Assembly: GCA_913061265.1 (NCBI GenBank)
Contig: CAJXVS010000002.1
Span: 310,001-374,000 of the forward strand
Origin: an uncultured Halobacteriovorax sp.
GTDB lineage: Bacteria > Bdellovibrionota > Bacteriovoracia > Bacteriovoracales > Bacteriovoracaceae
Length of the DNA stretch: 64,000 nt
Reading direction: 5' to 3'
Below the pieces are notes generated by a model. The model ran no database searches, was not told the origin of the DNA, and was given only the letters and a program-made list of their open reading frames with translations. The translations under genes and the position numbers were made by a program. Below are positions 1 through 64,000 of the stretch, piece by piece (within the stretch, counting starts at the first letter, position 1; every line of letters begins with the position of its first letter).

Positions 1-188
1 TCTCCTCATTGGCAACAGAGCTCTCTGAGTGTGATTCAGCAGAAAAGGGAGGCCTGCTTCCTAGTTTTAGATCAGGGCAGATGGTAGCCGAGTTTGAAAG
101 GGCCGTGCATAACTTAGAAATTGATCAAGTCTCAGAGCCTATAAAAAGTGAACACGGCTTTCATATCATTCAGAGACTAAAGATTTAA
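1..188 (+). CDS. Parvulin-type peptidyl-prolyl cis-trans isomerase, C-terminal end (5' truncated)
   Basis: The reading frame is open from base 3 to the TAA at 186-188 and encodes the last 61 residues of a PpiC/rotamase domain. Recognisable parvulin signatures are a KGGLLPSF stretch, a GQMVAEFERAVHNL helix region, and EPIKSEHGFHIIQ at the end, which correspond to the family's GGdLG.f, eFe.Avf.L and pVkt.fGyHii motifs. These enzymes isomerise X-Pro bonds and often act as periplasmic folding factors. The gene begins upstream of the window, so the signal peptide and any second domain cannot be judged. The next gene starts 7 bases downstream on the same strand. Confidence 0.87.
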   Translation, partial: SSLATELSECDSAEKGGLLPSFRSGQMVAEFERAVHNLEIDQVSEPIKSEHGFHIIQRLKI

Positions 189-194
189 TCAAGC

Positions 195-674
195 ATGACT
201 ATTATACAAACCCCCAGAACTTATTTACGTAGTTTTACAATAAATGACCTAGACTCGCTTTTGATCATGATGAAAGATTCAGAAGTTATGAAGCATACAG
301 GTTTCAAAGAAGTTCAAAGTGATGAGAAGGTGGCTTCTCTTCTTAGTAAGTGGTCTCTAAGCAAAACTGTTTGGGCCCTGGTAAAAAAAGAATCGGAAGA
401 GGTTATAGGTTGGTTCATGTTAAAAAGAACTATTCTTGATGCTCCCGAGCTAGGCTTTATGCTTTGTAAATCAGAGTGGGGAAATGGTTACGCTACCGAA
501 GTTTCAAAAGCATTACTTGATTATGCCTTCAATACTCTAGATGAAAAAAAGGTAATCGCCTCTTCTGATAGTGATAACCCAGCTTCAATAAAGGTTCTTA
601 AGAAGATTGGTTTTGTTGAAACTAAAAGCTATTCAGGTGAAAAAGATACTTGTTACTTTGAGGTTTTAAAGTAA
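195..674 (+). CDS. GNAT-family N-acetyltransferase (RimJ/RimL-like)
   Basis: A 159-residue protein with the layout of the Acetyltransf_3 (RimJ/RimL) branch. It has an R-x-Y-L-R-x-F start, an acceptor-side LGFML strand, an acetyl-CoA loop region around WGNGYATE (residues about 95-102), and the late SDNPASIKVLKKIGF segment (about 125-140) typical of these enzymes. The family transfers acetyl from acetyl-CoA to N-terminal or small-molecule amines; the substrate cannot be inferred here. It lies 7 bases after the isomerase gene, so it is probably co-transcribed. Only a weak ribosome binding site precedes the ATG. It is convergent with the acyltransferase gene. Confidence 0.82.
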   Translation: MTIIQTPRTYLRSFTINDLDSLLIMMKDSEVMKHTGFKEVQSDEKVASLLSKWSLSKTVWALVKKESEEVIGWFMLKRTILDAPELGFMLCKSEWGNGYATEVSKALLDYAFNTLDEKKVIASSDSDNPASIKVLKKIGFVETKSYSGEKDTCYFEVLK

Positions 675-675
675 C

Positions 676-1794
676 TCAGTAGCTTCCTTTAAGAAACCGG
701 TCGATAAACTTACCTTTTATAAAATAATGATAGATCAGAACTGAAAAGAAAAGGCTACCAAGAGTGGCGAGGGGAAACTCGATGGCCCAATGGGAATCAA
801 GCCTATTAAAGAGGATCTGTAAGAGGATGATGATAGGCAAGTGAATCAAGTAGATAAAGTATGATCCCTTCACAAAATAGCTAATGCTCTTATTTTCTTT
901 ATTAAAATGATGCTTAAAAGTATAGATGACACCAATGACAATTGACCAAGTTGCCACAGTCGCCAAGACGGCCAGCTGCCAATCACTATGAGCTATCTTA
1001 TAGAAGTTTAAATGACTATTCACCTCAAGGTTTGATCTAAGGATGGCGAGCAGGCTTCCCACGGTTAAAAGGGAATGGGCCATGGTCTTAGAAAGGCTCT
1101 GTTCTTTGAATTTGAAGAGTTGCCAACCAAAGAAGTAAAAACTCCCATAATAAATAACGAGCGATGGTAGAGGATACATCTTAAAAGGCTGATCCACCCA
1201 ATGTGACTTCATGAGAAAGTAACTTAAAAAGGTAATGCTCATACTAAGAATAAGGATGGTCGAGTATTTCTTGAAATCAATCTTAAATATCTTTCTAACT
1301 GGTACCGTTAAAAGAGAGAGAAAGAAAAGATAGAGCAAGAACCAAAGGTGTCCCCAGTTTGGAGAGTGCCGAAACTGAGTATTCGAGCTTGGAGCAAAGA
1401 AGCTTTCTTTAAAGTGCTCTATTAAAAAAGGAATATCTAAAGCGTAGAGCTGATCAGGGACTTCCATGGCCAGCCAAGCGAGCTTTAAAGGGACGACGAT
1501 AAGGAGAAAGAAAACCAAAAGAGGGTAGAGCAGCCGCTTTGTTCTCTTTTGTAAAAAAAGTCCCTTATCTATAGTTAGAGCGGTAAAGAAGCCACTGATG
1601 GCAAAAAAGAGGGGCATTCTAAAGAGCCTTAAAAAGTTTAGTCCCTGATCTATAAGGTGAGAGTGACTTTCATCTTTTAACACCCAGAAGTATTCAATCT
1701 CCCCATAAGCGAGGCAAGCATGAAGGGGAATCCCTAAGAGCATGGCGATAGCTCTCAAATAGTCAAAATAATGATAACGCTCGTTTTTTATCAT
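676..1794 (-). CDS. Acyltransferase-3 family integral membrane protein
   Basis: A polytopic membrane protein of about 372 residues. Its N-terminus (YHYFDYLRAIAMLLGIPLHA) is the hallmark opening of acyltransferase-3/OpgC-type O-acyltransferases, with the conserved R and H. A GHLWFLLYL segment and about ten hydrophobic helices follow. The family O-acylates sugars, glycans or lipids at the cytoplasmic membrane. I chose the ATG at 1794 because it forms an ATGA overlap with the stop of the upstream gene; the frame is open 20 residues further, but the extension is hydrophilic and unlike the family. It is the last gene of a four-gene operon with a desaturase, a P450 and a small membrane protein, which suggests modification of a lipid or lipid-linked product. 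Confidence 0.83.
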   Translation of the reverse strand: MIKNERYHYFDYLRAIAMLLGIPLHACLAYGEIEYFWVLKDESHSHLIDQGLNFLRLFRMPLFFAISGFFTALTIDKGLFLQKRTKRLLYPLLVFFLLIVVPLKLAWLAMEVPDQLYALDIPFLIEHFKESFFAPSSNTQFRHSPNWGHLWFLLYLFFLSLLTVPVRKIFKIDFKKYSTILILSMSITFLSYFLMKSHWVDQPFKMYPLPSLVIYYGSFYFFGWQLFKFKEQSLSKTMAHSLLTVGSLLAILRSNLEVNSHLNFYKIAHSDWQLAVLATVATWSIVIGVIYTFKHHFNKENKSISYFVKGSYFIYLIHLPIIILLQILFNRLDSHWAIEFPLATLGSLFFSVLIYHYFIKGKFIDRFLKGSY

Positions 1795-2396
1795 AGGGCC
1801 ACCAAGATAAAGAGGTGGATCCAAAGGATTATATTTAAGATCTCTGCTATCCAAGGCTTTATAAAAAGGGTGCTTAAAAGAATCAGGAGAGAGTAAGAAA
1901 CAAAGTTAATTCCAATCTGAATATCATTGCCGGTTAATAGGTAGGCAATACCAATAATAAATGAAGAGAGAGTAATAAAACTGCCACTAATAATATCTCG
2001 TCGAAGGCTACTTTTAAAAAAGAGGAGATACCAAACGATGACAGATCCTAAAGTTATACCTAAAGCCAAACTTTCAAGGGCTGGGTATAAAGAAATGAAT
2101 AACCAGACCCTGGATAAAACCACAATAGTAAAAGAAAATAGAGCAAAGTTACTTAAAGGTGATTTCTTAAAATAACTGATCTGCAGATCATTTTTCTCTA
2201 AGCTTTTTTTATTTTGCAGAGTTAGAAAGACTTGGCCGATGCCTTCGAAAAGAAATAAGAGAAAGAAGGCGGTATCCTTTAAAAGAAACAATGAAAGGGT
2301 CATGAAGATAAGAGAAGAGATTCCTTGGCTATAATAAGTATAGCGTTTAACCTCCATTCCATAAGAGCGCTGATCGACCTTTGTTAATAAGCTCAT
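1791..2396 (-). CDS. Six- to seven-helix membrane protein of unknown function
   Basis: A 201-residue protein almost entirely made of hydrophobic segments (roughly residues 28-50, 83-103, 108-125, 137-155, 160-178 and 182-201). I recognise no family motif. Its start overlaps the stop of the P450 gene by four bases and its stop overlaps the acyltransferase start by four bases, so translation is probably coupled across all three genes. The position between a P450 and an acyltransferase suggests a membrane partner in the same lipid-modifying pathway, but that is inferred from context only. Confidence 0.72.
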   Translation of the reverse strand: MSLLTKVDQRSYGMEVKRYTYYSQGISSLIFMTLSLFLLKDTAFFLLFLFEGIGQVFLTLQNKKSLEKNDLQISYFKKSPLSNFALFSFTIVVLSRVWLFISLYPALESLALGITLGSVIVWYLLFFKSSLRRDIISGSFITLSSFIIGIAYLLTGNDIQIGINFVSYSLLILLSTLFIKPWIAEILNIILWIHLFILVAL

Positions 2397-3778
2397 CTCA
2401 AGGTCTCCTTAATCTTAATAGGCATTCCCTTATGAGGCTTTAAGCTGACATGAGAGACTGCTCTTGGAAGCTCGGTGCCTATTAACTCTAGTTCAAAACT
2501 TAAAAGAACCTTTGAGACAATAATGGCGACTTCAATTAAAGAAAAATTCTCTCCAACACAGCGCCTCTCTCCCTTAGAGAAAGGGAGGTAATGATCTAAG
2601 CGGTTAACTTCAACACCCTCAAAGCGAGAGGGGTTAAAGACCAAAGGCTTATCCCAATGCTTTTCGCTTCTGTGAATATTCCAAACCGGAATCACCACAG
2701 AGGTATTAACAGGAACCTTTTGGCCGTTAAAGCTATCTTCTTTAAGATTTCTTCGAGAAGACATGGGGATGGCCGTATACATTCTGATCCCTTCTAGAAT
2801 GACTTGATAGAGATAGGGATGAGTGGTCTTAAAGTTGATAGAGGTTATCTCCTCTGGACTCTCTTGAAGTTCCTGCCTAAGCCTATCTTGAACCTCAGGA
2901 TGCTTTGATAAAAGGCCAAAGATCCAAGAAAGTGTATTAGAAGTTGTTTCATACCCAGCGATCAAAAGAGTGATGACTTCATCGCGAAGCTCTTGGTCAC
3001 TAAGACCAACGCCTGTTTCAGGATTCTTTGCATAAACTAATCTTTGCAGGATACTCCGAGCGCTGCTCTCATTAGAGTTTTCTTTTTCTTGAGCTAATAG
3101 GCGCGAGACAATAGAGGAGAGGTTGTTATTATGAAAATGAAATTCTTTGTTTTTCTTTGTGGGAACCCAATAAGGCAGGGGAAAGAGTTCGAACATATGA
3201 TCGTGGGCCATCTTAGAAGTAAAGAGAACCGCCTCGTCAACAATCCTGGCATCTTCATTAGTAAGATCAGATCCGAGGAGGGTCTTTCCGGCAATGGCAA
3301 AGGTGAGGTTTCTCATCTCAAGAGAGAAGTCTAACTCAGCACTCTCTTGTGACTTCCATTTTTTTACCAATTGAAGAGTTAAGTCATCAATGATTTTTGA
3401 AAAGAGAGCGATTGGCGCGGGTCCTAGCTCTTTAGAGACAATGATCCTACTTCTTAACCAAGAGGTTCTGTCGTTATTAGTAACAAGACCTTCACCCATA
3501 ACAACTTTCATCTCATCAGTTTGAGCTCCCTTAACGTAGATCTTATTCTTGTCACCAAGAACTTGCTTAATTAGTTTTGGGCAGTAGATGATGATAGTAT
3601 TGATGGGCCAGCCATAGCTCGCAATTTCTCCGAACTGCTTCTCTGTTTCTTCGAGGGCGCCTAGGCTATCTCGTTTAAAATGAAACATAAGCTTGATGAA
3701 ATTAAGGCCTCTAGGTCCTTTGATATGCCTTATGCCGGAGAGGCTAAGTTTACTTCGCATATCTTTTAGAAACTGCAT
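2393..3778 (-). CDS. Cytochrome P450 monooxygenase
   Basis: A 461-residue haem-thiolate monooxygenase. From the chosen start, the I-helix motif AGYETTS is at about 274-280, the K-helix ExxR (EGIR) at 329-332, and the haem loop FSKGERRCVG contains the cysteine ligand at about 407. These three motifs together are diagnostic. The length and ETTS motif fit class-II-like bacterial P450s that hydroxylate fatty acids or hydrophobic compounds; redox partners are not encoded nearby. The start at 3778 is chosen because its ATG overlaps the desaturase stop as TAATG; the frame is also open to an ATG at 3802. The neighbouring desaturase makes a lipid substrate plausible, but this is inference. Confidence 0.93.
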   Translation of the reverse strand: MQFLKDMRSKLSLSGIRHIKGPRGLNFIKLMFHFKRDSLGALEETEKQFGEIASYGWPINTIIIYCPKLIKQVLGDKNKIYVKGAQTDEMKVVMGEGLVTNNDRTSWLRSRIIVSKELGPAPIALFSKIIDDLTLQLVKKWKSQESAELDFSLEMRNLTFAIAGKTLLGSDLTNEDARIVDEAVLFTSKMAHDHMFELFPLPYWVPTKKNKEFHFHNNNLSSIVSRLLAQEKENSNESSARSILQRLVYAKNPETGVGLSDQELRDEVITLLIAGYETTSNTLSWIFGLLSKHPEVQDRLRQELQESPEEITSINFKTTHPYLYQVILEGIRMYTAIPMSSRRNLKEDSFNGQKVPVNTSVVIPVWNIHRSEKHWDKPLVFNPSRFEGVEVNRLDHYLPFSKGERRCVGENFSLIEVAIIVSKVLLSFELELIGTELPRAVSHVSLKPHKGMPIKIKETLR

Positions 3779-4683
3779 TAAAGAGAGCCTTTTTCCTCCC
3801 AAACTCTGTCGAGATTAAAGTATTTTCTTAGTGAGGAATTATCTGGTTTTATTTCTAACTTAGATAGTGGCCCATTTATGCTGGCTTTTAAAGTCAGGAG
3901 TCTCTCTTTTTCATTATTTAACTTACGTGGGTCAAATAAACTGAGGTTTTGATGGTGATTTTTATGAAAATAGCCGCCCATGGTAACGAAGTTGGCCAAC
4001 TTATAATAGGCATTGTGGTTCATATTGAAGACCTCAACGGAGCCATCTTCTAAGTCTCTATGGCAAACATAATTGATATGGGCGAGGATGGCGATATTAC
4101 TTATAACTGCAGGGAGATAAAAAAAGAGAAAGAGCGCGGGACCAAAGATCATAAACCAGGCCATTAATCTTAGAACCATATTGGTATGAAAAACAAAACT
4201 TTGCAGTGCTAGGATCGTTTCATAGTTCTCAATATTCTGATGAGTATCTCTTAAAAATTCTTTTGTATTCTTAATCATGTATTTGTTAGGAGAGAGTAAG
4301 TATCTAGTAAAGCTCATTCCCCTCGGAGAGACAGGGTCATACTTATGATCGGAATAAAGGTGGTGTAAGGTATGTACTAAGATAAAATTATGAAAGCCAT
4401 AGCCAACGAAGTGACCGACAAATTCTCCAATCATTTTATTAACAGGACCCTTACTGACATTCTCATGACCGGCCTTATGTAAGAAGGCTGCAACAAGCCA
4501 ACCAAAAGGAATGGCCAAGGCAAAGGCCGCAAACAAGGCTGGGTGAAAATTGAATTCTAAATTTATATTTAAGAAGTAGAGAGCAAAGACCAGGGTGCCT
4601 AAAAAGAGCATATCTAATAAGTAATCCTTAAGTAGGAAATAAGGATCCTTTTTCATATGTTTAAAGACTTCAGCTGGTTTCAT
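3778..4683 (-). CDS. Membrane fatty-acid desaturase family protein
   Basis: About 301 residues with the three histidine clusters of di-iron membrane desaturases. Counting from the in-frame TTG at 4692, these are HKAGH at 72-76, HTLHH at 107-111 followed by H116, and HKNHH at 243-247. Hydrophobic segments flank them as in the family. The enzymes use O2 and an electron donor to introduce a double bond (or hydroxyl) in a membrane lipid chain. The ATG at 4683 is preferred over the TTG three codons upstream, though neither has a good Shine-Dalgarno. It is the first gene of the desaturase-P450-membrane-acyltransferase operon. The 112 bases upstream carry a TTCGTCAT motif at 4748-4755. Confidence 0.87.
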   Translation of the reverse strand: MKPAEVFKHMKKDPYFLLKDYLLDMLFLGTLVFALYFLNINLEFNFHPALFAAFALAIPFGWLVAAFLHKAGHENVSKGPVNKMIGEFVGHFVGYGFHNFILVHTLHHLYSDHKYDPVSPRGMSFTRYLLSPNKYMIKNTKEFLRDTHQNIENYETILALQSFVFHTNMVLRLMAWFMIFGPALFLFFYLPAVISNIAILAHINYVCHRDLEDGSVEVFNMNHNAYYKLANFVTMGGYFHKNHHQNLSLFDPRKLNNEKERLLTLKASINGPLSKLEIKPDNSSLRKYFNLDRVWEEKGSL

Positions 4684-4795
4684 AAAGCGCAATCTAACTT
4701 AAAAAGACATTGTGAGGGCCTTTATTGAAATTAATTCATAGCGTTAATTCGTCATGAGTTAATCTATCTAAGTGATTGAATTTATGAGAAAAAAC

Positions 4796-6964
4796 CTATG
4801 ATCTGGCCCGTTGTAGCTTCTGGTAGCTCTCAATAAGCTTAAGCTGCTTATCAAGCCCTTCAAGTTTCGTACTCGTTTTAGAGAGACCTAGGAAGCGTAC
4901 TTCTCCGCTTAAAGTCTTAACCGCATTATCCATGACTTCAGATCCAAACATCCTGGTCATATTAGGAAGGTAATCCTCTAAGCTTAATTCGTCCTCAAGC
5001 TCTATATCTAAAAGAGCAGAGAGGGCGCGGTAATAACTTTTACGTTCGGTTGAATTTTCATTAAAGGTTAAGAGAACATCAACTAAGTCTTTGGCCTCTT
5101 CAAATCTTTTAACAGATAAGAGGCATAGGGTCTTAAGCTCGCCAATATTAAGCTGTCCCCAGTAGGAGTTCTCATCAAACTCTATTCCTATTAACTCCGA
5201 GATCTTTGTGTAGTCATCAATCTCACTCTCTTCAAGATTAAGAATTAAATTCTCTATTTTTTCATCAGTCAAAGAATGAAGGTTAAGGATATCTTCTCTA
5301 AAAGAAAGCGCCTTATTGTGATTATCCCAGATAAGATCTTCAGCAGGATAGATCTCTGAATAATCAGGAACTAAGATCCTACAGGCCTTGGCTCCAAGCT
5401 CTTCGTAGTCTGCTATATAAACTTCTTTTTCAAGTTGGTTTAAGATCTTCATTAAGTAATTGTATTCTTCTTCTGTAGATCCAGAGAAGTCCCACTTTGA
5501 GAATTCATAATCTGCTTTCTCACTAAAGAACTTCCAAGAGATAACACCTGTTGAATCAATAAAATGATCAACAATATTATTGGGTTCACTTACAGCGAAG
5601 GAATTAAAAGTAGGAGGAAGAACATCGTTAAGTCCTTCAAAACTTCTTCCTTGTAATAACTCCGTTAAGCTTCTCTCTAAGGCCACTTCAAACTTAGGGT
5701 GGGCTCCAAACGAAGCGAACACTCCTCCATTTCTGGGGTTCATTAAGGTCACGCACATGACGGGAAACTTTCCGCCTAAAGAGGCGTCTTTAACCACGAT
5801 AGGAAAACCGGCTTCTTCAAGTTTATTGATGCCTTCTAGAATTGTTGGGTAGCTCTCTAAGACTGATCTTGGAACTTCAGGAAGAGTGATCTCTTCAATG
5901 ATGATTTGATTCTTAACGGCTCTTTCAAAGATCTCTGATAAACACTGAACTCTAGCTTCAAACTTTGTGTTCCCAGCGCTCATGCCATTACTGACAAAGA
6001 TATTGCCAATTAAGTTAACAGGAATGTAGACAGTCTCTTGGTCAGACTGGCGAACATAAGGAAGAGCGCAGATACCGCGCTCCGTATTTCCTGAGTTGGT
6101 ATCAGTTAAGTGAGAAGCTTTTAATTCATTCTCAGGGTTATAGACTTCAAGAAACCTCTTATCCATAAGTCCCATTGGCAATTCATCATCTTTGGATTTA
6201 AACCACTTCTCATTTGGATAATGAACAAATTCAGCCTTACTGATTTCTTCACCTAGATAATAATCATTATAGAAATAGTTATTACTTATTCTCTCTAAGT
6301 ATTCCCCGAGAGCAGAACAAAGAGCGGCGTCTTTAGTCGCTCCTTTTCCATTTGAAAAACACATAGGAGAGTCAGCGTCTCTAATATGAACTGACCAGAC
6401 ATGAGGAACTTGATTCCTCCATGAAGCGATCTCAATATTGATGCCTAGATTTCCTAAGAGAGCAGACATATTCTTAATCGTCTCTTCTAAGGAGCAATCC
6501 TTTCCTAGGATCATTGTCTTAGTCTTATCATCTTTTGAATGCTCATAGATTAGACCTGATTCTTTTCCAAGAACATTAACTGTCTCAATCTTAAATTCTG
6601 GTTTTGTCTGAACAACTTTCTTTACCGTACAACGGTCAATGGATCTTAAGATTCCTTGACGGTCATGTTCGCTAATACTCTCAGGAAGCTCTACTTGAAT
6701 ATTGAAGATTTGATTGTAGCGGTTTTCTGGATCAATAATATTGTTTTGAGTTAGCTTGATATCTTCAGTAGGGATGTCTCTTGCCTTACAATAAACCTTA
6801 ACAAAGTAGGCAGCACATAAAGCAGAGGAGGCCAAAAAGTAGTCAAAAGGGCTAGGAGCGGTTCCATCGCCTTTATAACGGATGGGCTGATCAGTATAAA
6901 TACTGAAATCATCAAAGTTGGCTTCGAGCCTTAAATTCTCTAAAAATCGGACGTTTACTTGCAT
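4796..6964 (-). CDS. ycaO: OsmC domain-YcaO domain fusion protein
   Basis: A 722-residue two-domain protein. Residues 1-135 are an OsmC/Ohr-like domain with the paired cysteines C50 (in SSALCAAY) and C112 (in RCTVKK) that in this family reduce organic hydroperoxides. Residues about 150-720 match E. coli YcaO along its whole length, including WSVHIRD, NGKGATK, SALGEYLER, NGMSAGNT, TELLQGR and the TPR-like C-terminus ending in YQKLQRA. E. coli YcaO enhances RimO-dependent beta-methylthiolation of ribosomal protein S12; other YcaO proteins are ATP-dependent cyclodehydratases. Here the full-length YcaO makes the S12-type role likelier than RiPP biosynthesis, and no precursor peptide gene is visible. 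OsmC-YcaO fusions are a known architecture. It follows the MAPEG gene by 60 bases. Confidence 0.93.
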   Translation of the reverse strand: MQVNVRFLENLRLEANFDDFSIYTDQPIRYKGDGTAPSPFDYFLASSALCAAYFVKVYCKARDIPTEDIKLTQNNIIDPENRYNQIFNIQVELPESISEHDRQGILRSIDRCTVKKVVQTKPEFKIETVNVLGKESGLIYEHSKDDKTKTMILGKDCSLEETIKNMSALLGNLGINIEIASWRNQVPHVWSVHIRDADSPMCFSNGKGATKDAALCSALGEYLERISNNYFYNDYYLGEEISKAEFVHYPNEKWFKSKDDELPMGLMDKRFLEVYNPENELKASHLTDTNSGNTERGICALPYVRQSDQETVYIPVNLIGNIFVSNGMSAGNTKFEARVQCLSEIFERAVKNQIIIEEITLPEVPRSVLESYPTILEGINKLEEAGFPIVVKDASLGGKFPVMCVTLMNPRNGGVFASFGAHPKFEVALERSLTELLQGRSFEGLNDVLPPTFNSFAVSEPNNIVDHFIDSTGVISWKFFSEKADYEFSKWDFSGSTEEEYNYLMKILNQLEKEVYIADYEELGAKACRILVPDYSEIYPAEDLIWDNHNKALSFREDILNLHSLTDEKIENLILNLEESEIDDYTKISELIGIEFDENSYWGQLNIGELKTLCLLSVKRFEEAKDLVDVLLTFNENSTERKSYYRALSALLDIELEDELSLEDYLPNMTRMFGSEVMDNAVKTLSGEVRFLGLSKTSTKLEGLDKQLKLIESYQKLQRARS

Positions 6965-7024
6965 AGATTAGGAAATATCACCGTTTCTAACGGAGTGTCC
7001 TTTACTAGGTAAGAATTTCAATTA

Positions 7025-7411
7025 TTAGGCGCTTAGGGCCAAGTAAAAGAGAAACCATGTGCAGCCAGTGCCTACAAAGAAGAGTGAAGTCCTTGTTCTC
7101 GAATAATTACCTATATAAGCTGCTGAATAAAGGATCCTTGAGATGACAAAAATGATGGCAGTGCAATCAATTATGTCAGCTCTTCCGTTAAAGTGAAGGG
7201 CCAAGATGATAGCTGCTGCAAATTGAGGGGCAGCTTCCCAACCATTCATTTGAGCAGCATTCGCTCTAGCGCTTCTGCCTTCAAGGCTTGCTAGAAATTC
7301 TCTAGGCTGGGCATTATGAGACATCTTAAACCCGCCCGTCATCTTGGCAATCCCTGCACAGATAGTAGGGAGGATAAAAGAGATAAAAACACATAAGACA
7401 GCTATATTCAT
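7025..7411 (-). CDS. MAPEG-family membrane protein
   Basis: A 128-residue, four-helix membrane protein. The segment from about residue 35 to 75 carries the MAPEG signature: a PRE motif, GRSARANAAQMN and the WEAAPQFAAAI stretch, corresponding to the family's NPR, GRA..A..N..E and P.FA patterns. Eukaryotic members are glutathione transferases or leukotriene synthases; bacterial short members are mostly uncharacterised, with some glutathione-dependent activity. The ATG overlaps the kinase-family stop by four bases and is preceded by AGGAG at good spacing, so it is translated with that gene. Glyoxalase I upstream and OsmC-YcaO downstream support a role in thiol or electrophile handling. Confidence 0.82.
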   Translation of the reverse strand: MNIAVLCVFISFILPTICAGIAKMTGGFKMSHNAQPREFLASLEGRSARANAAQMNGWEAAPQFAAAIILALHFNGRADIIDCTAIIFVISRILYSAAYIGNYSRTRTSLFFVGTGCTWFLFYLALSA

Positions 7412-8703
7412 TTTGCTTGCTCCTGATTCTTATAGGAGATTACTTCATTTAAGAGCTTATTAACATCAAAGTTTGCCTTTAATTTTTGAAGGATAAAATA
7501 GACCCCGGCGATCTTTCTATCGATAAAGACAGAATCTGATGGCGGATTTCCAACGGAGATGGACTTGATAATTTTAGGGATAAATTCATAGATTTGTATG
7601 GAGAGGTCTGTCTTTCCCCAATCATAAACTTCTTCATAGAACGGAGCGCCAATAATATTAGCGTATTCCCAGAACAAATCTAGATCTGAAGGCTTATCTC
7701 TTGAGATATAACCCATGTCCTTTAATTTTTCGATAAAGCCATCACGGTCTTTCTTACTTAGAAGAATGATGAGCTGTTGATAGTGAGCGATGAATTCTTT
7801 GCTCGGAACTTTCGTCGCGCCGAAATCTAGAAGCCCCCATTTTAATTCAGGTTCTGTAATCAACAGATAATTTCCAAAGTGCGCGTCTGTTTGAATCTCT
7901 TCAAAGACGAAGAGCTCAAGGAAAAGGAGGCGCATAAACTCACGCCCTAGATCATTCCTTTGCTCTTGAGAGAGACCTAAGGAATCTAGATCGTGAAGAG
8001 AATGGCCCTCTAAGTATTCAGTCGTAATTATATCTTCATTAGAGTACTGATGATTGATCTTTGGAACCTTAAAGATGGGAAAGGGGATCAGTTGCTTTTC
8101 AAATTTCTCCGTATTTCTCACTTCGTGAAGATAGTCAGTCTCTTCAGTAAGCATCTCTTCAATCTCTTTATAGACGGCGTTTAAATCAATTTCTTTAGGC
8201 AGCAAGTTTAAGGCATTCATAAAAAGCTTAAGCGCCTTAACGTCATTCTTAATCGCCTTTCTGACGCCTCTGTATTGAATCTTCATGGCAAAGTCTTGCC
8301 CTTGATCTTTAAATAAATGAACCTGACCAAGGCTTGCTGCCGCTAAAGGCTCAGTCTCAATTGATAGCTGTTCAAGCCATTCTTTAGGGATCTGTTTCTT
8401 GATTTGTTCCCATTCTAGAAATGAGCTCTTATTCTCTAGTGACTTTAAAATCTTATGCGCCTCTTCAGGAAGAAAAGAGCCACCAAGAAGGGAGAGCATC
8501 TGACCGGCCTTCATAAAAGAGCCCTTCATGACATTAAGCTCGTCGGCAATATCAGTGGCATACTTTTCGATGCTATTTTTAAGCTGATCTTTTATGCCCA
8601 TATCTCTGTTCTTATACAAAGAGCTGCCCGTTTTTAAAGCGAGCTTAGCAATACCAAGCTGCCTACTAAAAAAACCACTTTTAATCTTAGAGAGCTTCTT
8701 CAC
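7408..8703 (-). CDS. ABC1/UbiB (AarF)-family atypical kinase
   Basis: A 431-residue member of the ABC1/ADCK/UbiB family. It has the KxGQ motif (K65-Q68 in FMKAGQML), the alanine-rich nucleotide loop AAAS (121-124), the Lys of the VAIK-equivalent strand (AMKIQY, about 141) and a DFG-type LLDFGATK segment near residue 290. Family members bind and hydrolyse ATP and support ubiquinone synthesis or lipid homeostasis. This protein lacks the long hydrophobic C-terminal tail of UbiB, and no ubi genes lie beside it. It is therefore better described as a UbiB-like protein than as UbiB. The start is GTG, five bases after the glyoxalase stop. Confidence 0.86.
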   Translation of the reverse strand: MKKLSKIKSGFFSRQLGIAKLALKTGSSLYKNRDMGIKDQLKNSIEKYATDIADELNVMKGSFMKAGQMLSLLGGSFLPEEAHKILKSLENKSSFLEWEQIKKQIPKEWLEQLSIETEPLAAASLGQVHLFKDQGQDFAMKIQYRGVRKAIKNDVKALKLFMNALNLLPKEIDLNAVYKEIEEMLTEETDYLHEVRNTEKFEKQLIPFPIFKVPKINHQYSNEDIITTEYLEGHSLHDLDSLGLSQEQRNDLGREFMRLLFLELFVFEEIQTDAHFGNYLLITEPELKWGLLDFGATKVPSKEFIAHYQQLIILLSKKDRDGFIEKLKDMGYISRDKPSDLDLFWEYANIIGAPFYEEVYDWGKTDLSIQIYEFIPKIIKSISVGNPPSDSVFIDRKIAGVYFILQKLKANFDVNKLLNEVISYKNQEQAK

Positions 8704-8708
8704 CTATT

Positions 8709-9164
8709 CTACCAAGACCCTTTATTTTCCATACTCTTCCAAGGCTCAATGACTTCTAACCTATCACCTCTTTGAAGGAGCTCTATAGAGATATTATCTG
8801 GGGATTTGATAAAGGCCATATAACCATCTCGTGGAGGCCTATTGATCTCAATGCCTTTATCTATTAATTCTTGGCAAGTCTTGTAAATATCATCAACTCT
8901 AAAAGCGAGGTGACCAAAGTTTCTCCCTGAGGTGAGTCTTTCTGGTTCAACATTTTCCGTGGGCCAGTTATAAGTAAGTTCTATGACGGGAGCTTTTTTC
9001 TCTCGGGCGAGTTCGGCATCTTTTTGTGCTGCTAAGAAGATTAAAGAGAACCTTCCATTTTCATAATCATCTCTGCTTATTTGTACGAAGCCTAATTTGT
9101 TAACGAAAAAATCTAATGAAGTCTCAAGATTTTCTACTCTTATCATTGTGTGAAGGTATTCCAT
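8709..9164 (-). CDS. gloA: Glyoxalase I (lactoylglutathione lyase) / VOC superfamily
   Basis: A 151-residue VOC-fold protein with all four metal ligands of glyoxalase I in the expected places: H5 (LHTMIRV), E62 (IELTYNW), H85 (FGHLAFRV) and E128 (SIELLQ). The enzyme isomerises the methylglyoxal-glutathione hemithioacetal to lactoylglutathione. Both halves of the molecule are recognisable and the length is close to the usual 135-180. The ATG has a strong AGGAG at six-base spacing, and it is the first gene of the operon with the UbiB-like kinase, MAPEG and OsmC-YcaO. The specific substrate of VOC proteins can drift, so lactoylglutathione lyase is the likely but not certain assignment. Confidence 0.85.
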   Translation of the reverse strand: MEYLHTMIRVENLETSLDFFVNKLGFVQISRDDYENGRFSLIFLAAQKDAELAREKKAPVIELTYNWPTENVEPERLTSGRNFGHLAFRVDDIYKTCQELIDKGIEINRPPRDGYMAFIKSPDNISIELLQRGDRLEVIEPWKSMENKGSW

Positions 9165-9280
9165 TCATGCTCCTATGGTAGTGGTAGAATGATAGTTGAT
9201 TTCTAAAAAATTGTCTTAATAAAGCCTGAAATGATTACAAGTTTTGCCTATGGCATCACGAAGTATGTTACGACAAGTAG

Positions 9281-9925
9281 GTGAAATCTTATTTGCTCTT
9301 AATAATCTTACTCAATTGTTTTTCTGCCTTCGCAGAGCAGCTTCCCTTTGTAAGTTATCCTTTTGATTCAGAACGAGAAGTCCTTTGTGATCAAGGGACA
9401 AAATCTCCCGAGGGAAATAGTCATACTTATAAGAATACTTTATACGCATTAGACCTTGCCTCAATAAAAGATAGTGACCCTGCTTCAATCTACTCAAGTA
9501 CTTCGGGTATTGTTATCTCTTACTCTGAATGTAGTGAGCATAACTCTTCATGTGGAGCTGGCTTTGGAAATCATTTAAAGATTCTTAGATCAGATGGTCT
9601 TCTTGTGCTTTACGCCCATATGGATTCAATCACTGTTAAGACAGGAGAAGTTGTAAAGGTAGGACAGTTCCTAGGTGTTGAAGGAAACACAGGCCTTACA
9701 GGATCTAACAACCGTCACCTTCACTTTAGTGTGCATAGTAATTGGACTCTCAATGGATTTGATTATTATAAGAAGCACCTTGGGTCACTTCCAAACTCTA
9801 TTCCTTTTAAGATGAATATCTGTCAAAAAGCCTATGGAAACTGCAAAAATAAATCAATGGATATCCGTGAGCTTAAGTGCAAGCGAGTAACTCATAAAGA
9901 GGAAAGAGTAAGTAGATCTCTTTAA
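9281..9925 (+). CDS. Secreted M23-family metallopeptidase (LytM-like)
   Basis: A 214-residue protein with a signal peptide (cleavage near residue 18, AFA) and a LytM/M23 fold. Candidate zinc ligands are H48 and D58 (H...ALDLA), followed by YAHM (H113) and the HLHF motif (H146, H148); a GNTGLTG turn precedes the last motif as in lysostaphin-type enzymes. Such enzymes cut peptide cross-links in peptidoglycan. The start is GTG with a poor Shine-Dalgarno. Five cysteines in the mature part suggest disulfides and a periplasmic or exported location. In a Bdellovibrio-like organism this could act on self or prey wall; the sequence does not decide. Confidence 0.84.
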   Translation: MKSYLLLIILLNCFSAFAEQLPFVSYPFDSEREVLCDQGTKSPEGNSHTYKNTLYALDLASIKDSDPASIYSSTSGIVISYSECSEHNSSCGAGFGNHLKILRSDGLLVLYAHMDSITVKTGEVVKVGQFLGVEGNTGLTGSNNRHLHFSVHSNWTLNGFDYYKKHLGSLPNSIPFKMNICQKAYGNCKNKSMDIRELKCKRVTHKEERVSRSL

Positions 9926-10233
9926 CTTGTGGTTAATAATCTTATACCTAATCTAAACATCTCCCTCAAATCTCGAGTAAATGCACGAAACTTCTACATT
10001 AACAGCGGTTAATGAATTCCCCTTTGCTCTATGCTTTCCTCGTTTCTTTTGAGCCTCTCTGACTTAATTTCTGGTCAAGAAATATCTATTGCTTGCTGAG
10101 TCTCTCCTTAAGCCTCTCGTCATGACGAAGAAATAAGGGGGTGCAAATCGCACCAGGATAGAATTTCTTCAAAAACCATTTGAATAATTAAGAGTTAAGT
10201 TATGAGTGGGTATCAGAATCGAGAGAGGGTTAT
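9926..10233 (+). promoter_or_regulatory. 308-base leader with two palindromes and a short hairpin
   Basis: No gene is visible here. The stretch holds three symmetrical elements upstream of the helix-turn-helix gene. These are CATTAAC-agcg-GTTAATG at 9997-10014 (7-base arms), the perfect 12-base palindrome TCGTCATGACGA at 10117-10128, and a five-pair hairpin GGTGC-aaatc-GCACC at 10140-10154. The first two look like operators for dimeric regulators. The hairpin is too small to be assigned to a riboswitch. A GAGAGAGGG stretch at 10221-10229 serves as ribosome binding site. Confidence 0.45.
10117..10128. promoter_or_regulatory. Perfect 12-base palindrome containing the TTCGTCAT-type half site
   Basis: TCGTCATGACGA is self-complementary. 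Its right half extends to ATGACGAA (10122-10129), the complement of an 8-mer found in several other intergenic regions of the window (4748, 12715, 20893). It lies about 105 bases upstream of the helix-turn-helix gene, a plausible operator position. The binding factor is unknown. Confidence 0.4.
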
Positions 10234-11514
10234 GTGACGACAATGAATAATTTGATTGCTGTTGAATTAAAAAACTACTTAGGTGGAACCCGTCTATCTA
10301 TGGACCAAGTAGCAAAAAAGTGGAGCATCTCCACAGCAATGCTCAGTCAAATAAAAAATGGAAAGAAAAGGGCCGGCATAGACTTAGGTTTAAAGATATT
10401 AAGAGAAAGCGGTGCCGACTTTGAAGAAAGAAAGAACTGGCTAGAGAGCCGGCATAAAGAAGAGAGTAAGGAATACCACCTCCTAAAAGAAGAGACCCAA
10501 AAAAGAAAGTTAGAAACAAACCTACAAAATGATTTTTCTAAGATTTTAGAATCTCAACCAGTCCTCCTTGATATCTTTTTAGATATTGCACTAGCTGAAG
10601 ATGTAGGGATCTCTTGGAATTCTATCTATAAGAACTATGGGGATCATGGTGCTGATCTTGTTATGACTCTCGTTGAGTCTAAGATCGTTCTTAAAAAAGA
10701 AGATAAGTTCTATATTAATAAAGTAAATGCTTATTTCATCAGTGATGAACTAACTTCTTTTGGAATTGTGAAGGCCATTATTGAGCTTCAGCAAAATAGA
10801 AAAAGAAGGAATCAATTCAAAGGTGAATTAAAATATGACGTTACAGACATTTCTAAAGAGGGATACGACGAGTTGATTACTCTTAATAAGGAATATGTCG
10901 GCAAAGTTAGAAAAATATTACAGGAGAAAGAAATGCATCGTTTCGCAGGTGGTTTTAGAGTTGTTTGCCAATCTTTAGTTTCTCTAGCAAAGGGAAGTTT
11001 TTGTTTACTACTCCTTCTTGGCTTCTTGCAAGCAGAGGTCTCTGCTAGTGAATTCAGTGGAAATACTGGAATCGAAAAAGGTGGAATTGGCGGAGGCTCA
11101 TCTGATCGAGTTCTAGGTGGAATTGGTGGCGGCTCTTCGGATTTAATTAAAAGTATTAGAAAACCAAGGGACTTTCATGGAAGGTTTGGCATTAAGTATA
11201 AGTATGAAAGAACCCATCTCTACGTGCCTCATGCTTTTGATAATAAGCAAGTGGCGATTGATTCAATAGTGGATTTGAACAATGACTTTGAAAAAGGAAA
11301 GTTTGATAAGAAGATCATTAGAAAGATAACTGCCATTCGTGATGAAAAGTGCCGAGGTACTGCTTTAGAGAGAATCATGAAGAGCGAGAGTAAAAAAGCA
11401 TCCATCAAACCTATTGGCTTTAGTATCTCGGAGAGCTTTAACGGAAAAGGCGAGCCCCGCTACAGCGTTAAAGCAGACTACTATGTCCCTTGTGAGATTA
11501 AAGAAAAAGATTAG
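10234..11514 (+). CDS. Helix-turn-helix protein fused in frame to a secreted/periplasmic domain
   Basis: A 426-residue protein in two parts. Residues about 5-232 are cytoplasmic in character: an XRE-like helix-turn-helix (MDQVAKKWSISTAMLSQIKNGK region, 23-44), then a winged-helix-like region and a segment similar in layout to TIGR02147 regulators. Residues about 247-271 are strongly hydrophobic and end in a signal-peptidase-like VSA site. Residues 272-426 are exported in character, with two GGIGGGSSD repeats (283-291, 295-303) and two cysteines. Either this is a transmembrane one-component regulator, or the C-terminal part is also made separately from the internal ATG at 10933, which has a perfect ribosome binding site. 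The start is GTG at 10234 or ATG at 10243. A strong terminator follows. Confidence 0.78.
   Translation: MTTMNNLIAVELKNYLGGTRLSMDQVAKKWSISTAMLSQIKNGKKRAGIDLGLKILRESGADFEERKNWLESRHKEESKEYHLLKEETQKRKLETNLQNDFSKILESQPVLLDIFLDIALAEDVGISWNSIYKNYGDHGADLVMTLVESKIVLKKEDKFYINKVNAYFISDELTSFGIVKAIIELQQNRKRRNQFKGELKYDVTDISKEGYDELITLNKEYVGKVRKILQEKEMHRFAGGFRVVCQSLVSLAKGSFCLLLLLGFLQAEVSASEFSGNTGIEKGGIGGGSSDRVLGGIGGGSSDLIKSIRKPRDFHGRFGIKYKYERTHLYVPHAFDNKQVAIDSIVDLNNDFEKGKFDKKIIRKITAIRDEKCRGTALERIMKSESKKASIKPIGFSISESFNGKGEPRYSVKADYYVPCEIKEKD
10922..10935 (+). promoter_or_regulatory. Internal in-frame ribosome binding site and ATG
   Basis: AGGAG (10922-10926) lies six bases before an ATG (10933-10935) in the same frame as the helix-turn-helix gene. 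Translation from this ATG would give a 193-residue protein whose first 38 residues look like a signal peptide: a basic start, a long hydrophobic core, and a VSA cleavage site. This is a better ribosome binding site than that of the full-length gene. It suggests a second, secreted product or a recent fusion of two operon genes. Confidence 0.55.
11080..11143 (+). repeat. Tandem coding repeat, GGIGGGSSD twice
   Basis: Two near-identical units (about 28 bases each, starting at 11080 and 11116) encode GGIGGGSSD followed by short variable residues. Synonymous differences between copies show that the peptide is conserved rather than freshly duplicated DNA. It lies just after the hydrophobic segment and probably forms a flexible linker. 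Confidence 0.7.
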
Positions 11515-11530
11515 GTTTGTTATAGATAAT

Positions 11531-11590
11531 GACCCGGGCTTCGTCCCCCCGGCGAACCTTTTTAAAGGATCGCCCGGGTCTTCTCTTTTT
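11531..11590 (+). terminator. Rho-independent terminator after the helix-turn-helix gene
   Basis: GACCCGGGC (11531-11539) pairs with GCCCGGGTC (11572-11580) and is followed directly by TTCTCTTTTT. The 32-base loop contains a smaller TTCG...CGAA pairing. The tail places it on the plus strand, ending immediately before the convergent chrA stop. Confidence 0.85.
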
Positions 11591-12664
11591 CTAGATGATT
11601 ATAAACTTTGAAAGTACTCCTAGGATTAGACCGAGGCTTACTAATTTTATTGAACTCACCTTTGGAAACTTCCAAACAATGAAAGCGGTGATGATAAAGA
11701 TGAGAATGGCCTTTGGATTAAAAAATGAAATCTTTCCCAAAGGGTAAAGGGCATAGGCCATTAAGCCAATTGCCCCAGCGTTCACGGAGTCTAATAGAAG
11801 CGAAAAGTTCTTTGAGTTTCTCATCTTTGGAATGAGAGGGTTTAAGATTAGGACAAAAATAAAAGAGGGAAGAAAGATTCCAACCGATGCTACGACGGCC
11901 CCCCAAGGACCACTTAAGAGATAACCTATGAAGGTGGAAGTTGAGAGCACAGGTCCTGGGGTAAATTGACCAATGGCCACGGCGTCAGCAATCTGCGCGC
12001 TCGTAAGCCAAGCTCTTTTTTCAACGATCTCATCTTGAAGATAGGCGATTAAGACATAACCACTTCCGAAGAGGACAGAGCCAATCTTTGTGAAGACCCA
12101 AAAAATGGCGGGGAGGGCGATACTGTTTTGTCTAAAATGATCCTTCCCTTTTAAAAGGATAAAACCGAAGGCGGCTCCGATAAAAAGAGCAAAGACTTCA
12201 CCAATTCCAGTAAAACCTAAAAGGCAAACTAAAGCGGCTACAATGATAAGCTCATTTGTTTTGATGGCCTTCTTCCAAAGACCTCTTAATGCCTGGAAGA
12301 TAAGAATAAGAACAACGGGCTTTATTCCAATAAGATAGGCTTCATAATTTGGGATCTGATAGGCCAAGGTATAAAGATAGGCCAAGATTCCTGTAAGCAA
12401 ACAGGCGGGAAAGATAAAAGAGACACCTGCCGTAATAAGGCCTAGGACACCGCCGCGTTGATAACCACAGTGGATGACCATCTCTGTAGAATTAGGTCCT
12501 GGAATAAGAGAAGTGGCCCCTACAAGGTCTAGAAAATGCTCATCGCTCATCCATTTTCTCTCTTGAACCACTTCTTTGTGGATCATAGCGATATGAGCAG
12601 CAGGCCCGCCAAAGGCCACAATTCCTAGTTTAAAGAACAATTTGAAGATTTCCGTAATATTCAT
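11591..12664 (-). CDS. chrA: Chromate transporter (CHR family, two-domain)
   Basis: A 357-residue polytopic protein with two homologous CHR halves. The first has the FGGPAAHIAMIH motif, PGPN and a later GYQRGG. The second repeats the pattern with FGSGYVLIAYL, GQFTPGPV and STFIGYLL. The family exports chromate, probably driven by the proton gradient, although many homologues have unknown anion specificity. The ATG at 12664 is chosen; the frame continues to a TTG six codons upstream, but that codon lacks support. It is divergent from the OhrR gene, and the 108 bases between hold an OhrR-like operator that could affect both. Confidence 0.86.
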   Translation of the reverse strand: MNITEIFKLFFKLGIVAFGGPAAHIAMIHKEVVQERKWMSDEHFLDLVGATSLIPGPNSTEMVIHCGYQRGGVLGLITAGVSFIFPACLLTGILAYLYTLAYQIPNYEAYLIGIKPVVLILIFQALRGLWKKAIKTNELIIVAALVCLLGFTGIGEVFALFIGAAFGFILLKGKDHFRQNSIALPAIFWVFTKIGSVLFGSGYVLIAYLQDEIVEKRAWLTSAQIADAVAIGQFTPGPVLSTSTFIGYLLSGPWGAVVASVGIFLPSFIFVLILNPLIPKMRNSKNFSLLLDSVNAGAIGLMAYALYPLGKISFFNPKAILIFIITAFIVWKFPKVSSIKLVSLGLILGVLSKFIII

Positions 12665-12732
12665 GCCTCTAAAATAAGACAAAAATTAGGCAAGGTAAAT
12701 GAAAGCTTACTTAGTTCGTCATTTAGGTTGCG

Positions 12733-12747
12733 CACAACTTAATTGTG
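12733..12747. promoter_or_regulatory. Candidate OhrR operator
   Basis: CACAACTTAATTGTG is an inverted repeat of CACAA and TTGTG around an AT-rich centre. The ACAA-N5-TTGT symmetry and AT core resemble the known OhrR/OhrA operators (TACAATT/AATTGTA type). It sits 25 bases before the regulator's first possible start and within the shared chrA/ohrR region, a position suited to autorepression. Another motif, TTCGTCAT, lies just upstream at 12715-12722. The assignment rests on similarity and position only. Confidence 0.55.
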
Positions 12748-12772
12748 GTGCTAGTTTCTGGCCCTACGAGGA

Positions 12773-13273
12773 ATGTCCCTCTTTTTTGGTGCTTTTATGA
12801 CGATTGAAGTGAAGATTGAAGACGCCTTATGTTTTAACTTGTACTCCGCCTCTCGGGCCATGACTCAAGTGTATAGGCCTTATCTAACAAAACTAGGACT
12901 TACCTATCCCCAGTTTCTTGTCATGCTTCTACTTTGGGAGAAAACGAGTGAGAAATTGAGCGTCAAAGATCTTGGGAAAAGACTTCATCTAGATTCTGGA
13001 ACTCTGACTCCTTTATTAAAAAGGCTAGAAGGGAATGAACTCTTAGAGCGCGCCCGATCAACAAAAGATGAAAGAGAAGTAAATGTTAAGCTGACAAGAA
13101 AAGGCAAGAGCCTAGAGAAGAAGTGCAGTGATATCCCCATGGAGATGTTTTGTAACTTAAAAGTGAATATGGACGAGTTTGTCGAAGTTCGCGACGGAGT
13201 GGCAAAGATTCTTGAAAACCTAAATGAAAAACTTAGCGAGTTCAAAAAAACTCAATTAAAGGCAATACAATGA
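12773..13273 (+). CDS. ohrR: MarR-family organic-peroxide-sensing regulator, OhrR-like
   Basis: A 166-residue MarR-family protein close to Bacillus OhrR. It has the sensor segment DALCFNLYSASRAMT with the reactive Cys (C20 from this start), LTYPQFLVMLLLWE, and the winged-helix recognition region LDSGTLTPLLKRLE with a following DEREV wing. OhrR represses target genes until its Cys is oxidised by organic hydroperoxide. The start is uncertain. The ATG at 12773 has GAGGA very close, while the in-frame ATG at 12797 gives a length like the family's but has no ribosome binding site. Unusually, no ohr peroxidase gene is adjacent. Instead its stop overlaps a type III polyketide synthase gene by four bases. 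Confidence 0.87.
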   Translation: MSLFFGAFMTIEVKIEDALCFNLYSASRAMTQVYRPYLTKLGLTYPQFLVMLLLWEKTSEKLSVKDLGKRLHLDSGTLTPLLKRLEGNELLERARSTKDEREVNVKLTRKGKSLEKKCSDIPMEMFCNLKVNMDEFVEVRDGVAKILENLNEKLSEFKKTQLKAIQ

Positions 13274-14370
13274 CAACAATAATTTCAGACTTTAAGATTC
13301 ATCAACCTTCTAATGAAGTAGCTCAAGATGAAGTCTCTCATTGGATGGCAAAGGTTCAATCCATTGCCACGGCAGAGACCTTCGACGAAAGGATCATTAA
13401 AAAGTTTGCTGTAAAAGAAGATAGGATCACAAAGAGGTCATTCTTTTGCAGGGACTTTGGAAATCTCGATGTCATGAACAACGAACTCTTTACCATTGAA
13501 AATAACTTCTCTCCTAATCTTCGAGAGAGATCAGAGTTTTATCAGAGAACTGTTGATAAGGTCTTTAACTCTTTCTTTGAAGATAAAGAAGACGCCCCAG
13601 AAGAGATCCTTCATGTCTCCTGCACAGGATATGTTTCTCCTAGTGCCGGTCAAAAGATCATCCCTAAGAATGAATGGTCCGACAAAACAGGAATCACTCA
13701 TCTTTATCATATGGGTTGCTACGCAGCTATGCCGGCTATCAAAGTGGCTAAAGGCATGACTGATAAGAAGCGAGTGGATATTGTTCATACAGAGATCTGC
13801 TCAAATCACTTTAACGTGACGGCACAATCTCCAGAACAAACTGTGGTTCAGACTTTGTTTGCTGATGGCGCTATTAAATACTCAGTTGACCCTAATGCTA
13901 ACGTAGGTACATTTCAGGGAAATGGAATCAATGTGCTTAAGATGAAAGAGAAGATCATCCCTGGCTCTGAAGAGGCCATGACTTGGGGCTTTGGAGAGAA
14001 TAATCTTGAAATGACTCTTCATAGAACTGTTCCAAGAATTATCAAAGAAAACTTAAAGAATTATACAGTCGAGCTTTTCAAAAGTGCCGGGCTTGATTAC
14101 GAAAAAGATAAAGATTCAACTATTTTTGCCATCCACCCTGGTGGACCAAAGATCATTGAACAGATCATGGGCCTTCTTGAACTAACTGATGAGCAAGTCT
14201 CTTATTCAAATGCCGTTTTAAAAGATAGAGGAAATATGTCTTCAGCGACTCTTCCTCATGTTTGGAAAAGGATTATTGAAGATAAGGATGTAGCGAAGGG
14301 AACTAAGATCTTTAGTGTTGCCTTTGGCCCTGGTCTTACTGTGGCAGGTTTTGTTGGAGAAAAAGTATGA
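13270..14370 (+). CDS. Type III polyketide synthase (chalcone/stilbene synthase-like)
   Basis: A 366-residue type III PKS with the full Cys-His-Asn triad: C150 in HMGCYAAMPA, H289 in AIHPGGPK and N322 in GNMSSAT. Length is typical. These enzymes condense malonyl-CoA onto an acyl-CoA starter and cyclise the chain to alkylpyrones or alkylresorcinols. The start overlaps the OhrR stop as ATGA, with AAAGG upstream. The following membrane protein and UbiG-like methyltransferase fit production of a methylated phenolic lipid or pyrone, as in other bacterial PKS-methyltransferase pairs (for example srsA-srsB). Starter chain length and product cannot be read from the sequence. Coupling to OhrR suggests induction by lipid peroxides. 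Confidence 0.93.
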   Translation: MTTIISDFKIHQPSNEVAQDEVSHWMAKVQSIATAETFDERIIKKFAVKEDRITKRSFFCRDFGNLDVMNNELFTIENNFSPNLRERSEFYQRTVDKVFNSFFEDKEDAPEEILHVSCTGYVSPSAGQKIIPKNEWSDKTGITHLYHMGCYAAMPAIKVAKGMTDKKRVDIVHTEICSNHFNVTAQSPEQTVVQTLFADGAIKYSVDPNANVGTFQGNGINVLKMKEKIIPGSEEAMTWGFGENNLEMTLHRTVPRIIKENLKNYTVELFKSAGLDYEKDKDSTIFAIHPGGPKIIEQIMGLLELTDEQVSYSNAVLKDRGNMSSATLPHVWKRIIEDKDVAKGTKIFSVAFGPGLTVAGFVGEKV

Positions 14371-14909
14371 GCCTAGGGTTAATCCTACTCATATTTCCTT
14401 TTATCCTTCAGGCAGGAGCTACTTTCTTTGATGAGTTTTACTTTCATCATAAAAGAGGCCTTCCTTTATGGGAGAGGCTAGGTCATCCGCTTGATACTAT
14501 GACTGTTTTGGCCTGTTTTTCTTTTGTTTTATTTGTAGAGCCAAGTAAAACAAACTTGATCATTTATATTGGTCTGGCCTTATTTTCATGCCTCTTTATT
14601 ACAAAAGATGAATTCATTCATCATGAAGAATCTCCTGCAGCTGAACAATGGCTTCATTCGGTTCTTTTTGTTCTTCATCCAATAACTTTATTATCACTAT
14701 CCCTTTATTGGTTTGAAACACTGACTTCAAACCTCCTTCTGAGCGGAGAGCACGAGCTTTTTCAGAGCTTTATTAAAGGGCAGTTTTTAATCACAATTAT
14801 ATTTCTCACTTATCAAATACTATATTGGAGCATACCGTGGAAAAAGTTCTTTCAGGCAAAACACCAGTCAACAACGACTACTACCACCACCTCGGAGAAG
14901 ATTGGTTAA
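14367..14909 (+). CDS. Membrane protein of the PKS operon, unknown function
   Basis: A 180-residue protein with four to five hydrophobic helices and several conserved-looking charged motifs: FFDEFYFHHKRG near residue 20, LGHPLDTM near 38, and KDEFIHHEE near 74 with a nearby EQWLH. The His/Asp/Glu clusters between helices could bind metal or a polar head group, but I do not recognise the family. The ATG overlaps the PKS stop by four bases with GGAG upstream. Its last 70 or so bases overlap the methyltransferase gene in another frame, which explains the unusual Thr-rich tail. It probably acts on or transports the polyketide product. Confidence 0.75.
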   Translation: MSLGLILLIFPFILQAGATFFDEFYFHHKRGLPLWERLGHPLDTMTVLACFSFVLFVEPSKTNLIIYIGLALFSCLFITKDEFIHHEESPAAEQWLHSVLFVLHPITLLSLSLYWFETLTSNLLLSGEHELFQSFIKGQFLITIIFLTYQILYWSIPWKKFFQAKHQSTTTTTTTSEKIG

Positions 14910-15598
14910 TTGCTAATGATGATCCGATTGCTCTTCTTAGAGCAGAGAGTAAATTAAAGAACCCTTGGGTTCTTGAGACGATAGAAAAAGAATTAGGCGA
15001 AGGATCTAAAAAGGTCTTAGATATAGGTTGCGGCGCTGGCTTTTTAAGTAATGCCATGGCCCTAAGTAAACATGAAGTTAGTGGAATTGATATGTCTGAA
15101 GAGAGCTTAAAGATTGCTCGCAAGTATGACACAACAAAGACGGCAAACTACCTGTACGGCAACGCCTATGAACTACCTTTTGAAGATAATCAATTTGACG
15201 CTGTTTGCGCCATGGATTTCTTAGAGCATGTCGAAGAACCTGAAAGAGTGGTGGCAGAGGCGAGCCGGGTCTTAAAGCCTAATGGAATCTTCTTCTTTCA
15301 TACCTTTAGCAAGAATATCCTCGCTTACTTTGTCATCATTAAGTTAGTTGAATGGTTCTTACCTAAGACGCCAAAACATATGCATATCTTAAGACTCTTC
15401 ATCTCGCCTAAAGAATTAGACAAGATGAATAAGCTAGCAAAACTAAAGACAATTCATATGATGGGGATCAGACCAAACTTTGGAGAGCTTCCTTTTTGGA
15501 AATCACTCTTTAAGCGAGAAGTTCATCCAGAGTTTCGATTTAGCTTTACTAAATCGACGCTTCTCTCCTATATCGGCTATGCCAAAAAAATGGATTAG
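14837..15598 (+). CDS. SAM-dependent methyltransferase, UbiG-like
   Basis: About 253 residues. The SAM-binding motif I VLDIGCGAGFLS is near residue 60, with motif II around GIDMSEESL and the post-motif FDAVCAMDFLEH. The layout and later half resemble UbiG 3-O-methyltransferases of ubiquinone synthesis. GTG at 14837 is chosen because GGAG lies six bases upstream; a TTG four codons earlier is the alternative. Either start lies inside the preceding gene, so translation is coupled. As the last gene of the OhrR-PKS operon it most likely O-methylates the polyketide ring. No other ubiquinone genes are nearby. Its stop interlocks with that of the convergent antiporter gene. Confidence 0.87.
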   Translation: MEKVLSGKTPVNNDYYHHLGEDWLIANDDPIALLRAESKLKNPWVLETIEKELGEGSKKVLDIGCGAGFLSNAMALSKHEVSGIDMSEESLKIARKYDTTKTANYLYGNAYELPFEDNQFDAVCAMDFLEHVEEPERVVAEASRVLKPNGIFFFHTFSKNILAYFVIIKLVEWFLPKTPKHMHILRLFISPKELDKMNKLAKLKTIHMMGIRPNFGELPFWKSLFKREVHPEFRFSFTKSTLLSYIGYAKKMD

Positions 15599-16743
15599 GC
15601 CTTTGCCTTTCCCTTATTGAAGAAGAAAAAGACTGTGGGTAAAAGGCTTGTTAATAGCGTGTATACAATAAGCCCATAGATGATTTCTGAACTGACCATC
15701 TTTCTCTCTAGTAAGATATTTGCGATGACCAATCCAAAGACAAGGGTGGGCATTAGGGAAAGGGATATCTTATAAATATTCATCTTAAATTCTGAGATAA
15801 AAGTCTTTAAACTATAGTTGATGAGAAAAATCCTTAAAGGAATAAAGAGAAGGGCGATTACAATTCCAATGCCAGCAGCTTTTAAAGTAAAGTTTCCAAT
15901 ACTTAATCCAAGACCTGCCTTAAAAAAATAAAAGGGCAAAAAGACGCTAAAGAAGCCTGAAAGAGATCTAAAGAGAACCTCTTCTCCTTCTTTGAAGATC
16001 TTTCTTTTAAAACGCGATCCAACAAGTCCGACGATAAAGGCCCCAATTAAATAATAAGCACCAAGCTCTTTTGAGAGAACCCCAGAGATCAAAGATAATG
16101 TAATAAGAAAGGGGATCTCAGAGTTTGGAGCGTAGGGAGAGATGAACTTAAAGAAGAGGTTGAAGATATAAGGCAAAATGAGAAAAAGGCCTACGAAAAA
16201 GCTAAAAGATATCAAGAGTGCCTTAGGGTCACTACCTTGAAGAGCTAAGAAGAGAAGGATAATTGAGAGGACTTCTTTACTGATGGCCTTAGATCTAACC
16301 CAGTATTCTTGATCTTCTGAAATATCAAAAGAATGAAGAGAGTTTAAAATAAACCCAGCAGAAGGAGTAAAGATACCTAAAGATAAGATAAATGAGTTTT
16401 GCAAGCTGAGGTCCAAGGCTTTCATGACCAAGAATGTAATGACCAGAAGCGCTGCTGAGAACTTAATAAGGTATTTACTCAAATAAACTCTATCTTCCTT
16501 TAACTCATCATAATCTACTTCAAGACCAGCGAATAAAAAGAGAGAGGTAATTCCAATTTGAGAAAGAAACCTAAAGAGTTGATCGTTTTTAAGGGAAGGG
16601 TCTAGGATTGATATACCGATACCAATGCAAAGGGCCGTGATACCTGAAGGGATCTTAACTCGTTGAATAATCTTAGGAAGGATTAAAACTAAAGAAAAAA
16701 TGGCTAAGTACTCAAGGTCAGTTGTTAAGATATCTTTGAGCAT
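15595..16743 (-). CDS. CPA2-family cation:proton antiporter
   Basis: A 382-residue protein with about twelve hydrophobic helices and the pattern of the Na+/H+ exchanger (KefB/CPA2) superfamily: LFLFAGLEVDYDELK around residue 72, a discontinuous-helix GIFTPSAGFIL near 125, and the GAYYLIGAFIVGL segment near 230. It lacks the C-terminal TrkA-N domain of KefB/KefC, so it is a short exchanger. It would swap K+ or Na+ for protons at the inner membrane. AAGGGAAAG precedes the ATG. The stop shares bases with the convergent methyltransferase stop (15595-15598). Confidence 0.82.
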   Translation of the reverse strand: MLKDILTTDLEYLAIFSLVLILPKIIQRVKIPSGITALCIGIGISILDPSLKNDQLFRFLSQIGITSLFLFAGLEVDYDELKEDRVYLSKYLIKFSAALLVITFLVMKALDLSLQNSFILSLGIFTPSAGFILNSLHSFDISEDQEYWVRSKAISKEVLSIILLFLALQGSDPKALLISFSFFVGLFLILPYIFNLFFKFISPYAPNSEIPFLITLSLISGVLSKELGAYYLIGAFIVGLVGSRFKRKIFKEGEEVLFRSLSGFFSVFLPFYFFKAGLGLSIGNFTLKAAGIGIVIALLFIPLRIFLINYSLKTFISEFKMNIYKISLSLMPTLVFGLVIANILLERKMVSSEIIYGLIVYTLLTSLLPTVFFFFNKGKAKA

Positions 16744-16950
16744 AGTACTTTCCCTTTAAAAAGTTATGCTCCTATTTTAACTCAATTTTTTAAGGATGGT
16801 CTAAGATAATTGCATGACAAAATGAGTCGTAAACTATCGTTTTATTGTTATTCTTATACCTAAAATCTTTTCTGCCTAAGACCTGTCTACGTTCTTAATT
16901 CATCGAAATAAGCTAATCTCAACTCATTAAACGTTAAAGAGGAGAAGAAG

Positions 16951-17481
16951 TTGAAAGCATTAATCCTAGTAGTCTTTTTATGTACGGCTCAATTTTCATT
17001 TGCCGGAAGAAGTCCCTTAGAAACAGTCGATTATGTAAGTATCGATAAATACCTTGGAACTTGGTATGAGATAGCGAGCTTCCCTCAAAAATTTCAAAAA
17101 GGGTGTACTGCAACTAAGGCTGAATACTCATTAAGGCATGATGGAGATCTGAAGGTTCTTAATTCTTGTAACCTTGGAAGTCCTGAGGGAGAGCTTAAGC
17201 AAGCAGAAGGTCGCGCTTGGGTAAAAGATAAAAAAACTAATGCCAAATTAAAAGTGCAGTTCTTTTTAAGAGAGTTTCGCTTCTTCCTTTTTTCAGGGAA
17301 TTATTGGATCTTAGACTTAGACGAAAACTATGACTCTGTTTTAGTAGGCGATAAATCTAGAAAGTACCTATGGATTCTTAGCCGTGATCCAAAAATGAAT
17401 GCCGAAAGATATACTGAACTTGTAGAAAAGGCTAAGGCCCTAAAGTTTGATGTAAGTAAGCTTGTTAAAACGATTCACTAA
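16951..17481 (+). CDS. Secreted bacterial lipocalin (Blc-like)
   Basis: A 176-residue lipocalin with signal peptide (residues 1-18, cleaved after FA) and the structurally conserved region YLGTWYEIASFPQKFQ (G36-x-W38) followed by C52. The second region DENYDSVLVG and the third YLWILSRDP are also present. E. coli Blc binds lysophospholipids at the outer membrane. This copy has no lipobox cysteine at the cleavage site, so it is probably free in the periplasm rather than a lipoprotein. The start is TTG, supported by AGAGGAG at good spacing; the next in-frame codons would cut into the signal peptide. It is monocistronic, with a hairpin downstream. Confidence 0.88.
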   Translation: MKALILVVFLCTAQFSFAGRSPLETVDYVSIDKYLGTWYEIASFPQKFQKGCTATKAEYSLRHDGDLKVLNSCNLGSPEGELKQAEGRAWVKDKKTNAKLKVQFFLREFRFFLFSGNYWILDLDENYDSVLVGDKSRKYLWILSRDPKMNAERYTELVEKAKALKFDVSKLVKTIH

Positions 17482-17489
17482 TTAAGCTT

Positions 17490-17515
17490 GGGTCCATCTG
17501 TTTTTAGATGTGCCC
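17490..17515 (+). terminator. Weak terminator-like hairpin after the lipocalin gene
   Basis: GGGTCCATCT pairs with AGATGTGCCC with one mismatch and one wobble around a GTTTTT loop. It starts nine bases after the stop. The following ATTCCTTTG is only a modest U-tract, hence the low confidence. Confidence 0.4.
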
Positions 17516-17666
17516 ATTCCTTTGATCCTATGCTTATCAAAAGCCAATGATTTTATGCTCAATTCAAAGTTTCTCATGATCTAGCCGACTATGTTGCATA
17601 GTGGCTACAATCTCATTTCATTCTTCCCTATAATTTCATAAAACTTATTGAGAGAAAGGACCCGCT

Positions 17667-18284
17667 ATGACGACTGAAAGAATCAATGCTCTTCAAATGG
17701 AAATCTATGAGAAATATAAAGAGCTTAGTAAGCTAAGAAAAGATCATGCTCCAGTCGAAGTTAAGAATTATACTTTTGAAACACTAGAGGGCGAAGTTTC
17801 TTTAATGAATCTCTTCGGTGATAAAGAGACTTTGTTTCTTATTCATAATATGGGCAAAGGTTGTCGTTACTGCACTATTTGGGCCGATGGCCTGAATCCT
17901 TTTCTCCCTCATCTTGAAGATAAGTTTGCTGTTGCTATGGTTTCAAAGAATAGTCCCAGAGAGCAGCGAGAGATGGCTAACGATCGTGGATGGAGGTTTC
18001 GCATGGCCTCTCATGGAGGAGGGGATTATATCTCTGAACAGTCAGTGGCCTATGAAAAAGACAGCTCTTCAGCTGGAAATTACCCAGGAATGGTTTGTTA
18101 TATTAAGAAAGGGGATAAGATCTTTAGAAAGAACGCAACGCCTTTTGGGCCAGGTGATGAGTTCTGCTCAATCTGGAATGTCCTAAGCCTAGCGGGAGTT
18201 GGTGAAGAAGAGTGGACTCCGCAGTTTCGTTATTGGAATAGACCCCAAAAGATGGAAGATGGCGGAGAGAATTTAGAAGACTAA
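17667..18284 (+). CDS. DUF899 thioredoxin-like family protein
   Basis: A 205-residue cytoplasmic protein. It starts with an amphipathic segment (LQMEIYEKYKELSKLRKDHAP), then a thioredoxin-like core with LFLIHNMGKGCRYCTIWADG, whose CxxC-type pair is C66 and C69, and ends with FCSIWNVLSLAGVG. These features match the DUF899 family, a peroxiredoxin/thioredoxin-like group without an established reaction. AAAGGA precedes the ATG. It stands alone between the lipocalin and a convergent gene. A redox role would fit the many thiol enzymes in the window, but the function is unknown. Confidence 0.8.
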   Translation: MTTERINALQMEIYEKYKELSKLRKDHAPVEVKNYTFETLEGEVSLMNLFGDKETLFLIHNMGKGCRYCTIWADGLNPFLPHLEDKFAVAMVSKNSPREQREMANDRGWRFRMASHGGGDYISEQSVAYEKDSSSAGNYPGMVCYIKKGDKIFRKNATPFGPGDEFCSIWNVLSLAGVGEEEWTPQFRYWNRPQKMEDGGENLED

Positions 18285-18294
18285 GGATTGAAGC

Positions 18295-19257
18295 CTAGTT
18301 AATCTGGGCCTCAACACTTTTTATCTTTGTGAGAAAGTCTAAGAGTTTCTCAAATTCAAATTTTAACTTTAGGTCTTTTTGAATCGGCCAAATAGTTCCT
18401 TCATTATCCATGCAATAAATATCAATCCAATAATTTAGGCCAATGGTGAACTTACTTCGAGATGAAGTTGGTCTTTGCCAAGCTCCGTTTGATAAATAAA
18501 ACCCATAAACACTCTCGCCTGGGAGGCAAGAAACTTCTTTGGCTATTAAACTATCTAGACTTAAAACCTTTTGATCAAAGACTAAACTTAAGCTAGCTGT
18601 TGTAAAATTATTTTTTGAAGAAAAGAGTCTGGCGTTTAAAAGGCGTCCACCAGCGCGGATCTTACTCTCTACCCAATTATCATCATAGAGAGATCTTACT
18701 TTTATAGAGAGCTCATCAAGAGCACTATGATTTAAGACTCCGGCTTGATGACCTAGTTCGTGAATCAATATACCAATTATCGCAGGGATGTTTTCACTAA
18801 TACTTAAAGCTAAAGTGGTATTGATAAAGATAGGGAACTTCTCTGAAAAACCAGTCATAGCTAGTCTAGTCTCTTTTCCTTCATCTTCACTAAAGAAGCC
18901 ACCAGCTTGTTCTTCTTTTAAAAAGACTAAAGGAGTTTCTTGATCAATCTTTAAGATATAAGTTTGATTAATAGCTCGTAGGAGGTTTTCTTGCTTAGAA
19001 GTCAAAGCGCAAACAGAATCATAAAGACAATTCTCTATAGCAGATTGAACCAGGTAATAAGCTTGATAGAAATTCTGTTCAAGAAGTCCTCCGCCATTAC
19101 CAACCATATCACCCGTACTAAAGGCTTCAACTAAGGCATTCGACCTAAGCTCGAATCTTTCAATCTCTTGAAGTCTTTCTTGACCAGAAATGAATACAAT
19201 ATCAGCCGCAAAGACTAAGTTTGAAAAAAGAAGGGGAATGAGAATAATTAATTTCAT
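18295..19257 (-). CDS. Secreted metalloprotease-like protein with HELGH motif
   Basis: A 320-residue protein with a clear signal peptide (cleavage near residue 17, VFA). A helix IIGILIHELGHQAG carries HExxH at 166-170, followed by H177 and an acidic DE at 181-182, so a zinc-peptidase active site is likely. The spacing H-x6-H after the second His is one residue longer than the metzincin HExxHxxGxxH consensus; the third ligand could instead be an acidic residue. Four Cys in the mature part suggest disulfides. I do not recognise a named family. It lies nine bases after a TIGR02147 regulator gene, so the two form one transcription unit. Confidence 0.72.
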   Translation of the reverse strand: MKLIILIPLLFSNLVFAADIVFISGQERLQEIERFELRSNALVEAFSTGDMVGNGGGLLEQNFYQAYYLVQSAIENCLYDSVCALTSKQENLLRAINQTYILKIDQETPLVFLKEEQAGGFFSEDEGKETRLAMTGFSEKFPIFINTTLALSISENIPAIIGILIHELGHQAGVLNHSALDELSIKVRSLYDDNWVESKIRAGGRLLNARLFSSKNNFTTASLSLVFDQKVLSLDSLIAKEVSCLPGESVYGFYLSNGAWQRPTSSRSKFTIGLNYWIDIYCMDNEGTIWPIQKDLKLKFEFEKLLDFLTKIKSVEAQIN

Positions 19258-19265
19258 CAGTTTTC

Positions 19266-20123
19266 CTAGTGTTTAAATATCTCTTTAGTATGTTGAAAGA
19301 ATTGAAAGTTTAATTGAAAAAGCTCATCAGACTTAACGGCTGAATATTTTTGATTAAAGTTCTTCATAAATTCCATTAATTCAGCCTTAGCATCATCGAC
19401 TTTCTCGCTCTCAATCCTAAGAGTGACTGAGGAGAGTTGTCTTTCGCTAATATCTTGCTCTGTAACAGCTTCTAAGGCCCTATTGATCATTCCAAAATGA
19501 TGCTTTCTCACTGCGGAACTTGGGATCTTACTGGCCGTGCTAAGACCTTCTTTTAAGACAGTAAGCTTACCGTCTTCAGACCTGCTAATCGTTTTTAGAT
19601 CCAGCATAATATCAATCGCTGATCTTATTTGAGAGATAGTGACTTTCTTTCTAAGTCGTTTATACATCCACTCGTAGTCTTCAATAAAACCATTTGTGTT
19701 GATCAGTTGTTTAATAGCAAAGAAGTACCACTCACTTATGGAGGAAAACTCATTTAACTCTAGTGAATGACTTGTATTCTTAGGCGAAATAGCCGTGATC
19801 TTTTCGAGAATTTTCTTTTGATCTCGGTTCTTGTTAGAAGCTTTTTCAAGTTGGATCAAGAGCTCAAAATACTGCGTTTCTTTCGCTGTCATCTTGAGAT
19901 CATGACTCAAATTTCTCACCATCTCAAAGCTAGGGCTTCTTTGTCCCTTGATAACCATGGTTAATGAGCTTGCTGATTTGTAGCCTAGGCGTTTGGCCCA
20001 AGACCTGAAGTTATTTGATGTATGCGAGTAGAGTCCATCTGGCATTCCTGCCTTAATAAGAAAATCTCGATAATTATCGAAATCAAAGATGGAAATTCTG
20101 GGTTTTTCGCTTACTTCTTGCAT
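19266..20123 (-). CDS. TIGR02147-family regulator
   Basis: A 285-residue protein with the signature of TIGR02147: an opening FDFDNYRDFLIKAG, a helix-turn-helix RSWAKRLGYKSASSLTMVI with GQRSPS, and a KETQYFELLIQLEKA helix near 100. A winged-helix-like region (about 150-185) and a C-terminal segment ending with the VTLRIESEKV and EFMKNFNQKY helix complete it. The family is expanded in Bdellovibrio and Fibrobacter and is assumed to be transcriptional. Genes of this kind are often followed by secreted proteins, as here (HELGH protein, nine bases downstream). Its promoter lies beyond the terminator of the repeat-protein gene. Confidence 0.86.
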   Translation of the reverse strand: MQEVSEKPRISIFDFDNYRDFLIKAGMPDGLYSHTSNNFRSWAKRLGYKSASSLTMVIKGQRSPSFEMVRNLSHDLKMTAKETQYFELLIQLEKASNKNRDQKKILEKITAISPKNTSHSLELNEFSSISEWYFFAIKQLINTNGFIEDYEWMYKRLRKKVTISQIRSAIDIMLDLKTISRSEDGKLTVLKEGLSTASKIPSSAVRKHHFGMINRALEAVTEQDISERQLSSVTLRIESEKVDDAKAELMEFMKNFNQKYSAVKSDELFQLNFQFFQHTKEIFKH

Positions 20124-20137
20124 TCTTCCCTTTTAAA

Positions 20138-20172
20138 GAAAAAGACCCTTCGGGGGCGAAGGGCCTTTTTTT
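20138..20172 (-). terminator. Rho-independent terminator of the Cys-repeat protein gene
   Basis: CCCTTCG (20146-20152) pairs with CGAAGGG (20157-20163) around GGGG. On the minus strand the hairpin is followed by TCTTTTT; the plus strand also has a T7 run, so it could work in both directions. It starts nine bases after the stop of the 20182-20697 gene. Confidence 0.83.
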
Positions 20173-20181
20173 GATTATTAT

Positions 20182-20697
20182 CTATTCGCAATCTTGAATA
20201 GAGAGAGTCTTAGTAAATAGTTTTCTTCCCATACGGTCATGGTCTCTGTTGTTTCTTGGAGCCTTATGAACTGCAACTTCGTGAGAAAGTTTAAGAGTGT
20301 AGTTATAAGTTTCGTAGTTAGTACAAACTCTACGGTCATTATCGCTTCCACCAACTCTTCTGTAGTTAGTACATCTTTCGCGTGTTCCTTCGATTGCTGC
20401 GTAACCAAAGTAAGATACTTCTTCAGTACATACTCTTCTGTCGTTATCTCCACCACCAACACGTCTCCAGTTAACACATTTTGTAAGCTTCTTAAGAGTT
20501 CTAAGTTGATTCCCTTCTTTACAAACAAAGAATGCTGAAGTCATAGGTCCATTGTCTAATTTTACTGAAGGCTCTTTAACAACAACTTTTGAGAAATGTT
20601 TCTTGATAGTTGACCAAGAATCACTCTGAGTTGGTGTGTGGGCCATAGCGCTTGATGCCATTAGTAGTGATGCAACTGCAATTAATAAAGTTTTCAT
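20182..20697 (-). CDS. Small secreted Cys protein with twin RRVGG-DNDRRVC repeats
   Basis: A 171-residue protein with a strong signal peptide (cleavage after AMA, residue 19) and TAGGAG before the ATG. Two nearly identical 17-residue units, each bounded by cysteines, lie at C74-C90 and C109-C125: C-x-N-[WY]-RRVGG-x-DNDRRVC. With C59 and C170 this makes six cysteines, consistent with three disulfides. The repeats are basic and the rest is polar. I know no family. Upstream are a long inverted repeat (20785-20832) and a TTCGTCATA palindrome (20893-20916); downstream is a strong terminator. The gene is therefore a single, probably regulated unit for an exported protein of unknown role. Confidence 0.8.
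   Translation of the reverse strand: MKTLLIAVASLLMASSAMAHTPTQSDSWSTIKKHFSKVVVKEPSVKLDNGPMTSAFFVCKEGNQLRTLKKLTKCVNWRRVGGGDNDRRVCTEEVSYFGYAAIEGTRERCTNYRRVGGSDNDRRVCTNYETYNYTLKLSHEVAVHKAPRNNRDHDRMGRKLFTKTLSIQDCE
20323..20478 (-). repeat. Two coding repeats of 51 bases, 105-base period
   Basis: Repeat units at 20428-20478 and 20323-20373 encode the C...RRVGG..DNDRRVC motif twice with only three residue differences. They are part of the secreted Cys protein and are not a CRISPR-like structure. A third copy is not present. Confidence 0.8.
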
Positions 20698-20784
20698 TTT
20701 AATCTCCTATAGATTTAAAGTGCGTTCATACGAACTGTTTTGTTAATTGACCGCAAAGTAGACCGACAGTTTATTTTCGTAAAT

Positions 20785-20832
20785 CAAAATTCACAAAATG
20801 GTCATATATGTGTTCACATGTTGTGAATTTTG
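20785..20832. promoter_or_regulatory. 12-base perfect inverted repeat upstream of the Cys-repeat gene
   Basis: CAAAATTCACAA (20785-20796) and TTGTGAATTTTG (20821-20832) are perfectly complementary, separated by 24 bases that themselves contain ATGTGTTCACAT. It lies 90-135 bases before the gene start. It could be a paired operator or, on the plus strand, where TTTTTT follows, the terminator of a small transcript. Neither is proven. Confidence 0.5.
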
Positions 20833-20892
20833 TTTTTTATAGACTTATAAAGAAGGGACGTCTTTAAGGAAGGGGAAAACTATAGGCTTAAG

Positions 20893-20916
20893 TTCGTCAT
20901 AGAGGGTTATGACGAA
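20893..20916. promoter_or_regulatory. TTCGTCATA / TATGACGAA inverted repeat
   Basis: Nine-base perfect arms around GAGGGT. It lies 23 bases after the end of the papain-like gene, but no T-run follows on that strand, so a terminator is unlikely. The arms contain the 8-mer seen in three other intergenic regions of the window, which favours a protein-binding site. Confidence 0.45.
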
Positions 20917-20938
20917 AAAGGAGGAGGTAAGTTATTAA

Positions 20939-22039
20939 TTATTCTGTGATGACATTGATGCTCATAATGAAGGAGTTGAAATAGTCCTGATCGATGGCAA
21001 AGTCAGGTCCATCGCAAGTTGCGTTCATTTTCTTTGCGCTTTCATCATCACAATTCATATTGTCTCTAATAACAAGCTTACAATTGCCAGCTACTTCCTT
21101 ACGAGCAACAATAAGGCTAGCGTGAGCTCCACAATACTTTGAAAACACTTCGTCTGATGGGACTGGAGCAGAACTTTCAATCATGCTATCTAAGCTTTTG
21201 GATCTTTCTTGAACAGCGGTTTTACAAAAACTGATTATAAGTGGTTGAGCATTTTCTTTCTTACTAAAATGATTGATAAACCCTTTTTTCAAATTAGTCC
21301 TATGTGTATGGCTTAACACATCCTCAAAAGCAAAAGATCTATATTTATGCCATTTTAGCTCTTCGAGTTTCTCACAACTATTGACAATAACTCTGTGGAT
21401 AAAATCTTGTCCGCCAACCTTTTTATCTTCTGATGCAACTGCTTTTAATATGCTGTAAAGTTTTTCTCTATTAGAATCAGTAAGTTTTTTTACAATTTCT
21501 TTGAAGTCTTCTTTTTTCTCAAGATCTGTTAGAAGATTAGAGCCATTATCAAAAGACTTCGAGTAAGTTTGATAAATGTTACCAAGAGCAACTAGATCTT
21601 TATACATTTTCTGATCTGTGATCTCTTCAAGAAGAGATTTTCCATTTTTAGTTGTACAGTACTCTCTCTTTACTAGCATAAGGTTGAGAAGGGAATCTAT
21701 CCCTCCACTCTCAAAGTAAAGCCTTCCATTCTTTTGAGAACCACTGGAGAAGTCTCTTTTTTCACTCATTCCAAACTCAGAGGCTAGAGCCAAGTAGCTA
21801 GTTCTTAGGATTTGATTACTATTAGCGACTTCATCTTTTTTATGAGAATAAGTCCATGCATCGTTGGCCATACTTATGGCATTTGCATAACAGGTCCCCA
21901 TATTTTCATCTTGCTGGCTGATAATAACTTCACTCATTGAACCCTGGTTGTCCCTTAAATCAAAGGCCTCACAGCTATTCTCGCTTGAGAGTGAGGGGGT
22001 ACTTATTAAAGCTAGGGCAAAGAAGAGTAGAGTTTTCAT
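20939..22039 (-). CDS. Secreted papain-like (C1-type fold) cysteine peptidase candidate
   Basis: A 366-residue protein with signal peptide (about residues 1-19). Near the N-terminus, SQQDENMGTCYANA (Q42/Q43, C50) looks like the papain Gln-x(5-7)-C-[WY]-A active-site helix. Near the C-terminus, GAHASLIVAR supplies H306 and a strand ending in RDN supplies N327, matching the order Gln-Cys-His-Asn of family C1. The region between (about 60-300) is a helical insert with no recognisable match, larger than in papain. Additional Cys residues suggest disulfides. The assignment is by motif order, not overall similarity. It is monocistronic, and the product is probably exported to the periplasm or beyond. 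Confidence 0.68.
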   Translation of the reverse strand: MKTLLFFALALISTPSLSSENSCEAFDLRDNQGSMSEVIISQQDENMGTCYANAISMANDAWTYSHKKDEVANSNQILRTSYLALASEFGMSEKRDFSSGSQKNGRLYFESGGIDSLLNLMLVKREYCTTKNGKSLLEEITDQKMYKDLVALGNIYQTYSKSFDNGSNLLTDLEKKEDFKEIVKKLTDSNREKLYSILKAVASEDKKVGGQDFIHRVIVNSCEKLEELKWHKYRSFAFEDVLSHTHRTNLKKGFINHFSKKENAQPLIISFCKTAVQERSKSLDSMIESSAPVPSDEVFSKYCGAHASLIVARKEVAGNCKLVIRDNMNCDDESAKKMNATCDGPDFAIDQDYFNSFIMSINVITE

Positions 22040-22199
22040 ACTATTTTAAGTGCAAGGGAGTAGCCAAAATAAAGGGTTTAACTATCTGAATTTATATAGC
22101 TCCATTGTCAAAAAAAGGATAATTTGTTCAAACTCTGGTCAGGCATAAAAGCTGTTTAGGAACGATAGATTGTGGTATTTACTAGTGGGTGAGGAATAT

Positions 22200-23219
22200 T
22201 TGAAAGAATCATTTTATAATTTTAGTTTTGAACAATTAAGCACGAAGTTAAATAGCTTCGCAGCATCCATTTTATATAACCATTATTATAAGAAAAAAAG
22301 AGTCTCTAAAAGCTACACAAATATTTCAACCGAGCATCTAGATTATATTGATAAACACTTAGATTTCTCATTGCCAATTATTGACTCTGTTGTGGAGTCT
22401 GAAGATAGAACAGTTAAGTTTTTAATAAAATATAAAGATGAAAGTACTGTTGAAGCAGTACTCATTCCCTTTCAGAAAAAATATTCACTATGCCTTTCTT
22501 CTCAAGTTGGCTGCGCTATGAATTGCTCCTTTTGTTATACAGGAACCCAAGGGTTAAAAAGAAACTTATCAACAGCTGAGATCGTAGGTCAGTTCCTCTT
22601 AGCCCATTCTTGGCTCCGAGAGAATAGACCAGGGGATGAGAGAATTTTAAATCTTGTTTTTATGGGGCAAGGGGAACCACTTCATAATTTTGATTCTGTT
22701 AAAAATGCCTGCGAAATATTTCTTTGTAAGAACGGAGCTTCAATTGGTCCGCAAAAAATTACGATTTCAACTTCTGGCTATCTTCCAGGGTTAAAAAGAT
22801 GGACTGACGAAATGCCTAGAGTTAACCTGGCCCTCTCTCTCCATTCTCCTTTTACTGAAAAAAGAAATGAATTGATACCCATCAATAAAAAGTATCCTCT
22901 TGAGGAAGTTATTCGCTATATCGACGAGATTCCACTTAGCAGAAAGCAATTTATTACTTATGAATATTTATTAATAAAAGACTTTAATGACGATTCATCA
23001 GATGCAAGAGCGGTGGGTGAACTTCTTCGGGATAAAACAGCCTATATTAACCTCATTCCTTTTAATCCTTTTCCTGGTTCAGATTATAAAAGGCCAGAGC
23101 GAGAGAAGACAGAGGCTTTTAAAAAAGTTTTAGATGAGTACCGGATTCCGACTTTAATTAGAGTTGTGAAAGGGGATGATGTCTTAGCGGCTTGTGGGCA
23201 ATTGAACTCATCTCAATAG
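22200..23219 (+). CDS. rlmN: Radical SAM rRNA/tRNA methyltransferase RlmN-type
   Basis: About 339 residues. The cluster motif CAMNCSFC (CxxxCxxC) is preceded by LCLSSQVG and followed by GTQGLKRNLSTAEIVGQ, and the C-terminal Cys of AACGQL is present; RlmN needs this second cysteine to form the methyl-carrying intermediate. RlmN methylates C2 of A2503 in 23S rRNA and A37 in some tRNAs. The TTG at 22200 is chosen because GAGG lies five bases upstream; the frame is open to another TTG at 22170. The N-terminal domain is less conserved than usual, so a paralogue of the housekeeping enzyme is possible. Confidence 0.9.
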   Translation: MKESFYNFSFEQLSTKLNSFAASILYNHYYKKKRVSKSYTNISTEHLDYIDKHLDFSLPIIDSVVESEDRTVKFLIKYKDESTVEAVLIPFQKKYSLCLSSQVGCAMNCSFCYTGTQGLKRNLSTAEIVGQFLLAHSWLRENRPGDERILNLVFMGQGEPLHNFDSVKNACEIFLCKNGASIGPQKITISTSGYLPGLKRWTDEMPRVNLALSLHSPFTEKRNELIPINKKYPLEEVIRYIDEIPLSRKQFITYEYLLIKDFNDDSSDARAVGELLRDKTAYINLIPFNPFPGSDYKRPEREKTEAFKKVLDEYRIPTLIRVVKGDDVLAACGQLNSSQ

Positions 23220-23221
23220 TC

Positions 23222-23911
23222 TTACTTAATATTTACTTCTTGTTGATAACTAGAGAATGATTGCCAAATATTACCATTAAATTTAAATGAATCAAAGGTG
23301 CCAACGCCAACCTTTATCTCGCCTTTAAAATCCTTGTTCATTAATCTTTCACTAAAGCCTTTTAACTGAGAGGCTGAATAAAGTGAGTCAGATTGTGGCT
23401 CTATAAAAACATAACTATTTAAGTCTTGTGGGTTCTCAGTGTCTAGAAGAACAGCGTTGATGGCATGAAAATAGCCATCTTCCTTAGATTGAAGAGTTAT
23501 ATAGTTCATAGGAAACTTCTCGATACTTGGATCGCGCTCTATCTTTACTCCCCAGTCCTTTTCAAGGTCTTCAATATGATAATCCTTCATGTCTTTTACG
23601 AGAGAACTATTTTGTAGGTAGAGCATCTTTGAAAAATTATGGCAGGAGAACTTAGCAAGCTGATAATTTATAGAGTCAGTTTTATCAGAACGAAGGATTT
23701 GTCTAAGGCGTTCAATATCATCAGCGTATCTTATAAAAATAGACTCTTTCGGATCAGAATCTTGAGCCAAACATAAGTACTTACCTTCCAAACTATTTTC
23801 CACATTAGACTTTAAGTCGAAGATTTGATTCTTTAGCACCTTATCTTGCCAATTTACTTCATGGGCGAGAAGCGGGCTTATGCTGAAAAAAATAAAGATG
23901 ATAATTCTCAC
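23222..23911 (-). CDS. Secreted protein of unknown function, possible Cys-His-Glu enzyme
   Basis: A 229-residue protein with signal peptide (cleavage near residue 16, LLA). A cysteine in KFSCHNFSK (C90), a histidine in GYFHAINAVLL (H149) and a glutamate in YVFIEPQSD (E171) occur in the order and setting of transglutaminase-like or related papain-fold enzymes, where HA-x-N and a strand ending in D/E-PQ are common. This is a weak, motif-level resemblance. It converges with rlmN with only two bases between stops. No partner gene is evident. Confidence 0.6.
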   Translation of the reverse strand: MRIIIFIFFSISPLLAHEVNWQDKVLKNQIFDLKSNVENSLEGKYLCLAQDSDPKESIFIRYADDIERLRQILRSDKTDSINYQLAKFSCHNFSKMLYLQNSSLVKDMKDYHIEDLEKDWGVKIERDPSIEKFPMNYITLQSKEDGYFHAINAVLLDTENPQDLNSYVFIEPQSDSLYSASQLKGFSERLMNKDFKGEIKVGVGTFDSFKFNGNIWQSFSSYQQEVNIK

Positions 23912-23984
23912 TTGGACTCCTTTGACTATTTTAGAGGAATTTAGGGATTAGGGGCAGTGGGAAAGAAAGCTTTTTACTCGGAGA

Positions 23985-24010
23985 TAGGGGCCACCATTCG
24001 GAAGCCCCTA
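23985..24010 (-). terminator. Hairpin after the 24020-24661 gene
   Basis: TAGGGGC (23985-23991) pairs with GCCCCTA (24004-24010). It begins nine bases past the stop of the minus-strand gene, a typical terminator position, but no U-tract follows directly. It may be a weak or Rho-assisted terminator. Confidence 0.4.
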
Positions 24011-24019
24011 CATTATTGA

Positions 24020-24661
24020 TTACTTAACAGAACACTTAGTGATCTTTACGTTTAATCTAGAGCTTCTACATTTTTGCATGGCTTCAGCACAAGCGTTGTC
24101 CTGAGCTTGGCGAGGGTTTCTTCCAAAAGAAGTGGCATGGAATTCTTTGATATCTGATCCCCAAAGTGTTTCAAGCTTTACACGGCAAGAGGCCTGAGCT
24201 CTTCTTGGTGGGCGAACTACTTCTCGCTCTAATACAGCTACGATTCGCTTGATCTTGATATTACCTTGAAGGTTAATCTTCCAAGGCCCGTTGCTATTGT
24301 TCTTAGGGTTTTGAATGACATGACGGTCAAAGGTATAGGGAGCGTTAACATGAAAGTCTTGTCTATTCCCATTTAAGTAAACTGGATAAGATGTTCTAGG
24401 TCCTACGGACAGTGATGCTGTTCCATTTCCATTTTTAGATTTTCCTACAACACGAACTCTTAGGAGTTCAAAATTCTCTAAACGGATATTTGGGTGTTGG
24501 GCCTTTATCATTCTTTTTAAAGGAAGTGATTGAGCTCCCCGGTAGTGTTCTCCACCTTGACCCATTTCGAGCACGATCTTTTTATTAGGGCCGGCAAAAG
24601 TTGGTCCTATATAAAGAACTGCTGCTATTAAAATTAAACTTCTTATTGCTGATTTACTCAT
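24020..24661 (-). CDS. Secreted basic protein, unknown function
   Basis: A 213-residue protein with a signal peptide (cleavage after TFA, about residue 23). The mature part is basic, with a beta-rich central region (residues 60-150) containing many Asn/Gly, then an Arg-rich linker (VVRPPRRAQAS) and a small C-terminal domain with four cysteines (C158, about C191, C197 and C209). No family is recognised. It is monocistronic, with only weak sequence signals upstream. Probably periplasmic or exported. Confidence 0.65.
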   Translation of the reverse strand: MSKSAIRSLILIAAVLYIGPTFAGPNKKIVLEMGQGGEHYRGAQSLPLKRMIKAQHPNIRLENFELLRVRVVGKSKNGNGTASLSVGPRTSYPVYLNGNRQDFHVNAPYTFDRHVIQNPKNNSNGPWKINLQGNIKIKRIVAVLEREVVRPPRRAQASCRVKLETLWGSDIKEFHATSFGRNPRQAQDNACAEAMQKCRSSRLNVKITKCSVK

Positions 24662-24828
24662 CTCTCTCTCCTTTGATTGATTTTCATAATCAATTTGTTT
24701 GTACTTTCCTTAAAGCAAAGCCGATGCCAAAAAAAGCGCAGCATTTTAGTGTCAGAGAGGTCATTTCTTGCGATGCAAGGGGCGATGAGGAACCAGAAAT
24801 GGTGTCAGTGGCTTATTGAAGGGCGTTA

Positions 24829-26202
24829 TTAATCGACATGACCGACTCTAAAAGTTCGGTTCTTGATCTTACCATTACTAAGTTTTTGAATGGCCTGATT
24901 AATCTTCTCTTTCTTTATGGCGACATAAGTCGAGATGGGGAGAATAGAGATATCTCCAACATCAGTTGGCTCGAGGCCAGCTTCTTTAACCATAGCGCCT
25001 AGAATATCCCCAGGTCTTAGCTTCTGTTTCTTTCCGCCAGCTATAAAGAGAGTCTTCATAGGTGGTTCTATAACAAATTCTTTTTCTTCAGGAAGAACGG
25101 AGTCAACGCAATCTTTCTTTAAGATCTCTGAGATTTCTTCTAAACGGTATTCTTCTGGATCTAAGTAAAAGCTAAAGGCCAGGCCTTTTTTTCCTGCTCG
25201 CCCAGTTCTACCAATTCTATGTACATAATCTTCAGAGTCCATAGGGAGGTCATAGTTAATAACGGCAGCGAGGTCTTTTATATCAAGTCCCCTAGCGGCG
25301 ACATCAGTGGCCACAAGGACAGATAAGCTTTTATTTGAAAACTTAGTCAGAACCTTAGTTCGATCTTTTTGATCTAAGTCGCCGTGAATTCCTTCTGCCA
25401 GAACACCATTGTCTTTTAAAAACTTAGCCAAGTTCTTTGTGATGACTTTAGTCTTACAAAAGATAATGGTCCTTTCAGGAAGATAGTTTCCTAAAAGCTT
25501 TAAGACTGATTTATTTTTATCTTTATGACTCTCTAATCTGTAAAAGTGCTGAAGAATATCTCCCTCTTCGTGAAGAGAGTCGATCTTGATCATGGTTGCT
25601 GAACGCTGAACATTTTCGCTTAGTCTTACAATCGCTTCAGGAAAGGTTGCTGAGAAAAGAAGTGTTTGACGGTTTTCTGAAAGAAGAGATTCAATTCCCA
25701 TGATCTCATCATAAAAGCCCATGTCGAGCATTCTATCCGCCTCATCTAAAACAAAGGTCTTAATCTCTCTGAGTGAGATGAACTTAGTCTTGATAAGCTT
25801 AGCCACTCTTCCTGGTGTTCCAACAATTATATGTGCTCCATGCTCTAATGAGCTTTCTTGATGATGATAACCAGTTCCACCCGTGATAGTGACAACCTTA
25901 ACATTCTTAAGCATTCGGGCCAGCTTCCTAATCTCAACAGCTACCTGTTCAGCTAGCTCTCTGGTTGGGCATAGGATAAGAGCCTGAGGCCATTGAATCT
26001 TCACTTTTAAGTCATTTAAGATTCCAAGGGAGAAGGCTGCTGTCTTTCCAGAACCTGTCTTAGCCTGACCTATGAGGTCATCACCTTTAAGAGCTAAAGG
26101 AAGAGATTTTTCCTGAATAGGAGTCATCTTAGTAAAACCTAGTTCTTCTAGGTTCTTAAGGAGTTCTTCCTTTAAGTTAAAGTCTCTAAATTGGTTGCTC
26201 AT
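24829..26202 (-). CDS. dbpA: ATP-dependent DEAD-box RNA helicase DbpA
   Basis: A 457-residue DEAD-box helicase. It carries the Q motif (MTPIQEKSLP), Walker A AKTGSGKT, PTRELAEQ, GTPGR, DEAD in VLDEADRMLD, SAT, and HRIGRTGRAG. The last 75 residues (KTLFIAGGKKQKLRPGDILG onwards, to the FRVGHVD end) form the DbpA RNA-binding domain, which recognises hairpin 92 of 23S rRNA and directs the helicase to ribosome assembly. ATG at 26202 is chosen because the extra residues upstream are not conserved. It is divergent from a Tpx-like lipoprotein gene. Confidence 0.95.
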   Translation of the reverse strand: MSNQFRDFNLKEELLKNLEELGFTKMTPIQEKSLPLALKGDDLIGQAKTGSGKTAAFSLGILNDLKVKIQWPQALILCPTRELAEQVAVEIRKLARMLKNVKVVTITGGTGYHHQESSLEHGAHIIVGTPGRVAKLIKTKFISLREIKTFVLDEADRMLDMGFYDEIMGIESLLSENRQTLLFSATFPEAIVRLSENVQRSATMIKIDSLHEEGDILQHFYRLESHKDKNKSVLKLLGNYLPERTIIFCKTKVITKNLAKFLKDNGVLAEGIHGDLDQKDRTKVLTKFSNKSLSVLVATDVAARGLDIKDLAAVINYDLPMDSEDYVHRIGRTGRAGKKGLAFSFYLDPEEYRLEEISEILKKDCVDSVLPEEKEFVIEPPMKTLFIAGGKKQKLRPGDILGAMVKEAGLEPTDVGDISILPISTYVAIKKEKINQAIQKLSNGKIKNRTFRVGHVD

Positions 26203-26288
26203 AAAAAGGAACCTAGCATAATAAAACATTAGGCACCAAGCATTATATTGGGTTTTGCAAAGGCTCCTAGTTTTCCTATAATCTGCCT

Positions 26289-26894
26289 ATGAAAACACTA
26301 CTTATCTCTATCTCAATAATTCTTATGACTCTATCCTGTGCAACGAAGAAGAATGAGGCGCCTCAAAAGCCCTCTTTTGGAGTGAATCAGAAGTCAATTC
26401 GTCCTGGAACAGCTGTAAAAGCTGGAGGTAAAAGCCTAAGGCTTTATAAAGGTTCGATTGAAGTTGGTGATAGCTTTGTAAAAAAGGCGCGGGGAACTGG
26501 GCTTGGCTTTGATTTTAAGAATAAGGTTACCATTATCAGCATAGTGCCATCTATTGATACTAAGGTCTGTGAGGAGCAAACTCACATCCTAGGAGAGTCT
26601 AAGGATATTAGCCCTGAGGTTGATCTTGTGACCATCTCTAGAGACCTGCCTATGGCCCAAATGAGGTTTGCTCACGAAGCAAAGCTTACCAATATTAGAT
26701 ATTATTCAGACTATAAGTATGGAAAGTTTGGAAAGAAAACGGGTCTTCTTATAAGAGATAAAGAACTCTTAACTAGAGCGGTCTTTGTTTTAGATAGAAA
26801 CGGGATTGTAAAATATCTTCAGCTTGTTTCAGAGATTACTGAATTGCCTGATATGAAGAAGGCGGTTGAAGTTTCAAACTCATTATTAAAATAA
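26289..26894 (+). CDS. Exported Tpx-like peroxiredoxin lacking the resolving cysteine
   Basis: A 201-residue thiol-peroxidase homologue with an N-terminal export signal ending in TLSC (C17), probably a lipoprotein lipobox. The peroxidatic motif VPSIDTKVCEEQT (C94) and the DLPMAQMRF segment match Tpx, but where Tpx has the resolving cysteine in RFC, this protein has alanine (A128). It should therefore act as a one-Cys enzyme needing an external thiol, or have lost peroxidase turnover. A canonical cytoplasmic Tpx is encoded at 43093, so this looks like an envelope-directed paralogue. It is divergent from dbpA; a bidirectional terminator follows. Confidence 0.83.
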   Translation: MKTLLISISIILMTLSCATKKNEAPQKPSFGVNQKSIRPGTAVKAGGKSLRLYKGSIEVGDSFVKKARGTGLGFDFKNKVTIISIVPSIDTKVCEEQTHILGESKDISPEVDLVTISRDLPMAQMRFAHEAKLTNIRYYSDYKYGKFGKKTGLLIRDKELLTRAVFVLDRNGIVKYLQLVSEITELPDMKKAVEVSNSLLK

Positions 26895-26895
26895 A

Positions 26896-26917
26896 AGGCC
26901 CCTATTGCTAGAGGCCT
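26896..26917. terminator. Bidirectional terminator between convergent genes
   Basis: AGGCCcCT and AGaGGCCT pair around ATTGCT with one mismatch. The plus strand continues ATTCTTT and the minus strand TTTTATTTT, so it can end both the Tpx-like gene and the convergent coiled-coil protein gene. Confidence 0.7.
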
Positions 26918-26925
26918 ATTCTTTA

Positions 26926-28089
26926 TTATTTACACATCTTTGAGAGTTCACCACAGGCCGTAATCTTTGGTGTGTTCAACTTTACATCAAAACCTTTTAA
27001 GGCCAGCCCAAGATTTTTGAGAGGGTTTTCAAGCTTTAGGCCCAGACCATGAAGATCTCCTAAACCTTTGATCTTGATCTTTATCTTAAGATGTAGTTTC
27101 TTTAGAATAAACTTAAGAGGGTTATCTATTAGCTTAAAGAACTTCTTTGCCAATTTTTTTAGCCCAAAAAGCTTTGCTGCTTTATAGAGAGCTCCTCTTA
27201 ACTTCTTCTTAATCTCTTTAATAATATGATTTATTCCTTTAATGATCTGAGCACCACTAAGTTTAATCTTTATCCATTTTTTCTTCCAAGGATGACGAAA
27301 GTCTGGGTAAGAGAACTTTACGGTAAAATGCCTCTTCAAGAATTTCTCTAAGTCTAAGAAAGGATTGATCATGATATGAAGGCCATGCTCTAGAAAATTG
27401 ATTCCGCTGATGAGAGCACCAATTGCTTTTAAGGGGCTTTCGATTGATTCAAGCATAGAGTCGACTTTATCAATATCTTTGAGAAGAGCTTCTAAGCCTT
27501 TATCGGCCAGGGCCACTACTTTATCTGCCGGGTCAGCATTCTTATCTAGCTTTCCTTGCATACAAGTATTCTTTGCAGGAACGGCCTTATCTACACAGCT
27601 TTGAGCGGCTAGGACTTTTTGATAAAAGGGAGAAACCTTTTGAGAGTTAAACTGGCTAATCTTAACTTCAAGTTTTGCAATCTGATCTCTAGCTTCAATC
27701 ACTTTCTCACGAATAGGTTCTATAGTATCGGCAATCTTTTGCATGATATCTTTAGACTTAGTTACTGGTGGTTGAATCTCATCAATTCCATCTGAGACTG
27801 ATTCTGCCTCTGATCTAATAGGAGGAACAAATCCAGCGACAGTTGAAACTTTTTTTACAGTAGACATACTTTCGTCGAGATCACTTAAATCTTTGGCAAT
27901 ATGGGAGGGTATCGCCAACTTCTCTTCGAGGTCAGTTAATCTCTTTTTGAAATTATCTAGCTTTCCTTGGACTTTACTTAGGTCTGACTTTAAAGCTCTT
28001 GTATCTGTTTCTAACTTACTCACGGTAGGTGAAATGGCTAGAGCCGAAAGCGACAATAGGCTGCTTAACAACAAAATGATTTGTTTCAT
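26926..28089 (-). CDS. Secreted coiled-coil protein with Lys-rich amphipathic C-terminus
   Basis: A 387-residue protein with signal peptide (residues 1-18). Residues about 22-75 and 95-165 show heptad-like patterns typical of coiled coils. Residues 270-350 are very rich in Lys with hydrophobic spacing, for example IKEIKKKLRGALYKAAKLFG, giving strongly basic amphipathic helices. Four Cys occur near 163-177 and at the C-terminus. I recognise no family. The basic helices would bind acidic polymers or membranes, but this is inference from composition. It is monocistronic. Confidence 0.68.
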   Translation of the reverse strand: MKQIILLLSSLLSLSALAISPTVSKLETDTRALKSDLSKVQGKLDNFKKRLTDLEEKLAIPSHIAKDLSDLDESMSTVKKVSTVAGFVPPIRSEAESVSDGIDEIQPPVTKSKDIMQKIADTIEPIREKVIEARDQIAKLEVKISQFNSQKVSPFYQKVLAAQSCVDKAVPAKNTCMQGKLDKNADPADKVVALADKGLEALLKDIDKVDSMLESIESPLKAIGALISGINFLEHGLHIMINPFLDLEKFLKRHFTVKFSYPDFRHPWKKKWIKIKLSGAQIIKGINHIIKEIKKKLRGALYKAAKLFGLKKLAKKFFKLIDNPLKFILKKLHLKIKIKIKGLGDLHGLGLKLENPLKNLGLALKGFDVKLNTPKITACGELSKMCK

Positions 28090-28178
28090 TTAATCTCCCT
28101 GATTTTTATTTAAATTTATACTAGGGGAAAATAATTTATATGATAGTAAAAAAAACTATGCCGCTTTATCATTAGACT

Positions 28179-29069
28179 ATGAAAATACTTCTCATCTTAT
28201 GTATGACTTTTTACAGCTACTCTTTAATTGCCGTGGAAGAGAAAGAGCCTCTTAAGGTAATGCAAATGGACGAAAAAACGGACGAGCTAAAAGCAAAAGA
28301 GTCGGTTTTTAGTGAGGATAATTGGAAGAATATTCATCTTCAAGCCAACCTCGATACTCTCTCCTATAAATCTCTTGATAAAGAACTTGAAGTTGATTGG
28401 TCCTTAGAATTTGGAAATGTAGACCAAGAAAATATCGAATACCTTTTAAAATATTCTCACACTTACGATAGGCAAGTCGATCTCTTCTCTAAGATAGCCG
28501 TAAGAGAAACTTCAGTGAACATCTCCCAAGAGTTTGATGTAAATAAGATCTTCGGGCATATCGGTTATACAAGTGATCTAAGTCTTGTGAAAACTAAAGA
28601 GAATGATGTTTACGTTCAAAAGTACAATGCTGAATTAGCGCCGCTTGGAATAAAGTGGGATATCTTTGAGAATGATACTTTAACAGAGCTTAGTTTAAGC
28701 TATCTTCCTACTTATAATTATCTCGAGCATTATGATCCAGATGTAGATGCCCTAGGAAATGCCATTGTTAATAAGGTAACTGAAAGGGCCCTCCTTCATG
28801 TTTTTAAATTCAATATTGGAGTTAGTTATGGAAACTTCAGTTTTTCTGAAGAGGCTAGGTGGAAAGAAATTAAAACCTTTGATAAAGCGAATGCCGCTAA
28901 TAGAGACTTTCTTTTTTCAAATAAATTGAGTTTTTCCTACGCGCTTAATGATTATATGAGCATCTCTTATAATAATAGCATCCTCGTCGATAAGCGAAGA
29001 AAAGAAGTACAAGGGCTACCAAGTACAGATCATCAACATAATTTTAGTTTTGGCCTGAACTGGAATTAA
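28179..29069 (+). CDS. Putative outer-membrane beta-barrel, DUF481-like
   Basis: A 296-residue protein with a signal peptide (about residues 1-18), a short acidic region, then alternating polar/aromatic strands such as LEVDWSLEFGNV, VNISQEFDVNKIFGHIGY and ISYNNSILV. It ends in FSFGLNWN, the Phe/aromatic C-terminal pattern of outer-membrane barrels. The layout resembles DUF481 (YdiY-like) proteins, which have no established function. Nothing in the neighbourhood suggests a substrate. Its stop abuts that of the convergent MFS gene. Confidence 0.68.
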   Translation: MKILLILCMTFYSYSLIAVEEKEPLKVMQMDEKTDELKAKESVFSEDNWKNIHLQANLDTLSYKSLDKELEVDWSLEFGNVDQENIEYLLKYSHTYDRQVDLFSKIAVRETSVNISQEFDVNKIFGHIGYTSDLSLVKTKENDVYVQKYNAELAPLGIKWDIFENDTLTELSLSYLPTYNYLEHYDPDVDALGNAIVNKVTERALLHVFKFNIGVSYGNFSFSEEARWKEIKTFDKANAANRDFLFSNKLSFSYALNDYMSISYNNSILVDKRRKEVQGLPSTDHQHNFSFGLNWN

Positions 29070-30287
29070 TTAGGCGGCCTTCCTACTTACCCTATCACTA
29101 ATCTTTAAGGCCGGTCCTAAGGCTATGAGAACGAGAAAACAGCCAAGGCAAAACAAGGCGGTTCTGAAGTCATACTGATCAGAAATGAGCCCTACGATAG
29201 GGGAGCAAATCGCCATCAGTAATCCCCCAACAAAAGACTTAATACTATTTAAAGTAGCTCTATGATGAGACTCAATATGATGATTTAGATAATTACTCAT
29301 GATGGGAATAAAGGTTCCAGCTTGAAGCTGCATGGCCATGATAGGAATGAGCGCTAATGGAAAAAAAGCAAAGAACTTGATTCCAAAAAGTGAGATCAGA
29401 GATAATGATAAAAGAAGATAGATGGTTCTTTTCTCTCCTAGAATCCTATCAAGAGTGTGAGCTTTCTGTGAAGCTAGGGCCGCCGTTAAGGTAAAGCCAG
29501 CGTAGAAAAAGCCAAAATTAATCTTAAGGACCCCTGCCTCAAGTAGCATGATCTGAAGGTACTGAAAGAAGATCATGGAACAAGTGCTGAACATGACTGC
29601 AAAGAGAAGAAGATACTTAACAGTCTTATGCCTTAGAAGATAGTTCACTCCATTTTTTATAAAAGTAAGATAAGCTCCCACAGTCTTTATATGATGAATT
29701 TCTGCATGAGCTCCTTTATCTAGAGGAGGCTGCTTGATTGTCATCAAAACGGGAATAGAGAGATAATAAAGGATGGCCGAAAAGTAAAAGGCATAGGCAG
29801 AATCAAACTTTATAAAAAGAGGACAAAGAAGTCCCCCACAAGCCAGTCCATAATAAAAACAGGCCCACTTCTTACTTAAGTATTTTGAAGTCTTCTCTAA
29901 CTTCCCACATTCTTTTAAGGACTCGATGATAAGCGTTGTATCTGCTCCAGAATAGAAGGACTTACTCGCTCCCCAAAGAGCAAAGGTTAGGACCATGAGA
30001 TCATAGCGCTCAATAGATCCTACTAGAAAAAAAGCAGTCCCGAGCATTAGGCTTGAAAGAAGGAGGCAATACTTTGAACCATATTTATCGGCAAATGAGC
30101 CGGCGGGAATTTCAAAGATCAAAGAAGTAGTTGCCATTACAGAAAAGAGAGAGCCAATTTGAAGATAGGTATAATCGAGACCTTTTAGAAAAACAAAGAG
30201 GATTGGCAAAAAGGGCCTAAGGCCTGTCATAAAAGAATGAAGGCAAATCTTTGTAATATTACTATGGTACTGATGCTGTGAAACCAT
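29070..30287 (-). CDS. MFS transporter
   Basis: About 405 residues with twelve predicted helices. The MFS loop 2-3 signature appears as GSFADKYGSKYCLL, and an ADTTLIIESL segment lies in helix 4-5. It resembles general efflux-type MFS proteins, but no specificity can be assigned. The frame stays open to a GTG at 30359, but the ATG at 30287 just precedes the first helix and gives a normal N-terminus; neither start has a convincing Shine-Dalgarno. It is convergent with the barrel gene and divergent from a GNAT gene. Confidence 0.75.
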   Translation of the reverse strand: MVSQHQYHSNITKICLHSFMTGLRPFLPILFVFLKGLDYTYLQIGSLFSVMATTSLIFEIPAGSFADKYGSKYCLLLSSLMLGTAFFLVGSIERYDLMVLTFALWGASKSFYSGADTTLIIESLKECGKLEKTSKYLSKKWACFYYGLACGGLLCPLFIKFDSAYAFYFSAILYYLSIPVLMTIKQPPLDKGAHAEIHHIKTVGAYLTFIKNGVNYLLRHKTVKYLLLFAVMFSTCSMIFFQYLQIMLLEAGVLKINFGFFYAGFTLTAALASQKAHTLDRILGEKRTIYLLLSLSLISLFGIKFFAFFPLALIPIMAMQLQAGTFIPIMSNYLNHHIESHHRATLNSIKSFVGGLLMAICSPIVGLISDQYDFRTALFCLGCFLVLIALGPALKISDRVSRKAA

Positions 30288-30395
30288 GGAGTATTCTAGC
30301 AAGGGATATACAAGGGGGCATTGTTTTTTTGGGTAGGTGCACAAGGGATTAGTGCTCACTTCAGGCTAAACTAGAAGTGAACCCATGGAGAAAAG

Positions 30396-30866
30396 ATGAT
30401 TAAATTAAGACCTATGAGCGAAGAAGAATTTGGGGAATTCGTCCCTTTTAGTAGATCCGCCTATGCGGAAGATAAGATGAGGGCCAATAATCTGACTAAA
30501 GAAGAAGCAGATAAAATCGCCCATGCAGACTTTGAACGCTACCTTCCTGATGGGTTCAAAACTAAAGATAGCTATTTAAATGTAGTTACAGATGATGAGG
30601 AAACTTATCTTGGGCATTTATGGTTTGTTGTTAGAGGTGAAAAAGGCTCAAGAAAAGCTTTTATCGCTGATATTCAAATGAATATCGAGCATAGAGGCAA
30701 GGGATTCGGCCGTAAGGCCATGCTTCTTCTTGAAGAGGAAGTTAAGAAATATGGCGCCACTCATATAGGTCTTCATGTTTTTGGTTTTAATAGTGGCGCA
30801 ATCCACCTCTATCAGTCGCTCAATTATGAAACGACTGATTTAGTGATGGAGAAGAAAATAAACTAA
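30396..30866 (+). CDS. GNAT-family N-acetyltransferase
   Basis: A 156-residue GNAT protein. The acetyl-CoA pyrophosphate loop is EHRGKGFGRKAM (motif A, around residue 102), followed by LHVFGFNSGAIHLYQSLNYE (motif B), which positions the Asn and Tyr of the active site. It resembles small-molecule or protein N-acetyltransferases of unknown specificity. GGAGAAAAG precedes the ATG at good spacing. Its stop (30864-30866) interlocks with the stop of the convergent secreted-protein gene. Confidence 0.85.
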   Translation: MIKLRPMSEEEFGEFVPFSRSAYAEDKMRANNLTKEEADKIAHADFERYLPDGFKTKDSYLNVVTDDEETYLGHLWFVVRGEKGSRKAFIADIQMNIEHRGKGFGRKAMLLLEEEVKKYGATHIGLHVFGFNSGAIHLYQSLNYETTDLVMEKKIN

Positions 30867-31648
30867 GCTGATTCGTCAGTCTTACGAACAATCTTTTGCT
30901 CTAGATTAAGAAGAACTTCCATCCAGGCTCCATCTTGGTATTCAGCAGCTTGAACATGGTCACTGATCTCGAGGTAGTAGCCTATTATCTTTGTTCCTTT
31001 TTTAAGTTCAAAGACTTCATAGATTTCAAGTAAGTGAGAAACCCCAAGGTATTGTTCAGGATTGCTTAAAGCGAGCTCTCTTTCTTCAGATGATAAGTAA
31101 TCATATTCACCAGAGTTTAAGACAAGGTCTTTCCATAGTTCTAGTTTTTCTTGTTTTTCTTGCCTTAACCATTTCTTAAAATTCTTCTTAAATCTAAAGT
31201 CTTTAAGCTCTAACTGAGAAGTAGAGTAACCATTAGGTAGTGATCCGATAGAGAAATAGCCCGAACCAATCTTACGTAAGAATTGATCCATCTCTGAGTT
31301 ATTCACAAGCGAAAGGGCATCTAGTTGCGCCTCTTGATAATAGTAAGAAGAGTCCATGCTTCTAAGCTCGGCTAAAACATCGCCACTTAGGTTTGTTAAG
31401 AGGTCAGTATTAATGATAACGGCTTGATCCTTTAATTCATTCTCAAGGTATTCATTTTGAAAGTGATCAAAGTCCATAAGAAGGGCCAGCTTCTGATTTG
31501 TTTTTGTTTCTAAATAAACAAGACAAGCATCTCCTACAGCAAAAGGGTCAATCTCCCCGCAGAAAGATTCTTTAACGGTAGCTTTAAGATTGGCTGAAAA
31601 AGCATTCATAGAAAGGATAAAGGCCGTGATGGCGAAAAGTGATTTCAT
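30863..31648 (-). CDS. Secreted protein of unknown function
   Basis: About 261 residues. The ATG at 31648 is preceded by GGAG and starts a clean signal peptide ending in AFSA; 15 further in-frame codons upstream are not credible. The mature protein is acidic, largely helical, with two cysteines close together (C at FCGEID and ACLVYL) and Tyr/Glu-rich stretches. No family is recognised. The 292 bases upstream hold TTCGTGACGAA at 31726-31736 and no gene. Confidence 0.66.
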   Translation of the reverse strand: MKSLFAITAFILSMNAFSANLKATVKESFCGEIDPFAVGDACLVYLETKTNQKLALLMDFDHFQNEYLENELKDQAVIINTDLLTNLSGDVLAELRSMDSSYYYQEAQLDALSLVNNSEMDQFLRKIGSGYFSIGSLPNGYSTSQLELKDFRFKKNFKKWLRQEKQEKLELWKDLVLNSGEYDYLSSEERELALSNPEQYLGVSHLLEIYEVFELKKGTKIIGYYLEISDHVQAAEYQDGAWMEVLLNLEQKIVRKTDESA

Positions 31649-31940
31649 AGTTATCTCCAAGTTTTTAACAAGCTCTTTGTATAAAAGATTCAATTAGGAG
31701 TCAGCCCTTTGAGTAACTTTCTCCCTTCGTGACGAAACTAGAGACAAGTCGTTGAAATAAAATCGTTTTTTCCTTAAAATCGAAGATCTTATAAAAGCAA
31801 TAAAGATACGATTCCTATCTAATAATTCGATACATTATGATTGGCCTTCTTTTGTAACAAAATGACCCGGTTTTGCACTTACCTCTAGGGAGGGATTATA
31901 AGAAATGAGGAGGGCCATCTCTGACCCCCCTTGGGAGAGA

Positions 31941-32447
31941 TTATTGACGAGCTGTTAGTTCAACTCGGGCTTGTGAAAACAATTCTTTGTTATTGAGAGA
32001 GCTTGAAATAGTTTCTCTCAGGATAGTTCTCTCCATACCAGCATGATCAGTGAATTTGATCAGTTCGCGGAGAGTTCTTATTTCTAGTTTAACTTCGGCA
32101 CCAACAATAAAATCTTCACCAAAGACTTCAGTTGACACAGGCCAATCACAGAATCTCATATTGGGATCTTTGATTTGAAGGGCGAAAGACTTTACACCAA
32201 AGCCAGCAAATTGATTATGTCTTAAGGCTCGTTCCCAAACATTATGGCGGTTCAAATTAATGGCCGGAACAGGACAGGCGTAACCCATGATATTGGGGAT
32301 AAAGGTATCTTTTTCGATCTTCAGAACAGTTGAATGGCTGGTGTCTAAAAGAACTTCTAAGACTTCTTCGTTAGCAAAGTTAAAACTTTGAGCCGAAGCC
32401 ATATTGATGCTTAGTAATCCAAATAATAATAATGATAATGCTTTCAT
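31941..32447 (-). CDS. Small secreted protein, unknown function
   Basis: A 168-residue protein with a typical signal peptide (cleavage after ASA, residue 19) and a GAGGAGAG ribosome binding site. The mature part is beta-rich with two cysteines (YACPVP and RFCDWP) that could form one disulfide. It contains no motif I can name. It is monocistronic in a run of small secreted proteins (30863-34125). Confidence 0.66.
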   Translation of the reverse strand: MKALSLLLFGLLSINMASAQSFNFANEEVLEVLLDTSHSTVLKIEKDTFIPNIMGYACPVPAINLNRHNVWERALRHNQFAGFGVKSFALQIKDPNMRFCDWPVSTEVFGEDFIVGAEVKLEIRTLRELIKFTDHAGMERTILRETISSSLNNKELFSQARVELTARQ

Positions 32448-32560
32448 ACTCTCTCCTCAAGTTAAGCCTAGGCGGCGTCTTCGAGGAATATAGGATAGGA
32501 GGATGTATAAATATAATTAAATATTTAGATGATTGTTATAAGTGATATTTATGGATGACC

Positions 32561-33067
32561 CTATTTAGGGCAACTTGCAGAGATCCAGCGTCCTACTGAC
32601 TGAATCAATTTAGGAGCTCCGCCCCCCATAGGCATTTTGACATCATTAATAATATGCTTCGAGTTCTTAACGATGACCTTGATATAAATATTTCTTCCGG
32701 ACTTTGGGCAGTTGAGATTCCCTTCGAAGAGCTTGCTAGTACTTTTCTTCGCTAGCATCTTACAATCTTTCATATTGTCATTTTTAGTTAGAGCTTCTTT
32801 AAATTGTTTTTCTGGATTATTGATTTGATCCGTTGTTAAGCATTGCTTAACAGGCTTATTAACATCCTTCATCTTTGCTTGAAGCATCTTCTTCATCATG
32901 GCCCTTTGAGCCTGAGGAATATTCGCCATGGCCTGGGCCATAATCGAATCAGTACCTATATCTGTTTTATATTCCCAAAGCCCTGGCTTCATATCTAGGG
33001 GAACCATCTTAGTTGCCGCAAAGCTTAGAGTAGGAAGAATAAAAAGAGTAAGAATTAAGTATTTCAT
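32561..33067 (-). CDS. DUF3617-like secreted protein
   Basis: A 168-residue exported protein. The ATG at 33067 has GAGG at seven bases and begins a signal peptide ending in SFA. The mature N-terminus MKPGLWEYKTDIGT matches the DUF3617 pattern (pGlWe), and the later CLTTDQ, DCKMLA and LNCPKSG cysteines follow the family's spaced-Cys arrangement. DUF3617 proteins are small periplasmic proteins without known function. A Met/Gln/Ala-rich helical insert (residues 40-65) is unusual. Confidence 0.66.
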   Translation of the reverse strand: MKYLILTLFILPTLSFAATKMVPLDMKPGLWEYKTDIGTDSIMAQAMANIPQAQRAMMKKMLQAKMKDVNKPVKQCLTTDQINNPEKQFKEALTKNDNMKDCKMLAKKSTSKLFEGNLNCPKSGRNIYIKVIVKNSKHIINDVKMPMGGGAPKLIQSVGRWISASCPK

Positions 33068-33163
33068 ATTGGTGCCTCGATTAGTTTTTTCTATTATAGC
33101 TAAGTTTTTAAGATTTAATATTATTAAATATGACAAGCCTCGTAATCTTGTTAAGATTTTAAG

Positions 33164-33703
33164 ATGAGTTTTATTTACCATTTAAAACCACAGAATATGG
33201 AAGGTAAGTCCTTGGTTCCTTTAAATCAAATGGATAAAGAAAAGGACCTCTTTCAAAATTATTCTAAAAAGTATATTGGTCGGGAAGAGCTTATTCAGCA
33301 AAGCTTTCCCATCCTCAATTGCCTTTGGAATGATGTCGTTCAGTTCTCAGCTTTAGATCCTCGTATAATAGTAGAAGAGTTAAGAAAATATAACGAGGAT
33401 CTTGTTCTAAGCAGAAAGTCTTTTTATAAGTTCTCAGTCAAAGATATTGTCTCAAACTATGAAGCTATTGTTTTTGATAGAGACACCTCAAGAAAAGATA
33501 AAAGCTTTAAGATAGAGAAGCACGAAGTGATGAAGTTAGAAGTAGATACCTATAAAGAGTTAGAGGTTGTTCCTAAGAGAACGATTGAGTACTGGAAAAA
33601 AATGAGAGACGAAGGAGGGGTCTTCCTGATGTTTCCGTTTATCACTCACGTTATGGTTAAAGGCCTTGTGGATACCTCCTTAGCAGAAGAAATATCCTTC
33701 TAA
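33164..33703 (+). CDS. Conserved hypothetical cytoplasmic protein
   Basis: A 179-residue soluble protein without signal peptide or membrane segment. Characteristic phrases are IYHLKPQNMEG at the start, KKYIGREELIQ near 38, and FPILNCLWNDVVQFSALDP near 48-66. I believe this is a group-specific family of unknown function found in scattered bacteria, but I cannot name it. The Shine-Dalgarno is weak. It is divergent from the DUF3617 gene. Confidence 0.6.
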   Translation: MSFIYHLKPQNMEGKSLVPLNQMDKEKDLFQNYSKKYIGREELIQQSFPILNCLWNDVVQFSALDPRIIVEELRKYNEDLVLSRKSFYKFSVKDIVSNYEAIVFDRDTSRKDKSFKIEKHEVMKLEVDTYKELEVVPKRTIEYWKKMRDEGGVFLMFPFITHVMVKGLVDTSLAEEISF

Positions 33704-33801
33704 GTCACCAAAATTACTATCATTTTTGTAAGCCTTACAGGGGGTCTTTAGACTTTTCCAAAAGCTGATATGATTCACTGCATTAACTAGGAGTTAAACT
33801 T

Positions 33802-34125
33802 ATGAAATCTGTATTAGTACTGATGGCCACTTTATTATCATTCTCTTCAATGGCAGGAGAGATCACCATGTGTGCCGATGAAGTCCCAGCATATGACAAG
33901 AAAAGCTGTGAAGAGCTTGTAAGCAAGCACTCTTTTGAAACTATCCCTGTAGAGCTTTGTCAGTACCGAATGAGTGCTGGTGAGATGATGGAATGTTATG
34001 AAGCTATCAAAGATAAAACTTATGAGTATAAAGACGTTTTAACTTGCGCCGCTACTCAACGATTAGGAATTCCTGGCTGTCTCGAGGAGATGGGCATTAA
34101 TAATTCTCCTAACAATCAAGAGTGA
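33802..34125 (+). CDS. Small secreted Cys-rich protein
   Basis: A 107-residue protein with signal peptide (cleavage after MAG or SMA, residue 18-19) and TAGGAG before the ATG. The mature part of about 88 residues has seven cysteines (in TMCADE, KSCEEL, ELCQYR, MECYEA, LTCAAT, GCLEE) with a helical pattern, suggesting a disulfide-stabilised helical bundle. The family is unknown. Its last 63 bases overlap the 3' end of the convergent MFS transporter gene. Confidence 0.68.
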   Translation: MKSVLVLMATLLSFSSMAGEITMCADEVPAYDKKSCEELVSKHSFETIPVELCQYRMSAGEMMECYEAIKDKTYEYKDVLTCAATQRLGIPGCLEEMGINNSPNNQE

Positions 34126-35280
34126 TATTAAACCAAGTCCTAGAAAACTAGCGACTATGGGCAAGATGGAACCATCATAAAAGTGACTGATGGTTCCTCC
34201 TATTAAAACAGAAATAAATGTTTGAATTGAGCTGATCACTGAGTTGGCCACGCCAGCTATATGACCTAGTGGTTGAATAGCTAAGGTATTAAAGTTTCCA
34301 AAGAGTATTCCTAAAGTAAAAAATGTTCCCATCAAATAGATCATAAGTAGAGGAAGCGGTGGATTTCCATCGAAGTAAAGCGCAATAGGAAAGAAGGCTA
34401 ATCCAAAAGCCACCATAAACTTTAGGGCCTTTAAACAAAGAATTTCCATTGAATATTTCTCTAACCATCTTGAGTTTGCAAAAGAAGCAGAACCAATAGA
34501 AAGGGCCAGGACACCAAAATAGACTGAGAAGAGCTTCCCAACTCCATATTGAGTTTGAAAGATTTGTTGAGAGGAGCTTAAGTAACTTATAAAAGCTCCA
34601 AAAACAAAAGCTGCTGCAAGAGTATAGCTTCTAGAAACCTTGTTCATTACAGTTTCTTTGACTCCATTCCAAATGGTACCAAAGGAGAACTTAAGACGTT
34701 TCTCTTTAACTAAGGTTTCCTCTTGCCTTAAAGCGAGCCAGATCATGCTGATCACTCCAAGAAGAAGCATCAGATAAAAGATGGCCCTCCAAGTGGCTAC
34801 TAATAAAATAAGCTGACCTATTGATGGTGCTAGGGCGGGAACCATTATAAAGAAGATCATGATAAGAGACATGACTTTACCCATCTCAGCCCCTTCAAAC
34901 TTATCCCTAATCATAGAAATGGTGATCACTCTACAAGATGCGCCGCCGAGTCCTTGAAGGATGCGTCCTAAGATCATGACTTCAAAGGTCTGGCTAAAGA
35001 TTGAAATCAAGCAACCAATAATAAAGATACTCATGCCTAAGTAAATGGCTGGCTTTCTTCCATAGGAGTCTGAAAAAGGACCAAAGAAAATAAGGCCAAA
35101 GGACATACCTAAGAATATGGATGAGATGACTTGTTGAACATCATTTCTATCTTGAACATTTAAGTCTATAGCAATCTGCCCTAAAGCCGGAAGCATGGCA
35201 TCGATGGCCAGGGCAACAAAGGACATAAGAAGGGCCATCAAAGCGATAAAGCCCCAGCTTTCTGTCTTAGGTGTACTCAC
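34063..35280 (-). CDS. Bcr/CflA-family drug efflux MFS transporter
   Basis: A 405-residue, twelve-helix MFS protein of the DHA1 Bcr/CflA type. It has LAIDAMLPALGQIA in helix 1, GPFSDSYGRKPAI in loop 2-3, LGRILQGLGGASCRVI in helix 4 and PALAPSIGQLI, the motif C of drug:proton antiporters. It would export hydrophobic drugs in exchange for protons. The start overlaps the yaaA stop by four bases, so the two are co-translated. The 3' end overlaps a small secreted protein gene by 63 bases. Confidence 0.86.
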   Translation of the reverse strand: MSTPKTESWGFIALMALLMSFVALAIDAMLPALGQIAIDLNVQDRNDVQQVISSIFLGMSFGLIFFGPFSDSYGRKPAIYLGMSIFIIGCLISIFSQTFEVMILGRILQGLGGASCRVITISMIRDKFEGAEMGKVMSLIMIFFIMVPALAPSIGQLILLVATWRAIFYLMLLLGVISMIWLALRQEETLVKEKRLKFSFGTIWNGVKETVMNKVSRSYTLAAAFVFGAFISYLSSSQQIFQTQYGVGKLFSVYFGVLALSIGSASFANSRWLEKYSMEILCLKALKFMVAFGLAFFPIALYFDGNPPLPLLMIYLMGTFFTLGILFGNFNTLAIQPLGHIAGVANSVISSIQTFISVLIGGTISHFYDGSILPIVASFLGLGLISLLIVRRIINAHLLETARNS

Positions 35281-36041
35281 CTTGTGAAGACTGGTTCACT
35301 AGGAGTGGAGAGCTTCTTATTGTATTTATAATTATCCCTATCAAAAGCGAGGATGTCTTTAGGGTCGGTAATTTCATTATCAATAATATAGCGAGACATC
35401 ATTCCTCTGGCCTTCTTGGCAAAGAAGCTAATGATCTTATAGTTATCATCTTTCTTTTCTTTAAAGACGGGAGTAATAACTTCGCCCTCAAGGCTCTTTA
35501 AATCAATAGCCGAAAAATATTCTTTACTCGCTAGGTTTATAAGAACCTTTTGTTTTTCTTTATCTAAGAGCTCGTTTACTTTCTGAGTAACAGCTTCATT
35601 CCAAAATTTATGAAGATTAGCTTTTCCTTGGCAAGAAAACTTTGTCCCCATTTCTAAGCGGTAAGGTTGAATAAGATCAAGAGGGGAGACTAGTCCATAA
35701 AGACCAGAGAGGATTCTCAAATGATCTTGAGCGAACTTAACTTGCTTGCTCTCCATAGAATCAGCATCAAGGCCTACATAGGTATCACCACGAAAAGCGT
35801 AAAGTGCTTGTTTTGAATTCTTTAGATTAAAAGGAGTTTTAAAAGTCTTATACCTTTCAATATTAAGCTTAGTGAGGTTTTCACTAAGGCCCATCATCTT
35901 TGAAATCTCGGAGGGGCTGCATTTCTTTAAGTCTTTGATAAGAAGCTTTGCTTTTTCTAGAAAGAGAGGTTGTGAGAAATCTTTTAATGGAGCTAGGTTT
36001 TCAAAATCTAGTTTCTTGGCCGGCGAAATAACAATAAGCAT
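35277..36041 (-). CDS. yaaA: Peroxide stress protein YaaA
   Basis: A 254-residue member of the YaaA (DUF328) family, recognisable from the MLIVISPAKKLDF start, QALYAFRGDTYVGLDA, LRILSGLYGLVSPLDLIQPYR and the ISFFAKKARGMMSRYII segment near the C-terminus. In E. coli YaaA belongs to the OxyR regulon and limits intracellular iron during peroxide stress; the biochemical activity involves DNA binding. Length and motif order are normal. It is first in a two-gene unit with the Bcr/CflA transporter. Confidence 0.93.
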   Translation of the reverse strand: MLIVISPAKKLDFENLAPLKDFSQPLFLEKAKLLIKDLKKCSPSEISKMMGLSENLTKLNIERYKTFKTPFNLKNSKQALYAFRGDTYVGLDADSMESKQVKFAQDHLRILSGLYGLVSPLDLIQPYRLEMGTKFSCQGKANLHKFWNEAVTQKVNELLDKEKQKVLINLASKEYFSAIDLKSLEGEVITPVFKEKKDDNYKIISFFAKKARGMMSRYIIDNEITDPKDILAFDRDNYKYNKKLSTPSEPVFTR

Positions 36042-36133
36042 GTTGTGTCCCTAAGTATGTTTGGGTTCATCCTAGCATTATTAAAGGGCTTTAAGAATAG
36101 GCTCTAGAGTAGGTAAGTATCTGAAATACCAAA

Positions 36134-37138
36134 CTAATTGATCGAGTTCTTTTGTTTAAAAGCATCCATAAGAATGATATTAAAGGCCGCGAAGAGGCTA
36201 GAGCGATTCCAACGCTTAAGGACTTTATAATTGCTACCCCTTAAAACAATAGGAGAGTTCTTCATGGTGATACGAGAAGCTTTTCTTTTTAGCCACTTTC
36301 GTGAATTAAGCTCCCCACCATCAACATCGGTGAAGCCTAACTTTCGATAAGACTTACTCGATCTATACTTATTTAAAGAGCCTTCGTACTCTCTAGAGTT
36401 AAGAGCAAGGGAGCCTATGCTTTTATTCTTTTTCCAACCAGCTTTCTTAAGAAAGTTTGCAATGGAGGCAAAGAGGTCTGCTTTATTGTTCCAGATATCT
36501 TTCTTACCATCTCCATCAAAGTCCACTGCGTAGACATTAATATTTGACGGCATGAATTGACACTGTCCGGTTGCTCCGGCCCAAGAGCCTACGAAGTCTT
36601 CTACTTTTACATGTCCCTTACGGATGATTCTAAGGGAGGCGTTTAATTGAGTCTCGAAGAACTTTCTTCTTCTACCATCGAAGGCAAGACTAGAGAGTGA
36701 GCGGACTATATTATCGTTCCCTACTATATCGCCGTAGAGTGTTTCAACGCCCCAAAGGGCAACGATGATTTCTTTTTCAACGCCGTATATCTTTTCTACT
36801 TTTTCTAGAAGGACGCGGTTTTTTTCTAACTCCAGGATTCCTCTTTCAATTCGAGAGGGAGAGTCACGGAGCCATCTTTTCATAAAGCTTTGATAGTCAG
36901 CTTTCTTACTAAGGATGATTTGATTCTTATCTTTTTTTACTACTTCAGGATCAAACTTAACATCCTTTAAAGTATCCATAACAAATTGATAGGGTAGGCC
37001 ACGCTTACTAGCTTTCTTGGCGTACTTAACTTTCCACTGTTCGAAGGTTTCACTTGCCTGAGATTTTGGCGTAAGGATAAGGAGAAGCAAAAATAGTGAG
37101 CTTAGTAAAAGAAGAATGTAAGTTCTATTGATTCCCAA
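36134..37138 (-). CDS. Lytic murein transglycosylase B-type (MltB/SLT_2)
   Basis: A 334-residue protein with an N-terminal hydrophobic signal or anchor (residues 6-25) and an SLT_2 domain. The catalytic glutamate is in ALWGVETLYGDIVG. The family landmarks SWAGATGQCQFMPSN, DFDGDGKKDIWN and FASIANFLKKAGW follow in order. The enzyme cleaves the MurNAc-GlcNAc bond of peptidoglycan to form 1,6-anhydro ends. There is no lipobox, so it is a soluble or anchored periplasmic form, and no peptidoglycan-binding domain is present. It could serve wall growth or, in a predator, prey-wall processing. Confidence 0.92.
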   Translation of the reverse strand: MGINRTYILLLLSSLFLLLLILTPKSQASETFEQWKVKYAKKASKRGLPYQFVMDTLKDVKFDPEVVKKDKNQIILSKKADYQSFMKRWLRDSPSRIERGILELEKNRVLLEKVEKIYGVEKEIIVALWGVETLYGDIVGNDNIVRSLSSLAFDGRRRKFFETQLNASLRIIRKGHVKVEDFVGSWAGATGQCQFMPSNINVYAVDFDGDGKKDIWNNKADLFASIANFLKKAGWKKNKSIGSLALNSREYEGSLNKYRSSKSYRKLGFTDVDGGELNSRKWLKRKASRITMKNSPIVLRGSNYKVLKRWNRSSLFAAFNIILMDAFKQKNSIN

Positions 37139-37249
37139 ATGTCCTCCTTAACTAAGGGCTTTCCTTAATATTACGAGAGAACGATCTAGTTTTCCTACAC
37201 TTTAATTGTAAAATTTAGGTAAGCCGAAGGAGATCAAATTGCTCTACTA

Positions 37250-38323
37250 TTATTTAGACTTTGAGTTAGAATGAGCATCTGATTCATAATACACTCCTAT
37301 ATCCTTCTTATAGCCATTACCTTGCTTTACATGGCCTTTATGAACTTGATCAAATTGATTTAAGCAATCGATATACTCGTTTATTTCAGTGCAGATAGAA
37401 GCTTTTGAGTCGGTATCTTGGGACCTCTCTCCCATTGCTTCAGCTAGTCTGTTTTTCTTTTTATTCGCTATGCCGATCTTAGATTGGTAACTTTTTGCAA
37501 ATTCTCCGCAATTTTTTAAATTATCAAACCCATAATCTTTGTAAAGTTGCTCCTGAACTTTTGACTGATCAGAAGAACTATCTTCTATAAAGTCAGAAAC
37601 CTTTTTTAAATTACCGAAAGTTTCAAAAGAACCTGGAGATTTATTATATTTACTAAAATAGCTTGAATGAGCTTCAACATTGTTTAAGTCCGTATCACAT
37701 TGTTTTCTTTTTTCCTTAATACCGTCTCTAAATTCCTTTAAATCTCCTGTGCTTCCATTCATGAAATTATTAACTTTTGAAGCTGCCATTACTCCAAGAG
37801 CAACTGTTCCAAGAACCAAGGCTCCTACGCAGAAGCCTCCGCAGATAAAGGCTTGAGCTTCATCCATTATAAAAGCTGTAAAGAAAGTTATCTTCTCCGC
37901 ACCCATAAAGCGTTGTAGCTTTTGAGAGTTCTCGATGACTGTTAAGTTCTTATCAAAAAGAAACTTTTTTCCGTTAAAAGTGATTTCTTGATCGTAAGCA
38001 AAGCTGGGAGATAGGAAAATCTTGTTACCTTTAAATAAAAGGTAATGTCCGTTTTTATAAGAAATTAATTTAGGAAGCCTTGAGACATTTTTCTCCTCCA
38101 TTAACTTCTTAAGATAGGCTGCATCAGATTTACTAAAATAAGAAAATAACTTGTGAGGGGTAGACCTGTTCTCAGTATATTCCTTAATAGCCTCTTTATA
38201 AGAAGACTCTAATACCTTTGCATATTTTTTGGTGACCATAGCTTTCAAGTTTGGTTTGGTCTCACCGGCAAAGGATTGAAAATTGATAAATATTAACGAA
38301 TAAATAGCTAGGATAGCTCTCAT
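37250..38323 (-). CDS. Secreted/envelope protein of unknown function
   Basis: A 357-residue protein with signal peptide (about residues 1-19). The central region has a strongly hydrophobic stretch (GGFCVGALVLGTVALGVMA, about residues 162-180) flanked by two close cysteines, then a Cys-containing, Lys-rich, helical C-terminal half (CDTDLN, NCGEF, CTEINEYIDCLNQF). This could be an envelope protein with one transmembrane hairpin. No family is recognised and it has no operon partner. Confidence 0.65.
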   Translation of the reverse strand: MRAILAIYSLIFINFQSFAGETKPNLKAMVTKKYAKVLESSYKEAIKEYTENRSTPHKLFSYFSKSDAAYLKKLMEEKNVSRLPKLISYKNGHYLLFKGNKIFLSPSFAYDQEITFNGKKFLFDKNLTVIENSQKLQRFMGAEKITFFTAFIMDEAQAFICGGFCVGALVLGTVALGVMAASKVNNFMNGSTGDLKEFRDGIKEKRKQCDTDLNNVEAHSSYFSKYNKSPGSFETFGNLKKVSDFIEDSSSDQSKVQEQLYKDYGFDNLKNCGEFAKSYQSKIGIANKKKNRLAEAMGERSQDTDSKASICTEINEYIDCLNQFDQVHKGHVKQGNGYKKDIGVYYESDAHSNSKSK

Positions 38324-38427
38324 GATTACCTCTCAAGATACTAATCGGCTTTTATTTATATTTATTTAGCGTACTTGAGGCTCTTAGGAGGTCTTTTCTC
38401 ATTGGGATTTGGCTGATATAAGAGCTT

Positions 38428-39150
38428 ATGAATCTCAATATAATAAGCAAAAAGCATGAAGAATTATCCATGCACCCACTCTACCACCGCCTTGATTCTC
38501 TTAAGAATATTCGCATATTTATGAAGTATCATGTTTTTGCGGTTTGGGACTTTATGAGTCTCTTGAAGTCACTTCAAAGAAAGGTCACATGTATTGAGGT
38601 TCCTTGGAATGATTCTAGCTTTAGCCCAGAGCTTGTTCGTCTGGTGAACGAAATAGTTTTAGGGGAAGAAAGTGATATGGACAGAGAAGGGAGAGTGATG
38701 AGTCACTACTCCTTATACTTAAATGCAATGAAAGAGCTTGATGCCGAAACTGACCTTATTGATAACTTTTCTAAGAATCTAAACTTTGATTTGTTACCAA
38801 GAGAGATTAGAGAAATCGTAAGTTATCACTTGGATTTAGCCCTTAATGGTGAGGTTCATAGAGTTGCCTCTTCTTTTTTCTATGGTAGAGAAAAATTAAT
38901 CCCAGAAATATTTGAACCAATTGTAAAAGTACTAAAGAAGTCAGGACATACAGACAGCCTATTCCAATATTATTTAGAGAGGCATATTGAACTTGATGGT
39001 GACGAACATGGGCCAATGGCACAAAAATGCATCGATCTCATAGGGGATACCGAAGTTAAGCTTTATGAAATTTTAGAGACGGCTGAAGAGTCGTTGAAGA
39101 TAAGGAAGAAGTTATGGGACTTTATCTTGATGGAAATAGAGAAGGCCTAG
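38428..39150 (+). CDS. DUF3050 family, haem-oxygenase-like fold protein
   Basis: A 240-residue cytoplasmic protein matching DUF3050: LSMHPLYHRL, IRIFMKYHVFAVWDFMSLLKSLQ, SFFYGREKLIPEIF and YYLERHIELDGDEHGPMA. The His/Glu/Asp positions in these motifs are those that bind two metal ions in haem-oxygenase-like oxygenases and desaturases. The exact reaction of DUF3050 is not established to my knowledge. The start has a modest ribosome binding site. A hairpin overlaps the stop codon. Confidence 0.84.
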   Translation: MNLNIISKKHEELSMHPLYHRLDSLKNIRIFMKYHVFAVWDFMSLLKSLQRKVTCIEVPWNDSSFSPELVRLVNEIVLGEESDMDREGRVMSHYSLYLNAMKELDAETDLIDNFSKNLNFDLLPREIREIVSYHLDLALNGEVHRVASSFFYGREKLIPEIFEPIVKVLKKSGHTDSLFQYYLERHIELDGDEHGPMAQKCIDLIGDTEVKLYEILETAEESLKIRKKLWDFILMEIEKA

Positions 39151-39164
39151 TTTGTAACTAGGCC
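39144..39164. terminator. Hairpin between convergent genes
   Basis: GGCCTAG pairs with CTAGGCC around TTTGTAA. The first arm contains the stop codon of the DUF3050 gene. No strong T-run follows on either strand, so it is a weak terminator candidate shared with the convergent MBL-fold gene. Confidence 0.45.
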
Positions 39165-39173
39165 CAAAGATTA

Positions 39174-40046
39174 TTATAAAGTTGGGTATACGATACTTAT
39201 CCACTTATCCGTTTTCATAAATCCTGATCCATAAGTTTTATCCAAATCCTCCAAGGGCTTTTTCTTAAGTACTCTTTTAAGACTGGTGTTATTTCTTTTG
39301 AACTTACTTAGGCGTAATTGAACATCTTTAAGAGTTTTTACATAGTTCTTTAGATCTTGATAATCCGCTAAGTCTCCATGTCCAGGAATATATTGAGTCT
39401 TGGAGTTAGACATGGCCAAGACTTTTTCAGCGGCAAGGATAATTCCTTTTAAGCTGCCACCATGCTGAACGTCGATGAAAGGGAACTTGTCTTTAAAGAA
39501 AGTATCACCCATATGAAAGACGTTTGATTCTTTAAAGTGGATGATCCCATCTCCATTGGTATGGGCATTTTGAACATGAAAGATACTAAGGTGCTCATTA
39601 TTTAAATGAAAATTAATCCTAGAGTTAAAAGTAATAACAGGAAGGGCGACCTTAGGTGAGGCTTTTAGCTCTTTACCGAAAACCTTAAGCATCTGATCTT
39701 TTGAAAGAAGCTTCCTTACGTTTTCATGGGCCACAATTACAGTTCCACTCTTACCTAGGTTTTCATTCCCGCCTGTATGATCAAAATGCCAATGAGTATT
39801 AAAGACATACTTAATAGGCTTTCTTGAAATCTTTGAAATAGCGGCCTTGATCTTCTTGGTAAGCGGGGCAAACTGATCATCAATGATAAAGACACCATCA
39901 TTACCTGAGAGAACGCCAATATTTCCACCTGCTCCTTGAAGCATATGAATATTCTTAGAGATCTTAATGGTTTTAATTTGAACCTTACTAAAGTCCTGGC
40001 CCATAAGAAGGCTTGGAAGAAGTAAGCTAAGTATGAGTAATTTCAT
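39174..40046 (-). CDS. Secreted metallo-beta-lactamase-fold hydrolase
   Basis: About 290 residues with a signal peptide (MKLLILSLLL start, cleavage near residue 16). The zinc signature NTHWHFDHTGGNE (HxHxDH) is followed by NAHTNGD, FHMGDTFF and the final PGHGD histidine, as in MBL-fold enzymes of the QuiP/quinoprotein-relay or B-type lactamase-like groups. The substrate is unknown; a true beta-lactamase role is not supported by sequence alone. The ATG at 40046 has AAAGGA upstream, whereas the in-frame extension lacks one. Confidence 0.86.
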   Translation of the reverse strand: MKLLILSLLLPSLLMGQDFSKVQIKTIKISKNIHMLQGAGGNIGVLSGNDGVFIIDDQFAPLTKKIKAAISKISRKPIKYVFNTHWHFDHTGGNENLGKSGTVIVAHENVRKLLSKDQMLKVFGKELKASPKVALPVITFNSRINFHLNNEHLSIFHVQNAHTNGDGIIHFKESNVFHMGDTFFKDKFPFIDVQHGGSLKGIILAAEKVLAMSNSKTQYIPGHGDLADYQDLKNYVKTLKDVQLRLSKFKRNNTSLKRVLKKKPLEDLDKTYGSGFMKTDKWISIVYPTL

Positions 40047-40231
40047 GATCTTATCCTTTATTTGGTTTGAGAACCTAGATATTAGGAGCCAATTCACTAG
40101 CAGTCTAGATGCCTTGCTTCCTTATGTATAAGTTTGACTTATTACATCCACTTGAAAATTTAATTATATTTATGACTTGATCGAGGCTATTTATAGCTTA
40201 ACAAAACACTCGAGAGAGACTGGAGAGAGAG

Positions 40232-40702
40232 ATGAAAAAGATACTAATAATGATGGCCGTTTTAATGACTGGGACAACTTTTGCAAGCGATCTATTTGAC
40301 ACTAAAGAAGTGGTCTTTAAGACTATGCAAAGTGTTCATGAATTACGTTGCGTAACAAGGTTAGGGGGAGATTCTCCCCGTGAGGATAGAACTTTTACTG
40401 AACTCAATCTTAAATACATTATGGGCGGACAAGATACTATTAAGATTGACCCTAGACGAGCAACTGTAAAAGGCTGTGATTTAGAAGTTCTAGATCAGAT
40501 TGTGAATGACTCCCACAATCGCTTTGGACACGCTGATGTTACGGTTACTGTAACGATCGAGACAAGTAAGAACCCAAGAATCGTTTTTGGAAAATGCCAA
40601 AAAAATCACATCGAACAAGTTAAAATTGATTTTGGTCAGGGAACTGTCTTAGAGAGCTCAAGGTTAGGAATTCTTATTCCTGCTACTGGTTGTCTGAACT
40701 AA
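40232..40702 (+). CDS. Small secreted protein, unknown function
   Basis: A 156-residue protein with signal peptide (cleavage after FAS, near residue 19) and a GGAGAGAGAG ribosome binding site. Four cysteines (ELRCVTR, KGCDLE, GKCQKN, TGCLN) are spread through a beta-rich mature part and could form two disulfides. No family is recognised. Its stop is separated from that of the convergent rluF gene by one base. Confidence 0.68.
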   Translation: MKKILIMMAVLMTGTTFASDLFDTKEVVFKTMQSVHELRCVTRLGGDSPREDRTFTELNLKYIMGGQDTIKIDPRRATVKGCDLEVLDQIVNDSHNRFGHADVTVTVTIETSKNPRIVFGKCQKNHIEQVKIDFGQGTVLESSRLGILIPATGCLN

Positions 40703-40703
40703 G

Positions 40704-41549
40704 TTAACGACGCTTTTTCTTCTTAGAGGTTCTAAGAGGAGCGGGCTTATATTTGATCGGGGCTTTTTTCATCTGCCCCTTATTAGAGGGCTTCTTTGGA
40801 GGCCCTTTTTTCTTTTTTGGACTGGCCTCTGATGAACTACCTTCTATTAATTTAAAGAGGGTCTTTAGCTCTTCAGCATCTAGGTCTCTCCAATCCCCTG
40901 CACTAAGACCTTTTGAAGAAACATTCATGATCCTGGTTCTTTCTAATTTCTTAACCTCAAAACCAAAGTGCTCACACATTCTTCTAATCTGACGGTTAAG
41001 ACCTTGAATCAATGTTATCTTAAAATCAAATTGGGAAACCTGTTCGACCTTACATCTTTTAGTATTTACACCAAGAATGGGAACTCCTGCAGACATTCCC
41101 TCTACAAAGCTTTCATTGATGGGTTTGTTTACAGTTACGATATATTCTTTTTCGTGATTGTTTCCAGCTCTTAAAATCTTGTTAACAAGATCTCCATCGT
41201 TAGTTAGAAAGATAAGGCCTTGTGAATCCTTGTCGAGGCGGCCAATGGGAAAGATCCTCGTCGGGTGACCTATAAAGTCGACAATATTAGAGCGTTCACT
41301 TTCTTCAGTAGTGCTGACAATTCCAACCGGCTTATTCAAAGCGATGAGGATGAGCCTTTCTTTATCTTTTGGAGCGATATCTTGTCCGTTAACTCGAACC
41401 TTATCTCCGGGCTTAACCTGATCACCAGTTCCGGCCTTAACGTCGTTGATAAAAACCTTACCAAGGTCGATAAAGCTATCGGCCTCTCTACGGGAGCAAA
41501 GGCCACTTTGGCTTATGTATTTATTAAGTCGAATCTCGTCATCACTCAT
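40704..41549 (-). CDS. rluF: 23S rRNA pseudouridine(2604) synthase RluF
   Basis: About 281 residues, close to E. coli RluF throughout. An S4 RNA-binding domain ([19 protein letters not shown]) is followed by the catalytic Asp loop [19 protein letters not shown], then [32 protein letters not shown] and [12 protein letters not shown] Lys/Pro-rich tail follows residue 240. RluF isomerises U2604 in 23S rRNA (and U35 in a tRNA). ATG at 41549 matches the length of known RluF; 16 upstream codons are in frame but not conserved. Confidence 0.94.
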
Positions 41550-41629
41550 GGGAGGCAAATTACTTCGTAAATATACATATGAATAGGAATTTTCCATTCC
41601 TTTTTGATATTCACGTGTTATGCATGCTT

Positions 41630-42793
41630 ATGGCCAAGAAAAGACTAAAATCAGGGACCGTCCTCAAGGGAATTGCTCCTAATATTCTGCTAAAGCACGT
41701 AGAGAGCACAGCTCCTTTTTTATTTAAAGGGGAGCTTGAATCGAGTACGCCTAAGACCGCCTTTATCGAAAAGCTTAGATTCTATAAGAAAAACCTAAAA
41801 CTTCTTAATAATATAGACCTCGCTGAATACTTTCATATTTGCCTCTCTGCTCACTGGAGCACGGCCGGAACCTTTGTTCCTACTGATGTTGATAATCAAA
41901 TTAGAGAATCCCTTTGGAAAGATGGCTCGATTCAAAAGTATATTGAACCAATGGCGCGGGTTACGATGGACTCTTGGACTTGGGATTATTCCCAAGTGAC
42001 TAATAGAAAGTCTTATAATTCAAATAATGGTCAGGTCTTAAGCACTCATGAAGGAACTTGGTTATCTGTGGCCATCGGAGCTTATTGCGCTTTGGTTAAG
42101 AATAAAAAGACTGAACTCGCCAGCGAGATGAGAGAACTTATTCTAAGTGAGATAAAGAAAGAAGAAGACCTCTTGATTCAACTTCGAGAAGAACGAGATC
42201 ATATTAATTTCTTAAGATCAGCACCCTTAATGGCGCATAATTTTGGTGACCTTGATAGAGTTATGATTCAATGGAAAATGGATGAGAGTGATCCCTTCTT
42301 TAATGAGATCTTTAAACTAGGTCATCAACTCAATCCCTCTTATTCAAAGATCCTAGTCTATACAGGAAAAGTGAATAAAGAATTCTCTTCAAAAGAGAAT
42401 CACCGCCATATGTCTATGCGCCAACCAAAATGTTTAAGACGCTCGCATAAATTCCTGGTTCCCGTGGGACCTTTTATGGATCAATGGGGAGTGGATCTTG
42501 GAATCAGTAATGATCTTGAGCTCTTTGAAAAAGCAGAAATCGTCAGCGCTTTTTATGAAGGCTATAAAAGGCAAGATCAGGCCTTTGGTTATATTAGGGC
42601 CTTTTCAAATCTTGTTGATCAATTAGATGGTGGTCTTAACTCTCTTGAAGAATTTCTTCCCTTTGATCTGTTCTCAGAATTAAAGAATTCAAAGTTCTTT
42701 GAACTCTCTAAGATCTCAAGAGATGAATTTGAAGATGATTATAAGAAACGACTAGAGGCTTTTGTTTGTCCTGAGACAAGCCTTAGTTTTTAA
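41630..42793 (+). CDS. Conserved hypothetical protein
   Basis: About 387 residues, soluble and helical, with no signal or transmembrane segment. Notable conserved-looking elements are SAHWSTAGTFVPTDVD near residue 75, TMDSWTWDYSQV near 110, STHEGTWLSVAIGAY, and LMAHNFGDLDRVMIQW near 205. I do not recognise the family. The start is uncertain: ATG codons at 41579, 41624 and 41630 are all in frame and none has a good ribosome binding site. MAKKRLK is the most typical N-terminus. It is divergent from rluF. Confidence 0.6.
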   Translation: MAKKRLKSGTVLKGIAPNILLKHVESTAPFLFKGELESSTPKTAFIEKLRFYKKNLKLLNNIDLAEYFHICLSAHWSTAGTFVPTDVDNQIRESLWKDGSIQKYIEPMARVTMDSWTWDYSQVTNRKSYNSNNGQVLSTHEGTWLSVAIGAYCALVKNKKTELASEMRELILSEIKKEEDLLIQLREERDHINFLRSAPLMAHNFGDLDRVMIQWKMDESDPFFNEIFKLGHQLNPSYSKILVYTGKVNKEFSSKENHRHMSMRQPKCLRRSHKFLVPVGPFMDQWGVDLGISNDLELFEKAEIVSAFYEGYKRQDQAFGYIRAFSNLVDQLDGGLNSLEEFLPFDLFSELKNSKFFELSKISRDEFEDDYKKRLEAFVCPETSLSF

Positions 42794-42980
42794 GAGAGTT
42801 CTTTATCTTTTCTAACTCACTTAACCCCAGAGTATCCCCTGATAAGAGCTTCTGAGCTGAGTCAATTCTTTGCCTTAATAGTGAGGATTCAATTCTTTTT
42901 TGCTTTGGGTCAGATATCTTTTCTAGAGAGAGAAAGTCTTTCTTGATGGTTTCAATTAGGTTTTCGAGCATAGTTCCCAT
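42783..42980 (-). CDS. Small helical protein, possible gene
   Basis: A 65-residue, highly charged protein with a heptad-like pattern over residues 4-60 (LENLIETIKKDFLSLEKI, then LLRQRIDSAQKLL), suggesting a coiled coil. It overlaps the preceding gene by 11 bases in the convergent orientation and lies just upstream, divergently, of tpx. There is no good Shine-Dalgarno; an ATG three codons further in is an alternative. It may be a real small gene, but the evidence is thin. Confidence 0.4.
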   Translation of the reverse strand: MGTMLENLIETIKKDFLSLEKISDPKQKRIESSLLRQRIDSAQKLLSGDTLGLSELEKIKNSLKN

Positions 42981-43044
42981 GAGTTATCTTCACTCGCCCT
43001 GAATTAATTGTCCATATTTGCTTTCTATTCTTTTGAGAAAGCTT

Positions 43045-43053
43045 TGGTATAAT
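43045..43053 (+). promoter_or_regulatory. Extended -10 promoter of tpx
   Basis: TGGTATAAT matches the sigma-70 extended -10 consensus TGnTATAAT exactly. It lies 40 bases upstream of the tpx ATG, which gives a short leader. No good -35 hexamer is visible at 17 bases, as is common for extended -10 promoters. Confidence 0.6.
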
Positions 43054-43092
43054 CCATCTCCAAGAACCATAACTTAAACTTAGGAGAACAAA

Positions 43093-43593
43093 ATGGCTTC
43101 AATTACATTAAAAGGAAATCCTGTTAACACTCTAGGAAACTTACCAGCTGTTGGTGAGAATGCTCCTGCTCTTAACCTAGTGAGAAATGACTTATCTGAA
43201 GTTAACCTCTCAGCATGGGACGGAAAAAAGAAGATCTTAAGCATCTTCCCAAGTGTTGATACTGGAACATGCGCAACTAGCGTTAGAACATTTAATAAGA
43301 ATGCTTCTGAGCTTGAAGGTGTTGCCGTTTTAAATATTTCTGCAGACCTTCCATTTGCTCAATCACGTTTTTGTGGAGCTGAAGGAATTGATAAAGTAGA
43401 AGTTCTTTCTGCTTTTCGTTCAAGCTTTGCAAAAGATTGGGGACTTGAGATGACTGACGGTCCATTAAAAGGACTTTGTTCAAGAGCTATTATCGTTCTT
43501 GATGAGAACAACAAGATTCTTCATACTGAGCAAGTTGGAGATATTGTTGACGAGCCTAACTACGGAGCAGCTCTAAGCGCACTTAAGAAATAG
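43093..43593 (+). CDS. tpx: Thiol peroxidase Tpx
   Basis: A 166-residue atypical two-Cys peroxiredoxin. The peroxidatic cysteine is C60 in FPSVDTGTCATSVRTFN and the resolving cysteine C94 in DLPFAQSRFCGAEG, the same order and spacing as E. coli Tpx. It reduces hydrogen and organic peroxides with thioredoxin as donor, in the cytoplasm. There is no signal peptide. TTAGGAG precedes the ATG, and an extended -10 promoter lies upstream. The paralogue at 26289 is exported and lacks the resolving cysteine. The stop region overlaps the convergent histidine kinase gene by 11 bases. Confidence 0.95.
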   Translation: MASITLKGNPVNTLGNLPAVGENAPALNLVRNDLSEVNLSAWDGKKKILSIFPSVDTGTCATSVRTFNKNASELEGVAVLNISADLPFAQSRFCGAEGIDKVEVLSAFRSSFAKDWGLEMTDGPLKGLCSRAIIVLDENNKILHTEQVGDIVDEPNYGAALSALKK

Positions 43594-45235
43594 GTAGATT
43601 TAAAACAAAGGCAGTATGGCCGTCATTAAGTTGATAGGTCAGGCTGCCTTTATGATCCATCGCTATTCCTCTAGCGATACTTAGTCCAAGACCGGTTCCT
43701 TCATTAACAGGCTTTGTTGTAAAAAAGGGGTTAAAGAGATCCTCTACAATATCTTCAGAGATTCCTTTTCCAGAATCTTTAACCATAACCTCAATCATAT
43801 TATCAGCTCGCGCCATTGAGACTTCTATCCATGGATCAGTTGTGCTTAAAGATCCATAAAGAGCATTATTTAAAAGGTTGATTAAGACTTGTTCAATTTC
43901 AAGTTCATCACAAAAAACATCTTGGTCAACAAGCTTATCTTTTATCAAGCGAACCTTAGTTCCTTTAGAGTTAAGACTAGAGATATCAAGACTCTCTAAG
44001 ATAATCTTTTTAATATTAATATTTTTCTTCTCCATCTCAGAATCTACTCGGCAATACTTCTTAAGACCTTTTACAATCTTAGCGATTCGGTCAACAGATC
44101 CTTGAACCATCTCTGTTGTCTCTTGAATCCTACCTTCTTTTCCTGGGTCTCTTCTTAAAAGGTTATTAGCATTTGAAATAATCGCCAGAGGGTTATTGAT
44201 CTCATGAGCAACACCAGCGGCCATCTCTCCTAAAGTGGCCATCTTTGAAGCCTGAACTAATTTTAACTTTTCGTTTTCAAGGCTCTGAGTCAACTCCTCA
44301 AGGATGCTAAAGTCAAAGTGAGTTCCAACAAAGAGGGTAGGTTGACCCTGAGAGTTTCTTTCAACAATCTTTCCTTTAGCGATAATAGGAACCCAGTGTC
44401 CCTTCTTATGCTTCATTCTAAACTTAACTTCGTAGTGAGGGCTTCTTCCCTCAAGATAATCTTTAAAAGCCACTTCTGCTTGCTTGAAATCACTTTCCTC
44501 TAGGAGGTTTTTCCAGGTTTCTAGATCATTTTTAAGTTCATGATCTTCATAGCCTAAGATTTCTTTATAGCGAGCGTCGAAGTAGACATCATTATTTGTT
44601 AAGTTCCATTTCCAAGTACCAAGCTCTGAAGAAAACTTTAGAAGTTCAGATTCATTCTTCTCTCTTCTTCGCGTATGATTAGCGACGCTCCTTTTATAAA
44701 CGATACTTACCGTAATTAGAGACATCATATAGATAACAGAATCTCTTTCTAATATTTCAAAGATAGGAATATGATCAATAAATAAATAAACAACAAATGG
44801 CAGAGTGATGGCGGTTACAATCAGAATCGAGTAAAAGCGAATACCGGTTAAGATGATTCCAAAGATTAGCGCCAAGACCTTTGAATAGGTCCAAAGATAT
44901 GGCTTAAGTTCGTTAAACTCCGGATTCAGCATAAAGTAAATCGAACCGCAGAGACAGCCTATTGAAGGAAGGCCTAGTACAAATTCGGACTTTATATATC
45001 TTGAAAAAAACCAACTCGAAAGAAAGCCAGAGATGACAAATATCCCGGAGAAGAAATCATCTTTAAAAATGATAGAATCAACGCCATGAGCGGGGATAAC
45101 AATAATCAGGTAGTAGGGAAAAAAGAAGAGAAAAGCTAAGACAAAGGTAGGGATGAGAAGCTGGCGCTTTTCTTCGTAGTCCTCAGCCGTGAATGTATTC
45201 AAGTTCCTAAGAACTTTCTCTAAACCTTTTTTCAT
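43583..45235 (-). CDS. PAS-domain sensor histidine kinase
   Basis: About 550 residues. Six hydrophobic helices (residues about 28-190) form an uncharacterised membrane sensor region. A PAS domain (about 205-320, WKWNLTNNDVYFDARYKEILGYE) and a short coiled linker follow. The HisKA box is GVAHEINNPLAIISNANNLLRR, with the phospho-accepting His near residue 345, then the HATPase motifs LLNNALYG (N box), KDSGKGIS (G1) and GTGLGLSIARG (G2). No response regulator gene is adjacent, so it is an orphan kinase. The ATG at 45235 is preceded by AGGA at short spacing; another in-frame ATG lies at 45256. Confidence 0.9.
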   Translation of the reverse strand: MKKGLEKVLRNLNTFTAEDYEEKRQLLIPTFVLAFLFFFPYYLIIVIPAHGVDSIIFKDDFFSGIFVISGFLSSWFFSRYIKSEFVLGLPSIGCLCGSIYFMLNPEFNELKPYLWTYSKVLALIFGIILTGIRFYSILIVTAITLPFVVYLFIDHIPIFEILERDSVIYMMSLITVSIVYKRSVANHTRRREKNESELLKFSSELGTWKWNLTNNDVYFDARYKEILGYEDHELKNDLETWKNLLEESDFKQAEVAFKDYLEGRSPHYEVKFRMKHKKGHWVPIIAKGKIVERNSQGQPTLFVGTHFDFSILEELTQSLENEKLKLVQASKMATLGEMAAGVAHEINNPLAIISNANNLLRRDPGKEGRIQETTEMVQGSVDRIAKIVKGLKKYCRVDSEMEKKNINIKKIILESLDISSLNSKGTKVRLIKDKLVDQDVFCDELEIEQVLINLLNNALYGSLSTTDPWIEVSMARADNMIEVMVKDSGKGISEDIVEDLFNPFFTTKPVNEGTGLGLSIARGIAMDHKGSLTYQLNDGHTAFVLNLPIS

Positions 45236-45331
45236 TAGTCCTAATATAACAGGCATATTCTATGTATTGGAAGGGTTTTACTTATAATGCTAGGTGGCGT
45301 AGAAGAAGCTACCTAAACACCGAGAAAGACT

Positions 45332-45826
45332 ATGCAAGAGATATTAGACACTATTATTGAGAAACTACCTTTTGAGAAGAAGGAGAAGATCAATCAGCTC
45401 CTTAGCCGCTGTATCAAAGAAAGCCTAGACTCAGGTAAGAGAACCACAGCAGCTTATGAAAATGTCGTTGTAAAGGTAGGCCCCCTTTTTGAAGCTATAA
45501 GTAAGTTCCTAAATGATGTCCCAACGGTTAATAAACTGCCTTTTGGAATTGAGTCGATTGATATTATCTTTAATGAGCTTGGACTTGAAATAGACAAAGA
45601 AGATGCCTTTTTGATCTATCATCTAAGAGATCTAGGGAAGTTTAAGATCCGCGATAGCAAGCTTAAACAAGAATTAGATATCCTTTGGAAAGAGCACACA
45701 GAATATATTCTTGATGATCAAGAGTTCTCTAGAACGATGAAGGTCCTAATGAGAATGGGGATTTTAGACTATAGAAAAGGGAACTTAACTCTTAAGAACG
45801 AAATAATGATCCGCTATAAGAATTAG
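45332..45826 (+). CDS. Hypothetical cytoplasmic protein
   Basis: A 164-residue, charged, mainly helical protein without signal or membrane segments. The last third (about 105-164, with RDLGKFKIRDSK and LMRMGILDYRKGNLTL) could be a winged-helix-like fold, but no HTH motif is clear. It lies between the divergent kinase gene and the convergent SWIB gene; a few bases separate its stop from the latter. Function unknown. Confidence 0.58.
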   Translation: MQEILDTIIEKLPFEKKEKINQLLSRCIKESLDSGKRTTAAYENVVVKVGPLFEAISKFLNDVPTVNKLPFGIESIDIIFNELGLEIDKEDAFLIYHLRDLGKFKIRDSKLKQELDILWKEHTEYILDDQEFSRTMKVLMRMGILDYRKGNLTLKNEIMIRYKN

Positions 45827-45842
45827 TTCCCAGAATAACTTT

Positions 45843-46172
45843 CTAAGATTCTATATTTGCACCAACAACAGCTGCCATTTGCATCATGTTGATGGTTTGT
45901 CCTTCTTGAAGAGCCGTTAGGTTCGTCAGTTTTCCAGACTTACTTGTAGAGTTAGTGTTCTTGAAAATAGTTAAAAGAGTAGCGTCTGCTACAATATATT
46001 TACCAGCATTCTCTGGTGCACCATTTTCAGTCTTTGTTTGAAGTTTATTGGCCTTGATATAATCCCAAAGCTTCTTTGTGATTTCTGTTCTTGGAAGTTC
46101 AGTTGCTCCAAGCATAGAAGCCAGCTCTGATTTAAGCTTAACTGGTTTCTTTAATCCTTTTTCTTCTGCCAT
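45843..46172 (-). CDS. SWIB/MDM2-domain protein
   Basis: A 109-residue protein that is essentially one SWIB domain. LASMLGATELPRTEITKKLWDYIKANKLQTK matches the family's LP..ev.kklW.YIk.n.Lqd core, and KYIVADATLLTIF follows as the second half. An insert (TENGAPENAG) replaces the usual short turn. SWIB domains are found in eukaryotic chromatin remodellers, in chlamydiae (sometimes fused to topoisomerase I) and in Bdellovibrio-like bacteria; the prokaryotic role is probably DNA-associated but not established. It stands alone. Confidence 0.86.
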   Translation of the reverse strand: MAEEKGLKKPVKLKSELASMLGATELPRTEITKKLWDYIKANKLQTKTENGAPENAGKYIVADATLLTIFKNTNSTSKSGKLTNLTALQEGQTINMMQMAAVVGANIES

Positions 46173-46234
46173 GTGTTCATTCCTTTGAAAGTGATTTCCA
46201 AAATTATGGCACTATTTAGGAAACTTCGTCTAAT

Positions 46235-47137
46235 TTACTCTGGCTCCATCTCTATAGCGCGTAAGATGTCTCGGGCCTGCCATGAGGGAACATCTTGTTT
46301 TAATTGATCGAGTAGTGTGTCAAACATGGAAACGGCCTCTGTATGAAGCTCCAAGTCAGTGGTGAAATTTGCTGTGCCGCGCCAAAAGGGGGATTGCGTC
46401 AGGCGTGACCTTAGGGCCGTTTGAAGCATGTCTATCCAAGTAGGGGCAGAGAAGGTAAAATTAAGAGAGAGGGCATCTTCCGTCGCCTCAGTCTTATGCC
46501 AGGTTCCCCTTGGAAGAAAAAGAACGGATCCAGGCTTAAGTTCATACTCAGTTGATTCACTTGGAAAAGTAGTGGGCAGGTCTTCGTCTAGGTAGGAGTC
46601 AAGCTCAGGATCGGGGTTAGTCCCGATCGTATAGCGTGTCATTGGGTTTTCAACAGAAGTATTAGGGGCCACCCACCATTTCTTTGTTCCTGAAATCTGA
46701 AGCACAAAGTTTATATTTTGATCAAAATGAGGAGCCGTGCCTTTTCCTTTTGGGATGGCGTAAATCAAGGAACGAGAATAAGTCAGGTTAGAAAGCCCTA
46801 GGTCTTGGCGAAGACCTTCTAGAGTCTTAGCTAAGATTTCTTCAGTGTTATTAGGATCATCAAAGTAAAGGCCACTTCCTGAATCAAAGAGTTTCTGCGC
46901 TTGAACGGGATCTACCTGTGTTGAATTGACTTCATCAGGGATGCCTGGAGAGTAAGCATTAACCTTTGAAGGCCAAGACTCTAGCAATGATGACAGTGAG
47001 CTTAAGTATTTTAATGAGGATAGTTCTTTAAATTTATCAATATCGTGATGGGCGGTAATAGGTCTGTTTTCCCTATAAGCGCTGATAAACTCTTCTCGGT
47101 TTAATGGAGAGAAAAGAGATTCGATAACCTTTTCCAT
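46235..47137 (-). CDS. Cupin/JmjC-like 2-oxoglutarate-dependent oxygenase
   Basis: About 300 residues with a JmjC/Cupin_4 core: the HxD metal motif in APHFDQNINFVLQISG and the distal His in LPRGTWHKTE, with SLNFTF after it. Members such as YcfD/RoxA hydroxylate ribosomal protein side chains (an Arg of L16), and eukaryotic homologues act on ribosomal proteins. The C-terminal region is helical as in those enzymes. The substrate here is unknown. ATG at 47137 is chosen because AGGA lies six bases upstream; it starts nine bases after the six-repeat secreted protein gene, so the two may be co-transcribed. Confidence 0.84.
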   Translation of the reverse strand: MEKVIESLFSPLNREEFISAYRENRPITAHHDIDKFKELSSLKYLSSLSSLLESWPSKVNAYSPGIPDEVNSTQVDPVQAQKLFDSGSGLYFDDPNNTEEILAKTLEGLRQDLGLSNLTYSRSLIYAIPKGKGTAPHFDQNINFVLQISGTKKWWVAPNTSVENPMTRYTIGTNPDPELDSYLDEDLPTTFPSESTEYELKPGSVLFLPRGTWHKTEATEDALSLNFTFSAPTWIDMLQTALRSRLTQSPFWRGTANFTTDLELHTEAVSMFDTLLDQLKQDVPSWQARDILRAIEMEPE

Positions 47138-47145
47138 AGAAGTTC

Positions 47146-47931
47146 CTAGTCTTTGCATTGTTCAGGCTTAACCCTACTAATATAGGCGTCACCTTTAGTT
47201 TCTGTATCAAGCTCATAGCATCTTCCGTTAAGCTCGCCAGGTTTTTTATAGAAGAAGAAACTGGTATCTTCTGTTTTACAATTATCTGCTTTTACACTCA
47301 ATGAATAAGCGTTGTTTGGATAGGGGCTTTTCTCTAAGCAAAATCCTTTAAAGGGCCCCGTTCTTTTAAAGTGATAAACGGGCTTTGCGGGCCGGCAGTT
47401 TTCTTTTTTGGTTTTAAGGCGGGCCATAGTCTCTGGATTAATACTAAAGCAACGACCACTTCTCTCATTGTAAGGAACCCAGACAAAGCTTGAGTCTTCA
47501 TCTATACAAAATTTCGGCTGCATTTTTTTATAATAGAAAGAACCATTTGATTTTGAATCAATTTCAAAACAAGCAAAGACATCGTTGATTGTAATCCTCT
47601 TAAATTCTGTTGTTTTTGTTTTGCAATGCTTTAGATCAGCTGAGACAAAGTACTTCTTTCCATTTGTTTTTGAATCACCTTCAAAACATCTTCCGGTTCG
47701 AGGGCTAAAGATATAAGAGATTTCTCTATCACTTGGCTTGCACTTCTTAGCAGATACTTTCTTGGCATATCTAAATTGTTCGGCCCTATAAAAATTGGAA
47801 GCATCTAGTTTCTTATCGACTTCAAGACAAGCACCGGTTTCAAGCTTTAAAGGATCCTTTTGAACCCAGAGAAACTTCGTATTAGCAGAGGCAGAGCCCA
47901 TAAGAAAGAGAAAGATAAGCAAGATTTTCAT
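47146..47931 (-). CDS. Secreted protein made of six Cys-pair repeats
   Basis: A 261-residue protein with a signal peptide (cleavage after ASA, about residue 16). The mature part contains twelve cysteines in six pairs (35/64, 82/103, 121/142, 161/179, 198/218, 238/259). Each repeat of about 35-40 residues runs F-x-[WFY]...G-x-C-[FLY]-E...KTNG-x-x-[YF]...K-x-x-x-C. The spacing within pairs is 18-21 except in the first repeat (29). One disulfide per repeat is likely. I do not recognise the family. Such repeats suggest a binding or structural surface protein. It precedes a JmjC-like gene by nine bases from its stop. Confidence 0.76.
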   Translation of the reverse strand: MKILLIFLFLMGSASANTKFLWVQKDPLKLETGACLEVDKKLDASNFYRAEQFRYAKKVSAKKCKPSDREISYIFSPRTGRCFEGDSKTNGKKYFVSADLKHCKTKTTEFKRITINDVFACFEIDSKSNGSFYYKKMQPKFCIDEDSSFVWVPYNERSGRCFSINPETMARLKTKKENCRPAKPVYHFKRTGPFKGFCLEKSPYPNNAYSLSVKADNCKTEDTSFFFYKKPGELNGRCYELDTETKGDAYISRVKPEQCKD

Positions 47932-47989
47932 CTCTTAAATTTACCATAAATTTATTGTTTAGGGGGCCTTAAAAGCATAGAATACGGCT

Positions 47990-49720
47990 ATGTACACCCT
48001 TAGGGCCTATCAGCAAGAGGCCGTCGACGCCACCATTGAGCACTTTAAGAACGGAAAAGACCCAGCGGTCATTACCTTACCAACTGGTTCTGGTAAGAGC
48101 CTAGTCATTGCTAGCTTAGCAAAGCTTGCGAAGGGAAGGGTTCTTGTTCTGGCCCATGTTAAAGAGCTCGTTGAACAGAATCATCAAAAATATGAAAGTT
48201 ATGATCTAGTCGCTGGTATTTATTCAGCGGGATTAAAAAGAAAAGATACTGAGGAAAAGGTTCTCTTCTCAAGCATTCAATCTCTTGCTCACGGGGAAGA
48301 GGAAGTCTTTCAAGACTTTAATCTCGTCATCATTGATGAATGCCATAGAGTTTCTATGGAAGCGGATACGCAGTACTCAAGAGTGATCAATAAACTTAAA
48401 GAGTTCAACCCGAATCTTTGCATCTTAGGATTAACCGCGACTCCTTATAGGTTAACTTCAGGTTGGATCTATGAACTTCACTATAGAGGAGAGTTAAAGA
48501 CTCATGAGAAGCGCTTCTTTAAAAAATGCATCTACGAACTCTCTTTAAAGTACATGATCGATAATGACTACTTAACCTTGCCGGTTCAAATTGATTCTCC
48601 TGTGGCTTGCTATGACTTTGATTCTCTACTAGAGAGAACAGAAGGCAGAAAAATTACCGAAGCGGATTTAGAGGAGAGTCTAAAAGATCAAAAAAGAATC
48701 ACGCCTTCAATCATGAAAAATATTGTTGACCTTAGTGAGGACCGGCATGGAGTGATGATCTTCACTTCAACTGTAAAGCACGCCACAGAACTTCTTGATT
48801 ACTTACCAAAGGAGCAAACTAGGATTGTGATAGGTGAGACTTCTAATAGTGAACGAGACAAGGTCATTCAAGAGTTTAAGAATAAAGAAGTTAAGTATTT
48901 GATTAATGTTTCTGTTTTAACCACGGGCTTTGATGCTCCTCACGTGGATCTTATTGCTTTATTAAGACCCACAAAATCTATTGGCCTCTATCAACAAATT
49001 GTTGGGCGTGGCCTTAGGCTATCTCCTGGGAAGAAAGACTGTTTGATCCTTGATTACACAGGTCTTAATTACGATATCTTTAAACCAGTCATTGCTGATA
49101 AGAAACCAAATACTGAATCAGTTCCTGTTGAAGTTCCTTGCCCTTCTTGCGGTTTGGTTAATGACTTTTGGGGCCTTAAAGATGAGACAGGAATCGTCGT
49201 CGAGCATTATGGCAGGCGCTGCCGCGGGGCTTTTGATCATGGAGACGGTGAAAGAGTTGAATGTGGTTATCTTTTTCGCTTTAAGATCTGTGATAAGTGC
49301 CTCTTAGAAAATGATATCTCCGCAAGAGAATGTGTTCATTGCAAGCATGAACTTATGGACAATGATAAAAAATTAAAAGAGGCCATGAGCTTAAAAGACG
49401 CTCATGTTATGAAGCCCGATACCATGCTCTTTGAAGTCGACTATGATAAAAAAGATAATGAAAGGTTGAAGGTGACGTACTTTGACTTTGACGCCAATGA
49501 GTTATCTGAATATTTTTATTTGAATTCTCGCTCTTCAGTGACCGCTTTTAATCTAACCTTCACCAGGATGCATCTTAAGTATCCCGGGCGTAAGGTTGAA
49601 TTTCAAAACCTAGAAGAAGTTCTTGAGAAACAAGAACTCTTAAAGATGCCACTTTTTGTCGTGGCACGTATGGAATTGAAACGATTTTGGAAAATAAGAG
49701 AAAAAATATTTACCAATTAA
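47990..49720 (+). CDS. radD: DNA repair helicase RadD
   Basis: A 576-residue SF2 helicase, similar to E. coli RadD (YejH) over its full length. Key motifs are LRAYQQEAVDATIEHF (Q-like), Walker A PTGSGKS at 31-37, DECH at 116-119, LTATPYRL, VLTTGFDAPHVD, and QQIVGRGLRLSPGKKDC. A C-terminal zinc-type region with CPSCG, CDKC and CVHC pairs follows, ending in MELKRFWKIREKIF. RadD is an ATPase that works with SSB and RecA in recombination and double-strand break repair. There is no operon partner; the start follows the standard MYTLR form. Confidence 0.94.
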   Translation: MYTLRAYQQEAVDATIEHFKNGKDPAVITLPTGSGKSLVIASLAKLAKGRVLVLAHVKELVEQNHQKYESYDLVAGIYSAGLKRKDTEEKVLFSSIQSLAHGEEEVFQDFNLVIIDECHRVSMEADTQYSRVINKLKEFNPNLCILGLTATPYRLTSGWIYELHYRGELKTHEKRFFKKCIYELSLKYMIDNDYLTLPVQIDSPVACYDFDSLLERTEGRKITEADLEESLKDQKRITPSIMKNIVDLSEDRHGVMIFTSTVKHATELLDYLPKEQTRIVIGETSNSERDKVIQEFKNKEVKYLINVSVLTTGFDAPHVDLIALLRPTKSIGLYQQIVGRGLRLSPGKKDCLILDYTGLNYDIFKPVIADKKPNTESVPVEVPCPSCGLVNDFWGLKDETGIVVEHYGRRCRGAFDHGDGERVECGYLFRFKICDKCLLENDISARECVHCKHELMDNDKKLKEAMSLKDAHVMKPDTMLFEVDYDKKDNERLKVTYFDFDANELSEYFYLNSRSSVTAFNLTFTRMHLKYPGRKVEFQNLEEVLEKQELLKMPLFVVARMELKRFWKIREKIFTN

Positions 49721-49723
49721 TCG

Positions 49724-49987
49724 TTAATCAATGATTTCGTAATATGTGCAATCAGCTATGACCTTACAAGTTCCATCTTCAAGATTAACCTCTTTAGAGA
49801 ACTCAGTATTAAGATCCATGGTGCGATAAACGTCTTCTCTACTCTTAGAGATACAGGCCTTATAGGCCTCGACACCAGCTTCACCGCAGCTGTTAGCTAC
49901 CGCTGAAACCTTAACGTTAACGTCACCGGCTAGGGCGACACTTGATAAAATACTTAGGCAAATAATTGCCAAAATTGAACCTTTCAT
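49724..49987 (-). CDS. Small secreted protein with four cysteines
   Basis: An 87-residue protein with a strong signal peptide (cleavage after ALA, residue 20) and AGGAAATT before the ATG. The mature part of about 67 residues has cysteines in NSCGEA, KACISK, GTCKVI and DCTYYE, consistent with two disulfides. No family is recognised. Its stop is three bases from the convergent radD stop. Confidence 0.66.
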   Translation of the reverse strand: MKGSILAIICLSILSSVALAGDVNVKVSAVANSCGEAGVEAYKACISKSREDVYRTMDLNTEFSKEVNLEDGTCKVIADCTYYEIID

Positions 49988-50077
49988 AATTTCCTCCGCT
50001 AGGGCTAAGATGCCTTATATTTTAATGCTGCAGTGAGAAAAGAGATGACAAAGGTAATAATTACAAGGGTTAAGTCC

Positions 50078-50911
50078 CTATAATGAACTTAAAAGCGCCA
50101 TAACCCGCTCCTGTAAGGGGCTATAGTAGGCCTGAGAGTAGTAAGAGAGGCAAATGGGTCTTAGGTAGCGCTTCTTTTCTTTTTGAATAATAAAACGCTT
50201 ATCACTATCGATGAGGTGCTTACTCATAACGGCCTTACCAAGGCCTTCGGCCACACCATCAATGATGGCATAGACATCCCCAAGGTAGGCCCTTTCATAA
50301 TCAAGTTTCTTACCAATAAATTTATGATAGCTCGAAGTGGCGTTATCTTGAGGGCCATGGTCTAAAAAAGTTTGCGGTGCTTTTGGGTGCTTCTTAGCTT
50401 TTATAATCACATACTCTTCAGTGCTTATCTTGATGCTTTCAATGCCCCCAAGACTTGGCTCATAGTCAGTGATGATAAAGTCACTTTTATTGGTCTTTAA
50501 AACATCTTCAAGTTCGTGCATTTCATAGGAGGTTAACTCCAAACTTACCCCAGCATTCTTTCTTATAAAGGGGGCGAGAAGAGGAATAAGCATGGATCTC
50601 ATAACAGAGCTAAAGGCAGCAATCCTTATGACCCCATTTAATTCTTGGTTGTATTGATCAAAGCTCTTAAGAAATTCATCTTGGCGAAGAGCGATCTCTT
50701 TTGCGTAAGCTAAGAGCTTCTCGCCACTTGGGGTCAAGCTAAGAGATCTTGGGTGCCTGATAAAGACCGCTGTTTGCAGAGTGTCTTCAATCCTTTTGAT
50801 CTTCTGTGAAAGGGCCGACTGAGTTAGACCAAAGTCTTTGGCCGCCTTAGTAAAGGTTCCAGCTTGGTAAATATTAAGAAAGGCTTGTAGGTCATCTAGT
50901 TTTAAGTCCAT
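50078..50911 (-). CDS. LysR-family transcriptional regulator
   Basis: A 277-residue LysR-type regulator. The N-terminal helix-turn-helix reads LQAFLNIYQAGTFTKAAKDFGLTQSALSQKIKRIE (within residues 7-43). A shortened effector domain follows (about 90-277), with IRIAAFSSV and DFIITDYEP strands. It is divergent from a small secreted protein/cytochrome pair; LysR proteins commonly regulate a divergent gene, and the 95 bases between are AT-rich. The effector is unknown. Confidence 0.9.
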   Translation of the reverse strand: MDLKLDDLQAFLNIYQAGTFTKAAKDFGLTQSALSQKIKRIEDTLQTAVFIRHPRSLSLTPSGEKLLAYAKEIALRQDEFLKSFDQYNQELNGVIRIAAFSSVMRSMLIPLLAPFIRKNAGVSLELTSYEMHELEDVLKTNKSDFIITDYEPSLGGIESIKISTEEYVIIKAKKHPKAPQTFLDHGPQDNATSSYHKFIGKKLDYERAYLGDVYAIIDGVAEGLGKAVMSKHLIDSDKRFIIQKEKKRYLRPICLSYYSQAYYSPLQERVMALLSSL

Positions 50912-51006
50912 AAGTTATTTTAATATATATAGTAAATTCATTAATTATTCAAATGCGAATAAGTTTCTTATAAATCCTTCACAGTGTTAACGAGATGGAG
51001 GTCTTT

Positions 51007-51387
51007 ATGAAATACACGATTTTACTAGGTTCATTACTTATGAGCCTGAACGCTTTTGCCTTAGTTTGTGAAAGCCAAGAAGTACCAGCAAAGAAGATTA
51101 AATTAGTTGAGGTTTCAAACAAGCTAGTTCAGGGGGAATCTTATATCCGCACTACTGGGAATCTCTTTGTAGGGAAGGTTGTTAAGGATTTTCTTAATGG
51201 CGATACCTACAAGCTCTTTAATCAAAATGGAGTGGCCTTTAGTTTCACTCATAAGAAAGAGCTGGATTTTCAGATCAACCATTGTAGAGCCAGATTCTGT
51301 CCCCCTACAACTCCTCTTCCTACTAAGCCTTCTATCGGAAAGCTTTCAACTGACGGCCTTGATGATGAGTATTTTGATTGTTTTTAG
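51007..51387 (+). CDS. Small secreted protein upstream of dihaem cytochrome
   Basis: About 126 residues with a signal peptide (cleavage after AFA, near residue 18 of the chosen start). GGAGG lies five bases before the ATG at 51007; a further in-frame ATG at 50995 would overlap that site. The mature part has Cys residues at VCESQ, NHCRARFC and DCF. No family is recognised. The last 23 bases overlap the start of the cytochrome gene, which suggests coupled expression and perhaps a shared periplasmic function. The LysR gene is divergent. Confidence 0.66.
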   Translation: MKYTILLGSLLMSLNAFALVCESQEVPAKKIKLVEVSNKLVQGESYIRTTGNLFVGKVVKDFLNGDTYKLFNQNGVAFSFTHKKELDFQINHCRARFCPPTTPLPTKPSIGKLSTDGLDDEYFDCF

Positions 51388-52024
51388 GCTCCTATCCCTC
51401 CTCCTCTTCTTTGTTGAAGGGGAGGTTCTCTTTGAATCAATTGAATCAAAGACCGTCTCGGGAGAACCTGTCTTTAATAAGGTTCAATTGATTCAAGAAG
51501 AGAAAAGAGACATCTGGCTCATGAAGCAATCTCATCATGGCAAAAACTCAAAGAAATGGGACCAAGTATCGATCGTTGTCGATAAAAGTTTTACTCCCTT
51601 TAAAGCGAGCTTTCATCAACTTGATTCAAAGGGAGTTGAAACAGAATACAAGACTTCTTGTTTTAGATGCCATCCAGGTGGTCCTAGAATAATTAGAGAA
51701 AAAAATAAGTTAAATTTAAAGAACAAGTTACTAATAACAAAATGGAACTTACTTATAAAAAGCTATGGTGAAGTCAAAAATATTGAAAATAATCCCTTTA
51801 AAAGAAAGATTCCCTTAATAGAAAATAGTAAGCTCTCAAAGATTAAACTTGATTTGGTCTCTTGTAATAATTGTCATGGGGAAGGAAAGCATAGAGCCGC
51901 TTTAACAAAAAGCCAGGTGCTTACAATAAAGCATCTAGTAAAGACAAAGCAGATGCCCCCTTGGCCTTTTAAGTTAAGTTCAACTGAGCGCTCTAAGCTG
52001 AATAAGTTTATCTACGGCTTCTAG
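51365..52024 (+). CDS. Secreted dihaem c-type cytochrome
   Basis: About 219 residues. After an N-terminal hydrophobic segment (residues 3-19) come two CxxCH haem-attachment sites: C99-x-x-C102-H103 in TSCFRCHPGG and C167-x-x-C170-H171 in CNNCHGEG. The C-terminus has the MPPWPF phrase with a following charged helix, where a Met could be the sixth ligand of the second haem. It is probably an electron carrier in the periplasm. Its start (ATG at 51365, or 51362) lies inside the previous gene, and its stop interlocks with the convergent selO stop. The redox partners are unknown. Confidence 0.8.
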   Translation: MSILIVFRLLSLLLFFVEGEVLFESIESKTVSGEPVFNKVQLIQEEKRDIWLMKQSHHGKNSKKWDQVSIVVDKSFTPFKASFHQLDSKGVETEYKTSCFRCHPGGPRIIREKNKLNLKNKLLITKWNLLIKSYGEVKNIENNPFKRKIPLIENSKLSKIKLDLVSCNNCHGEGKHRAALTKSQVLTIKHLVKTKQMPPWPFKLSSTERSKLNKFIYGF

Positions 52025-53412
52025 GTGCCGCAAAAAGTTTCCGTCACTTTCTCATCCTCTAAAGGGGGAAGGTGAAAATGATGAAGCTTCTCATTTTTCT
52101 CAAAAGGATTCTTAAGCACTTCTAAGAAATCTTTAAAGCTCTGATGATCACCCTTATAAACATCTTCAATAACTTTTTGTACCTGATGATTCCTTGGAAT
52201 ATAAAGAGGATTGATCAGTTCGAGCCCCTCAATGCTTCCTTGCTCAAGCCAAGTAGGAAGAAACTCTTCCAGCAGCTTTGTCTTAGGGTAAAAATCCTGG
52301 TTCTCATCTTTTAAAAGGGGAAGGTTTCTGAAACTCAAAGTGAAGTCGAGCTTATTTTCTTGAAGGTAAGTTAAGAATTGATTACAGAGCTTTTCGTTCG
52401 GCGCTTTTAAACCAAGCTTAGCGCTCATCTTTTCTGTGATCTTATCTTTGATATAACTTGGTAAGAACTCAAGAGACTCTTGAATGATCTTGATAGCTTT
52501 TTCTGAATCTTCATCAATAAGAGGAATTAAGCACTCAGATAATCTTAGGACATTCCACTGAGTCATGGGGCCTTGATTGATATAGGCGTAGCGTCCGTTT
52601 TGATCAATAGAAGAAAAGGTCTTTTGAAAATCAAACTCATCCATAAAAGCACAGGGACCATAATCAATGGTGATTCCCCCAATAGAGGAATTATCTGTGT
52701 TCATCACGCCATGAATAAATCCAAGTCCCATCCAATGGGCAACGAGCTCGGCTTGTTTCTTGGCCACAGCTAAAAGAAACTCAAGGGGAGTCGAAGCTTC
52801 TGGGTAATGGCGAGTGCAAGCGTATTTGACTAAAGTCTTTAGTGATTCAGTATCTTCTCTCGCGGCAAAGAATTGAAAGGTTCCAACTCTTAAATGACTT
52901 TCGGCTACGCGGGTAAAGATTCCCCCAGGCTCTGGATAATGCCTTTGAACTTTTTCATTAGTAAGGACAGCTGCTAAGGCCCTAGTGGTAGGAACTCTCA
53001 ACTGGTGCATGGCCTCACTCACAAGATACTCTCTTATAACTGGACCTAGGGCAGAGCGACCATCACCTCTTCTTGAGAAATAGGTTTGACCGGCTCCCTT
53101 AAGTTGAATATCAAAGCCTTTCGTCTCTCCTAGAAGAGCGGCCCGACCGTCACCTAATTGAGGAACAAAGTGAGCGAACTGATGACCAGCATAGGCCATG
53201 GCAAGAGGCATGGAACCTTCTAAGATTTTTTGCCCCGAGAAGATAAGCGCCAGCTCTTTTTCTGAAGAGCCCTTGGTATCAATCCCAAGGTCCATGGCCA
53301 GCTCTTGATTAAACTGAAGAAGTTCTGGGTTCTCAAACTTTGGAAAGAGAACTTCCTCAAAGAATTGAGGGCCAAGCTTAGAATAGGTATTTTCAAAATC
53401 AATCACGTTCAT
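52021..53412 (-). CDS. selO: Protein adenylyltransferase SelO (YdiU)
   Basis: A 463-residue pseudokinase-fold AMPylator. Recognisable SelO motifs are FNQELAMDLG, MAYAGHQFAHFVPQLGDGRA, LKGAGQTYFSRRGDGR, REYLVSEAMHQLRVPTTRAL, GFIHGVMNTDNSSIGGITIDYGP and the final C-T-free ETFCGT tail with the conserved C-terminal cysteine. SelO transfers AMP to Ser/Thr/Tyr of redox proteins, tuning responses to oxidative stress; bacterial forms carry Cys where eukaryotic forms have selenocysteine. ATG at 53412 is chosen over an upstream TTG at 53445. Length is slightly shorter than E. coli's 478. Confidence 0.94.
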   Translation of the reverse strand: MNVIDFENTYSKLGPQFFEEVLFPKFENPELLQFNQELAMDLGIDTKGSSEKELALIFSGQKILEGSMPLAMAYAGHQFAHFVPQLGDGRAALLGETKGFDIQLKGAGQTYFSRRGDGRSALGPVIREYLVSEAMHQLRVPTTRALAAVLTNEKVQRHYPEPGGIFTRVAESHLRVGTFQFFAAREDTESLKTLVKYACTRHYPEASTPLEFLLAVAKKQAELVAHWMGLGFIHGVMNTDNSSIGGITIDYGPCAFMDEFDFQKTFSSIDQNGRYAYINQGPMTQWNVLRLSECLIPLIDEDSEKAIKIIQESLEFLPSYIKDKITEKMSAKLGLKAPNEKLCNQFLTYLQENKLDFTLSFRNLPLLKDENQDFYPKTKLLEEFLPTWLEQGSIEGLELINPLYIPRNHQVQKVIEDVYKGDHQSFKDFLEVLKNPFEKNEKLHHFHLPPLEDEKVTETFCGT

Positions 53413-53568
53413 GCCTTTTAAGAGTGTCTTATGAGAGGTTAACAAGAGAATTCAGCTTTAGAAACTCCTTAGCTGAGAATCTTACTCGGTTACTTGCGGC
53501 AGCATTCCTCCTCTTAAATAAGATCCCTGAATTTGATAAGATGAAGAAAATAACTTTAAGGAGAAAAC

Positions 53569-54720
53569 ATGTTCAAACTTACTCTTGGCCTTTTATTTAT
53601 AACTCTCTTTTTGACCAGCTGTTCTGGATCAAATGGTAAAAGGAGCTATGCTTCGGTTTCAGTTTCTGAGGAGCAACCCGCTGTTATTCAGGGTGAAGTT
53701 TGGGGAGCCAGTGAAATGGAAGGGGCGCGTCTTATCCAGCATCAATTTAGAGATATGCTAGTGGCCTCTACGGGAGAGTCTGATCACATGAAAAGGGATG
53801 CTCACCCAAAGCATCATGGCTGCGTTCAAGCAAAGATGAACATAGATAATTCAAAGCTAAATCAAGACCAAAGAGTAGGGCTCTTCGCTTCGAATCAAAG
53901 TTTCAATGCTATGATTCGCTTCTCTAATGGAGATCCTAATCATTTAAAAGCGGATAAGAAATCAGACGTAAGAGGAATGGCGGTAAAGCTTTATGATGTT
54001 CCTTATGAAACTTACTTAGAGTCAACAGGGGTAGAAAGAAACAACTCTGTTCATGACTTTGTTTTCATGAACAGCAAAGAGTTCTTTATTAAAGATCCGG
54101 TTCATTACGGGAAATTTATGGGGGCCTTAAAGTCTGGTGGTCTCTCTGTGGCCATGTTCGCAGCAGGAGCTTTCTTCAACCCAAGAGATCATTTTGTAGG
54201 CATCTTAAAGAAGGCCTTTGCCATGAAAGTAGGGAATCCTCTTGATATTAATTATCATAGCGCCACTCCTTATAGGCTTGGGGACACTTCAATGAAGATG
54301 ATGTTTAAGTCTTGTAAGAAATCAAAGGCGAAGGTTCCAAGAAAGAATGCTTCTCCAAATTTTCTTGGGGAAAGATTATCAAGCTATTTAGATAAGAATG
54401 AGACTTGTTTTGATTTTTATATTCAGCCTAATAACGACAAGAAAAGAAATGATATTGAGAACTCTCAAAATAAGTGGAGCACTAGCCGCTCACCATATAT
54501 CAAAGTTGGTCGTCTAGAGGTTCCTCAGCAAAGCGCTGAATCTATTAAAAATAGAGGCGAAGCTTGCGAGAATATGTCCTTTAACCCATGGCGAGCAGCT
54601 GAATCAAACCGTCCTTTAGGTGGGGTTAACCGTATTCGTTTAGAGGTTTACGTAAAACAGGCTAAGATGCGTCAAAACTTTAATGGGGTGACTTATCCCG
54701 GACCTAGCCAATTTGAGTAG
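53569..54720 (+). CDS. Catalase-family haem lipoprotein (y4iL-like)
   Basis: A 383-residue lipoprotein with lipobox LTSC (C18). The fold resembles the minimal catalase-like group: AMIRFSNGDPN, DVRGMAVKLYD, DFVFMNSKEFFIKD and PHG-type regions are present, and RIRLEVYV and a Tyr-containing PGPSQFE end follow. The proximal tyrosine that binds haem in these proteins is not obvious from sequence alone. The family may detoxify peroxides or perform related haem chemistry. It is followed by a 43-residue membrane protein and a terminator. As an envelope lipoprotein it would act at the cell surface or in the periplasm. Confidence 0.77.
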   Translation: MFKLTLGLLFITLFLTSCSGSNGKRSYASVSVSEEQPAVIQGEVWGASEMEGARLIQHQFRDMLVASTGESDHMKRDAHPKHHGCVQAKMNIDNSKLNQDQRVGLFASNQSFNAMIRFSNGDPNHLKADKKSDVRGMAVKLYDVPYETYLESTGVERNNSVHDFVFMNSKEFFIKDPVHYGKFMGALKSGGLSVAMFAAGAFFNPRDHFVGILKKAFAMKVGNPLDINYHSATPYRLGDTSMKMMFKSCKKSKAKVPRKNASPNFLGERLSSYLDKNETCFDFYIQPNNDKKRNDIENSQNKWSTSRSPYIKVGRLEVPQQSAESIKNRGEACENMSFNPWRAAESNRPLGGVNRIRLEVYVKQAKMRQNFNGVTYPGPSQFE

Positions 54721-54771
54721 AATAGGCCAAAACTAGTACTAGAATAAAACAAATAATTTGAGGGAGTGATT

Positions 54772-54903
54772 ATGATTAGTTCATTTGGAGTTTGGGCCGT
54801 TATTACTGGAGTAGCTTTCATCGTAGGCTTTGGTTATATGACTTACTGTGGACTCCTTGAAAAAGATTTCCCAAAGAACGATTACCCAACAAAAGAAGAC
54901 TAA
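54772..54903 (+). CDS. 43-residue single-pass membrane protein
   Basis: A short open frame with a strong ribosome binding site (GGGAG five to seven bases before ATG) and a hydrophobic segment at residues 6-22 (GVWAVITGVAFIVGFGY), followed by a short polar tail EKDFPKNDYPTKED. It starts 51 bases after the catalase-like lipoprotein gene and ends just before a hairpin terminator at 54919. The tail charge predicts an N-out or N-in single helix with the acidic/basic tail on one side. Function unknown; it resembles small accessory subunits of respiratory complexes only in size. Confidence 0.62.
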   Translation: MISSFGVWAVITGVAFIVGFGYMTYCGLLEKDFPKNDYPTKED

Positions 54904-54918
54904 AAAAGATCAATTTAC

Positions 54919-54939
54919 ACGGGGAAGTTCTTTCCCCGT
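54919..54939 (+). terminator. Terminator after the small membrane protein
   Basis: ACGGGGAA pairs with TTCCCCGT around GTTCT, an eight-pair stem 16 bases after the stop, followed by a weak TTGT tail. Confidence 0.65.
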
Positions 54940-54998
54940 TTGTAACCGACTAGAACAGGTACACTAAGGCCAATCTTCTATCGCCCGATGAATAGGGT

Positions 54999-55952
54999 AT
55001 GAAGAAAAAACTACACGGAACCCATTTGGCCCTTCTGCTCATAGCGTTTTTAACGTTCTCATGTGTGGAAGAAGAAGATCAACCTTGTGAGAGTAACAAA
55101 GAAGTTACGAGTAGCCTTAACTCAGCTGAGAAGCCTTTAGATAATAAAGATTCATGTGGCACTGATGACGACGGAGGAGATGTCGATGACGGAAACGATG
55201 GTGGAGACACTGGCGGAGATGTTGGCGATAATGACGACGGCGGCGGAAGTTCAAATGATGATGATGAAGTCACTGATCAAGCGTCTTTTAATAGACCTTG
55301 GAACAATGACAACACCAGTATTATTATCGATGCATACGAGCAAAATCGTATCGATTGGAACAAGATGGCAGCTGATCAAAAAATGGTGGCAGTCATCCAC
55401 CGCTCGAGTATCGGATCTCGAGTCGATTCAAAATACGTAGAGAGGAAGAATATTGCTCTTTCACGTGGATACCTCTGGGGTGCTTATCACCTAGGAAGGC
55501 GCGGTAATACCATCGCACAGGCCGACCTGTTTCTATCTTTGATCGACGGAGAAGAAGACACTTTGATGATTCTGGATTTAGAAGACACAGGATCAAGTAA
55601 CTTTATGAGTCTAGATGAAGCTGAAGTCTTTATGGAATATGTCTACGAAAAGACAGGTAAGATTCCTACAGTCTACGCTAATCACTCAACAACGAAGAAG
55701 CTGAATCAGAAGTTTAAGAACAACCCGCTCTTCCAACAATCAAAACTTTGGTACGCTAGGTTTAAGTCGACGGTAACAGATTACCCGGCAGAGATTTGGA
55801 AGAATTACTTTATGTGGCAGTTCTCTAGTGAGATCAACTGCAGCAGAACAGGATCATGTTTATACAATGTGCCTGGGACATCAAGTGATATGGATATCAA
55901 TGTTTTTAATGGATCGCTTAGCGACTTAAGAATGAAATGGAATAACGATTAA
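54999..55952 (+). CDS. GH25-type lysozyme-like lipoprotein with acidic linker
   Basis: A 317-residue protein. The signal ends in a lipobox LTFSC (C22), then a segment of about 35 residues (55-90) that is almost only Asp, Gly, Asn and Ser, then a GH25 domain. The domain opens with SIIIDAYEQNRIDW (D111) and VIHRSSIGSRVD, and has the acidic pair in LMILDLEDTGSS (D193, E195), followed by FMWQFSS. GH25 muramidases cleave MurNAc-GlcNAc bonds. The lipid anchor and extended linker would hold the enzyme at a membrane with reach toward a wall. A prey-wall or self-wall role is possible; context does not say. Confidence 0.87.
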   Translation: MKKKLHGTHLALLLIAFLTFSCVEEEDQPCESNKEVTSSLNSAEKPLDNKDSCGTDDDGGDVDDGNDGGDTGGDVGDNDDGGGSSNDDDEVTDQASFNRPWNNDNTSIIIDAYEQNRIDWNKMAADQKMVAVIHRSSIGSRVDSKYVERKNIALSRGYLWGAYHLGRRGNTIAQADLFLSLIDGEEDTLMILDLEDTGSSNFMSLDEAEVFMEYVYEKTGKIPTVYANHSTTKKLNQKFKNNPLFQQSKLWYARFKSTVTDYPAEIWKNYFMWQFSSEINCSRTGSCLYNVPGTSSDMDINVFNGSLSDLRMKWNND

Positions 55953-55958
55953 AATATT

Positions 55959-55987
55959 GGGGTGCTACATTCGTAGTACCCCTTTTT
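55959..55987 (+). terminator. Terminator between GH25 and subtilase genes
   Basis: GGGGTGCTAC pairs with GTAGTACCCC (one wobble) around ATTC, followed by TTTTT. On the minus strand the downstream bases are less T-rich, so it acts mainly on the plus strand. Confidence 0.85.
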
Positions 55988-55994
55988 AAGTTTC

Positions 55995-57209
55995 TTATTT
56001 TAAATAATCTAATAAATTAATATGCCCTGTTTGAACCTTTGTATCCCATACAGCGCTTCTATTCGTTGTGCTCTTCATGTTCTCCATCGCTTCTTCTGGT
56101 GTCATTCCCATAGCAAGTCCGTAAGCAAGAGCCCCGGCTACAAGAGGTGTTGCCATTGAAGTTCCACTCATCTTTCTCCATTTATTTCCTGGAACAGTAG
56201 ACATGATATTACTTCCTGGAGCTGCAACAGCTACTGACTGGATTCCGTAATTAGTAAAACCAGAAACACCTTCCTTAGCTTTAGATGAAGCGACTACGAA
56301 AAGATTTGAGAGGCCTATATATCCAGCAGGAACAATTTTTTCTTCAGCAGCATCTTCAAGACGGTCATCATTGTTCTTTCTTTCATTCCCAGCAGCTGCA
56401 ACAAAGATAACATCTTTAGATCCAGCGTATGCGATAGCAGCTTTTAAAAGCTTTGAAGCATCCTCATCCCAGTAAGTCGCCCAAGTACTATAAAGCCTCC
56501 ATGAGTTGGTTAGGATATGAGCGCCATTATCAACGGCGTACTTAATTGCGTCTACTGAATCAGAAAGAAAGGCCTTTCCTTGAGATCCAATTAATCTTAG
56601 AGGCATGATCTTAACATGAGGAGCGATCCCTCGAGCGTTTCCACCGATTTGTTTTTCAGCAGCAACGATCCCTGCGCAATGAGTTCCGTGAGAACCACTG
56701 TCCATTGGGTCGTTATCGTCAGATGCAAAGTCCCAACCATTAACATCATCGATATATCCGTTTCCGTCATCATCAATATTATTTCCAGCGATCTCTTTAG
56801 AGTTCTTCCAAATACGCTTCTTTAAAGCAATGTGATTATAATCAACACCAGTATCGATCACAGCTACGATGATCTTCTTTCCTCTTGGGATTGTTGGAAA
56901 CTTATCATATTGAAGAGAGTCCACATGCCAAGCCGAACCAGCTTTTTCAGCTTTTTGATCAAAGCCTGGAAGAGAAACTTCTACGTCTCTAAAGATCTTC
57001 TCAGCTCTTACAAGTTCTTTTAAAGACTTTGTGTCCATGCCTTCAACGACAACAAACTTATTTTCTCCAAGAGAGAATTCTTTTTTAACAGAAACCGACT
57101 TTAGGCTTAGAAGAGATTTCATATCGCTTGGGTTTTGAATAATAAGACGTTCAGCAAAAGCTGAAGTGGATAAACATAAGACCGTCATGGCCAATAGAAA
57201 TACTTTCAT
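55995..57209 (-). CDS. Secreted subtilisin-family serine protease (S8)
   Basis: A 404-residue protein with signal peptide (cleavage after AFA, residue 19), an N-terminal inhibitor-like pro-region (about 20-90) and an S8 catalytic domain. The triad is D119 (VAVIDTGVDYNH), H174 (GSHGTHCAG) and S351 (SGTSMATPLVAG), with the oxyanion Asn in AAAGNER (N275). A Ca-binding NIDDDGNGYIDD insert lies between Asp and His. This is a complete exported protease with no extra C-terminal domain. It would be processed from the pro-form outside the inner membrane. In a predatory organism it could degrade prey proteins, but that is inference. Confidence 0.93.
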   Translation of the reverse strand: MKVFLLAMTVLCLSTSAFAERLIIQNPSDMKSLLSLKSVSVKKEFSLGENKFVVVEGMDTKSLKELVRAEKIFRDVEVSLPGFDQKAEKAGSAWHVDSLQYDKFPTIPRGKKIIVAVIDTGVDYNHIALKKRIWKNSKEIAGNNIDDDGNGYIDDVNGWDFASDDNDPMDSGSHGTHCAGIVAAEKQIGGNARGIAPHVKIMPLRLIGSQGKAFLSDSVDAIKYAVDNGAHILTNSWRLYSTWATYWDEDASKLLKAAIAYAGSKDVIFVAAAGNERKNNDDRLEDAAEEKIVPAGYIGLSNLFVVASSKAKEGVSGFTNYGIQSVAVAAPGSNIMSTVPGNKWRKMSGTSMATPLVAGALAYGLAMGMTPEEAMENMKSTTNRSAVWDTKVQTGHINLLDYLK

Positions 57210-57423
57210 AGATTTTCCTCAAAGGTGGTTTGTATCCATTAAGTTTAGGAAGCTGGTCCTACAATGAATAATTCAAAGCAGCAGATGAAAGAACTTGTTA
57301 GCCTGTTGTTAGACTCGGGTATTTGGTGACGAACCTAAAAAAAGGCCAAAAAAAAGTGAAAAAAGGGCTAGCTAGAGGTCTTTTGGATAGAAGGAATGGG
57401 GCCCTCGGGCTAAGATTACGCGG

Positions 57424-59229
57424 ATGAGAGACGCACAGCTTCACGAAATATTAAAACAGACCTTTGGCCATTCTGAGTTCAGGTTCGATCAACATGAGAT
57501 CATCAATTCTATCCTTGATGGAGTTGATTCTTTAGCGATCATGCCAACAGGTGGTGGTAAGTCGGTTTGTTATCAAGTCCCGGCCCTTTATTCTAAAGGA
57601 ATAACCTTAGTCGTCTCGCCTCTTATCTCCTTGATGCAAGATCAGGTGATTAATCTCAAAGAAAATGGCGTCGAAGCCTGTTTCTTAAACTCATCTCAAG
57701 ACATGAATGAGAGAAGAGAAGCAGAAGAGAAGATTCAAAGCGGATCTGTAAAACTAGTCTATGTCTCTCCTGAGGGACTTCTCTCTGGCTCTTTAGGAAG
57801 ATTCCTTGAAGGGTTAGAAATAAGCCTGATCGCTATTGATGAGGCCCATTGTGTTTCTCAGTGGGGTCATGAATTCAGACCTGACTATACGAAACTTGGG
57901 CAATTAAAGGATCTCTTTCCGAATGTTCCTATCCTTGCTTTAACCGCTACGGCCGACGCTAAGACCAGAGAAGATATAGCCCATCAGCTTCGCATGAAGA
58001 ATCCTAAGATCTATGTCTCTTCTTTTGACCGCCCTAATATCAAGTACAGTATCACCGATCGTAAGAACGATATGATCCAGCTTGACCGCTTTATCAGCGA
58101 GAATCATGAAGGAGATACAGGCATTGTTTATTGCCTCTCCCGTAAGAAAGTTGAAAAGATCGCTACCGAATTATGCGCCTTAGGTTATAAGGCCATGCCT
58201 TATCACGCAGGTCTTAGCAGCGATAAAAGAACTCAGGTGCAAGAGGCCTTTAATAAAGATGAAGGCATTATCATTGTGGCCACCATCGCCTTTGGTATGG
58301 GAATTGATCGCCCCGATGTGCGCTTTGTGGCCCATCTCGATCTTCCTAAAAGTATTGAAAGTTATTATCAAGAAACCGGTAGGGCCGGACGAGATGGAAA
58401 ACCCTCTAGTGCTTGGATGACCTATGGTCTTCAAGACGTCATTAAGCTCTCTCAAATGTTAGAGAACACTGATGCTGGTGAAGACTATAAAAAGGTCGCC
58501 CGTTATAAATTAGATTCAATGCTCTCCCTATGCGAAACAGGACAGTGTCGGCGTAAGACTCTTCTTAGTTATTTTGAAGAAGAAAGCGGAGACTGCCAAA
58601 ACTGTGATGCTTGCTTAGAGCCAGGTGAAGTTTGGGACGCTATGGTAGACGCTCAGAAGGTCCTCTCTGTTATTTATAAAACAGGACAGGTCTTCGGGGC
58701 CGGTCATATTATGGACGTCCTTAGAAAGAGTAAGAACGCTAAAATCATAGAGAGGGGACATGATAAGCTCTCCGTTTATGGAATTGGCGCAGAAAAATCA
58801 AAGAATCATTGGAATGTTGTTCTAAGGCAGCTTCTTAATATGAAGTATATTGCTATTAAGAACTGGGAATACAGAAGCCTTTGCCTTACCCCTAAAAGTG
58901 GTGAGCTCTTAAAGGGTGAAGTCTCCTTTATGATGAAGGAAACAAAAGAAGTGAAGGTCGTTCAAAAACGAGCGGCTAAGACTATCGATGCCACTCACGG
59001 CAGGCTTGATCTCTTTGAAGACCTTCGCATTGTGAGACGTGATCTGGCTGAAGAAAAGAATGTTCCTCCTTATGTGATCTTTGGTGATAAGACTCTTCAT
59101 GATATGTGCCAGCTCCTTCCTAGGGACTATTCAGAATTTCTTATGGTTAACGGAGTAGGGCAAAGCAAGTGTGATAATTATGGGGACGCCTTTATTGAGA
59201 CCATCAAAGAGTATGTCAGCCAAGCTTAA
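57424..59229 (+). CDS. recQ: ATP-dependent DNA helicase RecQ
   Basis: A 601-residue RecQ. It has the Q/0 motif ([15 protein letters not shown]), Walker A PTGGGKS (41-47), DEAH in [19 protein letters not shown], and [13 protein letters not shown]. The RQC zinc cluster is GQCRR...DCQNCDAC, and a C-terminal HRDC domain ([29 protein letters not shown] region) completes it. It unwinds recombination and stalled-fork intermediates. The stop overlaps the following trmK-like start as TAATG. The 214 bases upstream have no gene; they contain several A-rich runs and TGACGAA at 57327-57333. Confidence 0.95.
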
Positions 59230-59858
59230 TGAATAAGAAACTAAGAACTCTTTTAAACCTAGTGGATAGGCCTTACGAACTCATCGTTGATACCTGTTGT
59301 GATCACGGGAAATTAGGAAAGGCCTTTCTTCCCTCAAGCAAGGTTCTCTTTGTCGATCAAGTCCCAAGCATCATGAAGGACTTAAAAAGAAACCTAGAAG
59401 CGAGTCCATTTCAAAACTTTGAATTAAAAACATTAAGCGCCCAGGATCTAGAGTTTACGACGAAGAGAAATCTTATCTGCATAGCAGGGATAGGAGGAAT
59501 GGAATTGATCTCTATCCTTGAATCACTTTTAAAGAAAAATGATCTTAGCCAGAGCGACTTTCTACTCTCTCCTCAATACCATATCTTCGAGGTGCGTAGA
59601 TTCCTAAATGAGAATGGCTTCAAGAAGATTAAGGAAGAGATCATCTTTGAAGGAAAGGAAGATAAAAGAGGAAGAGAACTCTTCTACCTATCCTTAGATA
59701 AAGGCGATCCTATTAAACCCATTGGCGAGAACCTCTTTGATCCATTGAATGAAAAAAACAGGGAATACTTCCTGGCCATCTATAATCATCTTAAAAAGAA
59801 GTCCCCAGATTCCACTGAGTTCAAGCTTTATCAAAAGCTTTTAAAGATGCTAGTCTAG
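59229..59858 (+). CDS. trmK: TrmK-like tRNA (adenine22-N1)-methyltransferase
   Basis: A 209-residue SAM-dependent methyltransferase. The family motif is at LIVDTCCDHGKLGKAFL (TrmK: aDiGtDHayLP), with LICIAGIGGMELISILE in motif IV position and LLSPQYHIFEVRRFLNENGFK as in TrmK. TrmK adds N1-methyl to A22 in tRNA; Gram-negative members are less studied. It overlaps recQ by one base and is followed five bases later by the flavoprotein gene, so the three form one operon. Start ATG is fixed by TAATG. Confidence 0.8.
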   Translation: MNKKLRTLLNLVDRPYELIVDTCCDHGKLGKAFLPSSKVLFVDQVPSIMKDLKRNLEASPFQNFELKTLSAQDLEFTTKRNLICIAGIGGMELISILESLLKKNDLSQSDFLLSPQYHIFEVRRFLNENGFKKIKEEIIFEGKEDKRGRELFYLSLDKGDPIKPIGENLFDPLNEKNREYFLAIYNHLKKKSPDSTEFKLYQKLLKMLV

Positions 59859-59862
59859 TTTT

Positions 59863-61056
59863 ATGAAGAAAGTCGTTATCATTGGCGGAGGACCAGCTGG
59901 TCTTTTTAGCGCTTACCTCTTGCTTAAAAAAGGCTTTAAAGTAGAGCTTTATGATCATTCCTCTGGCTTTGGAAAGAAGTTCTTAGTTGCAGGTAATGGC
60001 GGGCTTAACCTAACTCATAGTGAAGAGCTTAGTCGTTTTTCTCAAAAATATAATCCTCACGAAAAGTTCTTCAGTGAGATGATCAATGAATTTACGCCAG
60101 AAGATCTTCGCGAGTTTTGCACAGACCTTGGAGTGGAAACCTTTGTAGGTTCTAGTGGAAGAATCTTTCCTAAGAAGTTAAAGGCAGCTGAAATCCTAAT
60201 TTCATGGCTAAAAGCTTTAAAAGAGAACCCGCATTTTTCTCAACACCTAGGTCATCATTTTAATTCTCTTAAAGAAATGGCAAAAGTCGAATTCCTTGTT
60301 GAAGAAAAAACGCTTGAAGTAGAAGCGGATTTTTTTATCTTCGCCATGGGCGGGGCTAGTTGGGGTAAGACGGGATCAAAGGGGGATTGGGCCCCGAGTT
60401 TTATAAAAGCGGGCATTAAGCTTGCTCCTTTTCTCCCTATGAACTGCGGCTTTGAAAGAAGTTGGAGTGAATTCTTTATCAAGAAAATAGATTATACCGC
60501 CCTTAAGAATATCGCTCTTGAATTTAATGGAGTTAAGGTTCGCGGTGAAGCTATGCTGACTCCCTTTGGAATAGAAGGGGGAGGGATCTATGCCCTATCT
60601 AAGGCGATAAGAGATGAGATCTTAGAGAAGGGATCATCCGAAATCTCGCTCGACCTAAAACCAGATCTTAGCCTTCGGGAAATTGAAAAGAAACTTGGTG
60701 CTCAGCCAGCGAAAGCCTCACTTAGCAATATTGTTCGAAAGGCCTTAGGCTTTGAGGCCGAAGTCTTTATTCTCTTAAAAGAGCTATACCCAAATTTAAA
60801 AAAAGAAGAAGTCCCTCAAATTGTTAAGGGTCTAAAGTTAAGTTTGAAAGGAATCAGACCCATCGATGAGGCCATCTCAACTTCTGGGGGAGTTCTCTTT
60901 AGTGAAGTAACAAGTTCGCTTGAGCTTAAAGAGAGACCTGGAAATTATGTGATTGGAGAGATGCTTGATTTTGATGCCCCGACAGGGGGTTATTTACTTC
61001 AAGGCTGTTTTTCAACGGCCTATAGAGCGGTGAAGTCTATTGGCCTTCACACTTAG
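59863..61056 (+). CDS. HI0933-type FAD-dependent flavoprotein (TIGR03862 family)
   Basis: A 397-residue FAD-binding oxidoreductase. N-terminal Rossmann motif VVIIGGGPAGLFSAYLLLK, then GFGKKFLVAGNGGLNLTHSE, GRIFPKKLKA, and DFFIFAMGGASWGKTGS. The C-terminal FAD contacts SGGVLFSEV and GEMLDFDAPTGGYLLQGCF place it in the HI0933/BaiN group, in the TIGR03862 branch. The reaction is not established. It is the third gene of the recQ operon and overlaps the convergent zinc-ribbon gene by 20 bases. Confidence 0.88.
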   Translation: MKKVVIIGGGPAGLFSAYLLLKKGFKVELYDHSSGFGKKFLVAGNGGLNLTHSEELSRFSQKYNPHEKFFSEMINEFTPEDLREFCTDLGVETFVGSSGRIFPKKLKAAEILISWLKALKENPHFSQHLGHHFNSLKEMAKVEFLVEEKTLEVEADFFIFAMGGASWGKTGSKGDWAPSFIKAGIKLAPFLPMNCGFERSWSEFFIKKIDYTALKNIALEFNGVKVRGEAMLTPFGIEGGGIYALSKAIRDEILEKGSSEISLDLKPDLSLREIEKKLGAQPAKASLSNIVRKALGFEAEVFILLKELYPNLKKEEVPQIVKGLKLSLKGIRPIDEAISTSGGVLFSEVTSSLELKERPGNYVIGEMLDFDAPTGGYLLQGCFSTAYRAVKSIGLHT

Positions 61057-61258
61057 GGCACCAGATTCCTGGTTTGTTCTTTTTACCCATGATCTCAAGT
61101 GGGGTGGCCCTCCACTTATGACTACACTTGCATTCAAAGAGAAGACGATAGGTTGAGTTCTTATATTCTGTGGCAAGGCACTTGCCACCTTTAGAGGCGG
61201 CATGCTCTTGCATATCTTTTAAATCAAAAGATCTTCTTTTTTTAGATGCATCACTCAT
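61037..61258 (-). CDS. Small zinc-ribbon protein
   Basis: A 73-residue protein with a treble-clef-like zinc site: C46xC48 in FECKCSHKW, a His-containing turn (KCLATEY, C27), and WCPKC (C67, C70) at the end. It matches the small zinc-ribbon group with KCLAxEYKNS and HKWxATPxxI motifs, of unknown function and often found alone. The ATG overlaps the DsbA-like gene's stop by four bases, so it is translated with that gene. It ends within the 3' end of the flavoprotein gene. Confidence 0.76.
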   Translation of the reverse strand: MSDASKKRRSFDLKDMQEHAASKGGKCLATEYKNSTYRLLFECKCSHKWRATPLEIMGKKNKPGIWCPKCEGQ

Positions 61259-61905
61259 TTTGCAAGCTCTGCTTTGATCATTGCTCTGAGTGGCTCAACT
61301 CCGAACTGCTCAAGTTTTTTTCCATTTACAAAAAAGGTTGGGGTTCCACGAACACCTAACGTCTGAGCGTCTTTCATATCAATCTTAATAACTTCTTGAA
61401 TGGCTGGGTCTTTCATATCTTCTTTTAGTTTAGCGATATCGAGTCCATCAACTTCTTTAATAAACTCCCATAGCTTTTCTGGCTGTGGGTGATGATGGCT
61501 TCCCCATTGTGGTTGAGTTCTAAAAGAAACTTCAATTGTCTCCCAAAACTTATCTTGTTTTCTGGCGGCCTCAAGGAGTGCGATAACAAATTTTGAGTTC
61601 CCATGATAAGGAATATAACGAACCACAAGCCTGATTTGTCCTTCGAAATCTTTCATGATTTGTTTCACTGGAGGAAAGAACATTCGGCAGCTTTCACATT
61701 CAGGATCTAAGTATTCGACTAGATAAACTTTGGCATCCTTTGGCCCCATAGTAGGAGAGTGAGGACGAACAAATGTTTCAGCATTTTCTTGAGCTAAGAA
61801 ACCATATTTTTCATTTTGACTTTGATTATAGAAAAAAGCGGCGGCGAAAAAACCGACGAGGACTAATACGGCGACGAGGCCAACGACTAATTTTTGATTT
61901 TTCAT
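61255..61905 (-). CDS. Membrane-anchored DsbA-family thiol-disulfide oxidoreductase
   Basis: A 216-residue protein with one N-terminal transmembrane segment (residues 6-26) and a periplasmic thioredoxin-like domain. The active site is C70-E-S-C73 in LDPECESCRMFF, and the cis-proline loop is VRGTPTFFVNG. Helical insert residues 95-165 fit DsbA/DSBA-like Thioredoxin_4 proteins. It oxidises or exchanges disulfides in exported proteins. It follows the DsbB gene as TAATG, so the oxidase and its reoxidant are co-expressed. It is relevant to the many Cys-paired secreted proteins in this window. Confidence 0.89.
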   Translation of the reverse strand: MKNQKLVVGLVAVLVLVGFFAAAFFYNQSQNEKYGFLAQENAETFVRPHSPTMGPKDAKVYLVEYLDPECESCRMFFPPVKQIMKDFEGQIRLVVRYIPYHGNSKFVIALLEAARKQDKFWETIEVSFRTQPQWGSHHHPQPEKLWEFIKEVDGLDIAKLKEDMKDPAIQEVIKIDMKDAQTLGVRGTPTFFVNGKKLEQFGVEPLRAMIKAELAK

Positions 61906-62336
61906 TATACTTCCTTATTTTTTTTGTTTTCTTTATAAAGTAAAAAGAGCATGACCGCTATCATTGAAAAGGCCACCCATGAAAGAAAAGGGATGGTGAT
62001 AAAACCGTAGTCTAAATAAACTGTTGAGCAAGAAACCCCTTCGCGGCAAGGAGTAGCTGTCTCTGGAACAATTTCATAGTGAAGGAGGTTATGCCAAGTA
62101 GCAAAAAGCCAGCCTACGATAACAAGAGGGAAACTAAATTTTATAACTGAGGTATCAAGAGGAAAAAGACCCCCTAGAAAAATAAAGACAAGAGGGTACA
62201 TGGCAATTCTTTGATACCAACACATAGAGCAAGGTGGGAACTCCATCACATCAGAGAAGAATAGAGAGCCGGCCATAGAAATAAGGGCCACGAGCCAACA
62301 AGAAAAGAGTAGGTACCAAGATTTTTGATTTTGCAT
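61905..62336 (-). CDS. dsbB: Disulfide bond formation protein DsbB/BdbC
   Basis: A 143-residue four-helix membrane protein with the two cysteine pairs of DsbB: C36-x-x-C39 in PPCSMCWYQR and C97/C103 in TPCREGVSC. It passes electrons from DsbA to quinone. The short length is that of BdbC-like Gram-positive/deltaproteobacterial forms rather than E. coli DsbB. First gene of the operon with the DsbA-like and zinc-ribbon genes. Confidence 0.91.
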   Translation of the reverse strand: MQNQKSWYLLFSCWLVALISMAGSLFFSDVMEFPPCSMCWYQRIAMYPLVFIFLGGLFPLDTSVIKFSFPLVIVGWLFATWHNLLHYEIVPETATPCREGVSCSTVYLDYGFITIPFLSWVAFSMIAVMLFLLYKENKKNKEV

Positions 62337-62582
62337 GGGTTTATTGTAACCGTGAAAGTGCCCATTTCTAAAGTCATCTTTTCGTAAACTGTTGAAAAGA
62401 CACCATTCAAGGGGTTAAAGGCATGAATTCTAAATTAGGAAAAAAGGTAATAATTACGGTATGTTATAGGTATATTGTCCCTTCAGTTTTTTTGAAACAA
62501 AACTACTTTACTTAAATTTCGTGAAGCGTTAAAAATTATATATAGCATTTTGTGTTATAAAACATTTTTCAGGATTACGATC
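62337..62582 (+). promoter_or_regulatory. Leader region of the cold-shock gene
   Basis: This 246-base gap between dsbB and the cold-shock gene is AT-rich. It probably holds divergent promoters and a long 5' leader for the cold-shock gene, as in cspA-type genes. No clear consensus promoter is visible, though TATATT-like boxes occur around 62460-62480. A 30-codon frame at 62424-62516 is not supported as a gene. Confidence 0.4.
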
Positions 62583-62780
62583 ATGAGTACAGGTACAGTA
62601 AAATTTTTTAATGAAGGAAAAGGTTTTGGATTTATCACTCCGGATGAAGGTGGAGCAGATATTTTTGTTCACGCAACTGGAATTGAAGGTGGCGGATACC
62701 TTAACGAGAACGACAAGGTCGAGTACGAAGTAGGTGAAGGTCAAAAAGGACCATGCGCAGTACAAGTTAAAAAAATATAG
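62583..62780 (+). CDS. Cold-shock protein (CspA family)
   Basis: A 65-residue single CSD protein: [17 protein letters not shown] (RNP1 KGFGFI) and DIFVHATGI (RNP2). It binds single-stranded nucleic acid and acts as RNA chaperone or antiterminator. ATG at 62583 (AGGA eight bases upstream) is the family start; 11 in-frame codons before it are not conserved. A perfect terminator follows. Several csp genes usually exist per genome, so which one this is cannot be stated. Confidence 0.95.
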
Positions 62781-62808
62781 TATTTAAAAAATATATATAG
62801 TTTTAAAA

Positions 62809-62834
62809 GGGAGCCCGGATGGCTCCCTTTTTTT
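62809..62834 (+). terminator. Strong terminator of the cold-shock gene
   Basis: GGGAGCC pairs with GGCTCCC around CGGAT, followed by T7. On the minus strand TTTT follows too, so it may also end the convergent gene. Confidence 0.93.
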
Positions 62835-62841
62835 ATGCCTT

Positions 62842-63363
62842 TTACTTAGACTCAATAGGGACCATAAACCCCATGGTATGTTGATCTTCTTCTTTTATCG
62901 TTTCTTCTTTATTCTTGTAGTCCCAGTTCTCTTCAGGCCCCACTGTCTCGATGGCTTCGACTTCCCCTTGAATTTCTAGTTCGATAAAGGGCTTAGCTAT
63001 CTTCCCCATTAGTCTTTTACTTTCTCCACCATATGAAAAGCTACTGAAAAGAATAGTTAGTAAACAAAGACCAGCGGCCAGGAATTGTTTCTTTTTTAAA
63101 TAAGACCTAACTTGCTTTAGACCAACAGGGCAGTCCTCAGTAAGGATGGTTCCGTCACTTCTTTTAAAGACTCTGGTGCAGACGTTCTCTTCAGTTTTCA
63201 ATAGGAGGTTGATTTCTAAATCAGTCATACTTGATAGGTTATAGACATTCTTTTCACAGAGGCTACAAAACCTGCATTGGTCATCACCGCTCATTTGGGC
63301 CCATTCTTGATCGCAAGGAGAAGCAATCTCATACTTGATTTCTTGGTGCTTAAAAGTCTTCAT
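62842..63363 (-). CDS. Single-pass membrane protein with Cys-rich N-terminal domain
   Basis: A 173-residue protein. Residues 8-85 match a small N-terminal domain seen in several bacterial membrane proteins: ASPCDQEWAQMSGDDQCRFCSLC, KNVYNLSSMT, VCTRVFKRSDGTILTEDCPVG. Its cysteines (17, 30, 33, 36, 62, 78) could bind a metal ion or form disulfides. A transmembrane segment (93-109) and a short acidic tail (about 60 residues) follow. In other proteins the domain precedes longer periplasmic regions; here that part is short. Function unknown. It ends in the shared terminator. Confidence 0.72.
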   Translation of the reverse strand: MKTFKHQEIKYEIASPCDQEWAQMSGDDQCRFCSLCEKNVYNLSSMTDLEINLLLKTEENVCTRVFKRSDGTILTEDCPVGLKQVRSYLKKKQFLAAGLCLLTILFSSFSYGGESKRLMGKIAKPFIELEIQGEVEAIETVGPEENWDYKNKEETIKEEDQHTMGFMVPIESK

Positions 63364-63557
63364 ATAACCTCCAAATTTGGTTTCTATAAGGACAACGCTG
63401 AAGCAGGGTTTTTCTTAGGATCTATTTTCAAAAGAATAGGTAAATGTAGTTATTTCAAGTATTTATAGGGTCAAACGGATGGGGCAGCAGATGCCTTCCC
63501 TTTAACCAGCCACCTACCTTCGTATAATAGCTAAGTACTTAAAAAGATTGGATTAAA

Positions 63558-64000
63558 ATGAAACTTAATAAAAGCATTGAGACGCCAACTAATAATTTTC
63601 TAAGATACTTACTTATAGCTTTTGCCTATTTTTTGGCTTCCTATTTAGGCTCTGCTTTAGCAGACCTTCATGAGACGGCCTCTCCCGTTTGGCCAGCTAG
63701 TGGAATAGCGATTGGTTCGCTTTTTGTATTTGGTCTTCGATATTGGCCTGCGGTTTTGATAGGTTCTCTTATTTTTAATTTTACCAATCAATCAGATCTT
63801 TTATTAGCTGCGGGAATATCGGCTGCTAATCTTATGGAGACATTAGGGTCGATTCTTTTTATACAAATGTCGGGTAAGAGCGGAGAGCGTGAAACTTCTC
63901 CTTATCGAATCTCAACTTCTGTTTTATTAGCTTCGCTTTTGTTAGGAACTTTTTTAGGATCTCTTATTGGTGCAGGAAGTTTGTTTTTAGCTGGGTTTGT
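63558..64000 (+). CDS. MASE1-domain membrane sensor, 5' part only
   Basis: The frame opens with ATG at 63558 and runs off the window after 147 codons. Several hydrophobic helices and the phrase SPVWPASGIAIGSLFVFGLRYWPAVLIGS match the MASE1 sensor domain, which is usually followed by histidine kinase, GGDEF or PAS output domains. The output domain lies beyond the window, so kinase or cyclic-di-GMP function cannot be decided. The ribosome binding site is weak (GGA five bases away). Confidence 0.82.
   Translation, partial: MKLNKSIETPTNNFLRYLLIAFAYFLASYLGSALADLHETASPVWPASGIAIGSLFVFGLRYWPAVLIGSLIFNFTNQSDLLLAAGISAANLMETLGSILFIQMSGKSGERETSPYRISTSVLLASLLLGTFLGSLIGAGSLFLAGF

Follow-up and report, generated by a model that had tools for sequence, protein, structure and literature searches.

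We identify a widespread, previously undescribed gene cassette composed of a type III polyketide synthase (PKS), a small membrane protein and a UbiG-like methyltransferase, and a lineage-specific version of it, found only in this genome of a Halobacteriovorax-like bacterium, that is headed by an OhrR-type regulator. The best explanation of the ohrR-headed version, to which we assign a probability of about one half, is an autoregulated, peroxide-controlled four-gene operon for synthesis of a polyketide-quinone-like membrane lipid.

The ohrR-headed block and its probable control

The four genes lie head to tail in the order ohrR, type III PKS, small membrane protein and UbiG-like methyltransferase, preceded by a putative operator, within the 64-kb window (the whole stretch of DNA that was analysed):

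12733..12747, no strand assigned: OhrR-box-like operator CACAACTTAATTGTG, with core ACAACTTAATTGT at 12734-12746
12797..13273, + strand: ohrR, OhrR-type MarR regulator, 158 aa (from PDB sequence matches, Pfam MarR and residues)
13270..14370, + strand: type III polyketide synthase, 366 aa (from ArsC 3vs9/3vs8, Pfam Chal_sti_synt_C and W239)
14367..14909, + strand: small membrane protein, 180 aa, five long helices (from alignment and AlphaFold model)
14837..15598, + strand: UbiG-like SAM methyltransferase, ~253 aa (from TIGR01983 UbiG score)

The coordinates bear out the gene order and overlapping starts of the original prediction. An ATGA at 13270-13273 is common to the end of ohrR and the start of the PKS gene, a second ATGA at 14367-14370 joins the PKS gene to the membrane-protein gene in the same way, and the membrane-protein and methyltransferase genes overlap by 73 nt if translation of the latter begins at GTG 14837, a start placed by comparison with relatives, or by 85 nt from TTG 14825, where the open reading frame itself opens. 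An in-frame ATG at 12773 provides an alternative ohrR start. The G+C content of the four-gene block is 37–40%, compared with 38.7% for the window, and the host genome is 3.97 Mb in size with a completeness of 99.75%.

The best PDB sequence matches of the regulator are the OhrR structures 2pfb, 2pex and 1z91 (E 1e-33 to 1e-34; 2pfb from Xanthomonas, 1z91 from Bacillus), and the protein contains a winged-helix MarR domain (Pfam MarR, 60 bits). The sensor cysteine that had been proposed is present as C12, which aligns with sensor Cys22 of Xanthomonas campestris OhrR (XcOhrR), and C119 is the counterpart of resolving Cys127, residues with these roles in the two-Cys OhrR class (PMC6034001). The conserved OhrR tyrosines are likewise present as Y16 and Y26. 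The regulator scored 166.7 bits against the NCBIfam OhrR equivalog NF052638, below its cut-off of 200, and as this model describes a narrower, Vibrio-type group the miss denies membership in that group only.

An OsmC-family profile search revealed no ohr gene adjoining the operon, as originally noted, and none anywhere in the 99.75% complete genome, where the sole OsmC-family match is an OsmC-YcaO protein at 4796-6964. Neither Ohr nor another peroxidase gene is attached to the operon, and the glutathione peroxidase (GPx) matches of the host genome are located elsewhere. As read from sequence, the OhrR homologues of four family members (G011, G013, G004 and G010) adjoin GPx-like genes. The OsmC-YcaO protein, encoded on the minus strand of the window, matches TIGR03549 with 1243 bits and has genes for a P450 (2393-3802) and a fatty acid desaturase (3778-4692) alongside; in G010 (L041) a homologue with 74% identity lies ~4 kb from the PKS cassette, possibly by chance.

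Sequence matching places the putative OhrR box core 50 nt upstream of ohrR. Position 12733, at which the originally noted region begins, is the palindrome's first base. The palindrome pattern CACAACTTAATTGTG occurs once in the window, compared with 0.03 occurrences expected in shuffles, and the combined pattern ACAAYTNAATTGT has one exact match in the 3.97 Mb genome, compared with four for a reversed control pattern. The site fits the published OhrR box ACAATTNAATTGT of Streptomyces avermitilis, where the Y position is C in one of the two sites, and its inner core CAACTNAATTG fits the published S. coelicolor box GCAACTNAATTGC. By the reversed-control rate, a chance match within the ~114–129 bp upstream region has a probability of ~1 in 10,000, a value that is only approximate because published boxes were merged into the pattern once the site was already known. 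A search for a sigma-70 promoter consensus around the box gave none. The divergent chromate transporter gene, which the box could serve as well, starts 66 nt from it. Allowing one mismatch yielded 37 matches in the genome and 95 for the reversed control, and thus no signal of a wider OhrR regulon; the upstream regions of GPx and OhrR genes in relatives contain imperfect OhrR-box matches only. Control of this operon by its own OhrR is nevertheless likely, because the box stands 50 nt before ohrR as the only exact copy in the genome and the genome encodes no Ohr. The coupling of a peroxide sensor to a PKS, the central claim of the original prediction, is in this way well supported at this locus by the OhrR box, the regulator's cysteines, the lack of any Ohr and the overlap of the genes, but it is not conserved.

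The three-gene cassette across phyla

Relatives, the order (37 of 129 genomes) and named genomes all supplied PKS homologues, which gave 97 other loci once duplicates had been removed. Among these, the membrane protein is encoded at 81 loci, the methyltransferase at 78 and both at 73, with neither partner at 11; at 11 loci the membrane protein and methyltransferase are fused into one protein. Record titles assign cassette loci to Bdellovibrionota, Acidobacteriota, Myxococcota, Chlamydiota, Fibrobacterota and others. Within the order, 35 genomes match the membrane protein strongly and 34 of them also have the PKS, the match in the remaining one lying at a contig end; the membrane protein is present in 34 of 37 PKS genomes, the three exceptions forming one genus. 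Comparison of the 97 neighbourhoods revealed no further conserved neighbour, and the PKS, membrane protein and methyltransferase together are the conserved unit here.

Several loci depart from this layout. In the genus without the membrane protein, a UbiA prenyltransferase-family gene overlaps the end of the PKS–methyltransferase pair (L042:5583-6476, L149:3362-4120, L153:3346-4119), and one locus without the membrane protein has an FAD monooxygenase gene and a YceI gene upstream. In Bdellovibrio loci without the methyltransferase, a gene for an NDH-2-like protein (type II NADH dehydrogenase) lies directly upstream of the PKS–membrane protein pair (L139:4617-5924, L141:4640-5947). The cultivable Bdellovibrio bacteriovorus encodes both the PKS and the membrane protein.

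Conservation of the ohrR–PKS adjacency in relatives had been named at the outset as the check on the proposed coupling, and the adjacency is not kept. An OhrR/MarR gene near the PKS was found at 0 of the 97 other distinct loci (both strands, ~6.5 kb, as far as sequence reaches), and when 56 other nearest upstream genes were scanned with Pfam, none matched MarR. The chromate transporter and antiporter genes that flank the operon lie ~1.8 kb apart in both congeneric genomes, with the block missing between them, and one congener carries the PKS–membrane protein–methyltransferase genes at another site without ohrR. In both congeners (L183 and L184) the transporter and antiporter genes are convergent with small genes between, and thus gene order and orientation have been rearranged where the operon now sits. 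We reject a conserved OhrR–PKS coupling on these counts; the OhrR link is lineage-specific and the cassette independent of OhrR. Because the link occurs in a single genome among about 98 loci, there is no way to show that it is under selection.

This distribution invites a reading in which an ohrR gene with its own operator landed before a moving cassette by accident and acts mainly in self-repression, with the PKS genes read through. The restriction of ohrR–PKS to this genome fits such a history, as do the congeners that have the flanking genes without the block or the cassette elsewhere, and so does the regulator itself, which is slightly closer to plasmid-borne proteins (46–50% identity) than to proteins of its own family (44%). 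We consider accidental adjacency somewhat unlikely all the same, since, barring an internal promoter, the 4-nt ATGA overlap necessarily places the PKS gene under transcription from the OhrR box and couples it translationally to ohrR, and since the missing Ohr leaves no other obvious target for OhrR.

The predicted product and the small membrane protein

The closest solved structure to the PKS is ArsC (3vs9, E 1e-73; 3vs8, E 1e-71), and the protein contains Pfam Chal_sti_synt_C. The predicted catalytic triad is confirmed as C150/H289/N322 and is invariant in 110 of 110 relatives. Residue W239 occupies the position of ArsB W281 and ArsC G284, and all 110 homologues have Trp there. The exchanges ArsB W281G and ArsC G284W alter cyclisation between pyrone and resorcinol (PMC6274091), and the same Trp has served as a predictor of resorcinol formation for the PKSs of polyketide-quinone operons (PMC9927152). 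On this sequence basis, the PKS product is best predicted to be an alkylresorcinol. The original proposal of a phenolic lipid or alkylpyrone is thereby narrowed: the phenolic lipid is favoured, whereas an alkylpyrone as main product is disfavoured by the invariant ArsB-type Trp where ArsC has Gly. The end product is no less likely to be a redox-active quinone than an antioxidant phenolic lipid, and it may have a redox or protective role. The methyltransferase scores 127.7 bits against TIGR01983 UbiG (cut-off 102.95) and is the sole protein in the genome above that cut-off; a UbiG-like similarity of this kind does not by itself fix the methylation site.

The small membrane protein lacks a characterised homologue, with no Pfam, NCBIfam or PHROG family match and no PDB sequence match. 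Its AlphaFold model is confident (pLDDT 91, pTM 0.83) and consists of five long helices, and a Foldseek fold search with it returned no significant match (best E 0.62). The best VIA-align hits, to bestrophin helices (Z 10.5, rmsd 3.4–4.1, 137–146 residues aligned), fall in the usual helical-bundle range and are uninformative. Alignment reveals invariant residues D22, E23, H27, E36, H40, D43, K80, D81, E82, H85, E93, H97 and H104, and in the model E23/H27, E36/H40, E82/H85, E93/H97 and H104 sit at the end of helix 1, the start of helix 2, the end of helix 3 and the start of helix 4. Because the helices alternate, these invariant Glu and His helix ends should share one membrane face, and C-terminal fusion to a cytosolic methyltransferase would make that face cytoplasmic. 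The residues suggest metal binding, and our best guess is that the protein serves as a metal-dependent hydroxylase in place of the oxidoreductase of srs, pkq and hid operons. Circumstantial support comes from the exceptional loci: the UbiA-family gene of the genus without the membrane protein and the FAD monooxygenase and YceI genes at one locus lacking that protein back the hydroxylase/quinone reading, and the NDH-2-like gene in the two Bdellovibrio loci would agree with a quinone product. The membrane protein also has divergent paralogues that stand alone (L212–L217); these share no neighbourhood and are without equivalents of H40 and H85.

The same protein could instead be a transporter, flippase or scaffold, with the operon making an O-methylated alkylresorcinol that serves as a structural membrane or envelope lipid and undergoes no ring hydroxylation. 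Its place in no recognised enzyme family agrees with this, and there is a precedent in Azotobacter cysts, where ArsB-type lipids take the place of phospholipids (PMC4824345). We judge a purely structural lipid unlikely, as Asp, Glu, His and Lys residues invariant across phyla point to catalysis or metal binding and fusion of the membrane protein to the methyltransferase at 11 loci fits consecutive enzymatic steps.

In the polyketide-quinone-like operon that we favour, reduced OhrR bound to the box at 12733-12747 would repress ohrR and the downstream genes. An organic (lipid) hydroperoxide would oxidise C12, and formation of a C12–C119 disulfide would then release OhrR and allow peroxide induction of the operon. 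The PKS would take a long-chain fatty acyl starter, condense it with malonyl-CoA and close the ring by aldol condensation to give a 5-alkylresorcinol. The ring would then be hydroxylated by the membrane protein, which is probably a metal-dependent hydroxylase acting at the cytoplasmic face of the membrane, and O-methylated by the UbiG-like enzyme. The predicted end product is a methoxylated alkyl-hydroquinone/quinone-type membrane lipid, a structure that depends on the putative hydroxylase activity.

A quinone end product raises the prospect that the regulator senses the product and not lipid peroxide. The MarR-family proteins QsrR, YodB and MhqR have cysteines that react with electrophilic quinones, and the cysteines of this OhrR might likewise react with the electrophilic quinone of its own operon to provide feedback. 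The predicted product type, the lack of an attached Ohr or other peroxidase gene and the position of the genome's only exact OhrR box at this operon are in keeping with quinone sensing. By sequence, however, the nearest relatives of the protein are true OhrR proteins, it keeps the two OhrR cysteines as well as the conserved tyrosines, and OhrR homologues in family members adjoin glutathione peroxidase genes, so that we regard a quinone sensor as improbable and retain peroxide control as the preferred reading.

In its broadest form, our proposal is that the membrane protein represents a new family of membrane metal-dependent aromatic hydroxylases, which together with the alkylresorcinol synthase and the UbiG-like methyltransferase makes a quinone lipid not seen before, respiratory or antioxidant in role, in organisms that include predatory bacteria, chlamydiae and acidobacteria; in this lineage the pathway would be under direct OhrR lipid-peroxide control. 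We advance this tentatively, as a possibility. If true, it would give an unnamed family of membrane proteins, found in several phyla including chlamydiae and Bdellovibrio, a function open to testing, add a way of making polyketide quinones that needs no flavin hydroxylase, and tie membrane peroxidation directly to remaking of the phenolic or quinone content of the membrane. What carries wider interest is the cassette, hitherto undescribed, and the unnamed membrane protein within it.

Comparison with known polyketide lipid operons and OhrR regulons

Searches of open-licence papers for OhrR with type III PKS, MarR with alkylpyrone, and type III PKS with UbiG and a membrane protein returned nothing relevant. 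Among the nearest described systems are the srs and pkq operons, in which a PKS, a methyltransferase and a hydroxylase or oxidoreductase produce alkylbenzoquinones (PMC9927152). Like pkqABC of Mycobacterium smegmatis and Streptomyces and srsABC of S. griseus, the cassette is a short operon that combines a PKS bearing the ArsB-type Trp with a methyltransferase and a third, putatively redox-type protein for a predicted alkylresorcinol-derived lipid. In contrast to those operons, the third gene here encodes a small unnamed membrane protein and not an oxidoreductase or hydroxylase, the methyltransferase is UbiG-like, and OhrR heads the operon. Membership in the pkq/srs class is defined by a PKS, a methyltransferase and a flavin oxidoreductase or hydroxylase, and the cassette contains no oxidoreductase gene; by this analogy it would work like the pkq/srs operons but is not classed as a member. 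The cyanobacterial hidABC and planctomycete type III PKS operons similarly comprise three genes and yield alkylresorcinols that are then methylated (PMC10896814), but their order is methyltransferase–oxidoreductase–PKS and they encode an FAD-dependent oxidoreductase of which the cassette has no equivalent.

Azotobacter vinelandii provides both the nearest solved PKS, ArsC, and an enzyme with the same Trp, ArsB. The Azotobacter ars operon also encodes a fatty acid synthase subunit, ArsA (PMC6274091), which is not so here. Conversely, no counterpart of the membrane protein/UbiG pair present here is described for that operon. ArsD is a further fatty acid synthase subunit of the ars operon.

On the regulatory side, the two-Cys OhrR and the OhrR box resemble those of the OhrR–Ohr regulons of Bacillus, Xanthomonas and Streptomyces. 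Unlike in those regulons, no Ohr is present here and the regulated genes would be for lipid biosynthesis; if this reading is true, the regulator would be, as far as the open-licence papers searched show, the first OhrR predicted to act mainly on lipid biosynthesis and not on a peroxidase.
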